Shown: positions 1 through 64,000 of the stretch, piece after piece
How positions within the stretch are numbered: position 1 is the stretch's first letter
Layout of the letters: each line of letters starts with the position of its first letter
Assembly: GCA_013298775.1 (NCBI GenBank)
Contig: JAAFIV010000009.1
Span: 62,001 to 126,000, forward strand
DNA length: 64,000 nt
From: Ignavibacteria bacterium
GTDB lineage: Bacteria > Bacteroidota > Ignavibacteria > Kapaibacteriales > UBA4661
Direction: 5' to 3'
Position numbers and translations under genes: made by a program
Notes under the pieces: generated by a model
Told to the model about the DNA's origin: nothing
Databases searched by the model: none
The model's input: the letters and a program-made list of their open reading frames with translations, nothing else

Positions 1-2
1 TC

Positions 3-3000
3 TCATATATACTCGCTTGCGTGGCATTGTTACTTTCCTGCTCCTACGCTTCCTTTGCACAGCAACAAGCTCTAGACTCGCTGCGCTGGCAACCCACAAA
101 GGGCGTGGAGGGCGGCAATGTCTCCGACCTTGTGAGTGCAGGCTCTCGGCTATATGCTTCGACTGATATTGGTATTTTTCGCTCCGATAACGAAGGCAAT
201 TCGTGGACATTGTTGCCCAATGATGTCATCAATAGACCTGTTCGTCTGGCAGCAAAAGGAACGGATGTGTACGCTTACGTGTCCGTCTCAACGATAGATT
301 TTTCGCCACTGCTCCGTTTTTCACCTAATCAAGGGGAAAGTGGTGTCCTCCGCTCGCGTGATGGTGGTATGACGTGGCAGCCCGTTGGAACGGGCGTATT
401 GTCGAATATTACACAAATCCTCACGACCGACAACGCCATCTTTGCCGTGAAAAGTACACGTTTGCCGCTGGTAAGTGGAGTTGCCAATGCGACACAAACC
501 ATTTTTCGCTCGACTGACGATGGCGCGACATGGCAGCAAATACGTTCATTGGAGAATGTCGTCATAAACTGGAGACCAAACGGCAGTACCGTATATGCTT
601 TTACAGCAACACAAACCATTGCTGCCAATGGTCGGACGCTGGTAGCTGTTGCTCAGGGGCAAGGCATTCTGCGCTCTGAGGATAATGGTACGACATGGCA
701 GAATGTTAGTTCTATGACCGCTTCGGCGTACTATACTTCCATTATGCAGGCAAATAATCAGTTCTTTGTTACCGAAAAAACATCAAACAATTCTACTCAG
801 GGCGTTCGCATTTTTCGTTCATCCGATGGCGGAAAAACCTGGCTTCTTGCTCCGTCGTCCTCTGGGCTTTCATATGCACAATTTTCGCATATGATATCTC
901 TTGGGTCTGTACTCTTTGCCGTTGCGTCTAATATCTTCAACCTTCCTTCTACCTTCAATGTATTTTACCGTCACGAAAATATTTTACGTTCCACAGACAA
1001 CGGCGCATCATGGAGTAGCACTACGGCACTGAACCTTGAGTTTGGTGCTTTTGCACGGTGCGTTACGGTAATAGGTCCAAGAGTACTTCTTGGAACAGAT
1101 GTTATGGGCATTCTTCGCCCTATCAACATTGGTATGTCGTGGGAACGATTAAACACAGGACTCCTGAATGCTTATCACAAGCGGGGTACTGCTAATACGT
1201 TGGGCGCATTTAATGTACGCGGAACAACCCTTTATGCGCAAACAGCGCATGGAGTATGGAAGACTGATGATAAAGGAGAAACATGGATAGAGATTGTTAC
1301 ACCAGAGGGGCGGGAGGGTCTTTTTGGCTCTTTCGCTACGTTTGGTCGAGGATTTACAACTTCTCATCTGCAAACGGATAATGTTAAATTTGCTGTTGCT
1401 GTGCAGGGACAATTTAGCTGGGATGACCTCAAACGCTCTCTCGACGGTGGAAAAACGTGGAGAACGATTGTCGATGCGGGAGAACTTACTAATCCTCTTA
1501 GCCTTTCTGTGAACGCTCGTATAGAAACGTTTGCAGCTCAAAATCCACAGATATTGTATGTTGGGGTACGAGAATTAACATCGGGAAGCTTTGGCGGTGG
1601 TGCTACTTCCGTTCCATCACTATTCGCCTCTGCATCTGGTGGTGGATCTTTTACATCAGGTAGTTCGCGATTTGAGCTGTACCGCTCGACAAATGGCGGA
1701 GCAACATGGGCAAAAGCGCAGAAAATCAATGATTTGGGCATAGATATTCTTTATGCAACTGAATCTGAAGTATATGCTATTTTGAATAGTAATAGGCGTA
1801 TCTATCGTTCTACGGATAATGGAAGCACATGGAAAAGCATAGCATCACAGACCGTATTTGCCCCAAATCAGATGTATGATGGAATACCCTTTATCAATGA
1901 CTTTATTATCAATAATAATGTTTTCTATATCGCATCAAGTACAGGGGTGTATTACAGCACAGATAAAGGAGGTACATTTCGCCCAATTAATACAGGGTTA
2001 CCAATGCGTACAGGTTCGCCTATGCAGGTTTCTGCACTTGCAGTATTAGGAAGTACTATATTTGCCGCAACAGAGAATAGTGTGTACCGTGCCGCACTTC
2101 CGCCTACATTCTTTACCACCCCGCAACAAATCTCGCTCGGCGGCACTCTCTTCAATGGAATAACAACAGGCGCGACCTTCACCGTAGAAGGGACAAATGT
2201 AGCTCAACCCATCAGCATCACCGCCCCTTCAGGCATTCTTTTGTATAATCCAAGCACCCGAACATGGGGGCAATCGCTGACGATACCAAGCAATGGTGCG
2301 GAGGTTGTGAATCAGCGCGTAGCGGTGCGTTTAGATTCCTCCCGCGTGGGCTTGGTCGGGAGAATCGGCACGGTTGGGCAGCAAGCATTTATCAGCGTTT
2401 CAAGCGGGAGTCTTTCTGCGCCCGTTGAGGTAAGCGGGAACGTTCAAGAGCCGCCATTTCTCAGCGTCCAGCCGAGTGCGCTTGATTTCGGCACAGCACG
2501 TCTGGGAAACGCCTCGCCGTTCACTCTTCCTTTGCAGCGTTCCTACACAATTACGGGAACGAATCTCTCTGAAACCCTCGTCATTACTGCGCCGGACGGT
2601 ATGCAGCTTTTCGACACCGTGAGCAGGTCGTGGCAGCAAACGCTCCGCTTCCCGCTTGCACTCATGCCCTTTGCAGCAAATTTCCGCACAACGCTCCAAG
2701 CCCGCATGGATTCTTCGCGTTTGGGTACTATCGCCGCGCCCATTCTTCACCGAAGCGGCTCTGCGCAAGTATCAGTGGGCGTTTCAGGGGCGGTTATTCC
2801 GCTTCCTGAGCTTCAGGTCTCGCGCCAAAGCCTTCCCGCTTTCCCTGATGTGATTCTTGGCGACCCTGCTCTAACGCAGCAATACAGCGTTTCTGGCACC
2901 AACCTCGCCGCACCCGTCGCAATCACCGCTCCCGAAGGCATTCTCCTGTTCAATGCCGCAACTTCAACATGGACGCGAACACTCACATTTGCCCCAAGCC

Positions 3001-3896
3001 AGGCAGGAAGCCTAATGCAAACTATCTCCGTGCGTTTGGATTCCTCGCAAATTCGCAGTATTGTGAATCAAGAAATTATCCACCAAAGCACGGGAACACA
3101 AGCAACGGTGCGTGTAAGCGGCGCAGTTGTCCCACTTTTCCTACCAATGGGCGCAGAAACGACGCTGGAACTGCGTCTCGCCATGCCACGCCAAACACCC
3201 TTTCTCATACGCGACACCGCACGAGTACAGCTTTGGCTGAAGGAGTCGCGCTTGCTCACACCGCGCCTTATTGCTCGCTTTGTGAAAAATCTTCGCGTTA
3301 CACTGAAGCTCGACACCAACAATTTCAACGTCGTAGGTTTTGCCACACCCGCAAGCATTCGTGCGGTCTCCCAGCCTTCACCGCGCACGTCATCGCTCAC
3401 AACATTCACCATTGAGCGCATAGACACAAGCACCACGCGGGAAATGCTCCTCGCCGAACTCCTCTTACAAGCGGCTGTTGGTGCGACAACGACCAACACC
3501 ATTCGCACTGCGCAGCCCACCGAATGGCTTGGGAATGCGACAGCAAACACAACACGCATCACGTGGGCAACAGATTCCCTACGCTTGGAAATACGACCCC
3601 TTTTCGCGCCGCGCCGTCAGAATTCGCTTGCAGCTGTTGTCGCACCTAATCCGTCGAGTGGTGAGGTAGAACTCCGCTACACGCTTTCGCCCACAATGCA
3701 AGGCGCGGAGCCGCTGACGCTCGTTGTGAGCGATATGGCGGGGCGCGTCGTCCACGAGCAAGAATTAGGCAAGCGAAAAACAGGCGAGGCGCAGCGAGAA
3801 ACCGTGCTGTTACGCGGTCTGGCGGCTGCTTCGTATCAAGTAATGCTGGTTGCGCCGTCGGAAGTATTGCATGGGCGCGTTGATATTGTGCGGTGA
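3..3896 (+). CDS. Secreted Asp-box (BNR) protein with T9SS C-terminal sorting domain, 5' end cut by window
   Basis: A large surface or secreted protein of unknown specific role. The frame is open from base 3; a GTG lies at 21, but codons before it read SYILAC and continue a hydrophobic signal peptide ending near SYASFAQQ, so the true start is probably upstream of the window. Residues about 20-700 carry some eleven Asp-box motifs (for example SRDGGMTWQPV, SSDGGKTWLLA, STDNGSTWKSI), which form sortilin/sialidase-like beta-propellers. Three modules of about 110 residues follow, each with a GTN...ITAP..I pattern, then a beta-rich segment that may be cohesin-like. The last 90 residues (VVAPNPSSGEVELRY, then a Gly-Leu-Ala turn and a final VDIVR) fit a type A T9SS sorting domain, so export by the PorU/PorV system at 56-62 kb is inferred. 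No catalytic residues of a hydrolase were recognised. Confidence 0.85.
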   Translation, partial: SYILACVALLLSCSYASFAQQQALDSLRWQPTKGVEGGNVSDLVSAGSRLYASTDIGIFRSDNEGNSWTLLPNDVINRPVRLAAKGTDVYAYVSVSTIDFSPLLRFSPNQGESGVLRSRDGGMTWQPVGTGVLSNITQILTTDNAIFAVKSTRLPLVSGVANATQTIFRSTDDGATWQQIRSLENVVINWRPNGSTVYAFTATQTIAANGRTLVAVAQGQGILRSEDNGTTWQNVSSMTASAYYTSIMQANNQFFVTEKTSNNSTQGVRIFRSSDGGKTWLLAPSSSGLSYAQFSHMISLGSVLFAVASNIFNLPSTFNVFYRHENILRSTDNGASWSSTTALNLEFGAFARCVTVIGPRVLLGTDVMGILRPINIGMSWERLNTGLLNAYHKRGTANTLGAFNVRGTTLYAQTAHGVWKTDDKGETWIEIVTPEGREGLFGSFATFGRGFTTSHLQTDNVKFAVAVQGQFSWDDLKRSLDGGKTWRTIVDAGELTNPLSLSVNARIETFAAQNPQILYVGVRELTSGSFGGGATSVPSLFASASGGGSFTSGSSRFELYRSTNGGATWAKAQKINDLGIDILYATESEVYAILNSNRRIYRSTDNGSTWKSIASQTVFAPNQMYDGIPFINDFIINNNVFYIASSTGVYYSTDKGGTFRPINTGLPMRTGSPMQVSALAVLGSTIFAATENSVYRAALPPTFFTTPQQISLGGTLFNGITTGATFTVEGTNVAQPISITAPSGILLYNPSTRTWGQSLTIPSNGAEVVNQRVAVRLDSSRVGLVGRIGTVGQQAFISVSSGSLSAPVEVSGNVQEPPFLSVQPSALDFGTARLGNASPFTLPLQRSYTITGTNLSETLVITAPDGMQLFDTVSRSWQQTLRFPLALMPFAANFRTTLQARMDSSRLGTIAAPILHRSGSAQVSVGVSGAVIPLPELQVSRQSLPAFPDVILGDPALTQQYSVSGTNLAAPVAITAPEGILLFNAATSTWTRTLTFAPSQAGSLMQTISVRLDSSQIRSIVNQEIIHQSTGTQATVRVSGAVVPLFLPMGAETTLELRLAMPRQTPFLIRDTARVQLWLKESRLLTPRLIARFVKNLRVTLKLDTNNFNVVGFATPASIRAVSQPSPRTSSLTTFTIERIDTSTTREMLLAELLLQAAVGATTTNTIRTAQPTEWLGNATANTTRITWATDSLRLEIRPLFAPRRQNSLAAVVAPNPSSGEVELRYTLSPTMQGAEPLTLVVSDMAGRVVHEQELGKRKTGEAQRETVLLRGLAAASYQVMLVAPSEVLHGRVDIVR

Positions 3897-3940
3897 GAGA
3901 GAAAGTCCATACATTTCCCGCCCAAGTTTTGCAAGCGATT

Positions 3941-3996
3941 GTCCGCCGGACGGCTACTGTGCTTGTGATAACAGCTGCTTGGGCGGGATAAGTACC
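3941..3996. mobile_element. Partial copy of the 144-bp MITE-like element
   Basis: This stretch matches the right half of the element (CCGGACGGCTACTG then TTGTGATAACAG) and stops at AGTACC, just short of the TGACCAGTTAC end. It lies five bases before the full copy at 4001-4144, so it is either a decayed older insertion or a rearranged end. Confidence 0.6.
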
Positions 3997-4000
3997 AAAA

Positions 4001-4144
4001 ATAACTGGTCAGGTACTATCCCGTCGGGCGGTTTCTTGACTGTCCGGCGGGTTCTTTGCTCGGTAAAGCGTCCCGCGTACACTCGCCGGACGGCTACTGC
4101 TCTTGTGATAACAGCCGCCCGACGAGAAGAACCTGACCAGCTAC
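4001..4144. mobile_element. MITE-like 144-bp element, copy A
   Basis: The ends are TAACTGGTCAGGTACT and AACCTGACCAGCTA, near-perfect inverted repeats, followed inward by GTCGGGCGG and CCGCCCGAC. Length from TAACT to AGCTA is exactly 142 bp, the same as copies B and C. The outer base is A instead of G on the left, and no clear 8-bp target duplication is present, perhaps because of the partial copy beside it. It fills the gap between the secreted Asp-box gene and the cyclophilin gene. Confidence 0.75.
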
Positions 4145-4160
4145 AAAATATTTACCAAGA

Positions 4161-4964
4161 ATGAATTCTAATCGCATACAACCAATGACTTCACGCACAG
4201 CGATTCCGCCCCGCGCATTGAGTGTGATACTTTTTATCACGCTCATTGTAAGTTCATGCCGCTACGACTCCCAACCCGAGCGTTTACGCCGCTTTGCGCA
4301 AGCCTCCACGAGTGCGCCCGTGAATGAACAACGCGCCAGCGAGCAAATATCCGCCAAGCCAAGCACTCCGCCGCTTACGGCAAAGGAACAGCTTGCGGCG
4401 GATGCGATTGATACCATTCCGCTTGCAACGCACCGTGCCGTGATTCGCACTTCCGAAGGCGCGTTCACGCTGCATTTGTACGGAAAAGATGCTCCGAAAA
4501 CGGTGGAGAATTTTATCAAACTTGCCGAACGGAAATTCTATCGCGGTATTCTTATTCATCGCATTGCAAAAGATTTTGTCGTGCAGATGGGCGACCCCAA
4601 AACGAAAGACAAACGCAAGCGCGATGAGTGGGGAAGCGGCGGCGAAAGCGCGTCGGGCGAAGGGTTTGAAACGGAAGTCAATTCCGACGCGCCAAGCGTG
4701 AAACGCGGCTATCGGCGCGGGGTTGTGGCAATGGCAAATCGTGGTGGCGAGACAAATACAAGCCAGTTTTTCATTTGCCTGCGCGACATTCCGAATTTAC
4801 CGCTTCGTTCCAGCATTTTCGGTGATGTTGCAAGCGGCATGGCAACGCTAGACAGCATCGCAGCACAAGCAATTACGCCTGTTCTCAGCAGCACGGATGG
4901 TCGTCCGCAAAAGCCGATAACGATTCTTTCGGTGAGCGTGAGTGCGATTGTGCCTGTGCCATAG
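4161..4964 (+). CDS. Cyclophilin-type peptidyl-prolyl cis-trans isomerase, lipoprotein
   Basis: Catalyses cis-trans isomerisation of prolyl bonds, here probably in the periplasm. The N-terminus has a hydrophobic segment ending in LIVSSC, a lipobox that predicts lipid attachment at Cys about residue 33. A second ATG at 4185 gives a more typical lipoprotein leader and is an equally good start. The cyclophilin domain fills residues 90-260: APKTVENFIKLAERKFY, LIHRIAKDFVVQMGDP (the FHR-type active-site motif is here IHR), GVVAMANRGGETNTSQFFI and a final FGDVASGM. The segment between residues 40 and 85 is low-complexity linker. The neighbours are unrelated; a MITE-like element occupies the upstream gap. 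Family assignment is firm, the client proteins are unknown. Confidence 0.92.
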   Translation: MNSNRIQPMTSRTAIPPRALSVILFITLIVSSCRYDSQPERLRRFAQASTSAPVNEQRASEQISAKPSTPPLTAKEQLAADAIDTIPLATHRAVIRTSEGAFTLHLYGKDAPKTVENFIKLAERKFYRGILIHRIAKDFVVQMGDPKTKDKRKRDEWGSGGESASGEGFETEVNSDAPSVKRGYRRGVVAMANRGGETNTSQFFICLRDIPNLPLRSSIFGDVASGMATLDSIAAQAITPVLSSTDGRPQKPITILSVSVSAIVPVP

Positions 4965-5138
4965 GTTGGTAGCGTTGTCTTGTCTATAAAACGTGGAAAA
5001 GAAAACGTATGCCATATTGAGCAAAAAGTGTAAATTCGTGGCTGTTGTATTTTTATTAACCGTTGCGCACGTACTCACGCGCTTTCCACTGCGCTTTGGG
5101 CGCAGATTGCTATCGCCACATTGCTATCGCATTTTGCT

Positions 5139-6110
5139 ATGAATCTTAGCGATATTAGCCAGCCCATTCAGCCTTATATGAGCGATTTTGACGAAGTTTT
5201 TAAGCGTCAGATGCGTTCTAATGTGCTGTTGCTGGATACAGTCGTGCGGTATTTGCTGCGCCAACGCGGCAAGCGTGTCCGACCAATGCTGGTGATGCTG
5301 AGTGCTGCTGTGTGCGGCGAAGTGAGCCAGCGCACGTACATTGGCGCGAGCATGGTGGAACTGCTGCACACGGCTTCTCTCGCGCACGACGACGTGGTGG
5401 ATGAATCCTACGAGCGGCGTGGAATGGCGAGTATCAACGCGATTTGGAAAAGCAAAGTTGCCGTTCTCTTTGGTGATTACTTGCTTTCACGCGGTTTGCT
5501 GATTGCGGTGGAAAATGAAGAATACAATTTTTTGAAAATTACGAGTAATGCCGTGCGCCGCATGAGCGAGGGCGAACTCTTGCAAATCCAGAAAACACGC
5601 CAGCTTGACATGGACGAAGCCACGTACTTTCGGATTATTTCCGATAAAACTGCCTCGCTGATTTCCTCCTGTTGCGAAATTGGTGCCTCCAGTGCCTCGT
5701 CCGACCCCGCGCACCAAGCAGCGATGCGGGAATACGGCGAACTTATTGGCTGTGTTTTTCAAATTCGCGATGATATTTTTGATTATTCGGGCGGGAATTC
5801 GTTAATTGGCAAACCAAGCGGTAACGACGTGCAAGAAAAGAAACTCACGCTCCCCCTTGTCTATGCGTTTTCGCAAGCAACGAAGAGCGAATCCAAAGAA
5901 ATGCTCAGGCTTATCAAAGGCAAAAGCTCAAAAAAAGAAGTGCGCACGGTGATAGATTTTGTGCGAAAATATAAGGGAATTGAGTACGCCGAACAGAAAG
6001 CCCGCGACCTTTTGGAACAAGCAAAAAATACACTGACTATTTTCCCGGATTCTCCGGCAAAAACCTCCCTCCTCCGCTTTGCGGATTATTCGCTCCAACG
6101 CTCGGCATAA
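5139..6110 (+). CDS. Polyprenyl diphosphate synthase (trans-isoprenyl synthase family)
   Basis: Condenses isopentenyl diphosphate with an allylic diphosphate to build a long all-trans prenyl chain, most likely for the quinone side chain. Seen: GKRVRPMLVML near residue 45, the first aspartate-rich motif in AHDDVVDESYERRG near residue 88, GDYLLSRG near 115, and the second motif in FQIRDDIFDYSG near 210, followed by GKPSGNDVQEKKLTLPL. Length of about 323 residues is usual for the family. The frame also allows a TTG at 5121, but the ATG at 5139 fits the family start better. The exact chain length cannot be read from sequence; a medium- or long-chain enzyme such as IspB is most likely because no short-chain signature is evident. 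Confidence 0.92.
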   Translation: MNLSDISQPIQPYMSDFDEVFKRQMRSNVLLLDTVVRYLLRQRGKRVRPMLVMLSAAVCGEVSQRTYIGASMVELLHTASLAHDDVVDESYERRGMASINAIWKSKVAVLFGDYLLSRGLLIAVENEEYNFLKITSNAVRRMSEGELLQIQKTRQLDMDEATYFRIISDKTASLISSCCEIGASSASSDPAHQAAMREYGELIGCVFQIRDDIFDYSGGNSLIGKPSGNDVQEKKLTLPLVYAFSQATKSESKEMLRLIKGKSSKKEVRTVIDFVRKYKGIEYAEQKARDLLEQAKNTLTIFPDSPAKTSLLRFADYSLQRSA

Positions 6111-6287
6111 CGCCAGTTGTGCAGCGAACCCCACCCCGTTCTTGAAGAAGTGCAGCATCTTCGACAAGAACAAGGGTTATGTACACGAGCAGCATCGTTT
6201 GCATAGCCATTTCAATTCACGCTTGCCGCATGGAATCTTGTGAAAGATGCCGGTGCGGTCATGGTTCAACGCATAAAGAGGATATCT

Positions 6288-7448
6288 ATGAGCGTTTCCG
6301 TCACATTTGCCGTCAAGGCACAACAACTCTTAGAGGAAGGCAATCCGAACGAGGCAATTCAGCTTTGCAAGCAAGGATTGGACACCTTTCCCAACTACGT
6401 TACCGCCTATCTCATTCTGGCGCGTGCGTGTATTGCCGTTGGCGATTACATTGCCGCAGAAGAAGCATTGGAGCGGGGTTTGCAAAAATCTCCGCGCTCG
6501 AATACTGCCCGCACCCTGCGGAAAGAAGTGCAATACGCCCTCCGCTTCAAAACAAAAAATTCTCCCTCTGGCGGCTCCTCGCAGAACGATAACGGAGAGC
6601 GAGATTCTTCCTCGTCCTCTGGCGTTCCAAGCGGCTTGCAGACTGCCTTAGCGGAAGTGTCGGCTGCCGCAAGTTTGATTCAAGAAGGGCGCGACATTCC
6701 CGATGAACAAGCGGAAAAGACGCTTGGGAACTACTTGCGCATTATCGAGACCGATAAAAGCTCGCCAGAGCAGCACACGTCCTATCGGTCGAATAATTTA
6801 CGGCTCATTCCGGGGCTTGAATTTACGCCGCTTCGCGTGGAAACCTCGCCAAACATGGCTTCGCAACAACGCGCCACGCAGCAACGCAACAGCAACGTTC
6901 CCGAACCGCCGCCGCTCACCGAGTTTGCCGAGTGGGAACAGTACCAATCCTCGCTGCGCAATGAAACTGCCGTCGAATTGCCGCTCCATGCCGAAACAGG
7001 CGAACTCCTGAAACCGCTTACAGGCTACTCGCGTCCGCCGATGCCCGTTTCGCGCTTTAGTATTCGTGAAATTGAGTCATTGCCAAGCGTGGAAGGCGCG
7101 GAACGTGGTGCTGAGGGCGAAAGCGACATTGATAACCTTGCTGCCCGCCTCATGCAAGCCCAAATGCCTGACGTGAACGAGCTGTTGCAACGTCCCACCG
7201 AAATACCGCAGTATTTGCAAGACAACGCTGGCGAAACCGTCAGCAACGAGCAGCCCAGCGCAGGAACGGTGATTGTCAGCGAAACAATGGCGAAAATTTA
7301 TGAAGCGCAGGGCGCATTAAATCAAGCGTTGTTCGCATATCAGTCGCTGGAGAATGAAGCAAAATCGCAGAGCAATGAAGAAAAAATGCGCTTCTACGCC
7401 GAGCGTGTTCATGCCGTCCAAGCGCGTATTCATGCGACAATGGGGTGA
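6288..7448 (+). CDS. Tetratricopeptide-repeat protein, cytoplasmic
   Basis: A protein-interaction scaffold of unknown partner. The ATG at 6288 is preceded by AAAGAGGA with five bases of spacing, better than GTG 6240 or ATG 6261 in the same frame. The N-terminal 85 residues form two TPR hairpins (AQQLLEEGNPNEAIQLCKQG, ILARACIAVGDYIAAEEALE). Residues 90-310 are polar and low in complexity, with a few Pro-rich patches, so probably disordered. A last TPR-like helix pair near the C-terminus (ETMAKIYEAQGALNQALFAY) closes the protein. There is no signal peptide or membrane helix. Such proteins often accompany secretion or gliding machinery in this phylum, but nothing in the immediate neighbourhood proves that. 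Confidence 0.75.
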   Translation: MSVSVTFAVKAQQLLEEGNPNEAIQLCKQGLDTFPNYVTAYLILARACIAVGDYIAAEEALERGLQKSPRSNTARTLRKEVQYALRFKTKNSPSGGSSQNDNGERDSSSSSGVPSGLQTALAEVSAAASLIQEGRDIPDEQAEKTLGNYLRIIETDKSSPEQHTSYRSNNLRLIPGLEFTPLRVETSPNMASQQRATQQRNSNVPEPPPLTEFAEWEQYQSSLRNETAVELPLHAETGELLKPLTGYSRPPMPVSRFSIREIESLPSVEGAERGAEGESDIDNLAARLMQAQMPDVNELLQRPTEIPQYLQDNAGETVSNEQPSAGTVIVSETMAKIYEAQGALNQALFAYQSLENEAKSQSNEEKMRFYAERVHAVQARIHATMG

Positions 7449-7453
7449 GAAAA

Positions 7454-7485
7454 AGGATGAAGTATGAAATCTGAAGTATGAAGTT
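7454..7485. repeat. Short dispersed repeat related to TTTCATCCTTCATCCC
   Basis: The sequence GGATGAAGTATGAAATCTGA is an imperfect inverted partner of the pyrimidine-rich motif at 7692-7733. Related copies occur at 9601-9650 and 33046-33078, all directly beside gene starts or stops. Confidence 0.45.
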
Positions 7486-7564
7486 TTGGTAACGAGACAA
7501 TCGCTCACAATGCAGATATACTCAGGCTTTGTGCTGGTACAGATGTGCTTGTGGAACAATAGAT

Positions 7565-7674
7565 TAGGACTTTCGCAAACGGCGCAGACAAGAGTGTCTG
7601 CGCTACCATGTAGGCTTCGGTAGGGCAGACACTCTTGTCTGCCCCATGACGTGAGCCTTTGGCGAAAGTCCTCA
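7565..7674. mobile_element. Palindromic element with TAGGACTTTCGC ends
   Basis: The outer inverted repeat is TAGGACTTTCGC on the left and GCGAAAGTCCTCA on the right. Two inner hairpins each hold the motif GCAGACAAGAGTGTCTGC or its complement. A second full copy lies at 47565-47690; shorter versions with only the inner hairpins lie at 22208-22278, 34075-34161 and 57401-57478. It has no coding capacity, so it is a non-autonomous or REP-like element. It sits between the TPR gene and mtgA. Confidence 0.7.
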
Positions 7675-7691
7675 GATTGTTATGTTTTCCA

Positions 7692-7733
7692 ACGCCAAAT
7701 TTCATCCTTCATCCCTCAGATTTCATCCTTTCT
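7692..7733. repeat. Short dispersed repeat TTTCATCCTTCATCCC
   Basis: The block AATTTCATCCTTCATCCC followed by TCAGATTTCATCCTTT is repeated almost exactly at 33046-33078. It directly precedes the ATG of mtgA, so it forms the leader of that gene. Confidence 0.55.
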
Positions 7734-7734
7734 T

Positions 7735-8445
7735 ATGTTCAAGCGTCTTCTCTCCTTTGCAGCCCGCATGATTCTTGGGTTTCTGTTGTTATCGGTGCTG
7801 GGAGTGATATTCTTCCGTTTCGTGCCATTTCCAGGAACACCACTCATGCTGATTCGCTTGGTAGGAGGCGGGTTTGAGGGGAAATGGGTTGGGTTGGATT
7901 ATCGGTGGAAATCATTGGACGAAATTTCTCCCACGATGATTCGCGCAGTTATTGCCTCCGAAGATGCACGATTCCTTATGCATAGCGGTATTGATTGGGA
8001 TGCCGTCAGTGAAGCCCAACGCCGCAACGAGCGCATTGAAAAGCTCTACACAGCAGGTAAAATCAAGAAAAAGCGGCTCTATGGCGCAAGCACGATTACG
8101 ATGCAAACCGCTAAAAATGCGTTTCTTTTTCCCTCGCGCACGTACTTCCGCAAGGCTCTGGAAGCATATTTCACCTACTTGATTGAATTTCTCTGGGGCA
8201 AGCGGCGCATTGTGGAGGTGTATGTGAATATCATCGAAATGGGTAATGGCATTTATGGCGTGGAAGCCGCAGCACAGCGACATTTCGGTAAGCCCGCCGC
8301 CCGTCTCACCGCACAGGAAGCCGCCCTCATAACGGCAGTCCTCCCAAACCCGCGTAAATGGTCGCCCGCGCAACCAAGCGGGTATATTCGCCGCAAAGCT
8401 GCTACCATTCAAGCGCGTATGAGCGGTGTAGCGGTTCCGCAATAA
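7735..8445 (+). CDS. mtgA: Monofunctional peptidoglycan glycosyltransferase
   Basis: Polymerises lipid II into glycan strands at the outer face of the inner membrane (GT51 family) without a transpeptidase domain. The chosen ATG at 7735 gives a short basic end and one membrane helix (residues 12-30); an upstream frame extension would translate the intergenic repeat. Motifs seen: VIASEDARFLMHSG with the catalytic Glu at residue 76, YGASTITMQTAKN, KALEAYFTYLIEFLWGKRRI with the second Glu, and YVNIIEMGNGIYGVEAAAQRHFGK cut here to show order only in part. Length of 236 residues is normal for MtgA. It may assist PBP2 encoded at 47690-49588. No partner gene is adjacent. Confidence 0.94.
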   Translation: MFKRLLSFAARMILGFLLLSVLGVIFFRFVPFPGTPLMLIRLVGGGFEGKWVGLDYRWKSLDEISPTMIRAVIASEDARFLMHSGIDWDAVSEAQRRNERIEKLYTAGKIKKKRLYGASTITMQTAKNAFLFPSRTYFRKALEAYFTYLIEFLWGKRRIVEVYVNIIEMGNGIYGVEAAAQRHFGKPAARLTAQEAALITAVLPNPRKWSPAQPSGYIRRKAATIQARMSGVAVPQ

Positions 8446-8475
8446 AGCAAATAGGCGCAAAACGTTGTCAAATTC

Positions 8476-8578
8476 GCCCCCTTGACAAAGGGGGAACGGG
8501 GGATTAAACGGTTCAACACCGCTTCAAATCTACTCGTTGCGCATGGTAAATCCCCCGTTCCCCCTTTATCAAGGGGGC
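8476..8578. repeat. Inverted repeat GCCCCCTTGA...AAGGGGGAACGGGGGATT
   Basis: Two 30-bp arms (8476-8505 and 8549-8578) are complementary with a single mismatch, separated by 43 bp. Each arm is itself partly palindromic (CCCCCTTG...AAAGGGGG). The type is widespread in bacterial intergenic regions. It separates mtgA from hslO and could act as a terminator, although it lacks a T tract. Confidence 0.75.
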
Positions 8579-8644
8579 AAATGAGTGAAATTGCCGTAAA
8601 ACCTGAATAGTAGCTGTTTCTCTCCATTTATCGAAAGAATTGTT

Positions 8645-9598
8645 GTGAATACCGAGCATTCTCCCCAGCAACCCTCCGCATCGGCACAAAATCAAGCCGT
8701 GAAGAAATTGTACACCCAGCGCGACCGCGTTGTCAAGGCTATTTCAGAGGATGGCTTTTTCCGTTTAGCGGCAGTGCGCAACACCAAATGCGCACAAACA
8801 GCACAGGAAAAGCATAACCTCAGCCCGCTTGCCGCCGTGCTTCTGGGACGCGCCATGTCTGCGGCAACGCTTCTTTCAGCATTTCTGAAGCAGGAAGAGC
8901 GCGTTATCCTTGATTTTGCGGGCAATGGTCCGGTTGGAAAAGTTTTTGCCGAAGCAATGGAACTCGGCGAAGTGCGCGGGTACGTGCAAAACCCAGACTG
9001 TGTGCTGGATTTCGCCGCGCCCAACATGAAACTCACCGATGGGCTTGGTATCGGGCTTTTGAAGGTAACGAAAATTTTGTACGACAGCTACGAACCTGTG
9101 TTGGGCGTGGTAGAGCTGCACACAAGCGATATTACTACCGATGTGGCGTATTACCTCACACAATCCGAGCAAATTCCTTCTGCCGTGTTGCTGGACGTAA
9201 GCATTAACGCCGAAGGCAAAGTAGAGCAATCTGGCGGACTTATGGTACAAGCAATGCCGGGCGCGTCGGATGCAGCAATTGCGCAAATGCACGAGTCGCT
9301 CATAAAAGTGCAACACTTGACCGAAATGCTCGGCGCGGGCTATTCGCCGCAGGAAATGCTGAATATCGTTTCCACACAAAAGCTGAAAGAAATTGCCGAC
9401 ACGCCCGTTGATTTCTTCTGCCGATGCTCCATAGACCGCTTCAAATCTGCGCTCACGGCACTTGGCGCAGAGCAGGTAGAAGATATGCGTGCAAGCGAAC
9501 AACGCGAGCTTGTTTGCCGCTACTGCAACAAACATTATTACCTCAGCGACCAAGATTTTACCGATATTCTGGGCGTTTTACAGGCGAAAAATAACTAA
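8645..9598 (+). CDS. hslO: Redox-regulated holdase chaperone Hsp33
   Basis: Binds unfolding proteins under oxidative stress. The zinc-binding redox switch is complete: CRC at residues 259-261 and CRYC at 291-294, the CXC-X29-CXXC arrangement of the family. The N-terminal domain shows LSPLAAVLLGRAMSAATLLS and the glycine-rich region KLTDGLGIGLLKVTK. The start is GTG at 8645; the repeat at 8476-8578 lies just upstream. Length of 317 residues is slightly longer than the usual 290-300, from about 20 extra residues at the N-terminus. The next gene, a uracil-DNA glycosylase, follows after 56 bases, so the two could share a transcript with a stress-repair theme. Confidence 0.95.
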   Translation: MNTEHSPQQPSASAQNQAVKKLYTQRDRVVKAISEDGFFRLAAVRNTKCAQTAQEKHNLSPLAAVLLGRAMSAATLLSAFLKQEERVILDFAGNGPVGKVFAEAMELGEVRGYVQNPDCVLDFAAPNMKLTDGLGIGLLKVTKILYDSYEPVLGVVELHTSDITTDVAYYLTQSEQIPSAVLLDVSINAEGKVEQSGGLMVQAMPGASDAAIAQMHESLIKVQHLTEMLGAGYSPQEMLNIVSTQKLKEIADTPVDFFCRCSIDRFKSALTALGAEQVEDMRASEQRELVCRYCNKHYYLSDQDFTDILGVLQAKNN

Positions 9599-9654
9599 GA
9601 CAAAGGATGAAATCTGAGCGTAATGCTCAAAGACGGCGGAAGTATGAGGTTTGT

Positions 9655-10602
9655 ATGACAAAAATTATCACCACCATTGAACGCTATTTGCAACAGCAGC
9701 AAGCTCTCGCGGGCGATGTTCGCTACACTGTATCTGTGCCGCCACGTGAGGGTTTGAGCGATGTCGTAGCTGCGCAAATGAGTGTGCGAGAAAAGGTGCA
9801 ACAAAGCGCGTCGAAGAATTCGCCCAAAAGCTCAGAACGCTCATCAAATCTGACCTCTGAGCAAATTCAACCAACAAAAAAAACGCAAGCAACCACCGCC
9901 CCCGACACCGACAGCATTCCTGCACTTTTTGCCGAATATATGCCAAAAGCACAAAGCCCAAACACCGCATCACATCTTGCTTCTACAACAAGCTCTGTAA
10001 GCCGCATAGAACGGTCAAAGTGGGAAAACGCCGCAAGCCTTGATGTCTTGAACGCAAGTATTTGTGCGTGTCAGAACTGCAAACTCGGCGCGACGCGGAC
10101 AAACTTTGTGTTTGGTGTGGGCAATCCCAAAGCAGATATTTTGATTATCGGCGAGGCTCCGGGTGCGGACGAGGACGCGCAAGGAGAGCCATTTGTGGGG
10201 CGAGCAGGGCAGTTATTGACCAAGATTTTGGAAGCAATCAACCTGAAGCGGGAAGATGTCTATATTGCGAATATCATCAAGTGCCGTCCGCCCGGAAACC
10301 GCCGCCCAGAGTCGGATGAAGTTGCGGAATGCGAGCCGTATTTGTACAAGCAAATAGACCTCCTGCAGCCAAAATTTATCCTCGCACTGGGGCTGACTGC
10401 CGTTGATACCTTGCTGAAGAAAAAGCACACCATGGGCGCAATTCGCGGAAAAGAACTGGAATTTCGCGGTATTCCGATGCTTGCCACGTACCACCCAGCC
10501 GCACTCTTGCGCAATCCCGAATGGAAACGCGCAACATGGGAAGACATCCAGAATTTACGCCGCTTGTACGATGCTTCGTTGTTGTCTTCTTCACCAGAAT
10601 AG
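9655..10602 (+). CDS. Family 4 uracil-DNA glycosylase with iron-sulfur cluster
   Basis: Removes uracil from DNA as the first step of base excision repair. Residues about 125-310 form the catalytic domain: [12 protein letters not shown] (two cluster cysteines), [20 protein letters not shown] cut at the active-site motif [37 protein letters not shown] (further cysteine) and [10 protein letters not shown] near the end with the catalytic-loop His. The first 120 residues are Ser/Thr/Lys-rich and poorly conserved, as in many family 4 enzymes of other phyla. An in-frame ATG at 9607 lies in a dispersed repeat, so the ATG at 9655 is preferred. The acyltransferase gene starts three bases after its stop. 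Confidence 0.92.
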
Positions 10603-10605
10603 CCG

Positions 10606-11298
10606 ATGATTACCGCACACCATCGTTTTTGGGCGCACGCGCTCTTTCGTCCCTATCTGCGCTGGCTCTGCAAGCGGCGTTTCAATGCCGTTGAAGTGCT
10701 GGGCGAACTGCCGCAGTTGCCGCCCGACCTGCCGATTCTCCTTTTGCCCAATCACGCAACGTGGTGGGATGGCTTTTTTCCCTATTTGCTGAATGATGCC
10801 GTGCTGCGGCGCAAATACTACATCATGATGCTGGAGCATCGTTTGAAAGAATTTTGGTTCTTTCGCTTTTTAGGCGCGTTTTCTATCAATCAGCAATCGC
10901 CGAAAGGCATTATCACGACGCTGGACTACACCGCATCATTACTTGCTTTGCGACCCACGACAACAACACCTGCACCCTGCGTGGTGATGTTCCCACAAGG
11001 TGAATTACGAGCATGGAACAAACGTCCGCTTGGCTATACGCGAGGAATAGAGCGGCTTTTGGGAAAAATTTCTACGCCGTGTATTGTTCTCCCTCTCGCA
11101 ATGCGCGTCGAGCTTCTTAGCGAAGAAAAACCGTTTGTTGGAATAATGTTTGGCGAGCCGCATATTCACACGTTTTCCACCGATTCTGCTTCGTCTGCAC
11201 ATCTTTCCGCTTCTACTTTGGAGCGCGATATGGAAACTCTTTTGAATGAACTTGCACACCGCATCAGCTCTGGCGAGCGTGGGCTGAGTATTGTGTAA
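10606..11298 (+). CDS. PlsC-like lysophospholipid acyltransferase family protein
   Basis: Predicted to transfer an acyl chain to a lysophospholipid or related lipid at the membrane. The acyltransferase block is clear: LLPNHATWWDGFFPY contains the HX4D catalytic motif (His-Ala-Thr-Trp-Trp-Asp), FPQGELRAWNK is the third block (usual form FPEG), and CIVLPLAMRVELL fits the fourth. Length is 230 residues, normal. The start is fixed by the three-base gap after the glycosylase stop. Substrate is unknown; the HX4D spacing and FPQGE variant are like those of bacterial glycerol acyltransferases of the 1-acyl-sn-glycerol-3-phosphate family. A strong hairpin follows the gene. Confidence 0.87.
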   Translation: MITAHHRFWAHALFRPYLRWLCKRRFNAVEVLGELPQLPPDLPILLLPNHATWWDGFFPYLLNDAVLRRKYYIMMLEHRLKEFWFFRFLGAFSINQQSPKGIITTLDYTASLLALRPTTTTPAPCVVMFPQGELRAWNKRPLGYTRGIERLLGKISTPCIVLPLAMRVELLSEEKPFVGIMFGEPHIHTFSTDSASSAHLSASTLERDMETLLNELAHRISSGERGLSIV

Positions 11299-11320
11299 AA
11301 TATCACTTTCCCTCAAAACA

Positions 11321-11371
11321 AAAGCGTCTGCACTGCCGATGAATACTCGTTTCGGCACTGCAGACGCTTTT
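11321..11371. terminator. Bidirectional terminator hairpin
   Basis: AAAGCGTCTGCACTGCCGA pairs with TCGGCACTGCAGACGCTTT across an 11-base loop with one mismatch. A-rich and T-rich flanks serve both strands. It stands between the convergent acyltransferase (plus) and TonB-C-like gene (minus). Confidence 0.85.
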
Positions 11372-11432
11372 AGTTTGATGAGTTTGTGTATAAACTTTAT
11401 GTATAAACTTTATGCACAAACCCATTCTCGAC

Positions 11433-11807
11433 TTAATACAACTGGAATGAAAACGGCATACGAAGTGTCTGCCCTGCATATTCTGCATTGAATTTGAATT
11501 GATAAATCTTCGTAGAAACGTCGCGGAGAAGCGGTGTGAGTTCCTCTGTTGATGCGGAGTTTGGGACTTCAAAATTTACTGCGCTCACGTTGCCAGCTTC
11601 ATCCACGTTTACCAGCATCGTAAATTTCCCTTGGATATTTTTTTGAACAGCATATTTCGGATATGCGAGTGCAGCGCGTAACTCCTGAATTGTGCCTTGT
11701 TGCGGGGCAGTATTCGGGGTTGCGGTTTTGTCATTGGCGAAAACAAATGCAGGCATAATTGCAAACATTCCTGCAAGAGCGAAAGAGCGAAGTGTTGAAA
11801 TTTTCAT
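11433..11807 (-). CDS. Small secreted protein with TonB C-terminal-like fold
   Basis: A 124-residue protein with a cleavable signal peptide (MKISTLRSFALAGMFAIMPA, cleavage near FVFA-ND). The mature part resembles the TonB C-terminal domain: ALAYPKYAVQKNIQGKFTML followed by VNVDEAGNVSAVNFEVPNS and a final beta-strand LRMPFSFQLY. There is no membrane anchor or proline-rich spanner, so it cannot act as a normal TonB; free domains of this kind are common in the FCB group. Its role is unknown. It is transcribed alone, with a terminator downstream and a long AT-rich leader upstream. Confidence 0.75.
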   Translation of the reverse strand: MKISTLRSFALAGMFAIMPAFVFANDKTATPNTAPQQGTIQELRAALAYPKYAVQKNIQGKFTMLVNVDEAGNVSAVNFEVPNSASTEELTPLLRDVSTKIYQFKFNAEYAGQTLRMPFSFQLY

Positions 11808-12259
11808 GGCGACACCTTTTGTAAGATAAAGTGGGGTAATAATTTAGAAAGATTTTATGAGCGCGTTCATCATACATATTTGAACGGAGGGTTACGGAGA
11901 AAGTTTCAATTTTTTTTTCGAGTGGATGTATTTTTTTTCGCCGAGCGTTATTCAAACAAAAAGTGCATTTTATGGATAAGCAAGGTGCAGAGCGGGTTTC
12001 AGGGTAAGTAATCGCATTATCCTTTCTTCATTATTTTTCAACGATATTTCTGAAAAAAGATTGTTGATAGCTCAACCGTTTTTGCGTATATTGTGACGCG
12101 AGAAATTGTGCAGCATCACTCTGTAATCGTGATAGAATCATGCGTGCGCAATCCATCACCACTTTTTTACGCGTGAATTTTTCGACTGATTTTTGTACTT
12201 ATTTTTTCGGCTGATTTTTTCACTCGCCCTTTCCCACCGCATTTCCGTGTGTTTCTGCT
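11808..12259. other. Divergent intergenic region, 452 bp
   Basis: AT-rich sequence between the TonB-C-like gene (minus) and the marR-like gene (plus). I see no gene or palindromic element. One promoter-like pair for the plus strand is listed separately; homopolymer runs of T occur at 11909 and 11931. Confidence 0.6.
12064..12092 (+). promoter_or_regulatory. Possible sigma-70-type promoter for the marR-PAP2 operon
   Basis: TTGATA (12064-12069) and TATATT (12087-12092) are separated by 17 bp. The pair lies about 170 bases upstream of the marR-like start. The spacing is ideal but promoters in this phylum often deviate from this form, so the call is weak. Confidence 0.3.
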
Positions 12260-12724
12260 ATGGTAGATCTTCCTATCCGATTCAACGACGAGCCGCACGA
12301 GGCACTCATGAGCGTCTGGTGGACATCGCTGATGCTCAAGAAAATTTCTACAAAAATTTTCCAACCCGAACTCGCTTCTGAAGCGCAGTTCAACGTGCTT
12401 GTTCTCCTCAAAGAAAGTAACAAACCAATGACGCAAAACGACCTCAGTCGCAAGCTCTTGGTTGATAAATCCAACATCACTGGCTTGCTCGACCGCTTGG
12501 AAAAGCAAGGCTTACTCGTGCGTACAAACGTCGAGGGCGACCGCCGCAGCTATCACGTAGAGCTTACTCGCGAAGGACGGCGCGTCGTTATCAAGCTCGA
12601 CAAACGCTACGTTTCTGCTGTGCAATCGGTTATGGGCGAACTCAGCAATGAAGAGCATCACCAGCTTATTTCGCTGACCAAAAAAGTGCGTTCCGGCATT
12701 ATGAAACAACTGGAAGAAGCCTGA
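12260..12724 (+). CDS. MarR family transcriptional regulator
   Basis: A 154-residue DNA-binding repressor of the winged-helix MarR type. Seen: the recognition region PMTQNDLSRKLLVDKSNITG, then LLDRLEKQGLLVRT and the wing NVEGDRRSYHVELTREGRRV, which are the standard MarR features. N-terminal helix residues 1-45 should form the dimer interface. The stop overlaps the start of the PAP2 phosphatase gene by one base, so both are co-transcribed, and autoregulation of this pair is likely. The ligand is unknown. Confidence 0.92.
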   Translation: MVDLPIRFNDEPHEALMSVWWTSLMLKKISTKIFQPELASEAQFNVLVLLKESNKPMTQNDLSRKLLVDKSNITGLLDRLEKQGLLVRTNVEGDRRSYHVELTREGRRVVIKLDKRYVSAVQSVMGELSNEEHHQLISLTKKVRSGIMKQLEEA

Positions 12725-13713
12725 TGCAGAGCCATGTTGCGATGAAGAGCCGCTCTTTACCCGTAGCGCAGATACTCTTGTCTGTGCACATATCTATCTT
12801 CCTTCTCCTGCTTTTTCTCTTCGCTTGTTCTCCGCAATCTTTCGCTCACACCCTTGATGGAATACCAACTTCAGCCGTCGCGCCCGATTCTTCCTCGCGC
12901 ACGGCAGGAGAAACATTTGTCAATGATTTTAAGGATGCCTTCCACGATGGACTCGGCTACGTGAGCCGTCCCGTGCGGTTTTCAGGCTTAGATTGGTTCT
13001 TGAGTGCAAGCGTCGTTGCGGGCAGTATTGCTTTTCTGCCCAATGATGAATCTCTCCGTCGGCAAATGCAGACACTTCCCGCGTCGCCCGCAAATACGGC
13101 TCTTGCGCCCGTTGCAGAGATAGGGCGTATCTACGGTGAAACGCTCGTTGCGGGTGGAATTGCGGCAGCAGTGTATGGTGGCGGATTGCTTGCAAATGAA
13201 GACCATATGCGGGTTACAGGACGTTTGGCATTAGAAGCGGTGGTCTATGGTGGGGCGTTAAATCTGGTGCTGAAGTCTGCATTTGGGCGCAGTCGTCCGT
13301 TTCTCGAAGAAGGTTCTATGCGCTTTCAGGGGCTGCAATTCACCAACGAGCGTACTAGCTTTCCCTCAGGACACGCAACGCTGGCATTTGCTCTCTCGAC
13401 CGTTCTTTCCGAGCGCATTTACGAGCGCACCAAAACACCGTGGGCGAGCATTGGCTTGTATTCGCTTGCCGCCATTACCTCACTTTCGCGCATGTATCAC
13501 GATGTTCACTGGGCTTCGGATGTTTTCTTGGGTTCGGCAATTGGTATTGGTGCAGGATTATTGGTCGTGCAGCTTGAGCGAGAACGCCATGAACGCGCTG
13601 AACAGAGCGTACAATCTCATTCCGAAAGTCATTCTTCCCTTACGCCTCCACTCCCTGCTTTGCGCATCTTTCCTACGTTAAATGGTATTGCATTGGTGTA
13701 TTCTTTACCGTAA
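12724..13713 (+). CDS. PAP2-superfamily membrane phosphatase
   Basis: Predicted to remove phosphate from a membrane lipid, such as phosphatidate or an isoprenyl diphosphate, on the outer side of the inner membrane. The three phosphatase signatures are present: KSAFGRSRPF (C1), SFPSGHATLAFALS (C2, with the conserved His) and SRMYHDVHWASDVFLGSAIG (C3, with the catalytic His and Asp). The start overlaps the marR stop; ATG 12742 is an alternative. Residues 12-45 form a signal peptide, and part of it is encoded by a dispersed repeat (12763-12788). Additional hydrophobic segments lie around residues 95-115, 140-160 and 205-285. Confidence 0.88.
   Translation: MQSHVAMKSRSLPVAQILLSVHISIFLLLLFLFACSPQSFAHTLDGIPTSAVAPDSSSRTAGETFVNDFKDAFHDGLGYVSRPVRFSGLDWFLSASVVAGSIAFLPNDESLRRQMQTLPASPANTALAPVAEIGRIYGETLVAGGIAAAVYGGGLLANEDHMRVTGRLALEAVVYGGALNLVLKSAFGRSRPFLEEGSMRFQGLQFTNERTSFPSGHATLAFALSTVLSERIYERTKTPWASIGLYSLAAITSLSRMYHDVHWASDVFLGSAIGIGAGLLVVQLERERHERAEQSVQSHSESHSSLTPPLPALRIFPTLNGIALVYSLP
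12763..12788. repeat. Half-site of the GCAGACACTCTTGTCTGC repeat inside a signal peptide
   Basis: GTAGCGCAGATACTCTTGTC followed by TGTGCA matches the intergenic repeat hairpin arms at 34083-34108 and 22210-22232. It is read in frame as VAQILLSVH, within the leader of the PAP2 phosphatase. Confidence 0.6.
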
Positions 13714-13735
13714 TTTTTCCCCTTTCCTTCTTTTT

Positions 13736-15121
13736 TTAACTCGCAGACACAAGGTTTCGTGCGACATCCGTGCGATATGCCTGCCATGCAGGAAGCAGCG
13801 CGACCACGAGCGATAAGGCGAACACACCTGTACCAATCCACACATCGAAGGCGTAGAACCACGTGCCATCCAAGCGAGTTCCGATGCTGTGTGCAAGGGT
13901 GTTCTTTCCAATAAAAAATGCACACCGCGCAACGATAATTCCCAGACAATATCCTGCAATACTGATAAAACCTGCCTCTGCAAGAATAAGCGTAAGAATA
14001 GTACGACGATGCGCCCCCAGAGACCGCAGAATTGCTATCTCGCGGCGACGTTCATTGAGGGAATTGTACAACGCCGCCAGAAACGCCATCGCCGCAACAA
14101 TAATCACCATGTACGACACGCCCAGCAATACGCCATTCACATTGCCAACAATAGCGAACAAGCCAGAAATCTCGCGAATGGGCAAGGCTGCTTGCGCCGA
14201 AGTACCATCATTGACGCTGCGAACAAAACTATCATAAAAAACGGGACTTTTTAATTTCACCACAAGTGCAGTAATGGTGCTGAATTCAGGCGGTATTTCG
14301 TGGGTGTGTTCTTCGTGGTCATGCCCTTCGTGGGTGTGTTCTTCGTGGTCATGCCCTTCGTGATGATGCCCTTCGTGGTCATGCTCATCCTTATCGGATT
14401 TCTTTCCCTGTGGCTGCGAGGTTTGTTGTTGTGCCTCTTGCTGTTGCAGTGCGTGTTCTGCGGCTTCTTGTTGCTCCATATACTCGTGATAGTGCGTGTC
14501 CCAGACGGTGTACATTGTCATATACACGCCCTTGTCAAGCGCAGTACCACTGGGCGCGAGAACACCGACAACGGGCATTTTGCCGTGTTCATGCGCACCT
14601 GCTTCGCCAACATCAATTCCATGCTGAACAGAAATTGAATCACCTTGTTTCAAGCCCAGTATTTGTGCGGCTTCTGCGCCTAGAACTGCTTCGTAGTTTT
14701 TATGGAATACGGTGCCTGATTGCATAGCAAGGCGTGTATTCTTGCGGTATTCAAAGGTGGTGAAAAATTCTTCCGTTGTCCCAACGACCTTGAATCCACC
14801 AACATTATCGCCAAACACCATCGGAATAGCGGTCTTTACTCGCTTGTCGCGCTGGAGTTTTTCCGCGTCGGCGCGAGGGATATTGCCGACGGGCGTTCCG
14901 ATGTGGTACATTGTATTGAGTACCAATTGAAGCGGACTACCTTTCGCGCCCACAATGACCTCAAAACCAGTGTCTTTCTGCGAAAATGCGCGTTCCGATT
15001 CTGTCCGCAAGGTCAGTATTGAAGCCGTCAGCGCGACACCGAGCGCGACGGAACAGACCGTGAGCAATGTGGCAGTGAGGCGTTGGCGAAGAAAACGGAA
15101 AAGCAGTGTGAGCGTGTTCAT
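13736..15121 (-). CDS. FtsX/MacB-type ABC transporter permease with histidine-rich loop
   Basis: A permease subunit with one N-terminal helix (residues 15-40), a large periplasmic domain and three C-terminal helices (about 330-355, 380-405 and 430-455), the FtsX layout. NERRREIAILRSLGAHRRTI is the conserved cytoplasmic loop that contacts the ATPase. In the periplasmic part, residues about 240-270 are a His/Asp/Glu run (repeated EGHDHEEHTH units), the type of loop that binds zinc in metal-uptake proteins. ATG 15121 (MNTLTLLFRFLRQ) is preferred over an upstream start. No ATPase gene is nearby, so its partner must be elsewhere. It lies last in a minus-strand set after RelA/SpoT and the nucleotidyltransferase. 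A metal-related role is inference from the loop. Confidence 0.85.
   Translation of the reverse strand: MNTLTLLFRFLRQRLTATLLTVCSVALGVALTASILTLRTESERAFSQKDTGFEVIVGAKGSPLQLVLNTMYHIGTPVGNIPRADAEKLQRDKRVKTAIPMVFGDNVGGFKVVGTTEEFFTTFEYRKNTRLAMQSGTVFHKNYEAVLGAEAAQILGLKQGDSISVQHGIDVGEAGAHEHGKMPVVGVLAPSGTALDKGVYMTMYTVWDTHYHEYMEQQEAAEHALQQQEAQQQTSQPQGKKSDKDEHDHEGHHHEGHDHEEHTHEGHDHEEHTHEIPPEFSTITALVVKLKSPVFYDSFVRSVNDGTSAQAALPIREISGLFAIVGNVNGVLLGVSYMVIIVAAMAFLAALYNSLNERRREIAILRSLGAHRRTILTLILAEAGFISIAGYCLGIIVARCAFFIGKNTLAHSIGTRLDGTWFYAFDVWIGTGVFALSLVVALLPAWQAYRTDVARNLVSAS
14301..14360. repeat. Perfect 30-bp tandem duplication encoding the His-rich loop
   Basis: Two identical 30-bp units (14301-14330, 14331-14360; unit starts GTGGGTGTGTTCTTCGTGGT) followed by shortened units to about 14390. 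On the minus strand they encode EGHDHEEHTH repeats. Whole-codon unit length keeps the frame, so loop length can change by slippage. Confidence 0.9.
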
Positions 15122-15188
15122 TGTGAAAGGTTTGGATGTGAATTTCAAGGAAGATGTTTTGGATATAAAGAAAAAGTTCAAGCAGGAT

Positions 15189-16295
15189 TTATGCGGTGTT
15201 CAAGCGTGTTTCTGCGCGTATCTGCGAGCGAACGCGTAGCACCAAATCGTTGCAAAAATCCATATCCACCTCGTGGGGCAGTGCAGATGCGGCTCGCAGA
15301 CTGTTCAAACGTTCAATGTCCGCTTCTGCTTGCGTAATAATTGTTTCTAAATCTACCTCGCCGCGCCTGATTTTTAGCAGCTCTTCCGCATTCGGACGAC
15401 GTACCGTCAGCGTTCCTTGCTCGGCAATTTCCAATGCCATATCCAGCAATCTCCGGCAATGCAGCAGATTCTTCCCGTCAATGCGCTGCTCATGCCCTTG
15501 AATATCCACGTAGCGTTGCGTATTGCGCTCGCGCAGCCACTGTTCGTACTCGCGGTAGTGGCGGCAATGCTGGGAATACGAGGATTTATTGAAATTGATA
15601 ATCGTTATAGGTTCTGCACCTTTCGGCACGGAGCTAAGGCGGACATCATTACTATCGTCATCAATAATGCCACGATAGAGACTTGGTGCGGGTTCTGAGG
15701 GATTTAGATGTGAATTGGGGGAATGTTCCGCATCATTGTAATACAGTGCGTAGCAATGTTCAAAATGCTGCAATGCCACAAGACCGCACCGTTCCTGCTC
15801 CAGACCACGTTCTTGCAAAAATTCTCGAAGCGGAAACGTTTTACCTTGTTCATAAGCAAAGCAGAAATCAAGCGGGGTCTTGCGTTGAATACGTGCATCT
15901 TCCCAATTCATTTTTTTGTTCAGTCCTTTTGCTTTTTGAATTTGCGCCAGCGCGTAGCCGCCAAACGAGGAAAAACACTGCGTGGTAAGAAAACGCTGCT
16001 TCTCTGCCACAATGCTCTCAAAGGCAGGATGGGAGAGCAAGATGCAATCCTCTGGCGCGAAGAGAAGCTCTAAAACAGTAGGATTGGCGGTCTGAAGAAG
16101 CTGCACAAAACGGCGAATTTCATAATAGACCTCATCTTTACTTTCAGCGTGCTGCTCTTTGTAGCGAAAGGACAGCACATCATCGTCGGACTGCACGTAC
16201 ACGCCCTTGTAATCGTGGTCGGAACTGGCAATCGCAGTGCCGTAGGAATGCGACCCGACTAATGCTTTGAAAATGAGATGTCCGTATTGCGCCAT
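15189..16295 (-). CDS. Predicted nucleotidyltransferase of the DNA polymerase beta superfamily
   Basis: A 368-residue protein with the nucleotidyltransferase signature ALVGSHSYGTAIASSDHDYK near residue 12: the GS motif followed by Ser-Asp-x-Asp for metal binding. The further conserved EVYYEIRRFVQLL and NPTVLELLFAP segments match a widespread family of uncharacterised enzymes (YcgL-like, COG3541). The biological substrate is unknown. The start is well supported: on the coding strand GGAGG lies seven bases before the ATG. The gene is 46 bases downstream of the relA/spoT stop and probably in the same transcript; the gap contains tandem copies of the end of relA. Confidence 0.85.
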   Translation of the reverse strand: MAQYGHLIFKALVGSHSYGTAIASSDHDYKGVYVQSDDDVLSFRYKEQHAESKDEVYYEIRRFVQLLQTANPTVLELLFAPEDCILLSHPAFESIVAEKQRFLTTQCFSSFGGYALAQIQKAKGLNKKMNWEDARIQRKTPLDFCFAYEQGKTFPLREFLQERGLEQERCGLVALQHFEHCYALYYNDAEHSPNSHLNPSEPAPSLYRGIIDDDSNDVRLSSVPKGAEPITIINFNKSSYSQHCRHYREYEQWLRERNTQRYVDIQGHEQRIDGKNLLHCRRLLDMALEIAEQGTLTVRRPNAEELLKIRRGEVDLETIITQAEADIERLNSLRAASALPHEVDMDFCNDLVLRVRSQIRAETRLNTA

Positions 16296-16317
16296 TGCTT
16301 TTCCTCCAGCAAATTAT

Positions 16318-16359
16318 TCCTGAAAACTTGCTCCTGAAAACTTACTCCTGAAAACGCTC
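16318..16359. repeat. Three tandem 14-bp units at the end of relA/spoT
   Basis: TCCTGAAAACTTGC, TCCTGAAAACTTAC and TCCTGAAAACGCTC lie head to tail. The third unit encodes the last residues (ERFQE) of RelA/SpoT, the second contains the stop, and the first lies in the gap before the nucleotidyltransferase. Each carries a CAGGAG on the coding strand. Confidence 0.8.
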
Positions 16360-18663
16360 TACCGAGCGCACACCCTTGATTTTACGCAGCTTCAAGAGCA
16401 AGCGGTCGAGGTGTTCGGTATTTTTCACATAGACCGTTACAACGCCTTCAAAGATGGAGTCGAAGGAATCAATGTTTACGCCGCGAATGTTGGTGTTGTT
16501 GTAGGCGGCAATCGCGGAGGTGATGTCGTTGAGCATGGAGGTTCGGTCTTCGCCCGTGATGCGGATTGCCGCAAGGAACGCGCCATTCGTACTATTATTT
16601 TGCGACGACCATTGTACCTCGACCAAGCGCGGCGCAAGTGTTTCCGCCATTGTTTGCAGATTTTTACAACCCCGTCGGTGAATTTTCACGCCACTTCCAA
16701 TCGTTACTATGCCAACAATATCATCGCCCGGAACGGGATTACAACAGCGTGCGTAGGAATACAGAATGTTTGTGCCGTTGAGCGAAATGCTGGAATCATT
16801 GCGAGCGGTGGTGGTGAATTTATCCATCATTCCATTTCCGCCATTACTCGTATTTGCGCCGTTGCCAGAGGCATCTTTTCCTTCTGGCGTAGTATTGGTG
16901 GTATTTGCAGACGATTGTGCGGCTTTGGATTTTGCTGGATTCGCGGGATAGCGTTCTTCGGCGAGCTTCGCCAGCACGTCCACATCAAGCGTTCCGTCGC
17001 CGATGGCGGCAAACATATCGCCTTTGTGCGTGAATTTGAGCGCGGCGGCGAGCTTTTCCAAATCGTCGTCGTTCACGCGAGCGTCGAGTTTTTTGAGCTT
17101 GCGCTCCCACATTTCGCGCCCGTCCCCGACCTTTTTGCGGTTTTCTTCATTCAAAAATTTGCGAATGGCGGCTTTCGCTTTGTGCGTGGTGACGTAGCGT
17201 TCCCAATCCTTGCTTGGGGTTTGATTTTTCGAGGTGAGAATATCCACCTGGTCGCCGCTCTGCAACTGATAATTGAGCGGAACAATGCGCCCATTCACCT
17301 TCGCGCCAATACAATGATAGCCGACTTTACTGTGAATATCGAACGCGAAATCCACGGTGGTCGCGCCTTTGGGGAGAATGCGCAAGTCGCCTTTCGGCGT
17401 AAAAACGTAGATTTCTTCTTGAAATAAATTCAGCTTAAAACTCTCAAACACCTGTGCTGATGCGTCATCGCCGGCATTCTCGAAAATATCCCGCACCCAT
17501 TGCGCCCATTCTTCCAGTTCTTTATCCTCGCTGTATGTGCCGTTGGTGCGCTCTTTGTACTTGAAGTGAGCCGCCACGCCGCGTTCAGCGATTTCGTGCA
17601 TGGAGCGTGTGCGAATCTGCACTTCGACTTTTCGTCCTGAGGGACCAATAACGGTCGTGTGTAGAGATTGATACCCGTTCTTTTTTGGTACGGAAATATA
17701 GTTCTTAAACCGCTCTGGTACTGGTGTGTAGATGTCGGACACAATTCCATACACAACAAAACAATCGTTGATATTATCGGTATCAAGAATGATGCGCACG
17801 GCAAAGAGGTCGTAGATTTCGTCGAGCGATTTTACGCGCTTGTGCATTTTGTTGAAAATAGAATACAAATGCTTCGCGCGTCCGCTAATTTCACAGGTTA
17901 AGCCGTAGTCGAGCAAGCGACTTTTTATGGGATTGGCGAAGTTTTCGATGTAATCCTCACGCTCGCCACGCTTGGTGTTGAGCGCACTTTTGATTTGGTC
18001 GTAGGCATCGCGGTTCAGGTATTTGAAAGATAAATCTTCCAATTCCCACTTGATGGTACCAAGCCCAAAGCGGTGTGCGAAGGGCGCGTAGATGTCGAGC
18101 GTTTCCTGCGCCATTCGTTTTTGCTTGTGTTCGGCGAGAAATTGCAAGGTGCGCATATTGTGGAGGCGGTCGGCGAATTTCACCAAAATCACACGCACAT
18201 CCGATGCCATTGAAAGCAAGAGTTTACGGTAGCTGGCGGCTTGGCGCACTTCGTGGCTTTTGAACACATCGCTAATTTTCGTAACGCCATCAACGATTTG
18301 GGCAACATCTTCGCCGAATTCCTCCTGAATATCTTTGAAGGTAAACTCGGTATCTTCCACAACATCGTGCAAGAGTGCGGCGGCAACGGACACATCGTCT
18401 AAGCGGACTTCGCGGGCGACAATCGCGGCAACTTCGGCGGGATGCGTGTAGTATGGCTCGCCAGAGGCGCGTAAATCCAGCGAGTGCGCACTCACACAGA
18501 AACGAAACGCTTTTTCGATAAAGGCTTCGTTCAATTGGCGCAAATTATTCCGGCATTCTTGGAGCAAGTATTGAAGCGTTTGCTCAATGTGTTCGTTGAT
18601 TTGCTCTTGCGTGGGATTTGCCGGAAAAGGCGGCATAAGCGATTGTGTAGCAGCAGCAGCCAT
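16342..18663 (-). CDS. RelA/SpoT homologue, bifunctional (p)ppGpp synthetase/hydrolase
   Basis: Makes and degrades the alarmone (p)ppGpp. Numbering from ATG 18663 (MAAAATQSLMPP): the HD hydrolase domain at about 50-200 keeps HPAEVAAIVAREV and LLHDVVEDTEFT with the catalytic His-Asp; the synthetase domain at 240-370 keeps RFKNYISVPKKNGYQSLHTT and VEVQIRTRSMHEIAERG; TGS at about 410-470 (TPKGDLRILPKGATTVDFAF); a zinc-finger/helical linker near 640 with YARCCNPVPGDDIVG; and a C-terminal ACT domain. Both catalytic halves look intact, so it is a long bifunctional Rsh enzyme. The linker near 590-620 has an Asn/Gly-rich stretch. An upstream in-frame extension to 18801 is Cys-rich and unlikely. It is divergent from a CheY-like gene. 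Confidence 0.94.
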   Translation of the reverse strand: MAAAATQSLMPPFPANPTQEQINEHIEQTLQYLLQECRNNLRQLNEAFIEKAFRFCVSAHSLDLRASGEPYYTHPAEVAAIVAREVRLDDVSVAAALLHDVVEDTEFTFKDIQEEFGEDVAQIVDGVTKISDVFKSHEVRQAASYRKLLLSMASDVRVILVKFADRLHNMRTLQFLAEHKQKRMAQETLDIYAPFAHRFGLGTIKWELEDLSFKYLNRDAYDQIKSALNTKRGEREDYIENFANPIKSRLLDYGLTCEISGRAKHLYSIFNKMHKRVKSLDEIYDLFAVRIILDTDNINDCFVVYGIVSDIYTPVPERFKNYISVPKKNGYQSLHTTVIGPSGRKVEVQIRTRSMHEIAERGVAAHFKYKERTNGTYSEDKELEEWAQWVRDIFENAGDDASAQVFESFKLNLFQEEIYVFTPKGDLRILPKGATTVDFAFDIHSKVGYHCIGAKVNGRIVPLNYQLQSGDQVDILTSKNQTPSKDWERYVTTHKAKAAIRKFLNEENRKKVGDGREMWERKLKKLDARVNDDDLEKLAAALKFTHKGDMFAAIGDGTLDVDVLAKLAEERYPANPAKSKAAQSSANTTNTTPEGKDASGNGANTSNGGNGMMDKFTTTARNDSSISLNGTNILYSYARCCNPVPGDDIVGIVTIGSGVKIHRRGCKNLQTMAETLAPRLVEVQWSSQNNSTNGAFLAAIRITGEDRTSMLNDITSAIAAYNNTNIRGVNIDSFDSIFEGVVTVYVKNTEHLDRLLLKLRKIKGVRSVERFQE

Positions 18664-18989
18664 AGGCGTAACAACCTTTTGAGAAATAATCGGTAATGGA
18701 GAAGCGGAATGACAAATGCAAGGCGTGATGCGGCATTCGTCGTGATATCGGGATGGGTATGGTGTCCAACACGAACAACATTGTACGCAATTTTTGTGCA
18801 AAAGTCAAGCTAAAGCGTGAGGAAGCACGGAAAAAGCGGAGAAATTTGGAAAAGTTGCTATTTTCTTCTACCTTGCTGTTGCAAGTTTTTGTATCTTGCG
18901 CCTCCGAAGAAGATTTTTCAGTCCAAAAGCTCTTCTTTGATAGTTCTTAGATAGTTTTCGTTCAATTCTCATTTGTTTCTCAACGTATC
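18664..18989. other. Divergent promoter region, relA/spoT and CheY-like gene
   Basis: 326 bp without a gene. It must contain the promoters of both flanking genes. TATCTTGCG at 18892 resembles the TAnnTTTG box of Bacteroidota promoters for the plus strand, but no convincing -33 TTTG is at the right distance. No palindromic element is present. Confidence 0.45.
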
Positions 18990-19400
18990 ATGCGTATTCT
19001 TATTCTCGAAGACGACTTTTTTCAGCGCAAACTGATGGCGCGTTTGCTCGTTTCGTACGGCGAATGCGACGTAGCAGCAACTGGTCCAGAAGCGGTGGAA
19101 GCCTTTCGCCGTTCATTGGAAAATAACCGCACGTACGACCTCATTTTCCTCGATATCATGGTTCCCGGTATGGACGGTCAGAAAGTATTGCGCCATATCC
19201 GCGATATGGAACATGATAAAAATATTTCTGGCTTGTCGCGCTCGAAAGTCGTGATGGTAACGGCTCTTGGGGACAAACACAACGTAACAACCGCATACAA
19301 GGAAAATTGCGACGCGTACCTCGTAAAACCGTACGAAGAGGCGAAACTGGTTGATACGATTAAAAAATTAGGTTTGTTTCCGGGACAAACCACTGTTTAG
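18990..19400 (+). CDS. Single-domain response regulator (CheY-like)
   Basis: A 136-residue receiver domain with no output domain. Residues that define the family are present: acidic pair Glu8-Asp9 with Asp8/9 region LEDDF, phospho-acceptor Asp55 in LIFLDIMVPGMDG, Thr91 in VMVTALGD, and Lys113 in YLVKPYEE. It would act by protein contact after phosphorylation. The next gene downstream, 300 bases away on the same strand, encodes a receiver-histidine kinase fusion that could phosphorylate it. A divergent relA/spoT lies upstream. Targets are unknown. Confidence 0.92.
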   Translation: MRILILEDDFFQRKLMARLLVSYGECDVAATGPEAVEAFRRSLENNRTYDLIFLDIMVPGMDGQKVLRHIRDMEHDKNISGLSRSKVVMVTALGDKHNVTTAYKENCDAYLVKPYEEAKLVDTIKKLGLFPGQTTV

Positions 19401-19535
19401 AGCCGAACACAGCATAAAACCTAGCCTCGACTTTTTCTAATACTCGTTCCATACTCGTTGTCTGCCATACGTTGCGTATATCGTACTTCAGGGTAGTTGG
19501 AAAAGAGTGTTTGTCGTTTAGATTGTGTGCTTACG

Positions 19536-19596
19536 TTTCAAGTACATGCTTGTTCAGTATATGCTTTTCAAGTACATTCTTGTTCAGTACATGCTT
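19536..19596. repeat. Two tandem units of about 30 bp upstream of the hybrid kinase
   Basis: The unit TTTCAAGTACATGCTTGTTC plus AGTATATGC is followed by a near copy with AAGTACATTCTTGTTCAGTA then CATGC. They lie 110-170 bases upstream of the kinase start in a 303-bp gap that otherwise shows nothing. Repeated half-sites could bind a regulator, which is only a guess. Confidence 0.6.
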
Positions 19597-19703
19597 TAAC
19601 AGATACGTTAGCCGACGATGCTTGGGTAGGTGCTTTCGCACATTTCCTGCACTATACATTTTTGTCAAAATTTCTACGAATGCTATAACTTTGATGCAAT
19701 GTT

Positions 19704-20798
19704 ATGAAAAGAATTTTGGTTATTGAAGACGACGTAAGCCTCCGCGAGTTTATGATAAAGTATTTTCTTGAAAAAGAAGGATACCACGTCATTACGGCGG
19801 AAAATGGTGAAGTCGGGGTGGAGAAGGCAAAACAAGATTTGCCAGACCTCATTATTTGCGATATTATGATGCCAAAGATGAATGGCTATGAGGTTATTCA
19901 AGCCTTGCATCAGCACCCGCCCACAGCAAGCATTCCCTTCATTTTCCTTACCGCCATGAGCGACCGTGCGAATATTCGTGACGGTATGAATCTTGGCGCG
20001 GATGACTTCCTCACCAAGCCCTTTGTAAGCCAAGAGCTTATTTCTGCGGTTGGTAAGCGATTGGAAAAGAAACAACATGCTGAATCCCGTGCCGACAAGC
20101 GCATTCGTGATTTTCAATCAAAAATCACCAGCGTTCTCCCACATGAATTCCGCACGCCGCTCTCGACCATTCTTTCGGCTTCCAACATCCTTTTGGATGA
20201 ATACGCAACTATTCCAAAAGATGAATTGCGCGAAATGGTGAGCTATATCAATATTTCGGGAAAACGCTTGAACCGACTTATTGAGAATTACCTTTTGTAC
20301 GTCAGTCTCGAAAACCTCCAAGATACGACCGAACTTCGCGCCGAGCGCACAAGCTGTTCGCAAGAATTGATACAAGAATCGGCAATCAATCAAGCGAAAA
20401 AGCATAGCCGCGCCGATGATTTAGTCTGGAAATCCGCACTGGATGGCTCAATGCCGTCGGTCTCTATTTCCGAGTCGTTTTTGAATAAAATCATTGAAGA
20501 GTTAGTGGATAATTGCTGCAAGTTCTCGAATGAGGGAACGCCCATCAATGTAGAGATTATCACCACCGACCGCTCATTGGAATTGGTTTTTGAAGACCAA
20601 GGCTTGGGCATGTCGAAAGACCAGATTGCAGAAATTGGTGTGTTTATGCAGTTCAACCGCGAAGTCCGCGAGCAACAAGGCGGCGGCTTCGGTCTGACGC
20701 TTGTTAAGCGCATTTTGGAACTTCATGGTGGCACATTCAAAATCAGCAGTATTCCTGGCACCAGCACGACGGTAAAGATTGATATTCCGTTGGGGTAA
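19704..20798 (+). CDS. Receiver-histidine kinase fusion (response regulator first)
   Basis: A soluble 364-residue signalling protein with a receiver domain followed directly by a kinase core. The receiver (1-120) has Asp53 in LIICDIMMPKMNG and Lys105 in DFLTKPF. The dimerisation box has His147 in VLPHEFRTPLST. The ATPase domain (about 240-364) has the N box EELVDNCCKFSNEG, G1 box FEDQGLGMS and G2 box GGGFGLTLVKRILELHGG. There are no membrane helices or PAS domains, so the input is likely phosphorylation of its own receiver by another kinase, after which it may pass phosphate on, perhaps to the CheY-like protein upstream. A hairpin terminator follows. Confidence 0.9.
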   Translation: MKRILVIEDDVSLREFMIKYFLEKEGYHVITAENGEVGVEKAKQDLPDLIICDIMMPKMNGYEVIQALHQHPPTASIPFIFLTAMSDRANIRDGMNLGADDFLTKPFVSQELISAVGKRLEKKQHAESRADKRIRDFQSKITSVLPHEFRTPLSTILSASNILLDEYATIPKDELREMVSYINISGKRLNRLIENYLLYVSLENLQDTTELRAERTSCSQELIQESAINQAKKHSRADDLVWKSALDGSMPSVSISESFLNKIIEELVDNCCKFSNEGTPINVEIITTDRSLELVFEDQGLGMSKDQIAEIGVFMQFNREVREQQGGGFGLTLVKRILELHGGTFKISSIPGTSTTVKIDIPLG

Positions 20799-20870
20799 GA
20801 CAGCGACAGCATTTTCTAGCTTTTTCACGCAGATTTCAAATAAGCAGATTTTGAGCAAATATTTCGATAA

Positions 20871-20916
20871 AAAAGGTTCGTTCACCGTGCAATGATGCTG
20901 GTGGTCGAGCCTTTTG
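20871..20916 (+). terminator. Imperfect terminator hairpin after the hybrid kinase
   Basis: AAAAGGTTCGTTCACC can pair with GGTGGTCGAGCCTTTT with a few mismatches around a 13-base loop, followed by TGTTATTTTG. The rest of the gap to 21111 holds AT-rich sequence and the fbp leader, where TATATT at 21013 could be a -10 element. Confidence 0.5.
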
Positions 20917-21111
20917 TTATTTTGTGAAACCGCATCACGGCTGGATGTTCGCTTAAAGCGAATATTTTTTTAGCAAGACCGTTTTTTTTGTGGTGAAATC
21001 CCGCATAAACGCTATATTAAGGTTTAATGATGTTTCGATAAAAACGGGCGTGTGTGTTCGTACCGTGAATAAGCAAAAGCCCTCGCTAACCTTGATTTTA
21101 AGAGGAATTCT

Positions 21112-22173
21112 ATGAGAATGCGCGTCAGCAAACTGGTAACGATTGAACGGCATATTGCCGAAGAGGAACACCTTGCACGCGGCGCGACAGGTGAGTTTTC
21201 ACGCCTTATGCGGGATATGCTTCTGGCAATTCGCCTCATCTCCCGCGATGTGCGCCGTGCTGGATTAAACGACGTTTTGGGCATCACCGACGGCACCAAT
21301 GTTCACGGCGAACAAGTAAAAAAACTTGACCAAATCGCGCACGACACCATCTTCCGCGCAATGGACCACGGCGGGCATTTGTGCATCATGGCTTCGGAAG
21401 AATCCGAAGAATTGATTCCCATTCCGCCAGAGTATGCTCGCGGTAAATATGTGCTACTGTTCGACCCGCTCGACGGCTCTTCCAACATTGATGTAAACGT
21501 AACAATTGGCACTATTTTTTCAATTTACCACCGCGTCACGCCTGATTACGTCGGCGATGGTACGTTGGAAGATGTCTTACAGCCTGGCGCACGTCAAGTA
21601 GCTGCGGGCTATGTTTGCTACGGAAGCTCCACGCAGCTTGTCTATACAACGGGCAATGGTGTGGATATTTTCACCTACGACCCCACCATTGGTGAGTTTA
21701 TTCTGAGCGAAGAGAAAATTCAAATTCCCAATCGCGGCAAGTATTACAGCGTGAACGAAGGGAATTCCACAAAGTGGGATGATAATTTGAAAAAATATAT
21801 TGAGTATTTGAAAACCCCGTCCGCCGACAAACGCCGTCCGTATTCGCTCCGCTACGTTGGTACGAGCATCGCGGATTTGCACCGAACCTTGATGTATGGC
21901 GGTATTTTCATGTACCCCGCCGACAAAAGCAATCCGAAGGGGAAATTGCGCCTCATGTACGAATGCAATCCGCTTGCGATGATTATTGAGCAAGCCGGAG
22001 GACGCGCCACTGATGGCGAGCATCGTATCTTGGATGTTCGCCCCGATGCTGTGCATGGTCGGTCGCCGCTTTTTATCGGCAGCAAAGGCGATGTGTTGGA
22101 AGCAGAAGCCTTTTTGCGAGGCGATTTCCCAAAAGATTATGTGCAAGCCGAAGCAGAAACGGCAGCGAAGTAA
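21112..22173 (+). CDS. fbp: Fructose-1,6-bisphosphatase, class I
   Basis: Hydrolyses fructose 1,6-bisphosphate to fructose 6-phosphate in gluconeogenesis. The family motifs are in order: ASEESEELI (metal-binding Glu pair), LLFDPLDGSSNIDVNV (metal-binding Asp residues of DPLDGSS), LRYVGTSIADLHRTLMYGGI for the substrate phosphate and active site, and YECNPLAMIIEQAGGRATDG with the C-terminal Glu. Length of 353 residues is slightly above the usual 330-340. AAGAGGAATTCT before the ATG at 21112 is a good ribosome site. The gene stands alone between the sensor kinase and plsY, with a repeat hairpin downstream. Confidence 0.96.
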   Translation: MRMRVSKLVTIERHIAEEEHLARGATGEFSRLMRDMLLAIRLISRDVRRAGLNDVLGITDGTNVHGEQVKKLDQIAHDTIFRAMDHGGHLCIMASEESEELIPIPPEYARGKYVLLFDPLDGSSNIDVNVTIGTIFSIYHRVTPDYVGDGTLEDVLQPGARQVAAGYVCYGSSTQLVYTTGNGVDIFTYDPTIGEFILSEEKIQIPNRGKYYSVNEGNSTKWDDNLKKYIEYLKTPSADKRRPYSLRYVGTSIADLHRTLMYGGIFMYPADKSNPKGKLRLMYECNPLAMIIEQAGGRATDGEHRILDVRPDAVHGRSPLFIGSKGDVLEAEAFLRGDFPKDYVQAEAETAAK

Positions 22174-22207
22174 TAGACATTATGCAGACGTAGGGTTTTT
22201 AGGCTTC

Positions 22208-22278
22208 GGTAGCGTAGCACTCTTGTCTGCGCAATTTTTCTCAGTACAAACCGCACAGACAAGAGTGTCTGTGCTACC
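22208..22278. repeat. Inverted repeat with GCAGACAAGAGTGTCTGC-type arms
   Basis: GGTAGCGTAGCACTCTTGTC (22208) and GACAAGAGTGTCTGTGCTACC at the right end are complementary arms. The outer TAGGACTTTCGC ends are missing, so this is the short version of the element at 7565-7674. It lies between fbp and plsY. Confidence 0.7.
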
Positions 22279-22314
22279 CAAAGGAACTTTTGACACTTCA
22301 TTTCCTTCAATGTT

Positions 22315-23007
22315 ATGGATCCGATTATTCGCCTCGTCATTGTGGCAATTTTGAGCTTTCTTGCCGGTTCATTTCCATCGGCAGTCATCATTAGTCGTCG
22401 CTTTTTTGGCTTTGATATTCGTGAGCGTGGAAGCGGCAATATGGGCAGCACCAATGCCTTTCGCGTCTTGGGCGTGAAGTGGGGGATTGTTGTCCAGCTT
22501 TTGGATATTCTGAAAGGTGTTCTCGCTGTTACCGTGATTGCGTATCTCTTTCACGGCGAGGTAATTCCCTTTCCCAATTATACACCCTTCCAAGACATGA
22601 CGCTGGTGCGTGTGATTTGCGGCATTATGGCGGTGATGGGGCATATTTGGTCGCCGTGGGTCGGCTTCAAGGGCGGCAAGGGCATCAATACGGCGGCGGG
22701 AATGCTGCTTGGCGTTGCGCCCGTAGAAGTGGCGGTGATTTTGGGCGTGTTCATTATCACGGTTGGTATTTCGGGCTATGTCTCGCTTGGTTCCATTCTC
22801 GCAGCAATGGCATTGCCAATGACAATGTTTGTACGCTTCAACATTTTTCATGTCAATATCGAAGGCTATCATACGATTGTACTTTTGCTTGTCGGCTTGA
22901 GTTTGATAGTAATTTACGCGCACAGACAGAACATTGAACGGCTGCTCGCGGGCAATGAAAATAAGTTTGAAAATTTGCGTTTGGCAAATATTCTCAAGAA
23001 AAAGTAA
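22315..23007 (+). CDS. plsY: Acyl-phosphate:glycerol-3-phosphate acyltransferase PlsY
   Basis: Integral membrane enzyme that makes lysophosphatidic acid from acyl phosphate and glycerol 3-phosphate. The family signature is clear: FLAGSFPSAVIISRR, then RGSGNMGSTNAFRVLG (glycine-rich phosphate loop), FKGGKGINTAAG, and five hydrophobic helices. Length of 230 residues is slightly long. gpsA, which supplies glycerol 3-phosphate, follows downstream, so the pair makes functional sense. A 140-bp palindromic element lies directly after the stop codon and separates the two. Confidence 0.95.
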   Translation: MDPIIRLVIVAILSFLAGSFPSAVIISRRFFGFDIRERGSGNMGSTNAFRVLGVKWGIVVQLLDILKGVLAVTVIAYLFHGEVIPFPNYTPFQDMTLVRVICGIMAVMGHIWSPWVGFKGGKGINTAAGMLLGVAPVEVAVILGVFIITVGISGYVSLGSILAAMALPMTMFVRFNIFHVNIEGYHTIVLLLVGLSLIVIYAHRQNIERLLAGNENKFENLRLANILKKK

Positions 23008-23008
23008 C

Positions 23009-23148
23009 TCACCTTACGCACAAGACCCTCACCCAACCCTCTCCCAGAGGGAGAGGGCTTCAGAGCTAGTCTCCACTAACCCTCGCCCTCTGGGAGAGGG
23101 TCTCGCGCAGCGAGGGGTGAGGGCGGCGCGAGGGTGTGCGTAAGGTGA
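23009..23148. mobile_element. 140-bp palindromic element with CTCTCCCAGAGGGAGAGG core
   Basis: Perfect 13-bp terminal inverted repeats: TCACCTTACGCAC (23009-23021) and GTGCGTAAGGTGA (23136-23148). Inside lie two opposed copies of the CCCTCTCCCAGAGGGAGAGG type hairpin. AAAAGTAA occurs at 23000-23007 and again at 23149-23156, so it looks like an 8-bp target duplication that includes the plsY stop codon. Core relatives lie at 55957-56049 and 63897-63937. Confidence 0.75.
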
Positions 23149-23183
23149 AAAAGTAATCTTTTGCAGGCAATCTTTTTGCAATT

Positions 23184-24176
23184 ATGAAAATTTCCGTTTT
23201 AGGAGCCGGTGGCTGGGGAACAGCACTGGCTCTTGTTGTATCGGCGAATGACCACGACGTAACGCTCTGGGCGCGAAGCCAAGATACGATTGCGCAAATG
23301 CGTCGCTCGCGTATCAATTCCGCATATTTGCCAGGTGTCATTATTCCCGAATCCATGCACCTGACGCATTCGGTAGAAGAAACTGCCGATGCAGATTTGG
23401 TGCTGGTTGCCATTCCGACGCAGTACATCCGCCCAGCTTTTGAAGAATTTAATTTTAACGTCAAAAATAAAGTCGTGGTGAGTGTTTCTAAAGGAATTGA
23501 GCGCGGAACGCTGTTGCGTGTTTCCGAGATTTTGCGCCATGTCGCGGGTGTTCCGAAAGAATATTTTGCTTCGCTCACGGGTCCAAGCCACGCCGAAGAA
23601 GTTGCCCGCGAACTGCCAACGACGGTACTTGCCGCTTCGGAGAGCGACGACATCGCGAAAATGGTGCAACGCGCCTTTACGCGACCTTCCTTTCGCGTGT
23701 ATCATTCAAGCGATGTTGTTGGCGCGGAACTGGGCGGTTCGGTGAAAAATGTGATTGCAATTTCGGCAGGAATTGTCGATGGTTTAGGTTTAGGCGATAA
23801 CACGAAAGCTGCCCTCATAACACGCGGTCTGGCGGAGATTACCCGTTTAGGCGTGGCTCTGGGCGCACAGCCGCTGACGTTTTCAGGTTTATCGGGTCTA
23901 GGCGACCTCGTTGTAACCTGCGCAAGCAAGCATTCGCGCAATCGTTCGGTAGGTGAACAGATTGCCAAAGGAAAAACGTTGGAGCAGATTCGCCGCGAGA
24001 CACAGCAAGTTGCCGAAGGTGTGTTTTCATCGGAATCGGTGTATGTTCTGAGCAAAAAAATGGGTGTAGAAATGCCAATTGTACAAAAAGTCTATGAAGT
24101 GCTGTTCGAGCATAAACCCGCTAAACAAGCCATGCACGAGCTGATGACACGAGAGTCAAAACCAGAAAACTGGTAG
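23184..24176 (+). CDS. gpsA: Glycerol-3-phosphate dehydrogenase [NAD(P)+]
   Basis: Reduces dihydroxyacetone phosphate to sn-glycerol 3-phosphate for phospholipid synthesis. The N-terminal dinucleotide fold starts with ISVLGAGGWGTALALV. KGIERGTLLRVSE and SLTGPSHAEEVARELPT match the family; the catalytic Lys lies in GGSVKNVIAISAGIVDGLGL (cut), followed by NTKAALITRGLAEI and FSGLSGLGDLVVTC. Length of 330 residues is normal. It follows plsY on the same strand, and the palindromic element between them could alter co-expression. Confidence 0.96.
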   Translation: MKISVLGAGGWGTALALVVSANDHDVTLWARSQDTIAQMRRSRINSAYLPGVIIPESMHLTHSVEETADADLVLVAIPTQYIRPAFEEFNFNVKNKVVVSVSKGIERGTLLRVSEILRHVAGVPKEYFASLTGPSHAEEVARELPTTVLAASESDDIAKMVQRAFTRPSFRVYHSSDVVGAELGGSVKNVIAISAGIVDGLGLGDNTKAALITRGLAEITRLGVALGAQPLTFSGLSGLGDLVVTCASKHSRNRSVGEQIAKGKTLEQIRRETQQVAEGVFSSESVYVLSKKMGVEMPIVQKVYEVLFEHKPAKQAMHELMTRESKPENW

Positions 24177-24222
24177 TAACATTGGTAACATTGTTCTGTA
24201 TTCTCGGTATTGTCAAATCTTC

Positions 24223-24366
24223 GTAACTAGTCAGGTACTATCTCGTCGGGCGGCTGTTATCACAAGCACAGTAGCCGTCTGGCGAGTGCTGTACAAGTGA
24301 CGCACCCGCCGTAAGGCAGCGTTCCTGCACCCCTCAGCCGCCCGACGGGAAGACCTGACCAATTAT
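24223..24366. mobile_element. MITE-like 144-bp element, copy B (8-bp target duplication)
   Basis: GTAACTAGTCAGGTACTATC at the left pairs with the right end GACCTGACCAATTAT. AAATCTTC flanks it exactly on both sides (24215-24222 and 24367-24374), which is an 8-bp target duplication. The core is asymmetric and in the opposite orientation to copies A, C and D. It lies between gpsA and a rho-independent terminator in a 546-bp gap. Confidence 0.88.
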
Positions 24367-24443
24367 AAATCTTCTTCTATGCACTGAAACACGAGACATA
24401 GACTGCGTTACAGACCTATTTTTTGAATTCCACACGTTACAAC

Positions 24444-24488
24444 AAAAAAGCCTACAAGCTAGATATAATCTTCCTTGTAGGCTTTTTT
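24444..24488 (+). terminator. Rho-independent terminator after gpsA
   Basis: AAAAAAGCCTACAAG pairs perfectly with CTTGTAGGCTTTTTT around a 15-base loop. The MITE copy B now lies between gpsA and this hairpin. From 24489 to 24722 I see only the AT-rich leader of the next gene. Confidence 0.88.
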
Positions 24489-24722
24489 GCGTTCAAGGTC
24501 AGTGCTGTTCTGCCTTTCTTTCCACATATTTTGAATTCGTGCTAGAATTGTCTTAAAATTTTTGTATTTTCGCGGCGTACCATCAAGAGTACTATCGAAT
24601 TGTGCATATCAGATTGATATACTTGCGTTTAACTGCTCTTGCGATGTACCTGTTTTGCCAGTATCTGTTTGATTTGTCGTTTTTCGTAACTACCCCTGTT
24701 TTTATCCTTTTTTTATTGTTCT

Positions 24723-27700
24723 ATGCAAAGCTCGTTGTTCCTCAAACGCTCTGCTGCTCACGTATTTGCGCGATACGTGTTTGTGCGGTATAGTATTTCT
24801 GTCTCTCTTTTGTTCCTTTTTTGCCTTTTGCCTCTTTTCGCTCAACGCACACCAACATGGCAGCGTTTTGGCGCATTGCAGCAAGCACGACACTCTTTTG
24901 TTGCGCATAAAATAACTGCGGAGCAAGCAATTATCGTGGGTGGCTATGTCAATTCGTCTGGCGTGTATAACGGCACTCCGACGGAGCGGTGCGAAATTTT
25001 AGACGCTGAAAAGCGCACCATTACAGAAGGTCCAGCAATGAATGACGCACGAGCCGAGTTCCCATCGGTCATTATGCCCGATGGAACACTCGTGGTGGTG
25101 AGCGGAAATGGTCGTGCTGGCGTAGTGTCGTCGGTGGAAATATTTTCCGCACAAACAAATACGTGGACGCGCTCAGGAGACCTGATTATTGCTCGCAGAC
25201 AGCATGCGGCATGCGCTATCAATAACGATGAAATTCTCGTTGTCGGCGGACGCTTGAACAATTTGAATACGATTGCTGCTGCAGAAATTTTCAATATCCG
25301 CACTGGACAGAGTAGGCGGATTGCAGAGTTTCCCTCTCCGATAAATTCTGGTGTTGCAACACTCTCCGCCAATGGTCGTCCCATCGTTTTTGGCGGACGA
25401 AGTGGCGGCGGTACGAGTTCTCGGACGACCGCTCTTTATGAATACAACGAGAGAAATAATCAGTGGAATATTGTCGGAACGCTTGGTGCAGCAGTGCAAT
25501 CGGTACAAATACTTCGCTCGGCAGACGGAACGTTGTTTGCTTCTGGTGGCACGACGCGCGAAGCCTCGGTGCCGCTTGGTGGCACAAAATCAGTGAGTGT
25601 GGAGTCGCCGACAGGTTTTCGTCATATTTCAAGTATGCAAGCCGACCGCGTGTGGCACAGTATGGTGCAATGGAGCAAAGATTCTCTCGTTACCATCGGC
25701 GGGCTTGATAACAATAATGCTCCTACCAAAACCGCAGATTGGATAAACATTAGTAATAATCAAAGTTCGGTAGCATCAGCAATGACCGAAGCACATTCGC
25801 ACGGCGCAGCAATCAGTTTACCCGTTGTTGGTGCAAAAGGCAATGTTGTGAAGCCGCGTGTGTTCATGATTTCTGGCTTTACAAGCGGGCTACGCGAGAC
25901 GTCAAGTGTTGAGGTTCTTGAGATTGATACTGTTGCGGTGATGCCGCCGAGCATCAGCTCCTTTACGCCTATACGCGGCACAAGCGGCACAGTGATGACT
26001 ATTACAGGCAATGGTTTTGGCGGCGTTACAACCGTAACGATTGGCGGTGTCCCCGTGCGTTCCTTCACCGTTGATGCGCCAACACAAATAACCGCGATAC
26101 TTGGTACAGTCGCAAGCGGCGATGTGCGCGTTGTCAATTCGCGCGGTACCGTAAGTAGAAATGGGTTTGTTTTTGCCTTACCTGGACGAGTAACGACCGT
26201 TGCAAGCGGCTTAGGGCGTGGAGTGTATAGCATCGTACAAGATGAGCAAAAGAATTTTTACATCCCTGCACAAGACCAAGGTATTATCTATAAAATCAGC
26301 CCAACAGGTGTTGCTACGCGTTTTTATACTGTTCCCCCCATATACTGTACGTTTACTGGTGGTATCACCCGCGACAAAGCTGGAAATATCTATGTTGGGT
26401 ACACTTGTCAGGGGAAAATTTTGAAAATTAGCCCTGATGGTCAACAAGTATCAACATTTTATGACAATAAAGTCTTTAGTGCAATTTACGACATGGATGT
26501 TGACGAGGACGGAAATATCTGGGCAATATGTGACCACGACACTGACGAAAAAGACCAAGTTCTGAAATTTACACCCGATGGAAAAAAAACGATTGTTTAT
26601 GAAGGCTCACTTATTGCCGTACCAGCTTCGATGAAATTAGATGGTCGTGGTAATGTCTATGTTTCAAGCCAGCGTCATCATTCTATCGTCAAAATCAGCG
26701 CATGCGGTACAGCATCCGTCTTTTACAAAGGTCCGCTGACCTCGAATCCACAAAGTATGGTTATTGGAGAATCTGGTAATGTGTACGTCGCTTCTAACTA
26801 TCCTGCCAATGGAAACCCAGGACATATTGTTACAAAAATCACACCAACAGGTGAAGCAAGTATATTTGCAGGCACGAGCGTTGCAGGGCATCGCGACGGA
26901 GGTTTGAACGATGCTCAGTTTAACGGTCCGTGTGGGCTTATTTTCACCAAAGAAGGTGATATGTACATGACCGATTACTACTCTGGCTATCTCCGAAAAA
27001 TCACGGGTGTCGGCGAATTACCGCTTAATAATGATATAAAACTCTATCCTGGACCACAATTCACTGATTTCAGCCCCAAATCTGGCGTGAGTGGCACTGC
27101 GATAACCATTCGCGGGACAAATCTTTCCTGTGTGAAAGACGTGAGTATTGGCGGCGTTTCTGTGGCTTCGTTTACGATTATTGCCGATAATGAAATTCGC
27201 GCTGTTGTTGGTGTCGGGGCAACAGGAGCGGTGCGGCTTACCGCTCCCACTGGTGCAGTTTCCCAAGACCGCTTTACGTTCCTTGCTGCTCCCACTATCA
27301 CTGAGTTTTCGCCAACAATGGTGGGTATTGGCGCGACAGTGGTAATTACAGGAACAAATTTCACGGGTGCAACATCCGTGCGCTTTGGCGGCGTGGAATC
27401 AACACTGTTTACGGTGAATTCCGATACACAAATTACCGCAATTGTTCCTGCTGGTGCGACGAACGCAAGCGTGAGCGTCCAAACGCCCGCCGGAATAGCA
27501 ACGCGCTCTGGTTTAATTCCAACACAAGCACCCACCATTACCAGCTTCACCGTCAGCGATGGTGCGGCTTCGATGGGCGATACCGTCGTCATTCGCGGGC
27601 GAAATTTCACGGGCGCGACATCGGTACGCTTTGGTGCAGTTTCTACATCGGCAACGGCTTCTACCGCCGTCAATGCCGCGCTCTACACCGTTGTTTCGGA

Positions 27701-30700
27701 TTCCGTTATCATTGCGATTGTCGGACGCGGCGCGTCGGGTAGTGTGATAGTAACTACGCCGACTGGAACCGCTTCCCGCGCTGGATTTGTCTTCGTTCCC
27801 GCGCCCGTGATTACTCGCGTGCAGCCGAATCCTTCTACAAGCGGAACATGGGTCAGTATCGTTGGTTCGGGCTTTCTTGGTGCGCACACGGTGAGCTTTG
27901 GCTCCAGTGTAAATCCCGTTTCTGCACCATCGTTTGTAGTGTGGTCGGATTCGCTCATTCGCGCCGTTTTGCCAACCTTTCCTACGACCATCAACGGCTC
28001 AGTTTTTGTCAGCACCTCTGGTGGCACGGCTTCTCTTGCTGATGTAAGTATTCTTCTCCCGAGAACGACGCTTCCGCCAAGCACAAGTGGCACAATGACA
28101 ACAGGCACAATGACAACAGGAACAATGACGACCACAAGCGGCACAATGACCATGACCAATGGCACAATTGCTGTAAGTACAGGAACAACGCCGACATCCT
28201 CAACGCAAGCAACCGTCACGCTTCCACCGCCAAGCATTACTGCCATTGCGCCTTCGCGCTGTCTTTCGCCTTTGCGCCCTGTTACAATCACGGGGACGGG
28301 CTTTGTCAATGTAGTGGATGTCAAATGCGGTATCGTCGGGCGTAGCATGATTGCCGTGCGTGCCTTCACCGTGCAATCGGCAACGCAAATGACTGTTACG
28401 CTGCAAGGTGATTTTGGCTCGGCACTTTCCCTCTCGGATTTTGGCATCAGTATCAGCACCACCACTGGCACCGCAACGCGAAGCGGCTTGCATTACGTCG
28501 TGCGTCCGCCGTCCATCACCGCCTTTACGCCGTCGCTGGCTGCTGCTGGCGAGCGCGTGAGCATCGTCGGAACGGGCTTTTCGTGTGCTGAACTCGTGCA
28601 GTTTGTTGGCACAGCAAGCAGCGTTAATGCGCAGTTTACGGTTGTTTCTGATTCGCTTATTTTTGTAAATGTCCCAAATGGTGCGCCTTCTGGAACGGTG
28701 CGCGTTGTTACTTCGACGGGCGTAGCAGAACGTGGCGGTTTTGTGCTTGGGCAAACGCTGGGTAATCTGCTCCCCAGCATCACCAGCTTCACGCCAAGTA
28801 CAGCTATTGGCGGCACGACGGTTGTTTTGACAGGAACAAACTTTAGCGGAACAAGCACGAGTGGCTCGTTTACGACAACTGCCGTCAGCATCGGCGGCGT
28901 GGCAGTGCCATTTACCGTGATTTCTCCCACACAAATTACTGTGCGCATTCCCGAAAACTTCTCCGCGCCAAGCGGCGACATCCGCGTAACTACGCCCGGT
29001 GGAACGGTGTCGGCGCAAGGATTTACCTTTATTCCCGCGCCCGTTATCACGGACTTTACACCCGCGCGAGCCGCACAAAATGGCGAAGTGCGCATCACGG
29101 GACGCAATTTCACGGGCGCGACCAGCGTTCTTTTTGGCGAAGTCAGTACCGCCTCGTTCCGCGTTGTTGCGGATTCGGTTATCGTCGCAACGCTCGGACG
29201 CGGCGCGTCGGGACTAGTTACCGTCATAACGCCGGGCGGAACAGCGCGTCGTTTGGGCTTTATCTACCTCTATCCGCCGACGATTGCAGGATTTACCCCA
29301 ACGTCTGCCTCAAGTGGCTCGGTAGTCGTGATTACAGGCGCGAATTTCAGCGTGAATGATGGTTTTTCCGCTTTCAGTGCCGAGCGCGTTACCTTTGGCG
29401 GCGTTCCAGCGTTCTCCTTCACGGTGGATTCTCCAACCCGCATCACAGCTCGGCTTGGCGCAGGAACAACGGGTTCGGTGGAAGTGAGTACGCAGCACGG
29501 AACAGCAACGCGAGCAGGATTTACGCTGCTTTCGCCGCCTTCTCCGCAAACAAGCACTAGCACCACAACACCAACCATGCCCGACGCACCGCGTATCTTG
29601 GGCTTCTCGCCCGCTTCGGCAACGATTGGCAGCGTGGTGGTGATTACGGGAACAGGTTTTAGCGGTGCGGGTTTCGCGGCGCAATCGGTGTCGTTTGGTG
29701 GTGTGCGAGCGCAAGCGTTTTCCATTATTTCCCCGACGGAAATTCGCGCTGTTGTTGGCGCGGGCGCGTCGGGCAGTGTGAGCGTTCAAACACCGCATGG
29801 CAGCAGCAGTTTTCAAGGATTTACCTTTATTGCTCCGCCCGAACCCGCCATTTTAGGCTTCTCGCCCGCAAGCGGCGCGGCGGGTGATACGGTCGTTATT
29901 CGCGGGCGCAATCTCCGCACCACATCAAGCGTCAGCATTGCGGGCGATGGTGGCTCGGTGAATGCTGCATCGTTTGTGGTGAGCGGCGATACGCTCGTTA
30001 CTGCCGTTTTGGGCAACGGACAGGCATTTACTTTCGGCACATTCCGCCTCACCACGCTGGGCGGCACGGCGCAAGCAACGGGCTTTACCTACTTTGCCGC
30101 GCCTGTGATTACCTCGTTTTCTCCTGCTGTGGCGGGCGAAGGCGATGCTGTTGTTATCAATGGTTCAGGTTTTACGGGGCTGACGGCGGTGTCCTTTGGC
30201 GGCACGGCGGCACGGTCGTTTACGGTGAACTCGGATAGCCGCATCACGGCTCAGGTTGCGCTGGGTGCGACGGGCGCAGTGAGCGTGATTGGACGCGGCG
30301 GCTCTGCTTCGCGGACAGGCTTTACGTTTGCTCCGCAGCCCGTCATTACACGCTTCCAGCGAGATTCGGCGCGGGCGGGCGATACCGTTACCATTTCTGG
30401 AAGCGGCTTTATGGCAGTGTCGTATCTGCGCTTTGGCGGCGTGAATGCTGCCAGCTACCGCATCGTTTCTGATTCGGTCATTCGCGCCGTTCCCGCAACA
30501 ACAGGCGCAAGCGGAGAAATTACGCTCGAAACGCCTGGCGGAACGGCTCGCCGTGCGGGATTCACCTTCCTCGCGCCCTTGCCGACCATTACGCAATTTA
30601 CCCCGCAACAAGCAAGCGTGGGCGATATTGTGAACATTTTCGGAACAAATTTTACAGGAACAACCGCCGTGCGCTTCGGCGGACGAGCGGCGGCTTCCTT

Positions 30701-32174
30701 TGTGATAAATTCCCCAACGCAAATAACGGCGCGGGTTGCAAATGGCACGTCGGGTTCGGTAACGGTCGTAACGCCCGGCGGCACAGCAACGCTCGCAGGG
30801 TTTGTCTTTATTCCTGCTCCGCCGCGTATTCGCTCGTTTGCGCCCGCCAGCGTCGGCGCAGGAACAACAATGACCATTCTTGGCTCGGATTTCTCTGGCG
30901 CGACGGCGGTGCGCTTTGGAACAACGTCGGTAACGTCCTTCAACGTGATTGGCGATTCTACAATCACGGTGCGTGTGCCGAATGTGGGCGCGGCGAGCGT
31001 GGTGCTTGATATTGCGGTGGTTTCGCCAAGCGGCACAGGCACAGCAAGCGGCTTCCGTTATCTGCCCGCGCCCGTGATTACGAGCTTTACGCCGCAAATT
31101 GCCGCCTCTGGCGCGACCGTGCGCATTGTGGGAACGGGCTTTGCGTCTATCTCGGCGGTACGTTTTGGTGGCGCGAATGCACAAGGGTTTGTGATTGATT
31201 CCGACACGCAAATTTCGGCGATTGTCGGCGCGAATGCCGTGTCGGGCGCAGTGAGCGTGGTGAGTTCGACGGGAACGGCTTCCTTGAATGGATTTATGTT
31301 TGTTCCGCCGGCTTCGTTGGAAATGCTGCTCGCAGATTTCAACCCAAAAACCGCACCATCGGGCGCAGTGGTAACGCTGCGTGGCGCGAATTTCCGTGAA
31401 GTGGTGAATGTAGAATTTGGCGGCGTTCCCGCGCAATCTTTCGCGCTACTTTCGCCAACAACGATTACGGCGATTGTCGGCACGGGCGCGAGCGGCGCGG
31501 TGCGGCTTGTAACGCGCTCTACGACGCTGAGTACGGCGGGATTTGTGTTTGTTCCCGCGCCCGTGATTACGAGCTTCGCACCGCAAAGTGCAAGCGCAGG
31601 AACGGTGGTGGTGATTACGGGACGCAACTTCACGGGCGTGGGCGCAGTGAGTTTTGGCGGAACGGCAGTGAGTTTCACGATTGACTCCGACACACGCATT
31701 TCTGCTCGCATCAGCATCGGCTCGACGGGCGCGGTCAGCGTAACGGGTCCAGGCGGAACTGGCACACTTGCTGGCTTCCGCTTTGTTGGCGCGTCGTCGT
31801 TCTTCAGTTCGTCGTTTGATACTTCCATTCCAGACGACAAGCACACATCAACGCTGGCAAACAACACAACGGCGGTGAATGACGCAGAGGACGCATCAAA
31901 CCTGAGCATTCGCCTCTTCCCGAACCCTGCACGGCAAACAGTATCGGTGGCGGTAAATATCCCCGAAGGCGCACAGCATCTGGTCTTGACGCTGCGCGAT
32001 GTATTGGGCGTACCGCATGTTGTGAAGTCTCTCACAGTGAAATCCCTCACGCTGCAACGCGGACAGAAAGCGGAAACGGCACTCAATCTGGAGACATTGC
32101 CATCAGGAGTGTATTTCCTTGAAGTCCGCACGAATACTGGTCAGGTGGGATTGCAGAAATTAGTAAAAGAGTAA
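24723..32174 (+). CDS. Giant surface protein: Kelch and NHL propellers, 19 IPT domains, T9SS sorting domain
   Basis: A 2483-residue adhesin-like protein. A basic end and hydrophobic stretch (residues 25-40, ending LPLFAQ) form the signal peptide. Residues 50-390 hold Kelch-like repeats (IIVGGYVN, ILVVGGRLNN, PIVFGGRSGG). An IPT/TIG domain follows (SITSFTP-type start near 400), then an NHL-like propeller (about 490-780: GNIYVGY, GNIWAIC, GNVYVSS, GNVYVAS). Eighteen more IPT domains run to about 2350, each starting with a pattern like APVITSFTP and a TITGTNF turn. A Thr-rich linker lies near 1120-1165. The last 90 residues (LFPNPARQTVSVAVN ... SGVYFLEVRT) are a T9SS sorting domain. Binding partner unknown; no enzyme motifs seen. 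Confidence 0.93.
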   Translation: MQSSLFLKRSAAHVFARYVFVRYSISVSLLFLFCLLPLFAQRTPTWQRFGALQQARHSFVAHKITAEQAIIVGGYVNSSGVYNGTPTERCEILDAEKRTITEGPAMNDARAEFPSVIMPDGTLVVVSGNGRAGVVSSVEIFSAQTNTWTRSGDLIIARRQHAACAINNDEILVVGGRLNNLNTIAAAEIFNIRTGQSRRIAEFPSPINSGVATLSANGRPIVFGGRSGGGTSSRTTALYEYNERNNQWNIVGTLGAAVQSVQILRSADGTLFASGGTTREASVPLGGTKSVSVESPTGFRHISSMQADRVWHSMVQWSKDSLVTIGGLDNNNAPTKTADWINISNNQSSVASAMTEAHSHGAAISLPVVGAKGNVVKPRVFMISGFTSGLRETSSVEVLEIDTVAVMPPSISSFTPIRGTSGTVMTITGNGFGGVTTVTIGGVPVRSFTVDAPTQITAILGTVASGDVRVVNSRGTVSRNGFVFALPGRVTTVASGLGRGVYSIVQDEQKNFYIPAQDQGIIYKISPTGVATRFYTVPPIYCTFTGGITRDKAGNIYVGYTCQGKILKISPDGQQVSTFYDNKVFSAIYDMDVDEDGNIWAICDHDTDEKDQVLKFTPDGKKTIVYEGSLIAVPASMKLDGRGNVYVSSQRHHSIVKISACGTASVFYKGPLTSNPQSMVIGESGNVYVASNYPANGNPGHIVTKITPTGEASIFAGTSVAGHRDGGLNDAQFNGPCGLIFTKEGDMYMTDYYSGYLRKITGVGELPLNNDIKLYPGPQFTDFSPKSGVSGTAITIRGTNLSCVKDVSIGGVSVASFTIIADNEIRAVVGVGATGAVRLTAPTGAVSQDRFTFLAAPTITEFSPTMVGIGATVVITGTNFTGATSVRFGGVESTLFTVNSDTQITAIVPAGATNASVSVQTPAGIATRSGLIPTQAPTITSFTVSDGAASMGDTVVIRGRNFTGATSVRFGAVSTSATASTAVNAALYTVVSDSVIIAIVGRGASGSVIVTTPTGTASRAGFVFVPAPVITRVQPNPSTSGTWVSIVGSGFLGAHTVSFGSSVNPVSAPSFVVWSDSLIRAVLPTFPTTINGSVFVSTSGGTASLADVSILLPRTTLPPSTSGTMTTGTMTTGTMTTTSGTMTMTNGTIAVSTGTTPTSSTQATVTLPPPSITAIAPSRCLSPLRPVTITGTGFVNVVDVKCGIVGRSMIAVRAFTVQSATQMTVTLQGDFGSALSLSDFGISISTTTGTATRSGLHYVVRPPSITAFTPSLAAAGERVSIVGTGFSCAELVQFVGTASSVNAQFTVVSDSLIFVNVPNGAPSGTVRVVTSTGVAERGGFVLGQTLGNLLPSITSFTPSTAIGGTTVVLTGTNFSGTSTSGSFTTTAVSIGGVAVPFTVISPTQITVRIPENFSAPSGDIRVTTPGGTVSAQGFTFIPAPVITDFTPARAAQNGEVRITGRNFTGATSVLFGEVSTASFRVVADSVIVATLGRGASGLVTVITPGGTARRLGFIYLYPPTIAGFTPTSASSGSVVVITGANFSVNDGFSAFSAERVTFGGVPAFSFTVDSPTRITARLGAGTTGSVEVSTQHGTATRAGFTLLSPPSPQTSTSTTTPTMPDAPRILGFSPASATIGSVVVITGTGFSGAGFAAQSVSFGGVRAQAFSIISPTEIRAVVGAGASGSVSVQTPHGSSSFQGFTFIAPPEPAILGFSPASGAAGDTVVIRGRNLRTTSSVSIAGDGGSVNAASFVVSGDTLVTAVLGNGQAFTFGTFRLTTLGGTAQATGFTYFAAPVITSFSPAVAGEGDAVVINGSGFTGLTAVSFGGTAARSFTVNSDSRITAQVALGATGAVSVIGRGGSASRTGFTFAPQPVITRFQRDSARAGDTVTISGSGFMAVSYLRFGGVNAASYRIVSDSVIRAVPATTGASGEITLETPGGTARRAGFTFLAPLPTITQFTPQQASVGDIVNIFGTNFTGTTAVRFGGRAAASFVINSPTQITARVANGTSGSVTVVTPGGTATLAGFVFIPAPPRIRSFAPASVGAGTTMTILGSDFSGATAVRFGTTSVTSFNVIGDSTITVRVPNVGAASVVLDIAVVSPSGTGTASGFRYLPAPVITSFTPQIAASGATVRIVGTGFASISAVRFGGANAQGFVIDSDTQISAIVGANAVSGAVSVVSSTGTASLNGFMFVPPASLEMLLADFNPKTAPSGAVVTLRGANFREVVNVEFGGVPAQSFALLSPTTITAIVGTGASGAVRLVTRSTTLSTAGFVFVPAPVITSFAPQSASAGTVVVITGRNFTGVGAVSFGGTAVSFTIDSDTRISARISIGSTGAVSVTGPGGTGTLAGFRFVGASSFFSSSFDTSIPDDKHTSTLANNTTAVNDAEDASNLSIRLFPNPARQTVSVAVNIPEGAQHLVLTLRDVLGVPHVVKSLTVKSLTLQRGQKAETALNLETLPSGVYFLEVRTNTGQVGLQKLVKE
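28075..28230. repeat. Thr/Gly-rich low-complexity linker within the giant gene
   Basis: Tandem GGCACAATGACAACA units encode TSGTMTTGTMTTGTMTT and related stretches between IPT domains five and six. It probably acts as a flexible, possibly glycosylated spacer. Confidence 0.75.
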
Positions 32175-32191
32175 AAACAACGTATCAATAC

Positions 32192-32237
32192 AACAAAAAG
32201 CCATACGATGAGTATTTCACCGTATGGCTTTTTTGTT
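32192..32237. terminator. Bidirectional terminator after the giant gene
   Basis: AACAAAAAGCCATACG pairs with CGTATGGCTTTTTTGTT around a 13-base loop. Its T tract contains the left target duplication of MITE copy C, so the element inserted into the terminator tail. Confidence 0.88.
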
Positions 32238-32238
32238 G

Positions 32239-32382
32239 GTAACTCGTCAGGTATATCCCCGTCGGGCGGCTGAAGAGTGCGTAAACGCTGCCTTATGGCG
32301 GGTGCGTCGCTTGCACACCACGCAGGACGGCTACTGCACTTGTGATACCAGCCGCCCGACGAGATAGTACCTGACCAGTTAC
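32239..32382. mobile_element. MITE-like 144-bp element, copy C (8-bp target duplication)
   Basis: Ends GTAACTCGTCAGG and CCTGACCAGTTAC. TTTTGTTG flanks it exactly on both sides (32231-32238 and 32383-32390). The core is the reverse complement of copy B. It lies between convergent genes. Confidence 0.88.
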
Positions 32383-32445
32383 TTTTGTTGTAGGATAAGA
32401 GAATATTCGCTTCGATGACAGAAAAATCAAGAACAATAAGCACCA

Positions 32446-32943
32446 TTACTCTGAGGTTGTAGGCGCATCACACAGAATGAGTTTTCCGTGCGTAGAATCC
32501 AATGTAAGAGAAAGCTCTTCAAGAGCTTTGGTGGCGGGAAGGCGAGTTGCCATGCCGTTTGCGGCAAATTCCGCTCCATGACACGGGCAAATAAATTTCC
32601 GCTCGTCTTTCAACCATTGCACCGTACAGCCCGCATGAGTACAGCGTAGATTGAAAGCGCGATAGATACTGCTCGGCGTAGTAGCAGTGGCATCGTGGCG
32701 GAGAAGCACCGTTTTATCGCCAAATTGTATGGTGCGCTGCCCTTCCTGCTCAAGTTCCGCTATATTCAATGACAGCGGCTGAGGAATGACGCGCCTCTCC
32801 GACGGTGAGCGTAAAAAACGCCACACAGCAAACACGCCACTTGCGGCATATACGCTCAAAGCAATGCGCAGGGTGTTCTTCAAAAAGCCACGCCTTTCCT
32901 CGTGTTCAAGGCTTTGTGCTATTTGATTTGGTTCAGTGGTCAT
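32446..32943 (-). CDS. Rieske [2Fe-2S] iron-sulfur protein
   Basis: A 165-residue electron-transfer protein on the outer side of the inner membrane. The cluster motifs are complete: CTHAGC (Cys101, His103, Cys106) and CPCHG (Cys119, Cys121, His122). The N-terminus has a RRGFLKN stretch, like a twin-arginine signal, followed by a hydrophobic segment (residues 26-44) that would stay as an anchor. This is the layout of Rieske subunits of bc1-type or alternative complexes, but no cytochrome b or c gene is near, so partners must be encoded elsewhere. The aldo/keto reductase gene is 134 bases upstream on the same strand. Confidence 0.9.
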   Translation of the reverse strand: MTTEPNQIAQSLEHEERRGFLKNTLRIALSVYAASGVFAVWRFLRSPSERRVIPQPLSLNIAELEQEGQRTIQFGDKTVLLRHDATATTPSSIYRAFNLRCTHAGCTVQWLKDERKFICPCHGAEFAANGMATRLPATKALEELSLTLDSTHGKLILCDAPTTSE

Positions 32944-33045
32944 TGTGTTGAGCTGTTGTTGCTAAAAAAATTGAGGCTGCTTGGGTAAAAGCATACTCAA
33001 AAGCGTGTCCCAAAGCGGCTTTATGGGATTTCTGCTTCTCAAATT

Positions 33046-33078
33046 TCATCCTTCATCCCTCAGATTTCATCCTTTTCC
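33046..33078. repeat. Short dispersed repeat TTTCATCCTTCATCCC
   Basis: Near-exact copy of the block before mtgA (7692-7733). It ends at the stop codon of the aldo/keto reductase. Confidence 0.55.
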
Positions 33079-33995
33079 TAAATCTGCCCAATCCAGTTAC
33101 TATCGTGCTTTTGGAAGGTTTCGTGTAAGCGTTGAACGAGTGCGGGGGGCAGCACACCATCGTTTACTTGTTCGATATTGCGTTGTAGATTATTTGTGTT
33201 AGCAGTGCCAACAATTGCGGTCGTAACGCCTTCGGTGAACGTAGAAAAGCGCAGGGTAAGATTATCCCACGACAAGCCACTTTCCTGAACAAGAGTGTGC
33301 ATCTGCATTGTGGTCATGCGCTCCCAGTAGGTTTCTGCGTAATTCCCTACTGGACGCTCGTTATATCGCCACGGCGCATTGCCCAAAGGACGTTTCGCAA
33401 TCACGCCGATACCAGCCGCCTTTGCTTTTGGGAGCAACGAGAAAATTCCGCGTTGGTCGAAGGGATTTACGGATGTTTCAATAACCTGAAAACGCTTCGT
33501 GGATACGGCAAATTCCAAGTCCTCATTTTCGCCCGAATAGCCGATAGCTAGGAGCTTTCCCGACTGTACATTTTCTTCCAATGCTTCAAGCAAGCCCGGA
33601 CGCTCCAGCGTGGCTTTGGGGCAGGAATGAAGCAACATGACATCCAGATAGTCCGTGCGCATGAGGCGGAGAGCCATATCTATCCCTGCATGAATGCTCA
33701 TTGGTGTCCAATCTTCATAACCCGGAACACTGTAACCGCACTTCGAGACCAACACAAAATCTTTTCGGCGATACGACAAATGCCGCCCAATGCGCTCCTC
33801 CGACATGCCATAGCCGCGAGCAGTATCTATCAGGGTTACACCCAAATCAACAGCACGATTCAGGATAGTACCAGCCTCATTTTCCGTCATATTTGTCCCG
33901 CCGATATGCCCCGCACCAAAGCCAAGCGCGGAAGCGGGAAGTTTCGAGCCGCCCAAAAGTGGACGTTTAGGAGAAGAAAGTTCTGTAAACTGCAT
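33078..33995 (-). CDS. Aldo/keto reductase
   Basis: NAD(P)H-dependent reductase of carbonyl compounds, substrate unknown. The catalytic tetrad is visible: Asp and Tyr in LIDTARGYGMSEERIG, Lys in FVLVSKCGYS, His in VMLLHSCPKA. The cofactor region includes FSTFTEGVTTAIVGTANTNN near the C-terminus. ATG 33995 (MQFTELSSPKRPLLGG) gives 305 residues, normal length; an upstream extension would translate the 34075-34161 repeat. The gap to the epimerase gene upstream (33996-34318) holds that repeat and no gene. Confidence 0.9.
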   Translation of the reverse strand: MQFTELSSPKRPLLGGSKLPASALGFGAGHIGGTNMTENEAGTILNRAVDLGVTLIDTARGYGMSEERIGRHLSYRRKDFVLVSKCGYSVPGYEDWTPMSIHAGIDMALRLMRTDYLDVMLLHSCPKATLERPGLLEALEENVQSGKLLAIGYSGENEDLEFAVSTKRFQVIETSVNPFDQRGIFSLLPKAKAAGIGVIAKRPLGNAPWRYNERPVGNYAETYWERMTTMQMHTLVQESGLSWDNLTLRFSTFTEGVTTAIVGTANTNNLQRNIEQVNDGVLPPALVQRLHETFQKHDSNWIGQI

Positions 33996-34074
33996 GGAAT
34001 CTGCCTTTGGAAAATGTATGAAAAATTCTAACAAGGTAAGGAATGAAAGCAAAATAAATGGATGAACTTCTTTC

Positions 34075-34161
34075 GGCTTCGGCACACGCAGACACTCTTG
34101 TCTGCGCCACTTGTACAATCGGGAAAAAGAGGCGCAGACAAGAGTGTCTGCGCTACCGAAG
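34075..34161. repeat. Inverted repeat with GCAGACACTCTTGTCTGC arms
   Basis: CTTCGGCACACGCAGACACT begins the left arm (34075-34108); the right arm, GGCGCAGACAAGAGTGTCTG then CGCTACCGAAG (34131-34161), is its complement. Short version of the element at 7565-7674, placed upstream of the aldo/keto reductase. Confidence 0.72.
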
Positions 34162-34318
34162 AGCGGGTTATGCACAATCATTAACTCACATTGGTATCAG
34201 AGCTTAATCTGTATAATTTCTAATAGACATTCACGTTACAAATGTGGCTTAGAATGGATGTACAGCGATACATCCGCTTCAAGATACATCTGCTTCAACT
34301 AACGAGAATTCGGTGGAA

Positions 34319-35350
34319 TTACTCATGCCGCGAATCCAGCTTATCCTTGTACCACGCATACATCCGCGTAATGCCTTCTTCCAAGCCGATGCGTGGTACA
34401 AATCCCGTGAGTGCCTTGATTTTACTCGTGTCTGGGCTACGACGGGCGGGTGAGCCGGGCGTGTCGGGAAGTTCATTCAGTGAAATCGTTTTGCCCATCA
34501 CCTGCGCAACAGTTTTTACCAAATCGCGGATGGAAATTTCCTGTTCGGAATTGCCGATGTTGATGATTTCGCCTTGTGTTGCGGCGTGTTCCGTTACGAG
34601 AATGGTAGATTTTACTGCATCATCAATGTAGCAAAAAGCGCGTGTGTGCGTGGGCGAAGCAACGTCAATAACTGCATTTTCACTTGCTGCACTTTTGTCT
34701 CGAATTTTCAAGAACATTTCTGGTAACACGTGTAAATATCCCATGCGTGGACCATAGACGTTGTGAAAGCGCACTACGGTAAAAGGGATATTGTATAAGC
34801 GTCCGTAGTTGAAGCAAATGGATTCACCGTACATTTTACTCAGCATATAGGTTGTGCGCGGCGAAGTGATGTCGTCCAGCGTCAGATGCTCGGTTTCAGG
34901 CGTGGGAACAGTGATGCCAAAATGCTTCAGCGTACCAGCGTAAATCTCGCTTGTGCTGGAGAAAAGAATGCGCTTCAAGTTCGGTAATTGTTTGGCGTAT
35001 TCAAACAAATACAAGGTGGAAATGGCGTTCACAAACAAGACTTTATCAGGCTTTTCCATGACATTGCGCACACCAATCACTGCTGCTAAGTGGTAAATGT
35101 AGTCAAAGTTTTTTGGCAAGGTCGCGAAGAATGCAGCATCGGTAACGTCGCCTTGAATAAACTGAACGTTTGGGCGGTCAAGAACCTCCTGCAAGTCAGC
35201 ATCCACGCGCCCGCGAGCGAAATTATCAACAAGCGTAATCGTGTTGTTTGGATGTTCCGAAAGTGTGCGTGTAATGGCGTGTCCGATGAACCCCGCGCCG
35301 CCAGTGATGAGGATGTGTGTTTGAACGTTTGACAAAGGAATCTCCTTCAT
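34319..35350 (-). CDS. NAD-dependent epimerase/dehydratase (nucleotide-sugar type)
   Basis: An extended short-chain dehydrogenase acting on a nucleotide sugar. Seen: ILITGGAGFIGHAITRTL (cofactor glycine motif), DVTD near residue 70, ILFSSTSEIYAG (catalytic Ser/Thr), TTYMLSKMYGES (Tyr-X3-Lys), RFHNVYGPRMG, and INIGNSEQEISIRDLVK near the C-terminus. About 343 residues, normal. Start ATG 35350; an upstream in-frame extension is Lys-rich and overlaps the Uma2 gene. Candidates are UDP-glucuronate decarboxylase or UDP-glucose/GDP-mannose epimerase; the substrate cannot be decided. It could supply sugars for polysaccharide export (see SLBB protein). Confidence 0.88.
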   Translation of the reverse strand: MKEIPLSNVQTHILITGGAGFIGHAITRTLSEHPNNTITLVDNFARGRVDADLQEVLDRPNVQFIQGDVTDAAFFATLPKNFDYIYHLAAVIGVRNVMEKPDKVLFVNAISTLYLFEYAKQLPNLKRILFSSTSEIYAGTLKHFGITVPTPETEHLTLDDITSPRTTYMLSKMYGESICFNYGRLYNIPFTVVRFHNVYGPRMGYLHVLPEMFLKIRDKSAASENAVIDVASPTHTRAFCYIDDAVKSTILVTEHAATQGEIINIGNSEQEISIRDLVKTVAQVMGKTISLNELPDTPGSPARRSPDTSKIKALTGFVPRIGLEEGITRMYAWYKDKLDSRHE

Positions 35351-35390
35351 GGAATTTTCTTGTGAATTTTTTTTAATTTTTTTGTGAATT

Positions 35391-35984
35391 TTATGAATGA
35401 TACATTTCTGTAAGGCGCACAGTTGCTTGCACGGAGGCAAATTCAACAACGCCATTTTCGCTTTCAATCAGTTCCCAGCGTCCATGTGCATTCTTGCGGA
35501 AAAGTTGTACAAAAGGCTGCTCTGGCTCGAAGTATGCAATCTCTTCTAAGGACGGAATGCTGCGGTAATATTCAAATTTGCGTGTCAAATCAAAATCTGC
35601 TGTCGAAGGCGAGAGAATTTCAATGATGACGGTTGGATTCAGCAATTCTCGCTTTCCAGCGTCGTTGTAGGCGGCTTCACCGCGTACGATAGTTACATCG
35701 GGATAAACGTAGCGATTGTAAGTGGGAATCATTATTTTGAGATTGCTTCCAAACACTCTCGCTGTTCCTCGCACTTGCGTCAAAAGCGCAGAAGCAAGAG
35801 CAATGCTGAGTTCTTCGTGGTATCCAGTATTTCTGGGCATAGCAATAATATCTCCATTGTGAAATTCGTGGCGTTCTTCGCTTGCATTCTCAAATGCCAA
35901 ATACTCTTCCACAGTCGCGCCTGTGCGCACGATGCGAGCTTCTTCCTCAAAAACCGCTTCAATGCTTGTGTTTGGTAGTGTCAT
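35391..35984 (-). CDS. Uma2 family protein (DUF820, PD-(D/E)XK nuclease fold)
   Basis: A 197-residue protein of the Uma2 family, whose members have a restriction-endonuclease-like fold and unknown role. Active-site pattern: YPDVTIVRGE (Asp), PTVIIEILSPSTADFD (Glu and following residues) and KFEYYRSIPSLEEIAYFEP. Helix 1 region TVEEYLAFENASEERHEFHN (cut) with a conserved Glu is also typical. These genes are often present in many copies and spread between strains. It lies 40 bases upstream of the epimerase start on the same strand. Confidence 0.9.
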   Translation of the reverse strand: MTLPNTSIEAVFEEEARIVRTGATVEEYLAFENASEERHEFHNGDIIAMPRNTGYHEELSIALASALLTQVRGTARVFGSNLKIMIPTYNRYVYPDVTIVRGEAAYNDAGKRELLNPTVIIEILSPSTADFDLTRKFEYYRSIPSLEEIAYFEPEQPFVQLFRKNAHGRWELIESENGVVEFASVQATVRLTEMYHS

Positions 35985-36023
35985 TGTGTTTCTCCTTTAT
36001 GAAGATAATTTCTCTGCAATATA

Positions 36024-37439
36024 CTACTTCGAGCCAGTTTTCATGCCGCGTTGCAGCTTCTCCAAATATGTGTTCAATTCGCGCAGTTGGTCGGCGAGGT
36101 GCAGGCGGATAAGCTGTACCTGATTACCATTCACCTGCGCTATACTGCTGTCGCTGCCAGACTGCGTGTTTTGCTCAAGTATGTACAAATCGTTTGCCGA
36201 ACTCATAATGCCGTCCACCATTGCTCGTGCATTGCCGTCCTTCAGTTTGCGCAATTCTTCCTGCAACACCTGCGCGACGCATCCCACCTGAATCTGGCTT
36301 GGGCGCATCATTTCAAGGCGTTGTTTGTTGCAATCAAAGGGCGAGAGCATTCCTGGAGGTGCTTGATAGTTAATGCCAGTAATGGGACTAAAATTGCCCG
36401 ATTGTGCAAGCGGATTCGCCACCAAGCCCTGCACGCGGTTCAGTAAGCGGCGCGAATCGGTAACGGCAATTTCTACCGGCGAGCGACCCGCCGTAACCGT
36501 AACGGTGGGCATTGTGTAACGACGCAGCGAATCAAGGTTAGGAATGTCGTCGCAGTATTTGTCCAGAAGCTCGTTTGCGGCGGGATATTTGAGTTCTTTT
36601 GCCTCCGAAACATCAATGCAGCCGTCTTGATTGCGTCCACCGAGCATCTTCGCATAGCCGCGCAAATAGTAGCTTTCGCCGCTTTGGTCGTTCAAGCGCA
36701 GGGCAGCATCAAGGTCGAAAATAGCTTCGGCAAATTTGCGGCGTTGCAAATGCAGACTGCCACGATAAAACCACGCATCGAAAAGCTGCCCACGCAAGCT
36801 ACTATCGGATGTTCCGAGCTTAATTGCCGTTGTGAAATCCGCCATTGCAGCATCGGTTTGTTTCAATTTCATTGCGCAAAACCCGCGCTGCGTGAGCGCG
36901 AGAATGTTATCAATATTGCCCACACGCAAGCATTCACCGTAGTCGCGGCGTGCTTCGTCGAATTTTTGCTGTGCTTGAAACAAATTTCCACGTGCAAAAT
37001 ATGCCGATGGATTCAAGGAATCAATCGCCAGAACCCGCGTCCAATCTGCGATTGCGCCTGTTGGATTATTTTGCTGTTCGGCACGAAGTTGTGCGCGGCT
37101 TTGCAGTGCGTACACGTTGGCGGGCTGCAAGGCAATGATGTTGTCGAAGTCTTTCGCGGCTTCATCGAACTTGTACAACTGTGCGTGCAAGCTGGCGCGG
37201 ACGTTGTAGAGCGTTACGTTTGCCGTATCGCGCAGAATCATTATGCTGACTTCTTCCAACGCACCGCGAAAGTCCAGCTTACTAATTTTCGGCGTAACGC
37301 GCTTTTGTAATTCTTCTTCCGTCGGGCTGAGGCGAACAGGCTTTGCCGCCTGATTTGCTGAGGCTTTTGGAGATTGTTGGGCAAATGCAGATTGCCCGAA
37401 AACACAGAACCATGCTGCAAGGAACAGACAAGACTTCAT
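36024..37439 (-). CDS. Secreted tetratricopeptide-repeat protein
   Basis: A 471-residue protein with a signal peptide (MKSCLFLAAWFCVFGQSAFA, cleavage before QQSP). Residues 55-290 hold about six TPR units (YKFDEAAKDFDNIIALQPAN, AIADWTRVLAIDSLNPSAYF, KFAEAIFDLDAALRLNDQSG). The C-terminal 180 residues have no recognised domain; they include a Gln-rich helical end (QVQLIRLHLADQLRELNTYL) that could form a coiled coil. A periplasmic scaffold role is probable. It lies alone between the Uma2 gene and a palindromic element. Confidence 0.82.
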   Translation of the reverse strand: MKSCLFLAAWFCVFGQSAFAQQSPKASANQAAKPVRLSPTEEELQKRVTPKISKLDFRGALEEVSIMILRDTANVTLYNVRASLHAQLYKFDEAAKDFDNIIALQPANVYALQSRAQLRAEQQNNPTGAIADWTRVLAIDSLNPSAYFARGNLFQAQQKFDEARRDYGECLRVGNIDNILALTQRGFCAMKLKQTDAAMADFTTAIKLGTSDSSLRGQLFDAWFYRGSLHLQRRKFAEAIFDLDAALRLNDQSGESYYLRGYAKMLGGRNQDGCIDVSEAKELKYPAANELLDKYCDDIPNLDSLRRYTMPTVTVTAGRSPVEIAVTDSRRLLNRVQGLVANPLAQSGNFSPITGINYQAPPGMLSPFDCNKQRLEMMRPSQIQVGCVAQVLQEELRKLKDGNARAMVDGIMSSANDLYILEQNTQSGSDSSIAQVNGNQVQLIRLHLADQLRELNTYLEKLQRGMKTGSK

Positions 37440-37478
37440 GGTAATTGATAGGATTGTTGAGAGTTTTTAGCTACTAAA

Positions 37479-37639
37479 TACATGATTCTTGAAAGAAGCA
37501 ACGATTATTGGAACGCGGATGAAGTCTAGACTATAAGGATGTTGAGGACTTTTCTCCGTCCTGAACATCCTCTAAGTCCTCAAATCTGCGTTCCTTCCTC
37601 ACAACGTTCATTTTCACTGCATAATGTAAGAATCATGTA
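37479..37639. mobile_element. 161-bp palindromic element with TACATGATTCTT ends
   Basis: Perfect 12-bp terminal inverted repeats, TACATGATTCTT (37479-37490) and AAGAATCATGTA (37628-37639). CTAAA flanks both ends directly (37474-37478, 37640-37644), a likely 5-bp target duplication. An inner stem starts with GGAACGCGGAT (37510) and ends ATCTGCGTTCC (37594), with a further GGATGTT/AACATCC pair. Confidence 0.72.
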
Positions 37640-37661
37640 CTAAAATCTACGTGAATTCAAT

Positions 37662-38138
37662 CTACAATGCTTTCAACGAATCCAGCAAGGAAGCCATTTC
37701 TATCGCAACGGTGGCTGCCTCGAAGCCTTTATTGCCGGCTTTCGAGCCAGCACGCTCGATTGCTTGCTCAATCGTATCGGTCGTCAGAACGCCAAAAACG
37801 CAGGGAATACCAGCATCCAAGCCAACTTGCGCCACACCTTTGGTTACTTCCGATGCGACATAGTCGAAATGCGGCGTAGAGCCACGAATGACCGCACCAA
37901 GCGCAATCACGGCATCGAACTTGCCACTTTTCGCCATTTTCTGTACCACGAGCGGAATCTCGAAACTGCCCGGACAATACGCAATTGTAACGCGCTCATC
38001 CTTGACGTTATGCCGCTTCAGCGCGTCCAATGCGCCTTCGACGAGCTTGCCAACAACAAAATTGTTCCACCGCGAGACCACGATGCCAAAGGATTTTCCT
38101 TCGGCGGAGAAGACACCTTCTATGATATTGATTGCCAT
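37662..38138 (-). CDS. ribH: 6,7-dimethyl-8-ribityllumazine synthase
   Basis: Penultimate step of riboflavin synthesis; forms the lumazine from a pyrimidine and a four-carbon phosphate. Seen: [34 protein letters not shown] (substrate loop), [20 protein letters not shown] with the catalytic His of HFDYV, and [20 protein letters not shown] followed by KAGNKG. Length of 158 residues is normal. The stop of the PHP gene upstream is 16 bases from this start, so they are probably one operon. Other rib genes are not in the window. Confidence 0.96.
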
Positions 38139-38154
38139 TTTTGTATGTGAAAGA

Positions 38155-39165
38155 TTATGAAGAAAACTGTTGTGCGAAAAATGTTTTGAAGCGCGTCAGC
38201 GAATCCGCGACCGAATGCTGCACGGAATCGGTGAAAGAATGCAGCGCGTCGAAGGCTTGGAAGCCGCTTCCATGCTTGCTTTTTGCTTGCTCTTTGTATT
38301 CTGCGGAACGTTCTTGCAACGTCGCGTAAAAACGCTCGAAATCGCTTTGCACTAAGCCGAAACGTCCTAAATTACTGTCGTCGCGTTTGCTGCCGCCGTG
38401 ATAGTCGGAGCCGCCAGAAGCGAGCATTTGCCGAGTGTCGGTGAAATATTGGTAGTATTGCGCCAGCATACCGTCGTGTGCGGGATGATGCACCTCAACG
38501 CCGTCCAAGCCGCAGGAAATCAGCTCTTCCAACTGCTCTGCGCTCACCACCTGCCCTGGATGCGCCAGCACCGCCACACCGCCTGCGTGGTGAATGAGTT
38601 CAATTGCCTTTGCTGCTGGAAACGTCCATTTTGCCACGGCTGCGGGCGCGTCGTCGGCGAGATACTTGTCGAAGGCTTGCCGCACGGTGCGCACAATACC
38701 TGCATTGCGCAGTGCGATTGCGATGTGATGCCGTCCAATTACGCCATTGCCACTTATTGCGCGAACTTCTTCCAGTGTGAGCTTTTTACCAAGTTCTGCC
38801 AAGCGAGCAAGAATGCGCTCTGCACGGCGTTGGCGTTCTTTCTCGCTGCGCACGCAATAGTGCAGAAGGGCAGCATTTTTTTCATCAACATTGTAGCCCA
38901 AAATATGCACTTCGCGCTCGGTAGCTTGTGTTGAACCCTGTATCGTCATGGACGCGCTAATCTCAATACCGCTTAGAAAGACCATTCCACGCGCTTCCGC
39001 CGCTTTTCGCGCTTCTGCCACGCCCGCAACCGTATCGTGGTCGCTGACAGCAATCGCCTTCAACGCCCGCTCAAATGCTCGCTGTACCAGCATTGTTGGC
39101 GTGTGTGCGCCGTCGGATGCGGTTGTGTGGGAATGAAGGTCGGCAAAAATAGTTCCGCGTTGCAT
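38155..39165 (-). CDS. PHP-domain phosphoesterase (RNase AM / nucleoside bisphosphatase type)
   Basis: A metal-dependent phosphoesterase of the COG0613 group, whose members release phosphate or nucleotides from short RNAs or nucleoside bisphosphates. Metal-binding signatures: [41 protein letters not shown] and SGGSDYHGG. The insertion with [11 protein letters not shown] is also typical. ATG 39165 ([11 protein letters not shown]) is placed four residues before the first metal ligand; an upstream extension is unlikely. 336 residues, somewhat longer than usual, from a polar C-terminal tail of about 40 residues. It is followed by ribH after 16 bases. Confidence 0.9.
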
Positions 39166-39289
39166 GAAAAAGGGGACAGTGAAAAGGAAAAAGCGATACA
39201 AACGAGGATGCAAACTACGGAAATATTCGCAAACAATCGTGCCGATTTGCCTACATTTTTCGCGCTTTCTGCCATTGCAACCAAACACA

Positions 39290-39318
39290 AACGCCCGCCA
39301 CTGCACACAAGCAATGAC
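39290..39318. repeat. 29-bp direct repeat, left copy (flanks outer-membrane gene)
   Basis: AACGCCCGCCACTGCACACA then AGCAATGAC is identical to 40189-40217 on the same strand. At the other site it forms a complete terminator; here the right stem is degenerate (CAGGCATTTT). Confidence 0.8.
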
Positions 39319-39355
39319 AGGCATTTTGGGTCATATTTACCTAAAAAACATATCT

Positions 39356-40045
39356 TCAAAAACGCACACCAACAAAAACATTCGCCGTCGCTGCGCCAGA
39401 AGTAAAGATACGAGGAATACCGTTTGTCAGCCCCAAAAAGAACAGGTAACCTTTCACACGTAGCCCCATATCCACAACATTCGAGAGAGGGAAGATATAA
39501 TCTGCGGTTAGATGCGTTCCCAAAATCCATGAGGTGCTGTATTCATAAAACGATGGTGGATACATGCGCAACAAGGAATCAAGCGGCATCCAACCTATAC
39601 TTCCTTGATGGGTTTCTGCGCTACCAAATGTACCGTATTGAAGTGTTCCGCCTAGACCAAAACGAAAGCCGTGTGGCGTGCCAGAAGGTGTCCAAAGCAA
39701 GGAAATATCAAGGTTTGTCAGATTCCAAAAAATCATTCGATAGTAATTGGGACTGACAATGGTGTGCGTCAAATCAACGCTTTGGAAGGAAGAATTTCCG
39801 CCATTGAAGAGAGAAATTTCTGCTTCAAGATTTTGTGCAATCGCGCGGGAATACATCGCCGACCATACAGGAAAGCCAATACGCCCCATAAACGTCCCGT
39901 AGCCCGCACCAACGCTTAGGCGATTCCGAAGCAGCGAGGTTTCTTCTTGCGTTGGTGGCGATTGCGCAAGGGCGAAATAATGAGGGAAAAAGAATATCGT
40001 ACCAGAGGTAGCGATGAAGAGTGTGCGAATCAGGAAAGAACGCAT
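39356..40045 (-). CDS. Probable outer-membrane beta-barrel protein, unknown function
   Basis: A 229-residue protein with a signal peptide (hydrophobic to residue 25, ALAQ-SPPT). The mature chain shows alternating hydrophobic strands with many aromatic and Gly residues (LSVGAGYGTFMGRIGFPVW, FRFGLGGTLQYGTFG) and ends in VFVGVRF, the terminal Phe expected of a barrel inserted by BamA. I do not recognise the family. Direct 29-bp repeats flank the gene, so it could have been duplicated or moved as a unit. Confidence 0.65.
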   Translation of the reverse strand: MRSFLIRTLFIATSGTIFFFPHYFALAQSPPTQEETSLLRNRLSVGAGYGTFMGRIGFPVWSAMYSRAIAQNLEAEISLFNGGNSSFQSVDLTHTIVSPNYYRMIFWNLTNLDISLLWTPSGTPHGFRFGLGGTLQYGTFGSAETHQGSIGWMPLDSLLRMYPPSFYEYSTSWILGTHLTADYIFPLSNVVDMGLRVKGYLFFLGLTNGIPRIFTSGAATANVFVGVRF

Positions 40046-40186
40046 AAAAACAGGGAAAAAGTGAGGAAAACAGAGGAATTGACAATGATATTGTATTGCT
40101 CAATGGCAGTATTTGTATGCTTTTCAGCGCATAGCAGAATGCAAGCAATAGACAGAAGAGCGCACAAGCGGGGAAAAGTTACACAA

Positions 40187-40226
40187 AAAACGCCCGCCAC
40201 TGCACACAAGCAATGACGGGCGTTTT
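40187..40226 (-). terminator. Terminator after the large Asp-box gene region
   Basis: AAAACGCCCG pairs with CGGGCGTTTT around a 20-base loop (40187-40196, 40217-40226). The minus strand has an A/T-rich run after it, so it fits as terminator for the Asp-box gene that ends at 40247. Confidence 0.75.
40189..40217. repeat. 29-bp direct repeat, right copy
   Basis: Identical to 39290-39318. Together the two copies bracket the outer-membrane protein gene at a distance of about 900 bp. Confidence 0.8.
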
Positions 40227-40246
40227 ACGTTTATTGACAACAGTTT

Positions 40247-43200
40247 TTACTCCTGCGGCAAAGCAAAAAATTCATCCCGCGTCATCATCGGAACGGTGGG
40301 CAAACCCTTTGCTTTCAAAATCTCGTTCGCACTTGGCAATTCCTTGCCTGTGAGCTTTTCCCACGTCGTTACTGCCGCACCAACTTCTTTTTCCATCATG
40401 GCAATCTGCTCGGCGTGTTGCTTGGAAGGCGCACTGCCGCTAATCAGCACCAAACCGTAGGTTTCAAGCAACTTCTCGCGGATTTTGTTTTCCTTTACAC
40501 CCACATAAAAACCTTCGCCCGCCACAAGTGTTTTGTAGAAATCAGCAAATTGCTTGTGTGAGGCTTCGATGCTCTTTTTCGTGGCATCGTCGGTTGCAGC
40601 TTTTAAGCGGGTTTCCAGCGTGTCGCGGGTGCGGACTGTTGTTTCAATCACGTAGGCAAGGCGTTCCTGCAAGTCGTAGAGCGTCTTTGCCGCTTTGTAG
40701 TTGGTAACGCGCTCTGCTGCTGGGAATGGCGCAGTAGGAGCATTTTGCAGCGTGATTGTACCAGCATAATCCTTATCGCCTTTTTTCACCTTCACCGTGT
40801 ATTTGCCCTCAGGCACGACCAAACCTTGTCCGAAGCCACCAAAACCGTTTTCTGTTTCCGCGCTTTCCGATTTCGCCGACTTCGGTGGTTTTGTGCGCAT
40901 ACTCCAAAGAACGCGGTTCAAGCCCTTGCGCTTGCCGCCCGGAACGGAAGTGATAAGCTCGTTTTTGTCGTTGTAAATTTCAAGGTTGATATTGCCTGAA
41001 TTTACGCGGTCTTTGATGTAATACGTGATAACCGCGCTTTCGGTCGCATTGTCGCCATTAAACTCGTCGCTGCCTGGAAACTCTTGGAAACCAATGGCGT
41101 AGCTTTGGAAGCTCGGACGATTTGGCAAGACCGCAACGTCAGCATTCAAGAGGTCTGCGGTGATGGCGCGAAGCGGCGTAATGTCGTCAATGATGATAAC
41201 ACCGCGTCCGTGCGTTGCCAAGATAACATCGTGGTCGCGCGGGTGAATCGCAATATCGCGCACACCGACGTTTGGCAAGTTCGCCGTCATTTGCGCCCAG
41301 TTCTGACCGCCGTCCAGCGTGAGAAACAAGCCAAATTCCGTGCCGACAAAAAGCATATTTTTATTGACCAAATCCTCACGTACACAGAGAGCGTAGCCCT
41401 TTACGTCGGCGTTGGTGATGAGCGACCACGTTTTGCCGAAGTCGGTGGTTTTTGCAACGTAGGTTTTCATATCGCCCATCGTGTGTCCGTCGAGCGTAAC
41501 GTAGGCGGTGCCTTTGTCGTAGCGGCTTGGCTCAACGCTCGAGACCCACGTATTTTTCGGAACACCCGGAAGGCTTGCCGTTACGTTTGTCCATGCTTTA
41601 CCGCCATTTTGCGTTACTTGTACGTTGCCGTCGTCGGTACCAGCCCAGATGATTTTTTCATCCAAGGGAGATTCCGCCACAGCGTAGATGGTACAATGGT
41701 TTTCAGCAGAAGATTTGTCCATTGTTACGCCGCCGGATTCTTCCTGCTTTTGTTTGTTCGGGTCGTTGGTGGTGAGGTCTGGTGAGATTTTTTCCCATGA
41801 ATCGCCTCTGTCCATTGAGCGGAAAAGGAATTGCGATGCCGCATAAATCACTTTCGGATTTTTTGGGCTGGGCAAAAGTGGCGAATTCCAGTTCCAACGG
41901 TATTTCGGGTCGCCAGCTTTTTCCATTGGCTTGATTGCTTTGATGTCGCCTGTGGGCAAGTAATGACGCGCACTGTTGCCACCTTGCATCTCGAAATACA
42001 AGTAATTTTTATCAACTTTATCGCGGAAAACGTAGAAACCATCACCAAAACCAACGCTTTTCCACATACTATTCGGCATTGAGCCGCTTGAACGCGAGGG
42101 CGCAAGCCACGAACCGTTGTCCTGCAAGCCGCCCATCACATTGTACGGCATTTCCATATCGTAGCTCACGTGGTAGAACTGCGACACGGGCAAGGAGCGC
42201 ACAAACATCCATTTTCTGCCCCTGTCGAGCGAGCGATATACGCCGCCGTCGGTGCCGAGCAAAAGATTCATTGGGTTTTTCGGGTCAATCCACAGCGCGT
42301 GATGGTCGGCGTGGGTGTCGTAGCCCATTTCCTCGAAGGTTTTGCCGCCGTCATTGGAAATATTCACAAACAAGCCCGGACGGTAAACGCGGTTTTCATC
42401 AACGGGATCTACAACAAGCGTAGCGAAATAGAACGGACGCAAGGTAATACGCACCTTGTCGGACATCAGTTTCCATGTTTCGCCTTTGTCATTGGAGCGA
42501 TAAATGCCGCTTGGTTTGGATTCGACCATAGCATAGACCACATCTGGGTTCGAGGGCGCAATCGCAATACAGGTGCGTCCAATCAAGCCTGCGGGCAAGC
42601 CGTTCGACGCGCCCAGCTTTTTCCATGTTTTGCCGCCGTCGGTGGATTTGTGGAAGCCGCTTGCTTCGCCGCCCGATGAGAATTCCCAGCCTTTGCGGCG
42701 GAATGTCCACATCGAAGCGTAAATGATGTTCGGGTTCGAGGGGTCAATCACGACATCTGCGCAGCCCGTTTTTGCGTCGGCATAGAGAATCTTTTCCCAT
42801 GTTTTGCCGCCGTCAGTGGTTTTGTACAAGCCTCTGTCTTCGCTATCCGACCAGAGTGCGCCTAAGCCCGCAACGTAGATGATGTTCGCGTTGGTGGAAT
42901 GAATCGCAATTTTCGCAATACGCTCAACTTTGTCCAAGCCCATTTTTTGCCAGTTGTCGCCGCCGTCGGTGGTTTTGTAAATGCCGTCGCCGACCGACAC
43001 GCTGTTGCGGACGTTAGTTTCGCCCGTTCCAACCCAGACGGTTTCGCCTTTCGAGCTGTGGTCAATCGCCACTGCGCCGATGGATTGGGTGTGTTTGTCG
43101 AAAACGGGCTTAAACGTTGTGCCGTTGTCGAGCGATTTCCACACACCGCCTGTGCCTGTGCCGACCCAAACAATGCGCTGTTCGAGAGATTTCGGATTTT

Positions 43201-43426
43201 TTTCGTCAAGTTTTTTGTCAATCACATCAATCGCGGTGATGCGCCCGCTCATGGCGGCGGGACCGATTTGGCGAGCTTTCAAGTCGCCAAACATGGAGGT
43301 TGAAATTTTGATGGGCGCGGGCAAAGCCCCTGCGGGTGCTTGAGCGAATGCTGGGGCAAATGCCAGAAACGGCATAAATGCTACCACCAGAGCCATTCCG
43401 AGAAGGGAGAAACGAATGTGTTTCAT
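40247..43426 (-). CDS. Large secreted Asp-box (sortilin/BNR-type) protein
   Basis: A 1059-residue secreted protein of the VPS10/sortilin-like 'glycosyl hydrolase' type common in Bacteroidota. Start ATG 43426 gives a signal peptide (hydrophobic 5-28, ending FAQAPAG). About eleven Asp boxes are seen (TTDGGDNWQKM, STDGGKTWKKL, SNDKGETWKLM, SMDRGDSWEKI, TTDFGKTWSLI, TLDGGQNWAQM), enough for two propellers. A FlgD-like Ig segment near 820-900 (NLEIYNDKNELITSVPGGKR) and a helical C-terminal part follow. No T9SS sorting domain is seen, so export may be by Sec into the periplasm. The name hydrolase is not supported by catalytic residues. A gene for a LolA-like protein is upstream on the same strand. 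Confidence 0.87.
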   Translation of the reverse strand: MKHIRFSLLGMALVVAFMPFLAFAPAFAQAPAGALPAPIKISTSMFGDLKARQIGPAAMSGRITAIDVIDKKLDEKNPKSLEQRIVWVGTGTGGVWKSLDNGTTFKPVFDKHTQSIGAVAIDHSSKGETVWVGTGETNVRNSVSVGDGIYKTTDGGDNWQKMGLDKVERIAKIAIHSTNANIIYVAGLGALWSDSEDRGLYKTTDGGKTWEKILYADAKTGCADVVIDPSNPNIIYASMWTFRRKGWEFSSGGEASGFHKSTDGGKTWKKLGASNGLPAGLIGRTCIAIAPSNPDVVYAMVESKPSGIYRSNDKGETWKLMSDKVRITLRPFYFATLVVDPVDENRVYRPGLFVNISNDGGKTFEEMGYDTHADHHALWIDPKNPMNLLLGTDGGVYRSLDRGRKWMFVRSLPVSQFYHVSYDMEMPYNVMGGLQDNGSWLAPSRSSGSMPNSMWKSVGFGDGFYVFRDKVDKNYLYFEMQGGNSARHYLPTGDIKAIKPMEKAGDPKYRWNWNSPLLPSPKNPKVIYAASQFLFRSMDRGDSWEKISPDLTTNDPNKQKQEESGGVTMDKSSAENHCTIYAVAESPLDEKIIWAGTDDGNVQVTQNGGKAWTNVTASLPGVPKNTWVSSVEPSRYDKGTAYVTLDGHTMGDMKTYVAKTTDFGKTWSLITNADVKGYALCVREDLVNKNMLFVGTEFGLFLTLDGGQNWAQMTANLPNVGVRDIAIHPRDHDVILATHGRGVIIIDDITPLRAITADLLNADVAVLPNRPSFQSYAIGFQEFPGSDEFNGDNATESAVITYYIKDRVNSGNINLEIYNDKNELITSVPGGKRKGLNRVLWSMRTKPPKSAKSESAETENGFGGFGQGLVVPEGKYTVKVKKGDKDYAGTITLQNAPTAPFPAAERVTNYKAAKTLYDLQERLAYVIETTVRTRDTLETRLKAATDDATKKSIEASHKQFADFYKTLVAGEGFYVGVKENKIREKLLETYGLVLISGSAPSKQHAEQIAMMEKEVGAAVTTWEKLTGKELPSANEILKAKGLPTVPMMTRDEFFALPQE

Positions 43427-43559
43427 GGGAAAATGAGAAAATTGAGAGTGTAAAGGAAAAATGGTTTTTATGAACTCGGCTCTATGTGAGGGTCTCACTT
43501 CCGAGTGAGGCTCTCACTCTCTTTAGCGAAGTGCCTCACACCAGCCTCATCTTTTCGAC

Positions 43560-43596
43560 AAAAAGCCCTCTGTTCTTAATAAACAAAGGGCTTTTG
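43560..43596 (-). terminator. Terminator after the LolA-like gene
   Basis: CAAAAAGCCCTCTGTT pairs with AACAAAGGGCTTTTG around an eight-base loop, with one mismatch. It lies 19 bases past the stop of the minus-strand gene at 43615. Confidence 0.8.
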
Positions 43597-43614
43597 TGAA
43601 AAGTTCAGAGCGGC

Positions 43615-44388
43615 TTATTTTTTCTCTGCTGGCTTTGCCATATCTGCTGGCGGCGCGAACATTTTATCATCAATCGCTTTGTCAAATTCTACATTTTTGA
43701 TGACCATTTGGCTCACTGTTTGACCTTTGATTTTTGTTTCGGCACTGCAAGCAACAGTCAAGCCACCAAATTTTTTGAAATCACTGAAATACGTTTCGGA
43801 TTCCGTTTCGCCGCCTTCTCTTGTCTTGCGCTTAGAAACGGTTTTAATTGGCAAATAGCTTTCCGCATCAAAAAAGCGATATTTTACGTCGCCGTGCTTA
43901 TTGGTCACTTTAAGTTTGTATGCCATTGCGCCGTCGAGGTCTTCTTTGCCCATGAGTTCAATTTTGAAGCCTTTCTCTTTGCTATCAATAAACTCGCCGT
44001 CAATATCTGCTTGCTCTTCAGCATCTTTGATTTCTTCTTCGTTCATTACTGCGGGTTTATTCTGCCCTTGAAATGGATTGATTTGCCAGCCGCCCTTGCC
44101 ATCAAACGCATTTTTCATTTGCATACCTTGAAACGAAAGTTCAAAGTACATCATCATTGGACGCTTTTGATAGACTTTCGCAGGAAGTTTCATCGCGCCA
44201 CCACCTTGAATAATCTCAATGTCGGTGATTTGGCTCTTCACCGCTTTTTGCTTTGCCACACCGCCAACAGCGTCGTTGATTTTCGCAACAACATCATCCA
44301 CAGTTTGCGCAGCGAGAGTAAATGTGCCGAGAACAAGCATTGATGCGCCTGCTACGAAGGCTCTTTGTATAGAAGAAAACGATTTCAT
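43615..44388 (-). CDS. LolA-like outer-membrane lipoprotein-sorting fold protein
   Basis: A secreted 257-residue protein with a signal peptide (MKSFSSIQRAFVAGASML, cleavage near LAAQ-TV). The mature part, VDDVVAKINDAVGGVAKQKA then an antiparallel sheet (AKVYQKRPMMMYFELSFQGM, AFDGKGGWQINPFQG), matches the LolA/LolB-like half-barrel widely used to bind lipid or other hydrophobic ligands in the periplasm. KLKVTNKHGDVKYRFFDAES and YLPIKTVSKRK are typical. ATG 44388 preferred over 44403. True lipoprotein carrier function is not proven, since LolA paralogues of this size are diverse. Confidence 0.78.
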   Translation of the reverse strand: MKSFSSIQRAFVAGASMLVLGTFTLAAQTVDDVVAKINDAVGGVAKQKAVKSQITDIEIIQGGGAMKLPAKVYQKRPMMMYFELSFQGMQMKNAFDGKGGWQINPFQGQNKPAVMNEEEIKDAEEQADIDGEFIDSKEKGFKIELMGKEDLDGAMAYKLKVTNKHGDVKYRFFDAESYLPIKTVSKRKTREGGETESETYFSDFKKFGGLTVACSAETKIKGQTVSQMVIKNVEFDKAIDDKMFAPPADMAKPAEKK

Positions 44389-44577
44389 TCGTTTATGCTC
44401 CAAAATAAATGGTAAAAAATAGTAAAAAATACGTCATGCGTTTCTTTGAGTATTTCAAGACGAAGAAAGGTTGAAAAAGTTGCGTGGAATATTGGCATTT
44501 CTGGGTGTACCGAGATTTTGAAAACATCAGAACAAACCGTACATTTGCTCTTCTTCTCACTTCCAAAGGAATCTCAG

Positions 44578-44871
44578 ATGAATAGCGAAATTACAATACT
44601 TGCCAACGTTGTCGGTGGCAAAGCCTGTATTGCTGGAACGCGCGTTTCGGTTCACTCTCTTGCTGCATGGTACAAACGCGGTTTTTCGGCAGAAGAAATA
44701 GCCACGGAATACCCGCAATTACACCTCGCACAGATATATGCGGCATTGTCGTACTACCACGCACACCGCTCTACCATTGACGCAGAGTTGCGTGAAGAAG
44801 AGGCGTTATACGAACACTATGCGGCTGAGTACGTACCACAGCACGCTTCCCACCTTATTGTTTCGGTATGA
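44578..44871 (+). CDS. DUF433 antitoxin
   Basis: A 97-residue small DNA-binding-type protein. The start is set by AAAGGA eight bases before ATG 44578. The DUF433 core is present: NVVGGKACIAGTRVSVHSLA, then WYKRGFSAEEIATEYPQLHL (helix-turn-helix like) and IYAALSYYHAHR. Members are paired with PIN-like DUF5615 proteins as antitoxins that probably also repress the operon. The stop overlaps the next start (ATGA), which is the usual pairing. Confidence 0.9.
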   Translation: MNSEITILANVVGGKACIAGTRVSVHSLAAWYKRGFSAEEIATEYPQLHLAQIYAALSYYHAHRSTIDAELREEEALYEHYAAEYVPQHASHLIVSV

Positions 44872-45233
44872 GCATGACAACAATCAAACTTTTTATTGAT
44901 GAAGATGCTATGTCTCACGCTCTTGTGCAGGGCTTACGGGCGCGGGGCGCGGACGTTACCACTGTGCTACAAGAACATCGAACTGGACTCACCGACCCTG
45001 AACAACTTGCCTTTGCCACTGCCGAAAACAGAGCCATCTACACCTTCAATGTTGCTGATTTTGTGCGCCTCCACACTGCATATCTCGCCGAATCAAAATC
45101 CCATGCTGGCATTATTCTTGCTGACCGTACACGCCATTCTGTTGGCGAACAGATTCGCCGCGCACTGCATCTGCTCGCAAGCAAAAATGCTGATGATATG
45201 CGGAATGCGATAGAATTTCTCAGTAATTGGTAG
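44868..45233 (+). CDS. DUF5615 PIN-like toxin
   Basis: A 121-residue protein of the DUF5615 family, predicted to be a nuclease with the PIN fold. Acidic residues of the active site lie in KLFIDEDAMS (near residues 10-12) and in YTFNVADFVRLH, and the C-terminal part HAGIILADRTRHSVGEQIRR supports the fold. The start overlaps the DUF433 stop by four bases. Its RNA target is unknown. A toxin-antitoxin role follows from family pairing, not from direct evidence. Confidence 0.88.
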   Translation: MSMTTIKLFIDEDAMSHALVQGLRARGADVTTVLQEHRTGLTDPEQLAFATAENRAIYTFNVADFVRLHTAYLAESKSHAGIILADRTRHSVGEQIRRALHLLASKNADDMRNAIEFLSNW

Positions 45234-45259
45234 TTCCTGATTGCATCCTGCACCATTGC

Positions 45260-46360
45260 TTATCCCTGAAAAATACGTGCATACAAGCCATGTCCATGCT
45301 CGGCAAACTGTTCAAACAGCCCCGTGTACCATTGCGCCAACGAAGCACCTGCGGTACGGGACTCTGCAAGGTCGAGCGCACTCGCCACGCCGCCTGTGCG
45401 GATAATGTGAAACTCCTCACGTGGCGGATGCGTGGCAAGATACTCCTTCGCAGAGCGCGTGAGTGCAAGCGAGCAAGCGCGGAGTGGCTCGCCGCTTACG
45501 CCGCCGCCGAAGGTTGAGGTAAAATAGTCGAAGGACGCATAGTCTCTGGGGTTCAGCGTGGTGCGGTGTTGCGCGTATTGCGTGGAAGTATTTCCGAAGT
45601 TTACGCCGTCGTAGCCAAGTGTTGTCAAAACGTCCAGAAGCCTTGCTACGTCTTGCGTTGCGGTATCGTTGGAGAATTTCACGACAACGGGCAAATGGCG
45701 CAATCGTTTTTTGAGGAATGCTGTTGCAATGAATTCTAATCGTTCAGAAATGGCTTCAAAGCTGGAGGAACCATGCGCAACATTCGGACAGCTTTCGTTG
45801 ATTTCCAGAAAATGTACACCCGCTCGGTCGTACATCTGCATTCCCGCGACTAATTCCTCCAATGCCACTTCGCCACTTGATTCTGGTGCAGTCATCAAGC
45901 TCGCCCCCATCGGAAAACCTGCATGGTGTGGAAATGCCGATAAACGCTTCGCAACGGCTGCATGACCACTGTTTGGCAGCCCAAGCCAGTTCGAGGCAGC
46001 GCGTGAGTTTGGGTACGGCGCGAAGGGCTTGGCTATGCCGTTGCGCGTGTTGCCAGTGCGTGCGTGCGTGGTGGTGGTTCCTGCGAGATAGCCGCCCGCG
46101 CCTTGTCTGTACGAGAGTTCGTAGCCTTCGCCATTTTTAAACAGTCCTGCTGCATTCATCAAACCATTGCGAAATTCTATTCCCCAGCATGTAACAGCGT
46201 GTTCCTCTGCAATGCGCACAAATGCTGGCTTTTCAGCAAAGTACGCCGAGAGAAAAACATTCCGCCCCGCAGAGTAAATTTGCGTTGCGGTTTCGGGTGC
46301 AAAGTGTGTGATGATGGGACGTGCAAGGTGGTCGAGCCGAGCAATAGTTTCGCTTATCAT
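45260..46360 (-). CDS. pyrD: Dihydroorotate dehydrogenase
   Basis: Oxidises dihydroorotate to orotate in pyrimidine synthesis, using FMN. Motifs: RNGLMNAAGLFKNG, YLAGTTTTHARTGNTRNG (FMN phosphate region), NWLGLPNSG, LEINESCPNV (catalytic-loop region; Ser at the active site), PVVVKFSND, VNFGNTS, FGGGVSGEPLRACSLALTR and IIRTGGVASALDLAES. The layout fits a class 2 membrane-linked enzyme that reduces quinone. ATG 46360 (MISETIARLDHLARP) is preferred over a longer form. Length of 366 residues fits. Its sequence of the loop, with SGEPL, is more like bacterial PyrD2 than PyrDB. Confidence 0.88.
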   Translation of the reverse strand: MISETIARLDHLARPIITHFAPETATQIYSAGRNVFLSAYFAEKPAFVRIAEEHAVTCWGIEFRNGLMNAAGLFKNGEGYELSYRQGAGGYLAGTTTTHARTGNTRNGIAKPFAPYPNSRAASNWLGLPNSGHAAVAKRLSAFPHHAGFPMGASLMTAPESSGEVALEELVAGMQMYDRAGVHFLEINESCPNVAHGSSSFEAISERLEFIATAFLKKRLRHLPVVVKFSNDTATQDVARLLDVLTTLGYDGVNFGNTSTQYAQHRTTLNPRDYASFDYFTSTFGGGVSGEPLRACSLALTRSAKEYLATHPPREEFHIIRTGGVASALDLAESRTAGASLAQWYTGLFEQFAEHGHGLYARIFQG

Positions 46361-46627
46361 GGTGAGTTTGTATTGTGAAGTTTGGTGAATGCGATACGGA
46401 AGAAGAAAAGAGCGGCGCAAAATACGGAAATTGCTTCATCTTTTTTAATAACGAAAAGAGCAAAATTGTTACGAAATGTTAATCTTTTTTGCCAACATTT
46501 GAGCGTACTGTAACTTGTTTTATCTGCTTTCGTATGAATCGTGAGGCAAATTTTTTTAGCAAAATCGTATTCCCAATTATACTTCAGATTACCCTTCTCT
46601 TTTCATTTTTTATTCGGGAGAAATCTT

Positions 46628-47380
46628 ATGAACCGCACCATTCCTTCATTTCTGAGCATGATTGCACTTGCTTTCGTGCTACATGTAGGTTTTTTGACTC
46701 CAACAGCTTCCGCGCAAGGATTTTTCACGGATGTCAAGCGTGCTGTTGCGAATATCTTCTCGCCGAAAGTAGTTGGGAGCGGCATTATGGCAAAAGAAAC
46801 GCGGGAGTTCGGGAATTTCCACACGGTCGTTGTTGATGCGCCTTTTGGCGTTGATATTGAATCCCAAGCAAATACCTCGAATGTGTATTTGGAGGGCGAT
46901 GATAATATCTTGCCACTTATTTCCACAACCCTGAAGAATGGCGTGCTGACTATCTCCGTAAGCAATGAAGTCAATACGCAAGGCTTCGAGAATAAACGCT
47001 TGACCGTCATTGTCCACGCGCCAAACGCCGAGCGTGTTGAACTCTACGGTGCAGGAAGTGTGGATGTTACGAACATCAATAGCCCAAATTATGCGTTAAA
47101 AATGCACGGCGTGGGAAGCCTCGACGCGCAAGGAACGGTGGGCAATCTGAGCATTGATGCCAATGGCATTGGTACGGTGAATGCGAAGAGCCTGAAAGCG
47201 CAAAATGCAAAAGTAGAATCGCATGGCATCGGCTCGACAAGCGTGTATGCAAGCACGAATCTGGATATTACTCTTTCTGGTATTGGAAGTTTGGTCTATT
47301 ATGGCAATCCAGCACATTTTACAAAAAATGTTGGTGGCATTGGCTCGGTAAGCAAGGGTTCATCGGGTGTGCAGCCGTAA
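46628..47380 (+). CDS. GIN-domain (DUF2807) secreted protein
   Basis: A 250-residue exported protein with a signal peptide (MNRTIPSFLSMIALAFVLH, cleavage near ASAQ-GF). The start is set by GGGAGAAATCTT before ATG 46628. The remainder is a right-handed beta-helix type GIN domain: REFGNFHTVVVDAPFGVDIE, LPLISTTLKNGVLTISVSNE, then repeated strands with the pattern ...GVGSLDAQGTVGNLSIDANG. Such proteins are common in Bacteroidota, of unknown function. Alone on the plus strand, opposite pyrD. Confidence 0.87.
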   Translation: MNRTIPSFLSMIALAFVLHVGFLTPTASAQGFFTDVKRAVANIFSPKVVGSGIMAKETREFGNFHTVVVDAPFGVDIESQANTSNVYLEGDDNILPLISTTLKNGVLTISVSNEVNTQGFENKRLTVIVHAPNAERVELYGAGSVDVTNINSPNYALKMHGVGSLDAQGTVGNLSIDANGIGTVNAKSLKAQNAKVESHGIGSTSVYASTNLDITLSGIGSLVYYGNPAHFTKNVGGIGSVSKGSSGVQP

Positions 47381-47689
47381 GCGCGGAGAATCGGATAGAA
47401 AAAAAACAGCGAACGCATGTGCCAAAACATCTACCAGCACACACGCCCGCCGTGGATAAAAGAAATGCGGCTGCCAATTTACAAAAGCTGCGTGAATTAG
47501 TACGAGAATATTTCATTGCCCGCACTTTCTGACCACTATTGCGCACACTCTTGATTTTGCCTATTAGGACTTTCGCAAACGGCGCAGACAAGAGTGTCTG
47601 CGCTACCATCAGGCTTCGGTTTCATCTGGCTTCGGTAGGGCGTAACACTCTTGTCTGCCCCATAAAACAAACCTTTCGCGAAAGTTCTA
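47381..47689. other. Gap between GIN-domain gene and mrdA
   Basis: 309 bp. The right 125 bases hold the palindromic element listed next. The left part has a weak hairpin (CACACGCCCGCCGTGG region) and no gene. Confidence 0.5.
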
Positions 47690-47690
47690 C
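47565..47690. mobile_element. Palindromic element with TAGGACTTTCGC ends, second copy
   Basis: Left end TAGGACTTTCGCAAACGGCG and right end CGCGAAAGTTCTA match the element at 7565-7674, with a longer middle (an extra TTCGGTTTCATCTGGC insertion). Its right end adjoins and overlaps the TAG stop codon of mrdA. Confidence 0.72.
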
Positions 47691-49588
47691 TATTGTTCGC
47701 TGCTGCGGCGTGCAATCTCCTGTGCTGTCGGGCGCGTAGAATCTTGTTTCGGCGTGCCGTTACCATTACCACTGCCACTGCCATTACTATTTCCGCTCGA
47801 CTGCTGTGCTTTTTCTTTGTCAAGGCGTTGCAATGCAAAAAACTTTTCCATAATTTTTTGTGCAATCGGAGAGGCAATACTACCACCAAACCCTGCATTT
47901 TCAATCATCACGCACAGCGCGATTTGAGGCTTTTCGCGAGGTGCAAAGCAGATAAACCATGCGTGGTCTTTTTCCTGCGTGTTTTGTGCAGTTCCTGTTT
48001 TTCCGCACACTGTTATCCCTTCAATTTGAGCATTCGTCGCCGTTCCACCGCCTTGTACCACCGCCGCCATGCCGTCGTGGATAATGTCGAAATACTCCGT
48101 TTTAATCGGAACTTGTTTTGATGCGACGGACAATGGTTGCTCTTCACCAGAAATTCTATCTACCAGCGAGCGCACAATGTGTGGCTGATTCCACATGCCT
48201 TTATTGGCGAGCGTTGCCGCGTAGGTTGCCATTTGAAGCGGTGTTACTCCGACCTCGCCCTGCCCAATGCCCCAATTCACCAGCACGCCTTGGCTCCAAC
48301 CATTTTTTCCAAAACGACGATTCATATATTGCTCGCTTGGAAGAATTCCTGTGCCTTCATCAATCACGTCATTGCTCATGCGCGAGCCGAATCCGAACAT
48401 TTTGCCGTACTGCTCGAAGCGTTTCACGCCAAGTTTTAAGCCAAGTTGGTAAAAGTACGAATTGCAGGAAACCTGCACTGCGCGGCGCACATTGATTGCA
48501 CCATGCGTTCCGCCGTGACACTTGAACGATTTATTGCCATACTGAAACGCTCCTGCGCAATAAAACGTGGAGCTTTCGGTAACAATTCCCTCTTGCAATC
48601 CCGCCAAAGCCATAAGCATTTTCCACGTCGAGCCAGGCGGATAGGCGGTTTGCGTAGCGCGGTTGAACATCGGTGTTTCGGGGTCGTTGGCAATAGAATC
48701 GTATATGGTTTTCGGTGTGCGCCCGCTAAACTTGCGTAAATCGTAGTCGGGTTTGCTCACAAGTGCAAGGATTTCTCCCGTTGCTGGGTCAATCGCCACC
48801 GCCGCGCCGCGCCGTTGGATGAGGGAATCAATATAGTCCTGAAGGCGAATATCTATGCCGAGTTTGAGGTCGAAACCGTCATTTGCACTAATATCGCTTT
48901 TGCCATTGTTGAAGCTCGCCACGCGTTGCCCCAGCACGTTCACAGCAACGAATTCCGTTCCTTTGCGCCCACGCAGAAAGTTTTCATAACTGGCTTCAAT
49001 GCCAGAGTGTCCGATAGCATCGCCCGGACGGTAGTAATCGCCCATTTGCGCGAGCTGCGCTTCAGCAATTTCTTTGGTATAGCCGAAAAGATGCGGTGAA
49101 TTACCACCAAAATCGTACACGCGCTTCGATTCCGACACCACCGCCACGCCCGGCAACTCATTCCGATTCTCCTCCAATGCCGCAATAATACGAGCATCGG
49201 CATCGCGATACACCTTGATTGGCGTTGTGCCAGCAATGCGCTTATACCGTTCTACCTTTGCACGGATTTCTTCTTCGTCGCTTTCCAAAATCGTTGCAAG
49301 AAAAGTAAGCGTCCGCATATCAAACTCGGCGGGAGTAATCGTTACCGAGAGCGATGGCGTATTATGGACAATCCGTGCGCCTGTGCGGTCGAACATTGCG
49401 CCGCGCACGGGTTCTTTGATAACTTGTTTAATTGCCTGAAGCTCAGATTTGGAGCGGTATTCCTCGCCTTCAATGATTTGCAGCTGCACTAAGCGTCCAG
49501 CATACACCGCAGCAATCAAGGCAATAATGCCGTAGAGAATGCGTCTTCGCTGGGCTGTGCCGAATTCACTTGACCCAAAAATTTCCAT
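47690..49588 (-). CDS. mrdA: Penicillin-binding protein 2 (MrdA)
   Basis: Class B transpeptidase that crosslinks peptidoglycan during cell elongation. One N-terminal anchor helix (residues 17-33). Catalytic motifs: Ser320-Thr-Trp-Lys323 in YPPGSTWKML, Ser374-Cys-Asn in QVSCNSYFYQLG, and Lys530-Thr-Gly in TVCGKTGTAQN. The dimerisation-domain start RGAMFDRTG is typical. The C-terminal tail (residues 590-632) is Ser/Gly/Asn-rich. Length of 632 residues is normal. RodA and MreBCD are not in the window. The stop codon overlaps the end of the repeat element. Confidence 0.95.
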   Translation of the reverse strand: MEIFGSSEFGTAQRRRILYGIIALIAAVYAGRLVQLQIIEGEEYRSKSELQAIKQVIKEPVRGAMFDRTGARIVHNTPSLSVTITPAEFDMRTLTFLATILESDEEEIRAKVERYKRIAGTTPIKVYRDADARIIAALEENRNELPGVAVVSESKRVYDFGGNSPHLFGYTKEIAEAQLAQMGDYYRPGDAIGHSGIEASYENFLRGRKGTEFVAVNVLGQRVASFNNGKSDISANDGFDLKLGIDIRLQDYIDSLIQRRGAAVAIDPATGEILALVSKPDYDLRKFSGRTPKTIYDSIANDPETPMFNRATQTAYPPGSTWKMLMALAGLQEGIVTESSTFYCAGAFQYGNKSFKCHGGTHGAINVRRAVQVSCNSYFYQLGLKLGVKRFEQYGKMFGFGSRMSNDVIDEGTGILPSEQYMNRRFGKNGWSQGVLVNWGIGQGEVGVTPLQMATYAATLANKGMWNQPHIVRSLVDRISGEEQPLSVASKQVPIKTEYFDIIHDGMAAVVQGGGTATNAQIEGITVCGKTGTAQNTQEKDHAWFICFAPREKPQIALCVMIENAGFGGSIASPIAQKIMEKFFALQRLDKEKAQQSSGNSNGSGSGNGNGTPKQDSTRPTAQEIARRSSEQ

Positions 49589-49704
49589 AAAGCTCGTGGA
49601 TACTTGTGTTGTAAGAGGTGAAATGTTAATACCGTTTTTGCTGGAAGCTCACAAGGCAGTGTAAGCCTCGTGTTTTCCAAAATTACCACCAAAACCTGTT
49701 ACCA

Positions 49705-51003
49705 TCAAAACTTGACCGCGACACCTGCTGAAAGCAAGTGGAACGTACTGCGATTGTAATCCACCGACACCACCACTGGACCCAGATAATACGACACACC
49801 CAGCGTTCCGCGCAATGCTGCATCGCTGAGTGCGACGCTCTTTGTTTGCGGCTGCGTGTCGCCTGGATAGCCTTCGGCGGCATTGACGGCGTAGAAGAAA
49901 TTCCCCTGCGCGTCGCGCTGAAGCTGCAACAAGCCAAGCTGCCCCTGCAATTCAAAGGGAATGACAAACGTGTAGGAAGCATTGATGCTAAGATTGTCGT
50001 AAGCAAGACCGCCGTAGAGTTCAAAATTGCCCCAACGCTTGCTGGCGTGGACGTTTGCGGTGAAAATGTTTGCGTCCGCACGAAGGCGTGCGCCCGTAAC
50101 GCCAATGGTGTTTGTGAGCGTGGTGGCTTGGTACACGGCTTGTACAGCCAGTTCCAGAGGCGGATTGACCATATATTGCGAAAGGCTGTGTTTTAATCCA
50201 ATCGCCGCAAAACCAAAATTGCCAATGTTATTGCCCCAGTTAATTTGCGGCAAATACCGAAGGAGCAATTCCGTTCCGAAGAGCGAGCCAATCTCAATTT
50301 GCGGCATAGCAAGCGGCAGATATTGCAGATTCTGTCCGCTTGGGAGCGGATACTCATCGGGCAAACGCTCAATATAGGGCAGCACGGAAGTACGCGTCGC
50401 TGCTGGCAAGAGGAGAAGCGGGTCGCCAGCAACGGGATTCTGGAGGCGTTGGCGGAAATATTCTTTGGGAATTTTGAACCGTTGCTGCACCGTGCCGAAG
50501 AACGTCGGCGCATTTGCGGGAATCTCAATTTTCTTGTCCCTGATTCCATCGCCCAGCACCACGCGGAATGCGTAGCCAACAAGTCCAGCCGTGTCGCGTA
50601 TGTTCACTGTTGGAAAGATGCTGGCATACCGCCCAACACTTGCCAAATCAAAGGTTGCAGTAGGCAATTCGGGTGTGTAGGTGAATTGGTCAGGATTCAC
50701 CGCACCCAACATGCCATGAACACCGATGCGAATGTAAAAACCGTTTTTCCGCGCCACTTCTGCGCTTTGGTAGGTACGCGCATTGACGTTGGAATTGAGT
50801 AATTGCACAAGCGGATTTAAGTATTTCACGCTATTGAGTAGAAACAGCTCGCCACCAAAATCCCGTACAACCGCCACCGTAAGCGGGTCGGCGCGTTGTT
50901 GCGCAAGAAGTACGACGTTAGAGAGGAGTACAACAATAACAACAGGTATTGTCTCCAAGCAAGATTTTATGCGGGAGAGCGGGAAAAGCGAGAGAAGGTT
51001 CAT
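49705..51003 (-). CDS. Outer-membrane beta-barrel protein, hypothetical
   Basis: A 432-residue exported protein (signal peptide hydrophobic around 20-35, LLAQ-QRAD). Long segments have amphipathic strands (FYIRIGVHGMLGAVNPDQFT, RLRADANIFTANVHASKRWG) and the chain ends in VAVKF, a barrel-type C-terminus. It resembles DUF6588-type proteins, but the family is not certain. It lies 116 bases upstream of mrdA on the same strand; co-transcription is possible. Confidence 0.68.
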   Translation of the reverse strand: MNLLSLFPLSRIKSCLETIPVVIVVLLSNVVLLAQQRADPLTVAVVRDFGGELFLLNSVKYLNPLVQLLNSNVNARTYQSAEVARKNGFYIRIGVHGMLGAVNPDQFTYTPELPTATFDLASVGRYASIFPTVNIRDTAGLVGYAFRVVLGDGIRDKKIEIPANAPTFFGTVQQRFKIPKEYFRQRLQNPVAGDPLLLLPAATRTSVLPYIERLPDEYPLPSGQNLQYLPLAMPQIEIGSLFGTELLLRYLPQINWGNNIGNFGFAAIGLKHSLSQYMVNPPLELAVQAVYQATTLTNTIGVTGARLRADANIFTANVHASKRWGNFELYGGLAYDNLSINASYTFVIPFELQGQLGLLQLQRDAQGNFFYAVNAAEGYPGDTQPQTKSVALSDAALRGTLGVSYYLGPVVVSVDYNRSTFHLLSAGVAVKF

Positions 51004-51336
51004 AAAGTAAAAAGTAACATCAAATAATTCTGCATCACACGAAAATACACATTTTTACGGTAGATTTACGATAGATTAGCACGGTGAACTTGTTAAAAAA
51101 ATGCGTAAAAAAATGCTAGATTGCGCTTCACTTGTCACGTCTTTCCGTCGGGCGGCTGAGAAGCTCGTGAACGCTGCCATTCGGCGGGTAAGTCGCGCTG
51201 GCACAACACCTGCCGGACGGCTACTCTGTCGGTGATAACAGCCGCCCGACAGGATAATGTTGTACCAGATAATGTTGTACCAGTTATCGTGATGCACGTT
51301 TTCTCACTTTCCCCTCATATTCTCTTCACAACTCGC
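51004..51336. other. Divergent gap with MITE copy D
   Basis: 333 bp between the outer-membrane gene and coaX. Apart from the MITE-like copy at 51126-51287, I see AT-rich sequence and no gene. Promoters of both genes must lie here or within the element. Confidence 0.5.
51126..51287. mobile_element. MITE-like element, copy D (diverged)
   Basis: GTCGGGCGGCTG at 51147 and CAGCCGCCCGAC at 51239 match the inner stem of copies A-C and the core orientation of C. The outer ends are decayed; the right end is expanded by two tandem ATAATGTTGTACCAG units (51254-51283), ending AGTTAT. No target duplication is seen. Confidence 0.7.
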
Positions 51337-52155
51337 ATGAATGCTGACACTATCATTGCTGGAGCAATAGACATCGGCAATACACGGATAAAAATCCTTG
51401 CTGATAATCAATTTTTTGCCGCCGACCTCACCAGTTCGTGGCAAGAAGCAATGCACAAGTATTTGTGGAATTTTTCTGGCAAAAGCGTTCTTTTGGGCGT
51501 GTCGTCGGTGAATCCGGAAGCGTTTGCGCAATTAGAAATCGAACTGAAAAAGCGCAGCAATATTCGCTGGAAAGCCCTTTCTGATGCCTTCCGCGAGCAG
51601 AATCTCGTGGATGTTTCTGGCATTCAAGGTATTGGCACCGACCGCGTTCTGAGCTTGATTGGCGCACTGCATCACGCGTTGGAGCGTTTTCCATCGCGCA
51701 TTATGCCAATTATTACCATTGACTGTGGCACTGCCGTAACAGTGAATGCTCTCAATACACGGCGTAAATGCTTGGGTGGAGCGATTTTGCCTGGCGTAGG
51801 CACGCAACTTCGCGCGCTGCACCATTTCACCCAGCAATTGCCCGAAGTCGAGGTCGGTTTTGAAGATGCAAGCACTGGCACAAGTACCGCTCAGGCGATG
51901 CGTATTGGCGTGGTGCGGGGCGTGGCGGGCGCGTTGAAGGAAATTACGCAAACAATTATTGAGCGCGATTTTCAAGGGGAATTGCCAATGGTCATTATCA
52001 CGGGCGGCGATGCTGGGCTGGTGCTGAAGGCATTGGAGGCGTGGCACGTTGCGCCCTTGCATGAACCGCATTTAGTGCTGAATGGCGCAAGTGCGCTGAT
52101 GGCACAATGGATGCAGGAATCGCTCACCGCAAGTGGTACTGCGCTGTTGCGGTGA
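51337..52155 (+). CDS. coaX: Type III pantothenate kinase
   Basis: Phosphorylates pantothenate, the first step of coenzyme A synthesis, and needs a monovalent cation. Family motifs: AIDIGNTRIKI (ATP phosphate loop), GIGTDRVLSLIGALHH (pantothenate loop), ITIDCGTAVTVNAL, GGAILPGVGTQLRALH and VIITGGDAGLV. 272 residues is normal. ATG 51337 (MNADTIIAGAIDIGNT) is preferred over 51292. Promoter could lie in the upstream MITE-like element. Confidence 0.93.
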   Translation: MNADTIIAGAIDIGNTRIKILADNQFFAADLTSSWQEAMHKYLWNFSGKSVLLGVSSVNPEAFAQLEIELKKRSNIRWKALSDAFREQNLVDVSGIQGIGTDRVLSLIGALHHALERFPSRIMPIITIDCGTAVTVNALNTRRKCLGGAILPGVGTQLRALHHFTQQLPEVEVGFEDASTGTSTAQAMRIGVVRGVAGALKEITQTIIERDFQGELPMVIITGGDAGLVLKALEAWHVAPLHEPHLVLNGASALMAQWMQESLTASGTALLR

Positions 52156-52291
52156 TTGGCATTGTTCGGAAGTATTGTCGTGTTTTCTCGTTTTCATGGT
52201 GCGCAAATGCACGCGGCTTTGTATATTTGTTACCTACGTTTTTTAGTCAATAGATTTTTTCCTATCCTAAGCCTTCAAAAGCAATAATTGA

Positions 52292-52490
52292 TACGTAATG
52301 CGAATTAAAAGTTAAGTTAAGCTAAGTTATTGATTTTTTTTAACACTGATTGGACTGATTTCACTGAAGAACACAGATTTTTTGAGAATACAGCACTGTT
52401 TTGATTTTTCCTAACATATTTGTCAATCAGCGTTTATCAGCGAAATCAGTCCAATCAGCGTCAAAAACTATCTTTTAATCCGCATACGTA
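52292..52490. mobile_element. 199-bp palindromic element with TACGTAATGCG ends
   Basis: Terminal repeats TACGTAATGCGAATTAAAAG and CTTTTAATCCGCATACGTA; inner arms at 52342-52367 and 52437-52462 (AACACTGATTGGACTGATTT and complement) differ at two positions. Between the arms are 69 bp of AT-rich sequence. ATAATT near both outer flanks may be a target duplication, but spacing is unequal. It lies 48-250 bp upstream of the amylase. Confidence 0.7.
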
Positions 52491-52537
52491 CATAATTTAT
52501 CCAAGAATCAAGTAAACAAGCAAGGAGCGAGTGTGTT

Positions 52538-53896
52538 ATGGGTGTACTCATGCAAGCATTTTACTGGGATTGTCCCAAAGAAGACAAGAAAGAATTCGCG
52601 TGGTGGAAATTTGTGCAGGAAAAAATTCCTACGCTGCGCAAGCATGGTTTTACCGCGCTTTGGCTGCCACCAGTGAGCAAGGCGGGCAACGTGGGCGGAA
52701 TGTCAATGGGCTACGACCCATATGATTACTATGACTTAGGCGAATTCGACCAGAAAGATAGCATTCCAACGTGGTTCGGCACGAAAGCGGAACTCATTGC
52801 GCTTATCGCAACAGCGCATGAAAACGACATGCAGGTCTATGCCGACATGGTGCTAAATCACAATAACGGCGCGGATGAGCAAGAAGTAAACCCGATTACG
52901 GGCGAAAAAGTGTGGACAAAATTCACTCCGAAAAGCGGTAAATTTCCTCGTACTTGGGAAGCATTTCATCCGTCCACGTACCGCGCTCACGACGAAGACC
53001 CATTTGGCGGAATGCCCGATTTATGCCATTATAACCCCTACGTGTATGGTGAATTCTTGAAGTTTGCAAAATATTTGGTGGAAGAAATTGGGTTCGACGG
53101 TTTTCGCTACGATTTCGTAAAAGGCTTTGGCGTATGGCTGATTGATGCCATTCAAGGAATGCGCTACACAAGGAATGGTGAGGCATACAAGCCGTTTGGT
53201 GTGGGTGAATGCTGGGACAGCAAGGCAGTCATTGACGATTGGCTGAACCGCGTGAACGCGACGAGCGATAATCCCGTACAGGCATTCGATTTCCCCTTGC
53301 GTGGACGCTTGAAGGATTTATGCGATTCTCCAGGCTGGAGTTTGCGCAATTTACCGCATCCAGGAACACTATTGACGAGCCGTCCGAATGATTCGGTAAC
53401 CTTTGTCGAGAACCACGATATTGTTCGCGAACATCCCATTGTGAGCGATAAACTCTTGGCGTATTCGTTTATTTTAACCCACGAGGGCTATCCATGCGTG
53501 TTCTGGCAGGATTATTTCAATTGGGGATTAGCAAAAGAAGGCACACCGAATGGCATCGAAGCACTCGTGAAAGTGCATGAAGACTACGCTGGCGGCATGA
53601 GTTCGGTTATTTATTTGGACAATAGCGTGTACATCATGCAACGCAATGGCTGGGGCGAGCAGCACGGCTTAATCTACGTGCTGAATAGCGGTAATGATAT
53701 TGCGAATGAGCATAAAGGCTGGAATGGCGCACGGGTACAAACACGCTGGCGCAACACCTCCTTCAAGCCAATTGCGTGGACGGAAATACACGACGGCACG
53801 CCGCCAAAAGAGAAAATTACCGATGGCAGTGGACGCGGCGAATTCTGGGCTCCACCGCGTGGGTATGTGATTTACGCACCGCAGGAAGAAGCATAA
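52538..53896 (+). CDS. Alpha-amylase, glycoside hydrolase family 13, cytoplasmic
   Basis: Hydrolyses alpha-1,4-glucan, probably glycogen or maltodextrin inside the cell because no signal peptide is present. The four family regions are seen: YADMVLNHNNG (region I), GFDGFRYDFVKGFG with the catalytic nucleophile Asp (II), FGVGECWDSK with the acid Glu (III) and FVENHDI with the third acid (IV). A C-terminal beta-domain ends GYVIYAP. 452 residues. AAGGAG at 52522-52527 is ten bases before the ATG. It is followed by a strong terminator. The region from 52156 contains the palindromic element; TATATTTG at 52222 resembles a Bacteroidota -7 box. Confidence 0.92.
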   Translation: MGVLMQAFYWDCPKEDKKEFAWWKFVQEKIPTLRKHGFTALWLPPVSKAGNVGGMSMGYDPYDYYDLGEFDQKDSIPTWFGTKAELIALIATAHENDMQVYADMVLNHNNGADEQEVNPITGEKVWTKFTPKSGKFPRTWEAFHPSTYRAHDEDPFGGMPDLCHYNPYVYGEFLKFAKYLVEEIGFDGFRYDFVKGFGVWLIDAIQGMRYTRNGEAYKPFGVGECWDSKAVIDDWLNRVNATSDNPVQAFDFPLRGRLKDLCDSPGWSLRNLPHPGTLLTSRPNDSVTFVENHDIVREHPIVSDKLLAYSFILTHEGYPCVFWQDYFNWGLAKEGTPNGIEALVKVHEDYAGGMSSVIYLDNSVYIMQRNGWGEQHGLIYVLNSGNDIANEHKGWNGARVQTRWRNTSFKPIAWTEIHDGTPPKEKITDGSGRGEFWAPPRGYVIYAPQEEA

Positions 53897-53924
53897 ACGC
53901 ATTCCTTACAAAATTTGCAATGCA

Positions 53925-53974
53925 AAAAAAATCCCTCAAAAGCAGCATCAATACTGCGTTTGAGGGATTTTTTT
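53925..53974. terminator. Bidirectional terminator
   Basis: AAAAAAATCCCTCAAA pairs perfectly with TTTGAGGGATTTTTTT around an 18-base loop. It serves the amylase (plus) and the convergent SLBB protein (minus). Confidence 0.92.
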
Positions 53975-53994
53975 TATTGCTAATAAAGCCGTGC

Positions 53995-55896
53995 CTATCT
54001 ATTTATCACCCCATAAATCGCCACTCCAGCCGTAATGACGGACACAATCGTCGCAATAACTTGCCAGAACTGGTTTTGCTGCTGAAGTTCTACTTGCCGC
54101 TTTTGCAGTTCAAGATTATCGCGCTGAAGCTCGACCGTGAGCCGTTGTAAGCCAATATTCGTGTTATTGTCTGGTACGCGGGGGATGTAGATTTGGTCGC
54201 CCGCTTCAATCACCGTCATCTCGCCCTTGCGTACACCTGATGTGATGCGGGGTTCCAGCCACAAACGATTTTTTGCCTTGATAATGCGTGTCCGCGCTGT
54301 GTCCGCATTGCCCGCAAAACCGCCGCTTGCTTGAATGTACCAGCTTGCATCGCGCTCTGGCGTGTATTCTACAAAGCCAGGTTTTGTCACGTGTCCGTAG
54401 ATATACACATTTTTCGGACTTGCAGCAATCACAATAATATCGCCATCTTGAAGCGTGATATTATCTGCCTCCGAGCCTTTTTCCATGAGTGCGTGAATAT
54501 CACACGCTACCGTCGGACGGCGCAAACTTTCTTGCACGCGGAAGCTGCTCGTGTCTTCGGGCGTGAGCGTGGTGTATTGGGTGTTTTTCAATGCCTCGAG
54601 CGAAGAATTCATCATGCTTGTACCTGAACTAAAGCTGGAAGGCAGCATGAGTGCTTTGTTTTCACGGCGCACAATGTTGGAAAGTGGCAAATGCGCATTT
54701 GCCGTAAAACCGCCCGTGAGCTGCAAGACAGATTTTATGCGGGTTGTACCAGATTCAATTGCATACACGCCCGGATTTTTCACTTCGCCAACAACCGTTA
54801 CCGTGCTACGCCGCTTTGTTGCTTGTTCGCTGGCTCGCACCGTAACACTCATGCCGCCTGTGAGCGTTATATCCTTTTTGCCAGAGAGAATATCTTGTAA
54901 AGCGAGTATTTGTGAGCTTTCTGAGCCATTTCCCGCCGATACTGCTTCCGTTATGCGAATACTGTTGCTGTCCGCATTCTCCGTCAATCCGTATGCTGCT
55001 TTTATGAGAAGCGAGATTTTATCGCCCTTGCGGAAGGGAATAATGCACGGACGCTGCACCTCGCCCGCAATCGAAACCGTTTCGCCCGCTTCATGCTCGA
55101 AGGGAACGTAGATTTCATCGCCTTCGCGCAAGCATGGGTCGGCGGCGGCATCGTTCGCAAGGCGTGAACGGAGCGCGTCGGCAATGTCGCTGCGCCCGTC
55201 GCGGTGGAGAACCTTGATATTGCGCTGCGCAAAGGAAATGCTGTATTGCCCGTTGGGAGAGGACTCCTGTGCGAACAAGGAGTTACGCCGCTCGCCGGAG
55301 GCTGCCCGCATAGCTGGTGCGCTCGCTTGTTGCACAATTTCTTGATTGGCAATCTGCACTGCTGTCGAGACACGCAGCGACGCTGGAAGCGTGTATAAAC
55401 CCGCTTGTGCAATGTTTCCCGTCAGGCGCACATACACAGTACGCGAGCGTTGCAGCGTGAGAAAGGCTTTATTGCTGGGGTTGCGGGCTTGCACGAGGCG
55501 TTGGATTTCCGCACGAACTTGAGTGAGCGTTTTCCCCGCGCTCAGAAGTTCGCCGAAGCGCGGCAGTAAAATCGTACTTTCTGGCGAAACGACAATCGGC
55601 ACGGCAAGCGAGACGGGACCAACGATTTCGAGCATCAGAACATCACCCGCACCAAGATAGTAGTAATCGGGATGTACGGGATTATCCGTCGCAAAGCCGT
55701 TTGGTGCTTGGCTTGCAGCACTGGCAGCACTAAACGCACTTGTTTCTTGCGAGAGTAAACGGTCTGCATCCCCCAAGCCAGCACCCATGCGGGATTGAGC
55801 AAAAAGCGTGGAAGAAGAAACAGTAATAATGAAAAGAAAAATCCCTAAGAGGCGCGTGATTGCTTGGGAAATTGCTTGCAAAGAAGGAATGTACAT
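53995..55896 (-). CDS. SLBB-domain polysaccharide export protein
   Basis: Wza-like outer-membrane or periplasmic protein of capsule/exopolysaccharide export. A signal peptide (hydrophobic about 15-35) is followed by the export domain YYLGAGDVLMLEIVGPVSLA near residue 80 and strands VSPESTILLPRFGEL. SLBB segments follow at VRLTGNIAQAGLYTLP, VSIAGEVQRPCIIPF, VTVVGEVKNPGVYAIES and VYIYGHVTKPGFVEY. The C-terminus has a coiled coil (LQRLTVELQRDNLELQKRQV) and a last membrane helix. ATG 55896 chosen; a further start at 55947 falls in a repeat. Associated glycosyltransferases and Wzc are not in the window. Confidence 0.87.
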   Translation of the reverse strand: MYIPSLQAISQAITRLLGIFLFIITVSSSTLFAQSRMGAGLGDADRLLSQETSAFSAASAASQAPNGFATDNPVHPDYYYLGAGDVLMLEIVGPVSLAVPIVVSPESTILLPRFGELLSAGKTLTQVRAEIQRLVQARNPSNKAFLTLQRSRTVYVRLTGNIAQAGLYTLPASLRVSTAVQIANQEIVQQASAPAMRAASGERRNSLFAQESSPNGQYSISFAQRNIKVLHRDGRSDIADALRSRLANDAAADPCLREGDEIYVPFEHEAGETVSIAGEVQRPCIIPFRKGDKISLLIKAAYGLTENADSNSIRITEAVSAGNGSESSQILALQDILSGKKDITLTGGMSVTVRASEQATKRRSTVTVVGEVKNPGVYAIESGTTRIKSVLQLTGGFTANAHLPLSNIVRRENKALMLPSSFSSGTSMMNSSLEALKNTQYTTLTPEDTSSFRVQESLRRPTVACDIHALMEKGSEADNITLQDGDIIVIAASPKNVYIYGHVTKPGFVEYTPERDASWYIQASGGFAGNADTARTRIIKAKNRLWLEPRITSGVRKGEMTVIEAGDQIYIPRVPDNNTNIGLQRLTVELQRDNLELQKRQVELQQQNQFWQVIATIVSVITAGVAIYGVINR

Positions 55897-55956
55897 ATGG
55901 AAGAAAAAAATGCGAGAAAGATTTGACGAAGGAGGCTTGAAGTTCATTCCCTCACT

Positions 55957-56049
55957 CCGCTCTGCGAGCGACCCTCTCCCAAAGGGCGAGGGTCGCTCGC
56001 GCTAGCTCTGAAGCCCTCTCCCTCTGGGAGAGGGTTGGGGTGAGGGGGT
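55957..56049. repeat. Palindromic repeat with CCCTCTCCCTCTGGGAGAGGG core
   Basis: Two inverted hairpin units, GCGAGCGACCCTCTCCC...GGGCGAGGGTCGCTCGC and CCCTCTCCCTCTGGGAGAGG, lie back to back. The same core is found at 23009-23148 and 63897-63937, but here I do not see the outer TCACCTTACGCAC ends. Confidence 0.7.
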
Positions 56050-56070
56050 AGCGGAACGTCATTGAATAAA

Positions 56071-56105
56071 AATGGATTGCCTCACATAAAGAGAGACAAT
56101 CCATT
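56071..56105 (-). terminator. Terminator after porV
   Basis: AATGGATTG pairs with CAATCCATT around a 17-base loop with a partial inner stem. On the minus strand it is followed by TTTTATTC, a short U tract. It lies 42 bases past the porV stop. Confidence 0.75.
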
Positions 56106-56146
56106 GCTATACATATATTGAGCAATTTCGCTTGAAAAGCTCATCA

Positions 56147-57343
56147 TTACTTGACTGCGGGAGTTTTGCCAATTCCCAACAATTCTTTGCCGTCTTTGAA
56201 ATTGAGTATCACCGACACGCGCAAAGTGTTCGCAAGCGGGTTGTTGGATTCGGTTGGAATGATATAGCTTCCGTTGAATTCTACGATAGAAAAACGCACG
56301 CCCAAGCCGATGGTCAAATATTGACGATTGCCAACACGCGCTGGCTCGAAGTAATAGCCCGCACGGAGAGCAACAGTGCGGTCGTACCAGTATTCAAGAC
56401 CGCCCGCCAACTCGTAGTTTGGTGAAGCCCAACCCGTTGCCAAAACGACGGGAACAGCGTCAAAATCACCACTGGTGCGGCGATTGATGAGGAGTTTTCC
56501 GAAATCGGCAACAAATTTCAAATCGTTGTATTCGTCGCGAACAAAGGTAGTTGCTAGTCCGGCGCGGAACTGCGTCGGAAGCGGGTCAGCGAATTGGTTG
56601 TAGGTCATGGAGTTTCCGATATTGCGGAGATTCACGCCAAGCGAGATGCGGTCGCTGAGGTCGAGGTCGGCAATGCGCAATTTGAGCGGCTTCCAGAGGA
56701 CAGATAAATCTACCGCGCCCGAACGACCAATGCCACCACCGCCCGAACCCGCACTCTCGCCCAAGTTCGATTCGATGTACTTCGCGCCAACGCCGATACC
56801 AAAGTCGTCGCCAAGCTGTGTTGCATAAACGAGATTGACGGTGTATTCAAACGAGCGGAAACGTCCTGTTTCGCGTCCGTTTGGGTCGGTGCGGATAAAT
56901 TCACCTAAGTTGAACACCAGTACGTCTGCGGCAACAGTCCCGCCCAATGCGCTTAAATACTGGGAATAGCTGAGGCGATTGTACGACAAACCCGCGTTAA
57001 ATTGCGGCAACCAGCTCGAAAATGAGATGCCGATTTGGCGGTCGTATTGAAACGCCAAACCCGCCGGATTCCAGTGGATTGCGTTGATGTCATCGGCAAG
57101 TCCTGTTCCTACGTCGCCCATGCCGCTTGCACGCGAATCGGGACCAATCGTGATAAAGGGAACAGCCGCGCCACCCGCCGCGCCGCCAACGGCTTGCGCT
57201 TGGAGCGCGTCAGTACCTGTGAACCATGTTCCGCAAGCAATCGCGCAGGTAAGTATGAGGCGGAATGCCTGATGAATACGCGCTTGCTGAGAATTTGCTG
57301 TGGTTGCTCCGTGCATTGCACGTGTTTTTGCAGAGAAATTCAT
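56147..57343 (-). CDS. porV: Type IX secretion system outer-membrane protein PorV (PorV/PorQ family)
   Basis: Outer-membrane barrel that carries T9SS cargo from the translocon to the sortase PorU. The family hallmark FITIGPDSRASGMGDVGTGL is followed by DDINAIHWNPAGLAF, then long strands to the C-terminus. The mature protein begins near ALQAQAVGG after a signal peptide. A start at 57343 (MNFSAK) or 57355 is possible. 398 residues is normal for PorV. The last residues are not a perfect aromatic end. It lies 170 bases downstream of the porU stop on the same strand, as in many Bacteroidota. PorV rather than PorQ is chosen because PorU is adjacent. Confidence 0.88.
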   Translation of the reverse strand: MNFSAKTRAMHGATTANSQQARIHQAFRLILTCAIACGTWFTGTDALQAQAVGGAAGGAAVPFITIGPDSRASGMGDVGTGLADDINAIHWNPAGLAFQYDRQIGISFSSWLPQFNAGLSYNRLSYSQYLSALGGTVAADVLVFNLGEFIRTDPNGRETGRFRSFEYTVNLVYATQLGDDFGIGVGAKYIESNLGESAGSGGGGIGRSGAVDLSVLWKPLKLRIADLDLSDRISLGVNLRNIGNSMTYNQFADPLPTQFRAGLATTFVRDEYNDLKFVADFGKLLINRRTSGDFDAVPVVLATGWASPNYELAGGLEYWYDRTVALRAGYYFEPARVGNRQYLTIGLGVRFSIVEFNGSYIIPTESNNPLANTLRVSVILNFKDGKELLGIGKTPAVK

Positions 57344-57400
57344 TGGAAAAAACATAAAAGTGAGAAAGTGATTGATTGACAGAAAATAAAAACATCAAGT

Positions 57401-57478
57401 AGTGGCACAGGCATTCTTGTCTGTGTTCTTTGCCTGACACTTGCTCCAATACTCACAGACAGGAATGTCTGTGCCACT
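57401..57478. repeat. Inverted repeat AGTGGCACAGGCATTCTTGT
   Basis: The left arm AGTGGCACAGGCATTCTTGT plus CTGTG (57401-57425) and right arm CACAGACAGGAATGTCTGTG plus CCACT (57454-57478) are complementary with two mismatches. It is the most diverged copy of the GCAGACACTCTTGTCTGC type and lies in the porU-porV gap. Confidence 0.65.
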
Positions 57479-57515
57479 ATTGAAGTTCAAAACAGCTCGT
57501 CTGTAATGCTTTGGT

Positions 57516-60500
57516 TTACCGCGCAAACATCATCAAGCCGCTTGCTGTCTTGGTTTCGCCACTTGCGCCCGTGAGGGAAACACGATACAAATATGTGCCA
57601 AAACTTACTGGCGTGCCGTTATCGTCGCGCCCGTCCCAAGGAATTTCCATTGTGCGGGCGGTCGTTCTGCCTTGAAAGGTGCGTATTTGCGCCCCAGAGA
57701 TGCTTGCAATGACGACCGAATACGGCTGCTCAGTGAGCTGATTATGCCGAAAACGAATGGTGGTGGAAGCGGCAAAGGGATTCGGGAAATTCAGCACATC
57801 GGTCAAAATCAAACCATTCGCGCTTTCCACACGGAAATAGGTTTCCGATTCGGAAAAATTATTGAACACATCCCACGCACGAACACGGATGCGGTGCTGT
57901 CCGGCAGCGAGTTTCGGCAATACTCGATTTACCTCGCCACGACGCGGGTCGGAGAGCGAAACGCGGAAACTGCGCGTCAGATTTATCGGAATCGGGTTGT
58001 CGTCAATCCAACATTGAATATCATGCCCGATACCTGCACCAGAAGCATTGATGCCCGTTCCGTCGTACAAATCGGCGATAAGACGCGGCGTAGAATCTAC
58101 GAGGTCGCCAGCGCGGAATGAGCGCGTGTCCAAGAAAATACGAATCTCTGGACCGCGTCCGTCGTTCACAGCAGTTTCGTCCACATCACCCAGCGTGAAG
58201 CGAGAAACCGTGCCGCGTCCGAACTTTTTATTGTCGCTGCTTACGCCGTAGAAAAACATGCGTCCGTTGGCATTAGAAAAACTGATGTCTTTCGGCACGG
58301 TAAAACTCATGGAAAAGCGTCCATTTTGCACCGTTGCCGAGCCGATATTCAGCAAGCCACCAAGCGAGGTGAAGCTATGAATGGTGCGGTCCACGTCCAC
58401 ATCTACTGCCGCTTTTTGCACATCGGTATCGTAGAGATTGCACAGCACATTCCCGCTAAAGCTCACATCTGCTTGCGTTGTGGTGCCGGGCGTTGCAATA
58501 AAGCCAGAGATATTGACGGTAGAAAGTGCCTTAATTTGCGGTGTGGGCGTGGTATTATCCAAAAGATTTGCGCCGTTCAGTCTGTCAATCACGACGCGCT
58601 GCGATGGCAAGGCAAGGCGCACGGTTGGGTCGCCAAGCAAGCAAAACTTGAGGTCGTTTTGGAACGAACCACCGTAAAATTGCTGCTTCACACGGAAAAA
58701 GGCTTCGCCAATGCGCAGCACAGGAAAGCCATTGGTATTACGGAACATCTGCTCGAACAGTGCTTGGCTAATGTTTGCATTGTCCAGCGAATACACGGTG
58801 CGTGAGGCGGCAAACGTGCCAATCGCGCCACCATGCGGGGAAGCAACCATTTCTTCCGCGCCAGATTGTTCGCGAAGGTTGTCGAAGCGAGCAAAGTCGC
58901 AGGTTGCAGCCACAAGGAAAAAGAGGCGGTCGGAGTTTGTAAAACGCGGAATATGAACATCTTTGAGGAAGATTTGCTCATTCGCCCACAGACGCGGGTT
59001 GCCATGCCCGACCCAGTTCAGAACCACCGAGCCTTCATTGATGGCGGCAATCAAATCCTCTGTAACAGCCGGACGACGACGACCACCCGGAACGTTCTCC
59101 GTTGGATAGTCGGGCATATAAATCTTCCTTTCCCGCATATCAGGCGGGATAAAGGATGTTGCTAATACTTCAGATTGTCCAGTATGTAAGTTGCGGTCGG
59201 TTGCGGTGATGCTGGTTGTTGGTCCGTCGTCGGCGACGAGCGTAACCTGCGTACGCCAATTATCTGACGAGGCAGTGCTTTCGTATTGCCGAATCTTCGA
59301 CAACATGAGATTTCCCTCGTCATTCGAGCGAATACACAAGCGTCCTAGCACCATATCCACGATGGGGTCTTGTCCGACAAGCTGCACGAAATAATCTTCC
59401 GTCATGTAATTCGTATTCACCGAATTCATGTAGCCGTCTGCATCGTAGATTTGATAGGTCGGTACAAAATTTTTCGGTTTGTTGGTCGGGTCAAGTCCAC
59501 GATAATCGAAATGACCATCGCCCCAAAGCAAGACGTAGCGCGGCATTTGAGTTTTCCAACGACGAAGCGCGTAGGCGAGAAAATCACGAATTGCTGTCGG
59601 GTCGGGTGTACCGCCATTGAACTCGTTGTAAATCTGCTCGGTCGTTACCACGCGCGTATTCATGCCCGTTGATTGGCGATAGGTACGGTAGGCATCGGCA
59701 GAGGTTTTGAGGTCTTTATCGGTAATGACAATCAATTCTGCACCAAGCGCGGTATCGCGGAGGTTCGCTAATTCGGTCAATTCAAACGACACGGGCGAAA
59801 GAAGTTGCGTCGTCAGAAGGAAACGCGGTGGCAAGCCTTCTGCTGCGACGTTGGCACGGAACTGTGCGCTTTGGCGCATAGAAGAAAGGTTGCGCATAAA
59901 ACGCGGACGCGAGCGCAACGTAGCATCAACGATGTAGATTTGGTCGCTGCTCGTGAAACCGCCAACGTTGTATTCTGCTATGCCAAAGCGTCCACCGAAG
60001 GGTTCGGCGAAAAAGTCAATTTGATTGTCAATAGCAACGAAATTGCGCGGATAATGGATTTCGTACCAATCAACCGCGCCGTAGTTATCGCCATTGCTGG
60101 AACTGCTTGAGTACAAAAATTCCAAACTGCTACGATTATTGCGAATAGCTGTTGCGGGAAGCGTTGCAGCAACGGTGCGGACTTCGCCTACATCGTACAG
60201 ATATTCCGCGCCAACTAGACTAAGCGGTGTTGGAAGAATATCCCGCCCCGACTCCTTGAGGAAAATTTGCCCGCCCTTACCAGAGCCAAGAGCATTATTC
60301 CATGCCGCCGCAGCACGGTAGCTGATGGGTTCGGCATTGGTCACAAGATTTGGCATCGGCGTTTCGTAGCGCGTGATGCTGCCCGACGACAAGCGGTCGC
60401 CAAACCACCGCCGACCAGAGCCGTCGCCAGAAGCATCAAATGGATTGAATTTATCATCGTCACGGAAAACGCGTGCTGTATAGTAGGAAGGGGCAAATGC

Positions 60501-61895
60501 GAGCGGGGATGGCGAATCGTTCAACGCTGCCCTCAGACCGCGCACGGGCGCACCAACATTGAGCAAATAAAAATTGCGGCGCGAAAAGGTATTGACGTAG
60601 TGTTGGATAATGCCCTCTTTGAGCGCAAATCCATTCGGTGCGGCACCATAGAAGACAATCCCAGTAACGTTGCCGCTTCCATCGGTTTCGACAAAAATTG
60701 GCTGCTCGTTCATGCGGTTGCTATCTGCTGCCGTGACAAGCTCTGGCAGTTCTTCACCACCATTGCCGAAAAGCCTGATAGTAGCTGCTTCCTGCGCCGT
60801 TATCGTGATGCCCGCCTCACGAAGTTGTTGTGCCGTTACGCGGTACATTCCCTCACGCTCCACACCGATTCTCAGCCAGCGTCCTTCGGCGGAAAAGGCA
60901 GTTGTGGTCTGCTTTTCAGAGGATTGTCCCGGTGATTGCGGCGGTGTGGCGATATGGTCAGGGCTTGGCGAAAACTCGCTCAAAGCCGCTTTATTACTTG
61001 CTTTTTGAAACGATTCTTGCTGTACACGCCACAATACCCGTGCGCCATCATTGATAGTTTGTGCTATTGCCTCGTTATGATTGTTCGGGCTATTCGGTAA
61101 TGAGAGTGTTGTAGGTGTAATGCCGCCAGAAGCAAGATTCTGTGCGCTTTGGACAGCATCAAACTCAATAACAATACGCATTTTTTGGGGAATTTCAATC
61201 GTACCACGCTCTGCATTGAACCGCGCTGAACGCAAGGAAAGATGAGCGATGTAGGCATCTCGTCCGATACCGACATACTTCATTTCTGCCCATGCGGGTA
61301 ATGCTGCTGTGCGGTATGCAGCTTCGTTGATGCTATACGGCGAAAGGTCTTCCTCACCACGACGAATTTTCACAGTTCTGCGCGGCGACATGAGGTTTTC
61401 AATGGATTGTACGCTACGAACCGATTGCTCACTCATGCGGAAACCATCAGGCGCGGGAACGGCAACAGGCAGTTGAATATGTAAGCGCACGGGACTTCCC
61501 GCATCTTCGCCAGTAATCGCTGCGCCCGCAATACGCGGTTGAAGCGTGATTCGTCCTTGTACTTTAATCGTGTCGAATCCGAGCAAGGTCGGCGTATATT
61601 CCACCACAAGACGAGCTTGTGAGGATTCCAGTATTTTTACGCCTTGCGGCAAGCCATCGCCAGTATAGGTACTGTTTACGGTACTTCTTTGTACCGATGT
61701 TTTTGGTGTTTGTGCAAACAGCGATTGCGAAAATAATACATGTGCAAAACCAAGCGCAGGCAGAAGCAGTGCGCACAGAAAGGCAATCCTGCGGCAATCA
61801 AGCCGAAGGGCAGGCAGAAAAAAGAGAGAACTCTGTCGGACATAACTCCGTGCATCATTGCGCGGGGCAATCATGTTCATGGTTTTTTGGTGCAT
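57516..61895 (-). CDS. porU: Type IX secretion system sortase PorU (gingipain-like C25 peptidase)
   Basis: Cell-surface enzyme that removes the C-terminal signal of T9SS cargo and joins it to a lipopolysaccharide anchor. The C25 domain lies at about residues 720-1130: ADAYRTYRQSTGMNTRVVTT, VLLWGDGHFDYRG, then NWVGHGNPRLWANEQIF with the catalytic His and AATCDFARFDNLREQ with the catalytic Cys. An N-terminal 650-residue beta region and a C-terminal FlgD-like Ig fold (VLNFPNPFAASTTIRFRHNQ) complete it. Start: GTG at 61922, ATG at 61895 or 61874 are all possible; ATG 61895 is used. Length of about 1460 residues is typical. Cargo candidates in this window are the sorting-domain proteins at 3-3896 and 24723-32174. 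Confidence 0.92.
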   Translation of the reverse strand: MHQKTMNMIAPRNDARSYVRQSSLFFLPALRLDCRRIAFLCALLLPALGFAHVLFSQSLFAQTPKTSVQRSTVNSTYTGDGLPQGVKILESSQARLVVEYTPTLLGFDTIKVQGRITLQPRIAGAAITGEDAGSPVRLHIQLPVAVPAPDGFRMSEQSVRSVQSIENLMSPRRTVKIRRGEEDLSPYSINEAAYRTAALPAWAEMKYVGIGRDAYIAHLSLRSARFNAERGTIEIPQKMRIVIEFDAVQSAQNLASGGITPTTLSLPNSPNNHNEAIAQTINDGARVLWRVQQESFQKASNKAALSEFSPSPDHIATPPQSPGQSSEKQTTTAFSAEGRWLRIGVEREGMYRVTAQQLREAGITITAQEAATIRLFGNGGEELPELVTAADSNRMNEQPIFVETDGSGNVTGIVFYGAAPNGFALKEGIIQHYVNTFSRRNFYLLNVGAPVRGLRAALNDSPSPLAFAPSYYTARVFRDDDKFNPFDASGDGSGRRWFGDRLSSGSITRYETPMPNLVTNAEPISYRAAAAWNNALGSGKGGQIFLKESGRDILPTPLSLVGAEYLYDVGEVRTVAATLPATAIRNNRSSLEFLYSSSSSNGDNYGAVDWYEIHYPRNFVAIDNQIDFFAEPFGGRFGIAEYNVGGFTSSDQIYIVDATLRSRPRFMRNLSSMRQSAQFRANVAAEGLPPRFLLTTQLLSPVSFELTELANLRDTALGAELIVITDKDLKTSADAYRTYRQSTGMNTRVVTTEQIYNEFNGGTPDPTAIRDFLAYALRRWKTQMPRYVLLWGDGHFDYRGLDPTNKPKNFVPTYQIYDADGYMNSVNTNYMTEDYFVQLVGQDPIVDMVLGRLCIRSNDEGNLMLSKIRQYESTASSDNWRTQVTLVADDGPTTSITATDRNLHTGQSEVLATSFIPPDMRERKIYMPDYPTENVPGGRRRPAVTEDLIAAINEGSVVLNWVGHGNPRLWANEQIFLKDVHIPRFTNSDRLFFLVAATCDFARFDNLREQSGAEEMVASPHGGAIGTFAASRTVYSLDNANISQALFEQMFRNTNGFPVLRIGEAFFRVKQQFYGGSFQNDLKFCLLGDPTVRLALPSQRVVIDRLNGANLLDNTTPTPQIKALSTVNISGFIATPGTTTQADVSFSGNVLCNLYDTDVQKAAVDVDVDRTIHSFTSLGGLLNIGSATVQNGRFSMSFTVPKDISFSNANGRMFFYGVSSDNKKFGRGTVSRFTLGDVDETAVNDGRGPEIRIFLDTRSFRAGDLVDSTPRLIADLYDGTGINASGAGIGHDIQCWIDDNPIPINLTRSFRVSLSDPRRGEVNRVLPKLAAGQHRIRVRAWDVFNNFSESETYFRVESANGLILTDVLNFPNPFAASTTIRFRHNQLTEQPYSVVIASISGAQIRTFQGRTTARTMEIPWDGRDDNGTPVSFGTYLYRVSLTGASGETKTASGLMMFAR

Positions 61896-62278
61896 TCCAA
61901 AAGAAAGAAAGTGAGACAACACAGCGATTTAGAAGAAATTCTTCAGGGCAATATCTTTCCGGCAAGAAAGATTACCTAAAGAGAACACAAAATATCGAAC
62001 CGAAACGGAGGTAAAGAGTGGAGCGTTAGCGTAGGCGTTTTTGCAGTGGAGGAGAAGGTAGATGTACAGCTTCCGTGTTCAGAAGTGCCGTACATATCGC
62101 TGTTTGTAGAAGATGCAATATACAAAACTTCGCAGAATGCAAAAAAATATTTTTCTTCTGGGAATAGACATTACAGCTCAGATACTTGAATATTATGGTT
62201 GCTGATAACAACGACGAATACAATACAAAAAATAGGGAGAAAGCGAAGATGACGCGTATTGAAGGTTATATCGAAGTA

Positions 62279-62325
62279 AAAAACTCCGCTCGGCAAGTAT
62301 TCAATACTGCCAAGCGAAGTTTTTA
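62279..62325. terminator. Terminator-like hairpin downstream of the alpha-2-macroglobulin gene region
   Basis: AAAACTCCGCTCGGCAAGTA pairs with TACTGCCAAGCGAAGTTTTT with two bulged or mismatched bases around a short loop. T tracts on both sides would serve either strand. Confidence 0.7.
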
Positions 62326-62362
62326 CTTGGAAAACGAGCCTACAACATCAAGCGCATTTTTT

Positions 62363-62514
62363 GTAACTGGTCAGGTTTTTGAATGCAGATTTCCATGATT
62401 TCCATGATAAAGAATTTCAGAGAAGAATATTCCTTTCCTTCCCAGTCTTCATCTGCGAGAATCATGGAAATCATGGAAATCTGTGTCCCAAAAATCATGA
62501 CCGGACCAGATTAT
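62363..62514. mobile_element. Palindromic element with MITE-type ends and ATTTCCATGATTTCCATGAT arms
   Basis: The outermost bases GTAACTGGTCAGG (62363-62375) and GACCGGACCAGATTAT (62499-62514) look like the ends of the 144-bp element. Inside, perfect 23-bp arms CAGATTTCCATGATTTCCAT... (62386-62408) and their complement (62461-62483) replace its usual core. No target duplication is seen. Confidence 0.6.
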
Positions 62515-62535
62515 AGACGGGAAGAACGATAATGC

Positions 62536-63999
62536 CTACTGCGCCAGCCCCGTCACCCTATCCACAACCCGCACCACACCTGCGCCATTGTACGAATGAT
62601 ACTCACCATTGTACATCGCATCCGCGCTTACGGGACCGAGTTTAAACACGCCCTTCGAGACCGCCCGCGCCAGATAGTAGTAGTGCTGCGGCGTTGCGCC
62701 TCCAGCGTTTACGAAAAAGTTAATGCGGTCGTCGCGGATGTCGAGGTAGCTGGGTTCGGTGTTGTCTTTTATCCAGCCAAGCTCAGGAACTGCGCCCACT
62801 CTGGGGTTTTCGATTTCCAAGCCCGCCGGAAGCATATCCGTGATGGCAACGTTGGAAACGGCTTGTTTGCTGAGGGAAGCGAGTGTAATTTTCACCACAA
62901 CCAAATCATTTTGGAGAATGTTATCAGGCGAAAGCGGCTTCCCGTCTCGCGTGAGGAAGGTGCGGCGTACTTGAATAAAACTATCTTCTTGCGGGAATGA
63001 GCCGTCAGCACTCAAGCCCTGTGTGTCCCAGAAATAGTACAACGTGCCTTGCCCGCTAGAGGTGATGCTGATTTGCTGTCCCGCGAGGTAATGCCCTGTT
63101 TGCTGCGAAAGCACAACATCTGTGCCTGTGAATTGTGCAATTTGCTTACCGCCCGCACTAATACTTGCCTGTACGGTGCTTGCCGCCGCACTTCGCGCAA
63201 TTTTTCCCAATGCCACAAGCGCGACCGCATTTTCCTGCGTGTTCAGATACCGCGAGGTTTTAAGCTGCTCCGAGAGGTGTTTCGCCATGATGCCAATTTG
63301 CGGATTTTCTGGCTCTACTTCCAACAGTGCGTTCAGCGAAATAGCTTCGTCGCGGATGTACGAGTAAAAACTGCCGTCGAACGCCGTCGTTGCTCGCTCG
63401 CCGTCCAATGCTTTCGGCAAGAGCGCACGGTAGCTGGCTTTATCGCCCGCAAGGAAATACGCGCTTGCCAGCAAATAGCGCGAATCCAACGCGAGCGAGT
63501 CTTTGTTTGCCTTGTAGTAGTTCATCGTCGGGAAATCGGCTTTATTTGCCAATGCCAAAACGTAGAGGGAATAAAAAATCGTTTTTGCGGGAATATACTT
63601 GGTTTTAAGCGCGTTTGAGCGGTCGTAGTAGCCGTACCATTCATAATTGCGTTCCTTCACTTTTTTGCTCAAATATCCGTACAAGCGGCTCTGGAACTGC
63701 TCTCCCACCTCGTAGCCCGCTTTTTGTGCTTCCATAAGGAAATGCGCCCCATATGCGCTGCCCCACCAACTTTCTTCCGCGCCACCCTGCCAATACGACA
63801 ACGAGCCATTGTAAAGCTGCATCGAAGCAAGTTTGCGAATTGCCTCTTGGATATTGAACGCCGCTTGGTTACTTGCTCCTACGGCATTCCCATCTTGCCC
63901 CCTCTCCTTCTGGGAGAGGGCTGGGGTGAGGGTCGGAGAATTTTGCTGCAACGATTTTGCCAAATCGCCCACATACAACTGCGGAAACACGCTTGAAAC
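62536..63999 (-). CDS. Alpha-2-macroglobulin family protein, C-terminal part (5' end outside the window)
   Basis: The C-terminal 488 residues of a bacterial alpha-2-macroglobulin, a periplasmic protease trap. The frame stays open through 63999 with no start, so the gene begins beyond the window. Seen: helical TED-type segments (SLSYWQGGAEESWWGSAYGA, TQENAVALVALGKIARS), then beta domains with MG10-like features (VAITDMLPAGLEIENPRVG, YYYLARAVSKGVFKLGPVSA, AMYNGEYHSYNGAG). The residues SPTLTPALSQKERGQDG near the N-terminal edge are encoded by an inserted repeat (63897-63937). Thioester Cys, if any, would lie upstream of the window. PBP1C, the usual partner, is not visible. Confidence 0.88.
   Translation of the reverse strand, partial: VSSVFPQLYVGDLAKSLQQNSPTLTPALSQKERGQDGNAVGASNQAAFNIQEAIRKLASMQLYNGSLSYWQGGAEESWWGSAYGAHFLMEAQKAGYEVGEQFQSRLYGYLSKKVKERNYEWYGYYDRSNALKTKYIPAKTIFYSLYVLALANKADFPTMNYYKANKDSLALDSRYLLASAYFLAGDKASYRALLPKALDGERATTAFDGSFYSYIRDEAISLNALLEVEPENPQIGIMAKHLSEQLKTSRYLNTQENAVALVALGKIARSAAASTVQASISAGGKQIAQFTGTDVVLSQQTGHYLAGQQISITSSGQGTLYYFWDTQGLSADGSFPQEDSFIQVRRTFLTRDGKPLSPDNILQNDLVVVKITLASLSKQAVSNVAITDMLPAGLEIENPRVGAVPELGWIKDNTEPSYLDIRDDRINFFVNAGGATPQHYYYLARAVSKGVFKLGPVSADAMYNGEYHSYNGAGVVRVVDRVTGLAQ
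63897..63937. repeat. Palindromic repeat inside the alpha-2-macroglobulin gene
   Basis: CCCTCTCCTTCTGGGAGAGG followed by GCTGGGGTGAGGGTCGGA matches the core of the elements at 23009-23148 and 55957-56049. Read on the minus strand it gives PTLTPALSQKERGQ in frame, without a stop. Confidence 0.85.
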
Positions 64000-64000
64000 C

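Follow-up and report, generated by a model that had tools for sequence, protein, structure and literature searches.

REPIN/RAYT systems combine inverted repeat pairs that occur genome-wide with a small nuclease gene that is flanked by cognate repeats, the family of these repeats differing between genomes. The repeats described here resemble them in forming inverted pairs and in that genome-specific cognate repeats flank a gene, in this case one encoding a DUF559 protein. They differ in that DUF559 is predicted to have the Vsr/homing-endonuclease fold, as opposed to the Y1 HuH transposase, and in that cassettes are found in frame in housekeeping proteins.

The TM repeat (TMECO, or 'PIT') is defined, in the part of Holder et al. 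2015 available (PMC4666352), as CCCTCNCCC N3-6 GGGNGAGGG N3 GGGNGAGGG with one mismatch permitted, and the same part reports that the 23 TMECO copies in E. coli MG1655 all lie between genes and show no tie to mobile elements. Compared with this description, the unit found here has the same order of C stem, loop, G stem, 3-nt loop and purine third strand, forms two-unit inverted pairs and occurs in many copies per genome, here with 160 matches. It departs from it in that this genome has in-frame copies in three genes and mostly a 2-nt second loop, whereas the MG1655 copies are given as intergenic.

In-frame palindromic inserts are known from Rickettsia RPEs and from intragenic GTAG/CGTC REPs, many of them in repair genes, according to the accessible part of PMC3733652. 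The inserts reported here share with these, as far as that part describes them, a palindromic make-up, in-frame reading, frequent dimers, a hit in a repair gene (here Mfd, such genes being often hit) and orthologues without the insert (21/21 for A2M and 9/9 for GltB); they probably differ in sequence, and they differ in that no RAYT partner was found and in having DUF559 as the candidate partner. Identity with GTAG/CGTC REPs was rejected, since neither the insert nor the aligned copies carry the tag that the same part of that paper places at the palindrome foot. The EDxHD homing endonuclease I-Bth0305I and Vsr resemble the modelled DUF559 protein in fold, the difference being that the DUF559 flanks are TM-type repeats. 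No link of DUF559 to these repeats was found in the open-licence literature on TM, triplex/PIT, DUF559 and ycjD, which does not imply its absence from print.

The insert in the alpha-2-macroglobulin gene

The window, that is, the whole stretch of 64,000 nucleotides analysed, contains the 3' part of an alpha-2-macroglobulin (A2M) gene (Table 1), the product of which has the Pfam domains A2M_BRD, MG2, A2M and TED_complement together with bMG domains. A first-pass annotation had reported a palindromic repeat inside this coding frame at 63897-63937. The repeat sequence is indeed there, with its limits trimmed to 63898-63936, and it is in frame, but it is not a plain palindrome, the unit being a hairpin with a third purine strand, which makes it a triplex motif. 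Its core reads CCCTCTCCT-TCT-GGGAGAGGG-CTG-GGGTGAGGG and matches the published triplex motif with one stem mismatch (in CCCTCTCCT), the number that the definition allows. As had been proposed, there is no stop codon in the repeat, and the A2M frame on the minus strand reads through it as PTLTPALSQKERG. According to a codon comparison with relatives, 39 nt are inserted after TCT and before CAA, so that the addition amounts to 13 codons and not to the approximately 14 residues first given; the last residue (Q) of the peptide in the first-pass annotation may be native, given that CAA occurs near that spot in relatives. Translation of the insert peptide is predicted, and PTLTPALSQKER-derived peptides are those that would be looked for if it is translated in the window's species.

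When as many as 3 mismatches are allowed, a 21-base pattern occurs in 2 copies in the window against 0.00 expected from 100 shuffles. When folded as DNA, the 33-nt core gives a hairpin somewhat better than its shuffles (z of -2.24 and -3.38 for the two strands), and the core with its flanks gives one that is no better (z of -1.25 and -1.02), these calculations covering the hairpin only. The A2M insert is a solitary TM unit. It adds one more member to a repeat family already described, and in-frame insertion of this kind has precedents.

A protein search gave A2M matches in 25 of 61 genomes. Among the 24 other genomes, 21 were aligned at the insert, leaving out G060 and G031, where the hits are split, and G005, which has a distant paralogue only. 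PTLTPALSQKERG is absent from all 21 of these orthologues, six of which belong to the same genus, and also from E. coli YfhM, the best PDB match; no distant orthologue in this set carries the same peptide at the same site. This supports the proposal that the peptide is a trace of repeat insertion. The corresponding loop of the relatives is Q/S/G-rich and variable in length, with differing flanking residues. Plasmids searched with the A2M segment gave matches all below 60% identity.

The insert is positioned in a loop of the thioester domain, 22 residues past the CVEQ motif. In an AlphaFold model of a 500-aa A2M segment, residues 288-304, which include the insert, have pLDDT values below 50, with helix 273-286 before them and helix 305-326 after them. 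The suggested location between two helical segments is in line with this model, in which the placing is approximate because the mean pLDDT is 71.2 and the pTM 0.50.

Table 1. Positions of the features discussed (window coordinates unless a locus is named)
Feature	Position	Strand	Remarks
Alpha-2-macroglobulin gene, 3' part	62536..64000	-	whole gene L028:4536-10184, 1882 aa
Probable insert, 39 nt = 13 codons, PTLTPALSQKERG	63898..63936	-	from codon alignment with relatives
TM core	63900..63932	+	C stem 9 nt, loop 3 nt, G stem 9 nt, loop 3 nt, purine third strand 9 nt; one stem mismatch
Second TM copy in window	56014..56046	+	inverted pair with 55949-55993
Partner unit of TM pair 55949-56046	55949..55993	-	inverted repeat I6
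Third TM copy in window, 2-nt second loop	23026..23057	-	paired with 23079-23123
Inverted pair, second repeat family (CCCCCTTGACAAAGGGGGAACGGGGGATT), hairpin-plus-third-strand type	8472..8582	.	same family as upstream of L277
DUF559 nested in MetG, MetH, HMG-CoA lyase, HsdR of other bacteria	L293, L295, L299, L303, L363, L334, L369		

TM copies in the genome and in other coding frames

Genome-wide, the pattern CCCTCNCCN{2,4}CCCTCNCC has 86 + 74 = 160 matches, against 0 + 1 for the reversed control. In an aligned sample, the second loop measures 2 nt in 87 of 100 copies and 3 nt in the other 13, and many TM copies are arranged as inverted pairs with a length of about 100 nt. After omission of one of 101 distinct copies because of its short flanks, the remaining 100 were classed by a hexamer coding model trained on 31 ORFs of the window: 87 have no coding flank, nine have one, four have both flanks coding in the same frame and none has them coding in different frames. 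The four in-frame copies, one of which (L020) was matched out of register over a real unit, fall in three genes, those for A2M, glutamate synthase and Mfd. The claim that the element can be tolerated as a protein insert is strengthened by this, since with two more genes of the genome holding in-frame copies the A2M case is not a one-off.

Five of the six frames through a single TM unit are open in 98-100 of the 100 copies and encode linkers rich in Pro, Ser, Glu and Arg. All three genes use one and the same frame (LTPxLS) for the first unit, which is suggestive only, given that five of six frames are open anyway and that only three genes are concerned.

The names GltB and Mfd come from NCBIfam, the Mfd match of 753.6 bits being below the whole-protein cut-off of 800 with an ORF that is truncated. 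In GltB, the large subunit of glutamate synthase, a whole inverted TM pair is in frame and adds 40 residues (67 codons versus 27 in the same stretch). This pair is absent from all nine orthologues, including one that is 97.5% identical over 1200 aa; clean boundaries and a target duplication were looked for at the pair and none were found. In Mfd, the linker that contains the in-frame TM pair varies among all 11 aligned relatives. The linker of the nearest relative (G005, L204) is 11 residues shorter and has no recognisable TM, and because it is thus similar in length without a TM, Mfd stands for presence in frame and not for clean insertion. Where the TM pair lies, this relative's linker reads ESPMLPLSKRGKAQ, perhaps a remnant of another repeat family.

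In other genomes, TM copies with same-frame coding flanks number 3 of 22 in G009 and 0 of 30 in G015, counts that carry little weight because these loci had themselves served to train the coding model. The G009 loci are L065, L228 and L242; L228 is RND-transporter-like by eye and L242 is a DUF559 locus.

The window also holds further repeats. Palindromic ones that share the core GCAGACAAGAGTGTCTGC recur, also as inverted pairs, at 7581-7645, 34087-34152 and 47576-47607. Repeats of about 60-70 nt (CGTCGGGCGGCTG ... CAGTAGCCGTC), both direct and inverted, occur at 3944-4127, 24220-24359, 32236-32388 and 51134-51278; this family has GTAG next to the palindrome and may be a RAYT-type REP.

DUF559 genes and the repeats beside them

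DUF559 genes are associated with repeats of this type, a link that the first-pass annotation does not mention. PF04480 was matched in 27 of the 61 genomes, with TM-like repeats on both sides of these genes and the repeat family differing between genomes. At a locus of the sister genus (L264), the DUF559 gene is flanked by a repeat, and in a sister genome a DUF559-type C-terminus continues into a TM. In G012 and G035, none of the strict TM matches (5 and 2, respectively) is farther than 3 kb from a DUF559 gene, and in the phylum panel, among the matches listed, the sole TM match of G093, of G187 and of G307 is about 100 bp or less from a DUF559 match.

Contigs were then scanned with a DUF559 alignment, which gave 576 relatives among 590 stretches; the best 80 of the 576, from many phyla, were compared with 245 control ORFs from these contigs, each at a distance of more than 1.2 kb. 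A strict TM is found within 350 bp of 22 of these 80 loci, against 3 of the 245 distant ORFs, 8 of 1020 random positions and 23 of the 165 ORFs that lie nearer. A repeat common to the two flanks (score of at least 40) is present at 44 of the 80 loci, compared with 3 of the 245 distant ORFs and 16 of the 1020 random positions, and a C-rich (pyrimidine) hairpin with a purine third strand occurs within 350 bp at 70 of the 80, compared with 14 of the 245. The signal is broad by phylum, and without the 15 Acinetobacter loci the hairpin with third strand is present at 55 of 65 loci versus 14 of 191 ORFs, and the strict TM at 12 of 65 versus 3 of 191; P values for these comparisons are overstated, because the best 80 loci were chosen by a query whose first sequence is TM-flanked and 15 of them are from Acinetobacter. 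In an independent PF04480 panel in relatives, the hairpin accompanies 20 of 24 strong and none of 6 weak matches, with only 7 control ORFs and with a split into strong and weak that is our own, by E-value and completeness. In a tree test the TM-flank label requires 14 changes, compared with an average of 19.6 after shuffling and with 1 of 500 shuffles as low; the tree is poorly resolved, and Acinetobacter near-copies help the result.

In 12 of the best 80 loci, the DUF559 domain is in frame inside a larger ORF, with at least 100 aa before it and at least 60 aa after it. Nine of these were scanned for host domains (L292, L308 and L321 were left out), and all have host domains on both sides of DUF559, the hosts being MetG (methionyl-tRNA synthetase), MetH (three), HMG-CoA lyase, HsdR (two), MmeI and a type ISP enzyme. 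The junction peptides, for example SLTPGPSPAGRGE, ALTPTLSQGER and PHPDPLPGGEG, are the same kind of linker as the A2M insert peptide.

In E. coli MG1655, the gene ycjD (L371:1706-2261) is annotated as DUF559, and TMECO no. 9 of Holder's table, in the part of PMC4666352 available, lies about 170 bp downstream. The TM is on one side only, and the automatic hairpin-plus-third-strand test was negative on both sides. The PF04480 search has no E. coli match among the matches listed, although MG1655 YcjD carries this annotation. At least 80% of the L371:1706-2261 stretch is present in 3362 of 5426 E. coli genomes; two strains without ycjD have a TetR/efflux island at the site instead, with no clean empty site.

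A possible mobile element and its alternatives

On balance we favour the reading that a DUF559 nuclease serves mobile elements in a manner analogous to RAYT/REP. The TMs, as single units or inverted pairs, would be the ends or the non-autonomous miniatures of such elements, with DUF559 as the partner gene. The nuclease would recognise or cut at the folded TM, and a new site would then acquire, by copying or repair, either a TM pair or a TM-DUF559-TM cassette, events running in this direction with DUF559 as the mover of the TM. An insertion with a length that is a multiple of three would survive within a protein, which is possible because five of six frames are open and encode Pro/Ser/Glu/Arg-rich linkers, and the resulting proteins would be made and would work. 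In A2M, a solitary unit of frame-keeping length would have inserted where the thioester domain has a disordered loop.

It is less probable, and in our view unlikely, that host processes (template switching, replication slippage or gene conversion at hairpins) spread the TMs, with DUF559 merely accumulating in repeat-rich, tolerant places. Holder and colleagues, in the part of PMC4666352 available, found nothing in E. coli that connects the repeats with mobile elements, and they propose slippage and repair; in addition, the TM-rich genome G061 has 12 TM matches and no DUF559 match, among the matches listed, and at the own-genome loci with TM that were examined there is no DUF559-like ORF near the TM copies. 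Such processes do not readily fit the finding that a hairpin with third strand stands on both sides of 39 of the 80 best DUF559 loci and of none of the 245 ORFs on the same contigs, or that one flank often nearly duplicates the other, the family varying from genome to genome.

Some observations speak against DUF559 as the mover. The only PF04480 match of this genome (L277) has no TM beside the gene; the repeat upstream belongs to another family, CCCCCTTGATAAAGGGGGAACGGGGGATT, with 13 distinct copies in the own-genome loci examined. Because L277 lacks a TM and the TM copies lack a nearby DUF559, the TM mover of this genome, if it is a DUF559 protein, would be lost, missing from the assembly or acting in trans. 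Neither a clean empty site nor a target duplication was found. Across genomes the tracking is weak, with DUF559 present in 8 of 11 TM genomes versus 19 of 50 others, as counted from the 61-genome lists. In a panel of 296 genomes, the TM pattern counts include chance hits, since the reversed control matches in many genomes too.

The AlphaFold model of a DUF559 protein (pLDDT 85.5) matches 3hrl, which is DUF559-like (Z 15.2), I-Bth0305I (Z 11.3) and Vsr (Z 9.3). The predicted fold is that of Vsr and homing endonucleases, and a shared fold is by itself no proof of function. The likeness of the model to Vsr and to Holliday junction resolvases would also suit a guard nuclease that restrains or repairs TM-type structures, the adjoining repeats being its targets or autoregulatory sites, and a Caulobacter DUF559 protein has been proposed as a mismatch-repair nuclease in the accessible part of PMC12907096. 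We think this improbable, as repeat-bordered DUF559 domains that sit in frame in unrelated proteins resemble insertions.

Movement of the TMs by a RAYT (Y1 tyrosine) transposase, as for classical REPs, is highly improbable and was rejected. The inverted TM pairs are REPIN-like and the genome has two Y1_Tnp matches, but both are weak (26.7 bits with an internal stop, and 25.6 bits) and do not adjoin TMs, the only TM in the 16-17 kb around them being about 7 kb from one, with none around the other; moreover, Y1_Tnp counts in the 61 genomes do not follow TM, and the TM-rich G009 has zero. That the A2M peptide belongs to the native protein and is only coincidentally similar to the repeat, as the variable loop length and differing flanking residues of the relatives might allow, can practically be dismissed, since the 33-nt core belongs to a family with 160 pattern matches where the chance expectation is near 0, and none of the 21 orthologues has the peptide.

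Returning to the mobile-element reading, we hold it an evenly balanced question whether TM repeats and DUF559 (YcjD-like) nucleases make up a widespread undescribed class, with TM-DUF559-TM cassettes and TM-only miniatures that can insert in frame and persist unspliced in housekeeping proteins, as translated linkers or as entire additional domains. If mobilisation is confirmed, the DUF559 partnership would be a RAYT/REP-like system, possibly a class of its own. TM repeats are long-known features of E. coli and of many further bacteria, and the adjacency of DUF559 suggests how they may spread. With a recurrent partner gene, this spread becomes testable in E. coli K-12, whose genome contains ycjD as well as 23 TMECOs. 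If the reading is true, PALS-type peptides in unrelated proteins would be accounted for, and a second, non-RAYT system would join the few elements that survive as in-frame protein inserts.
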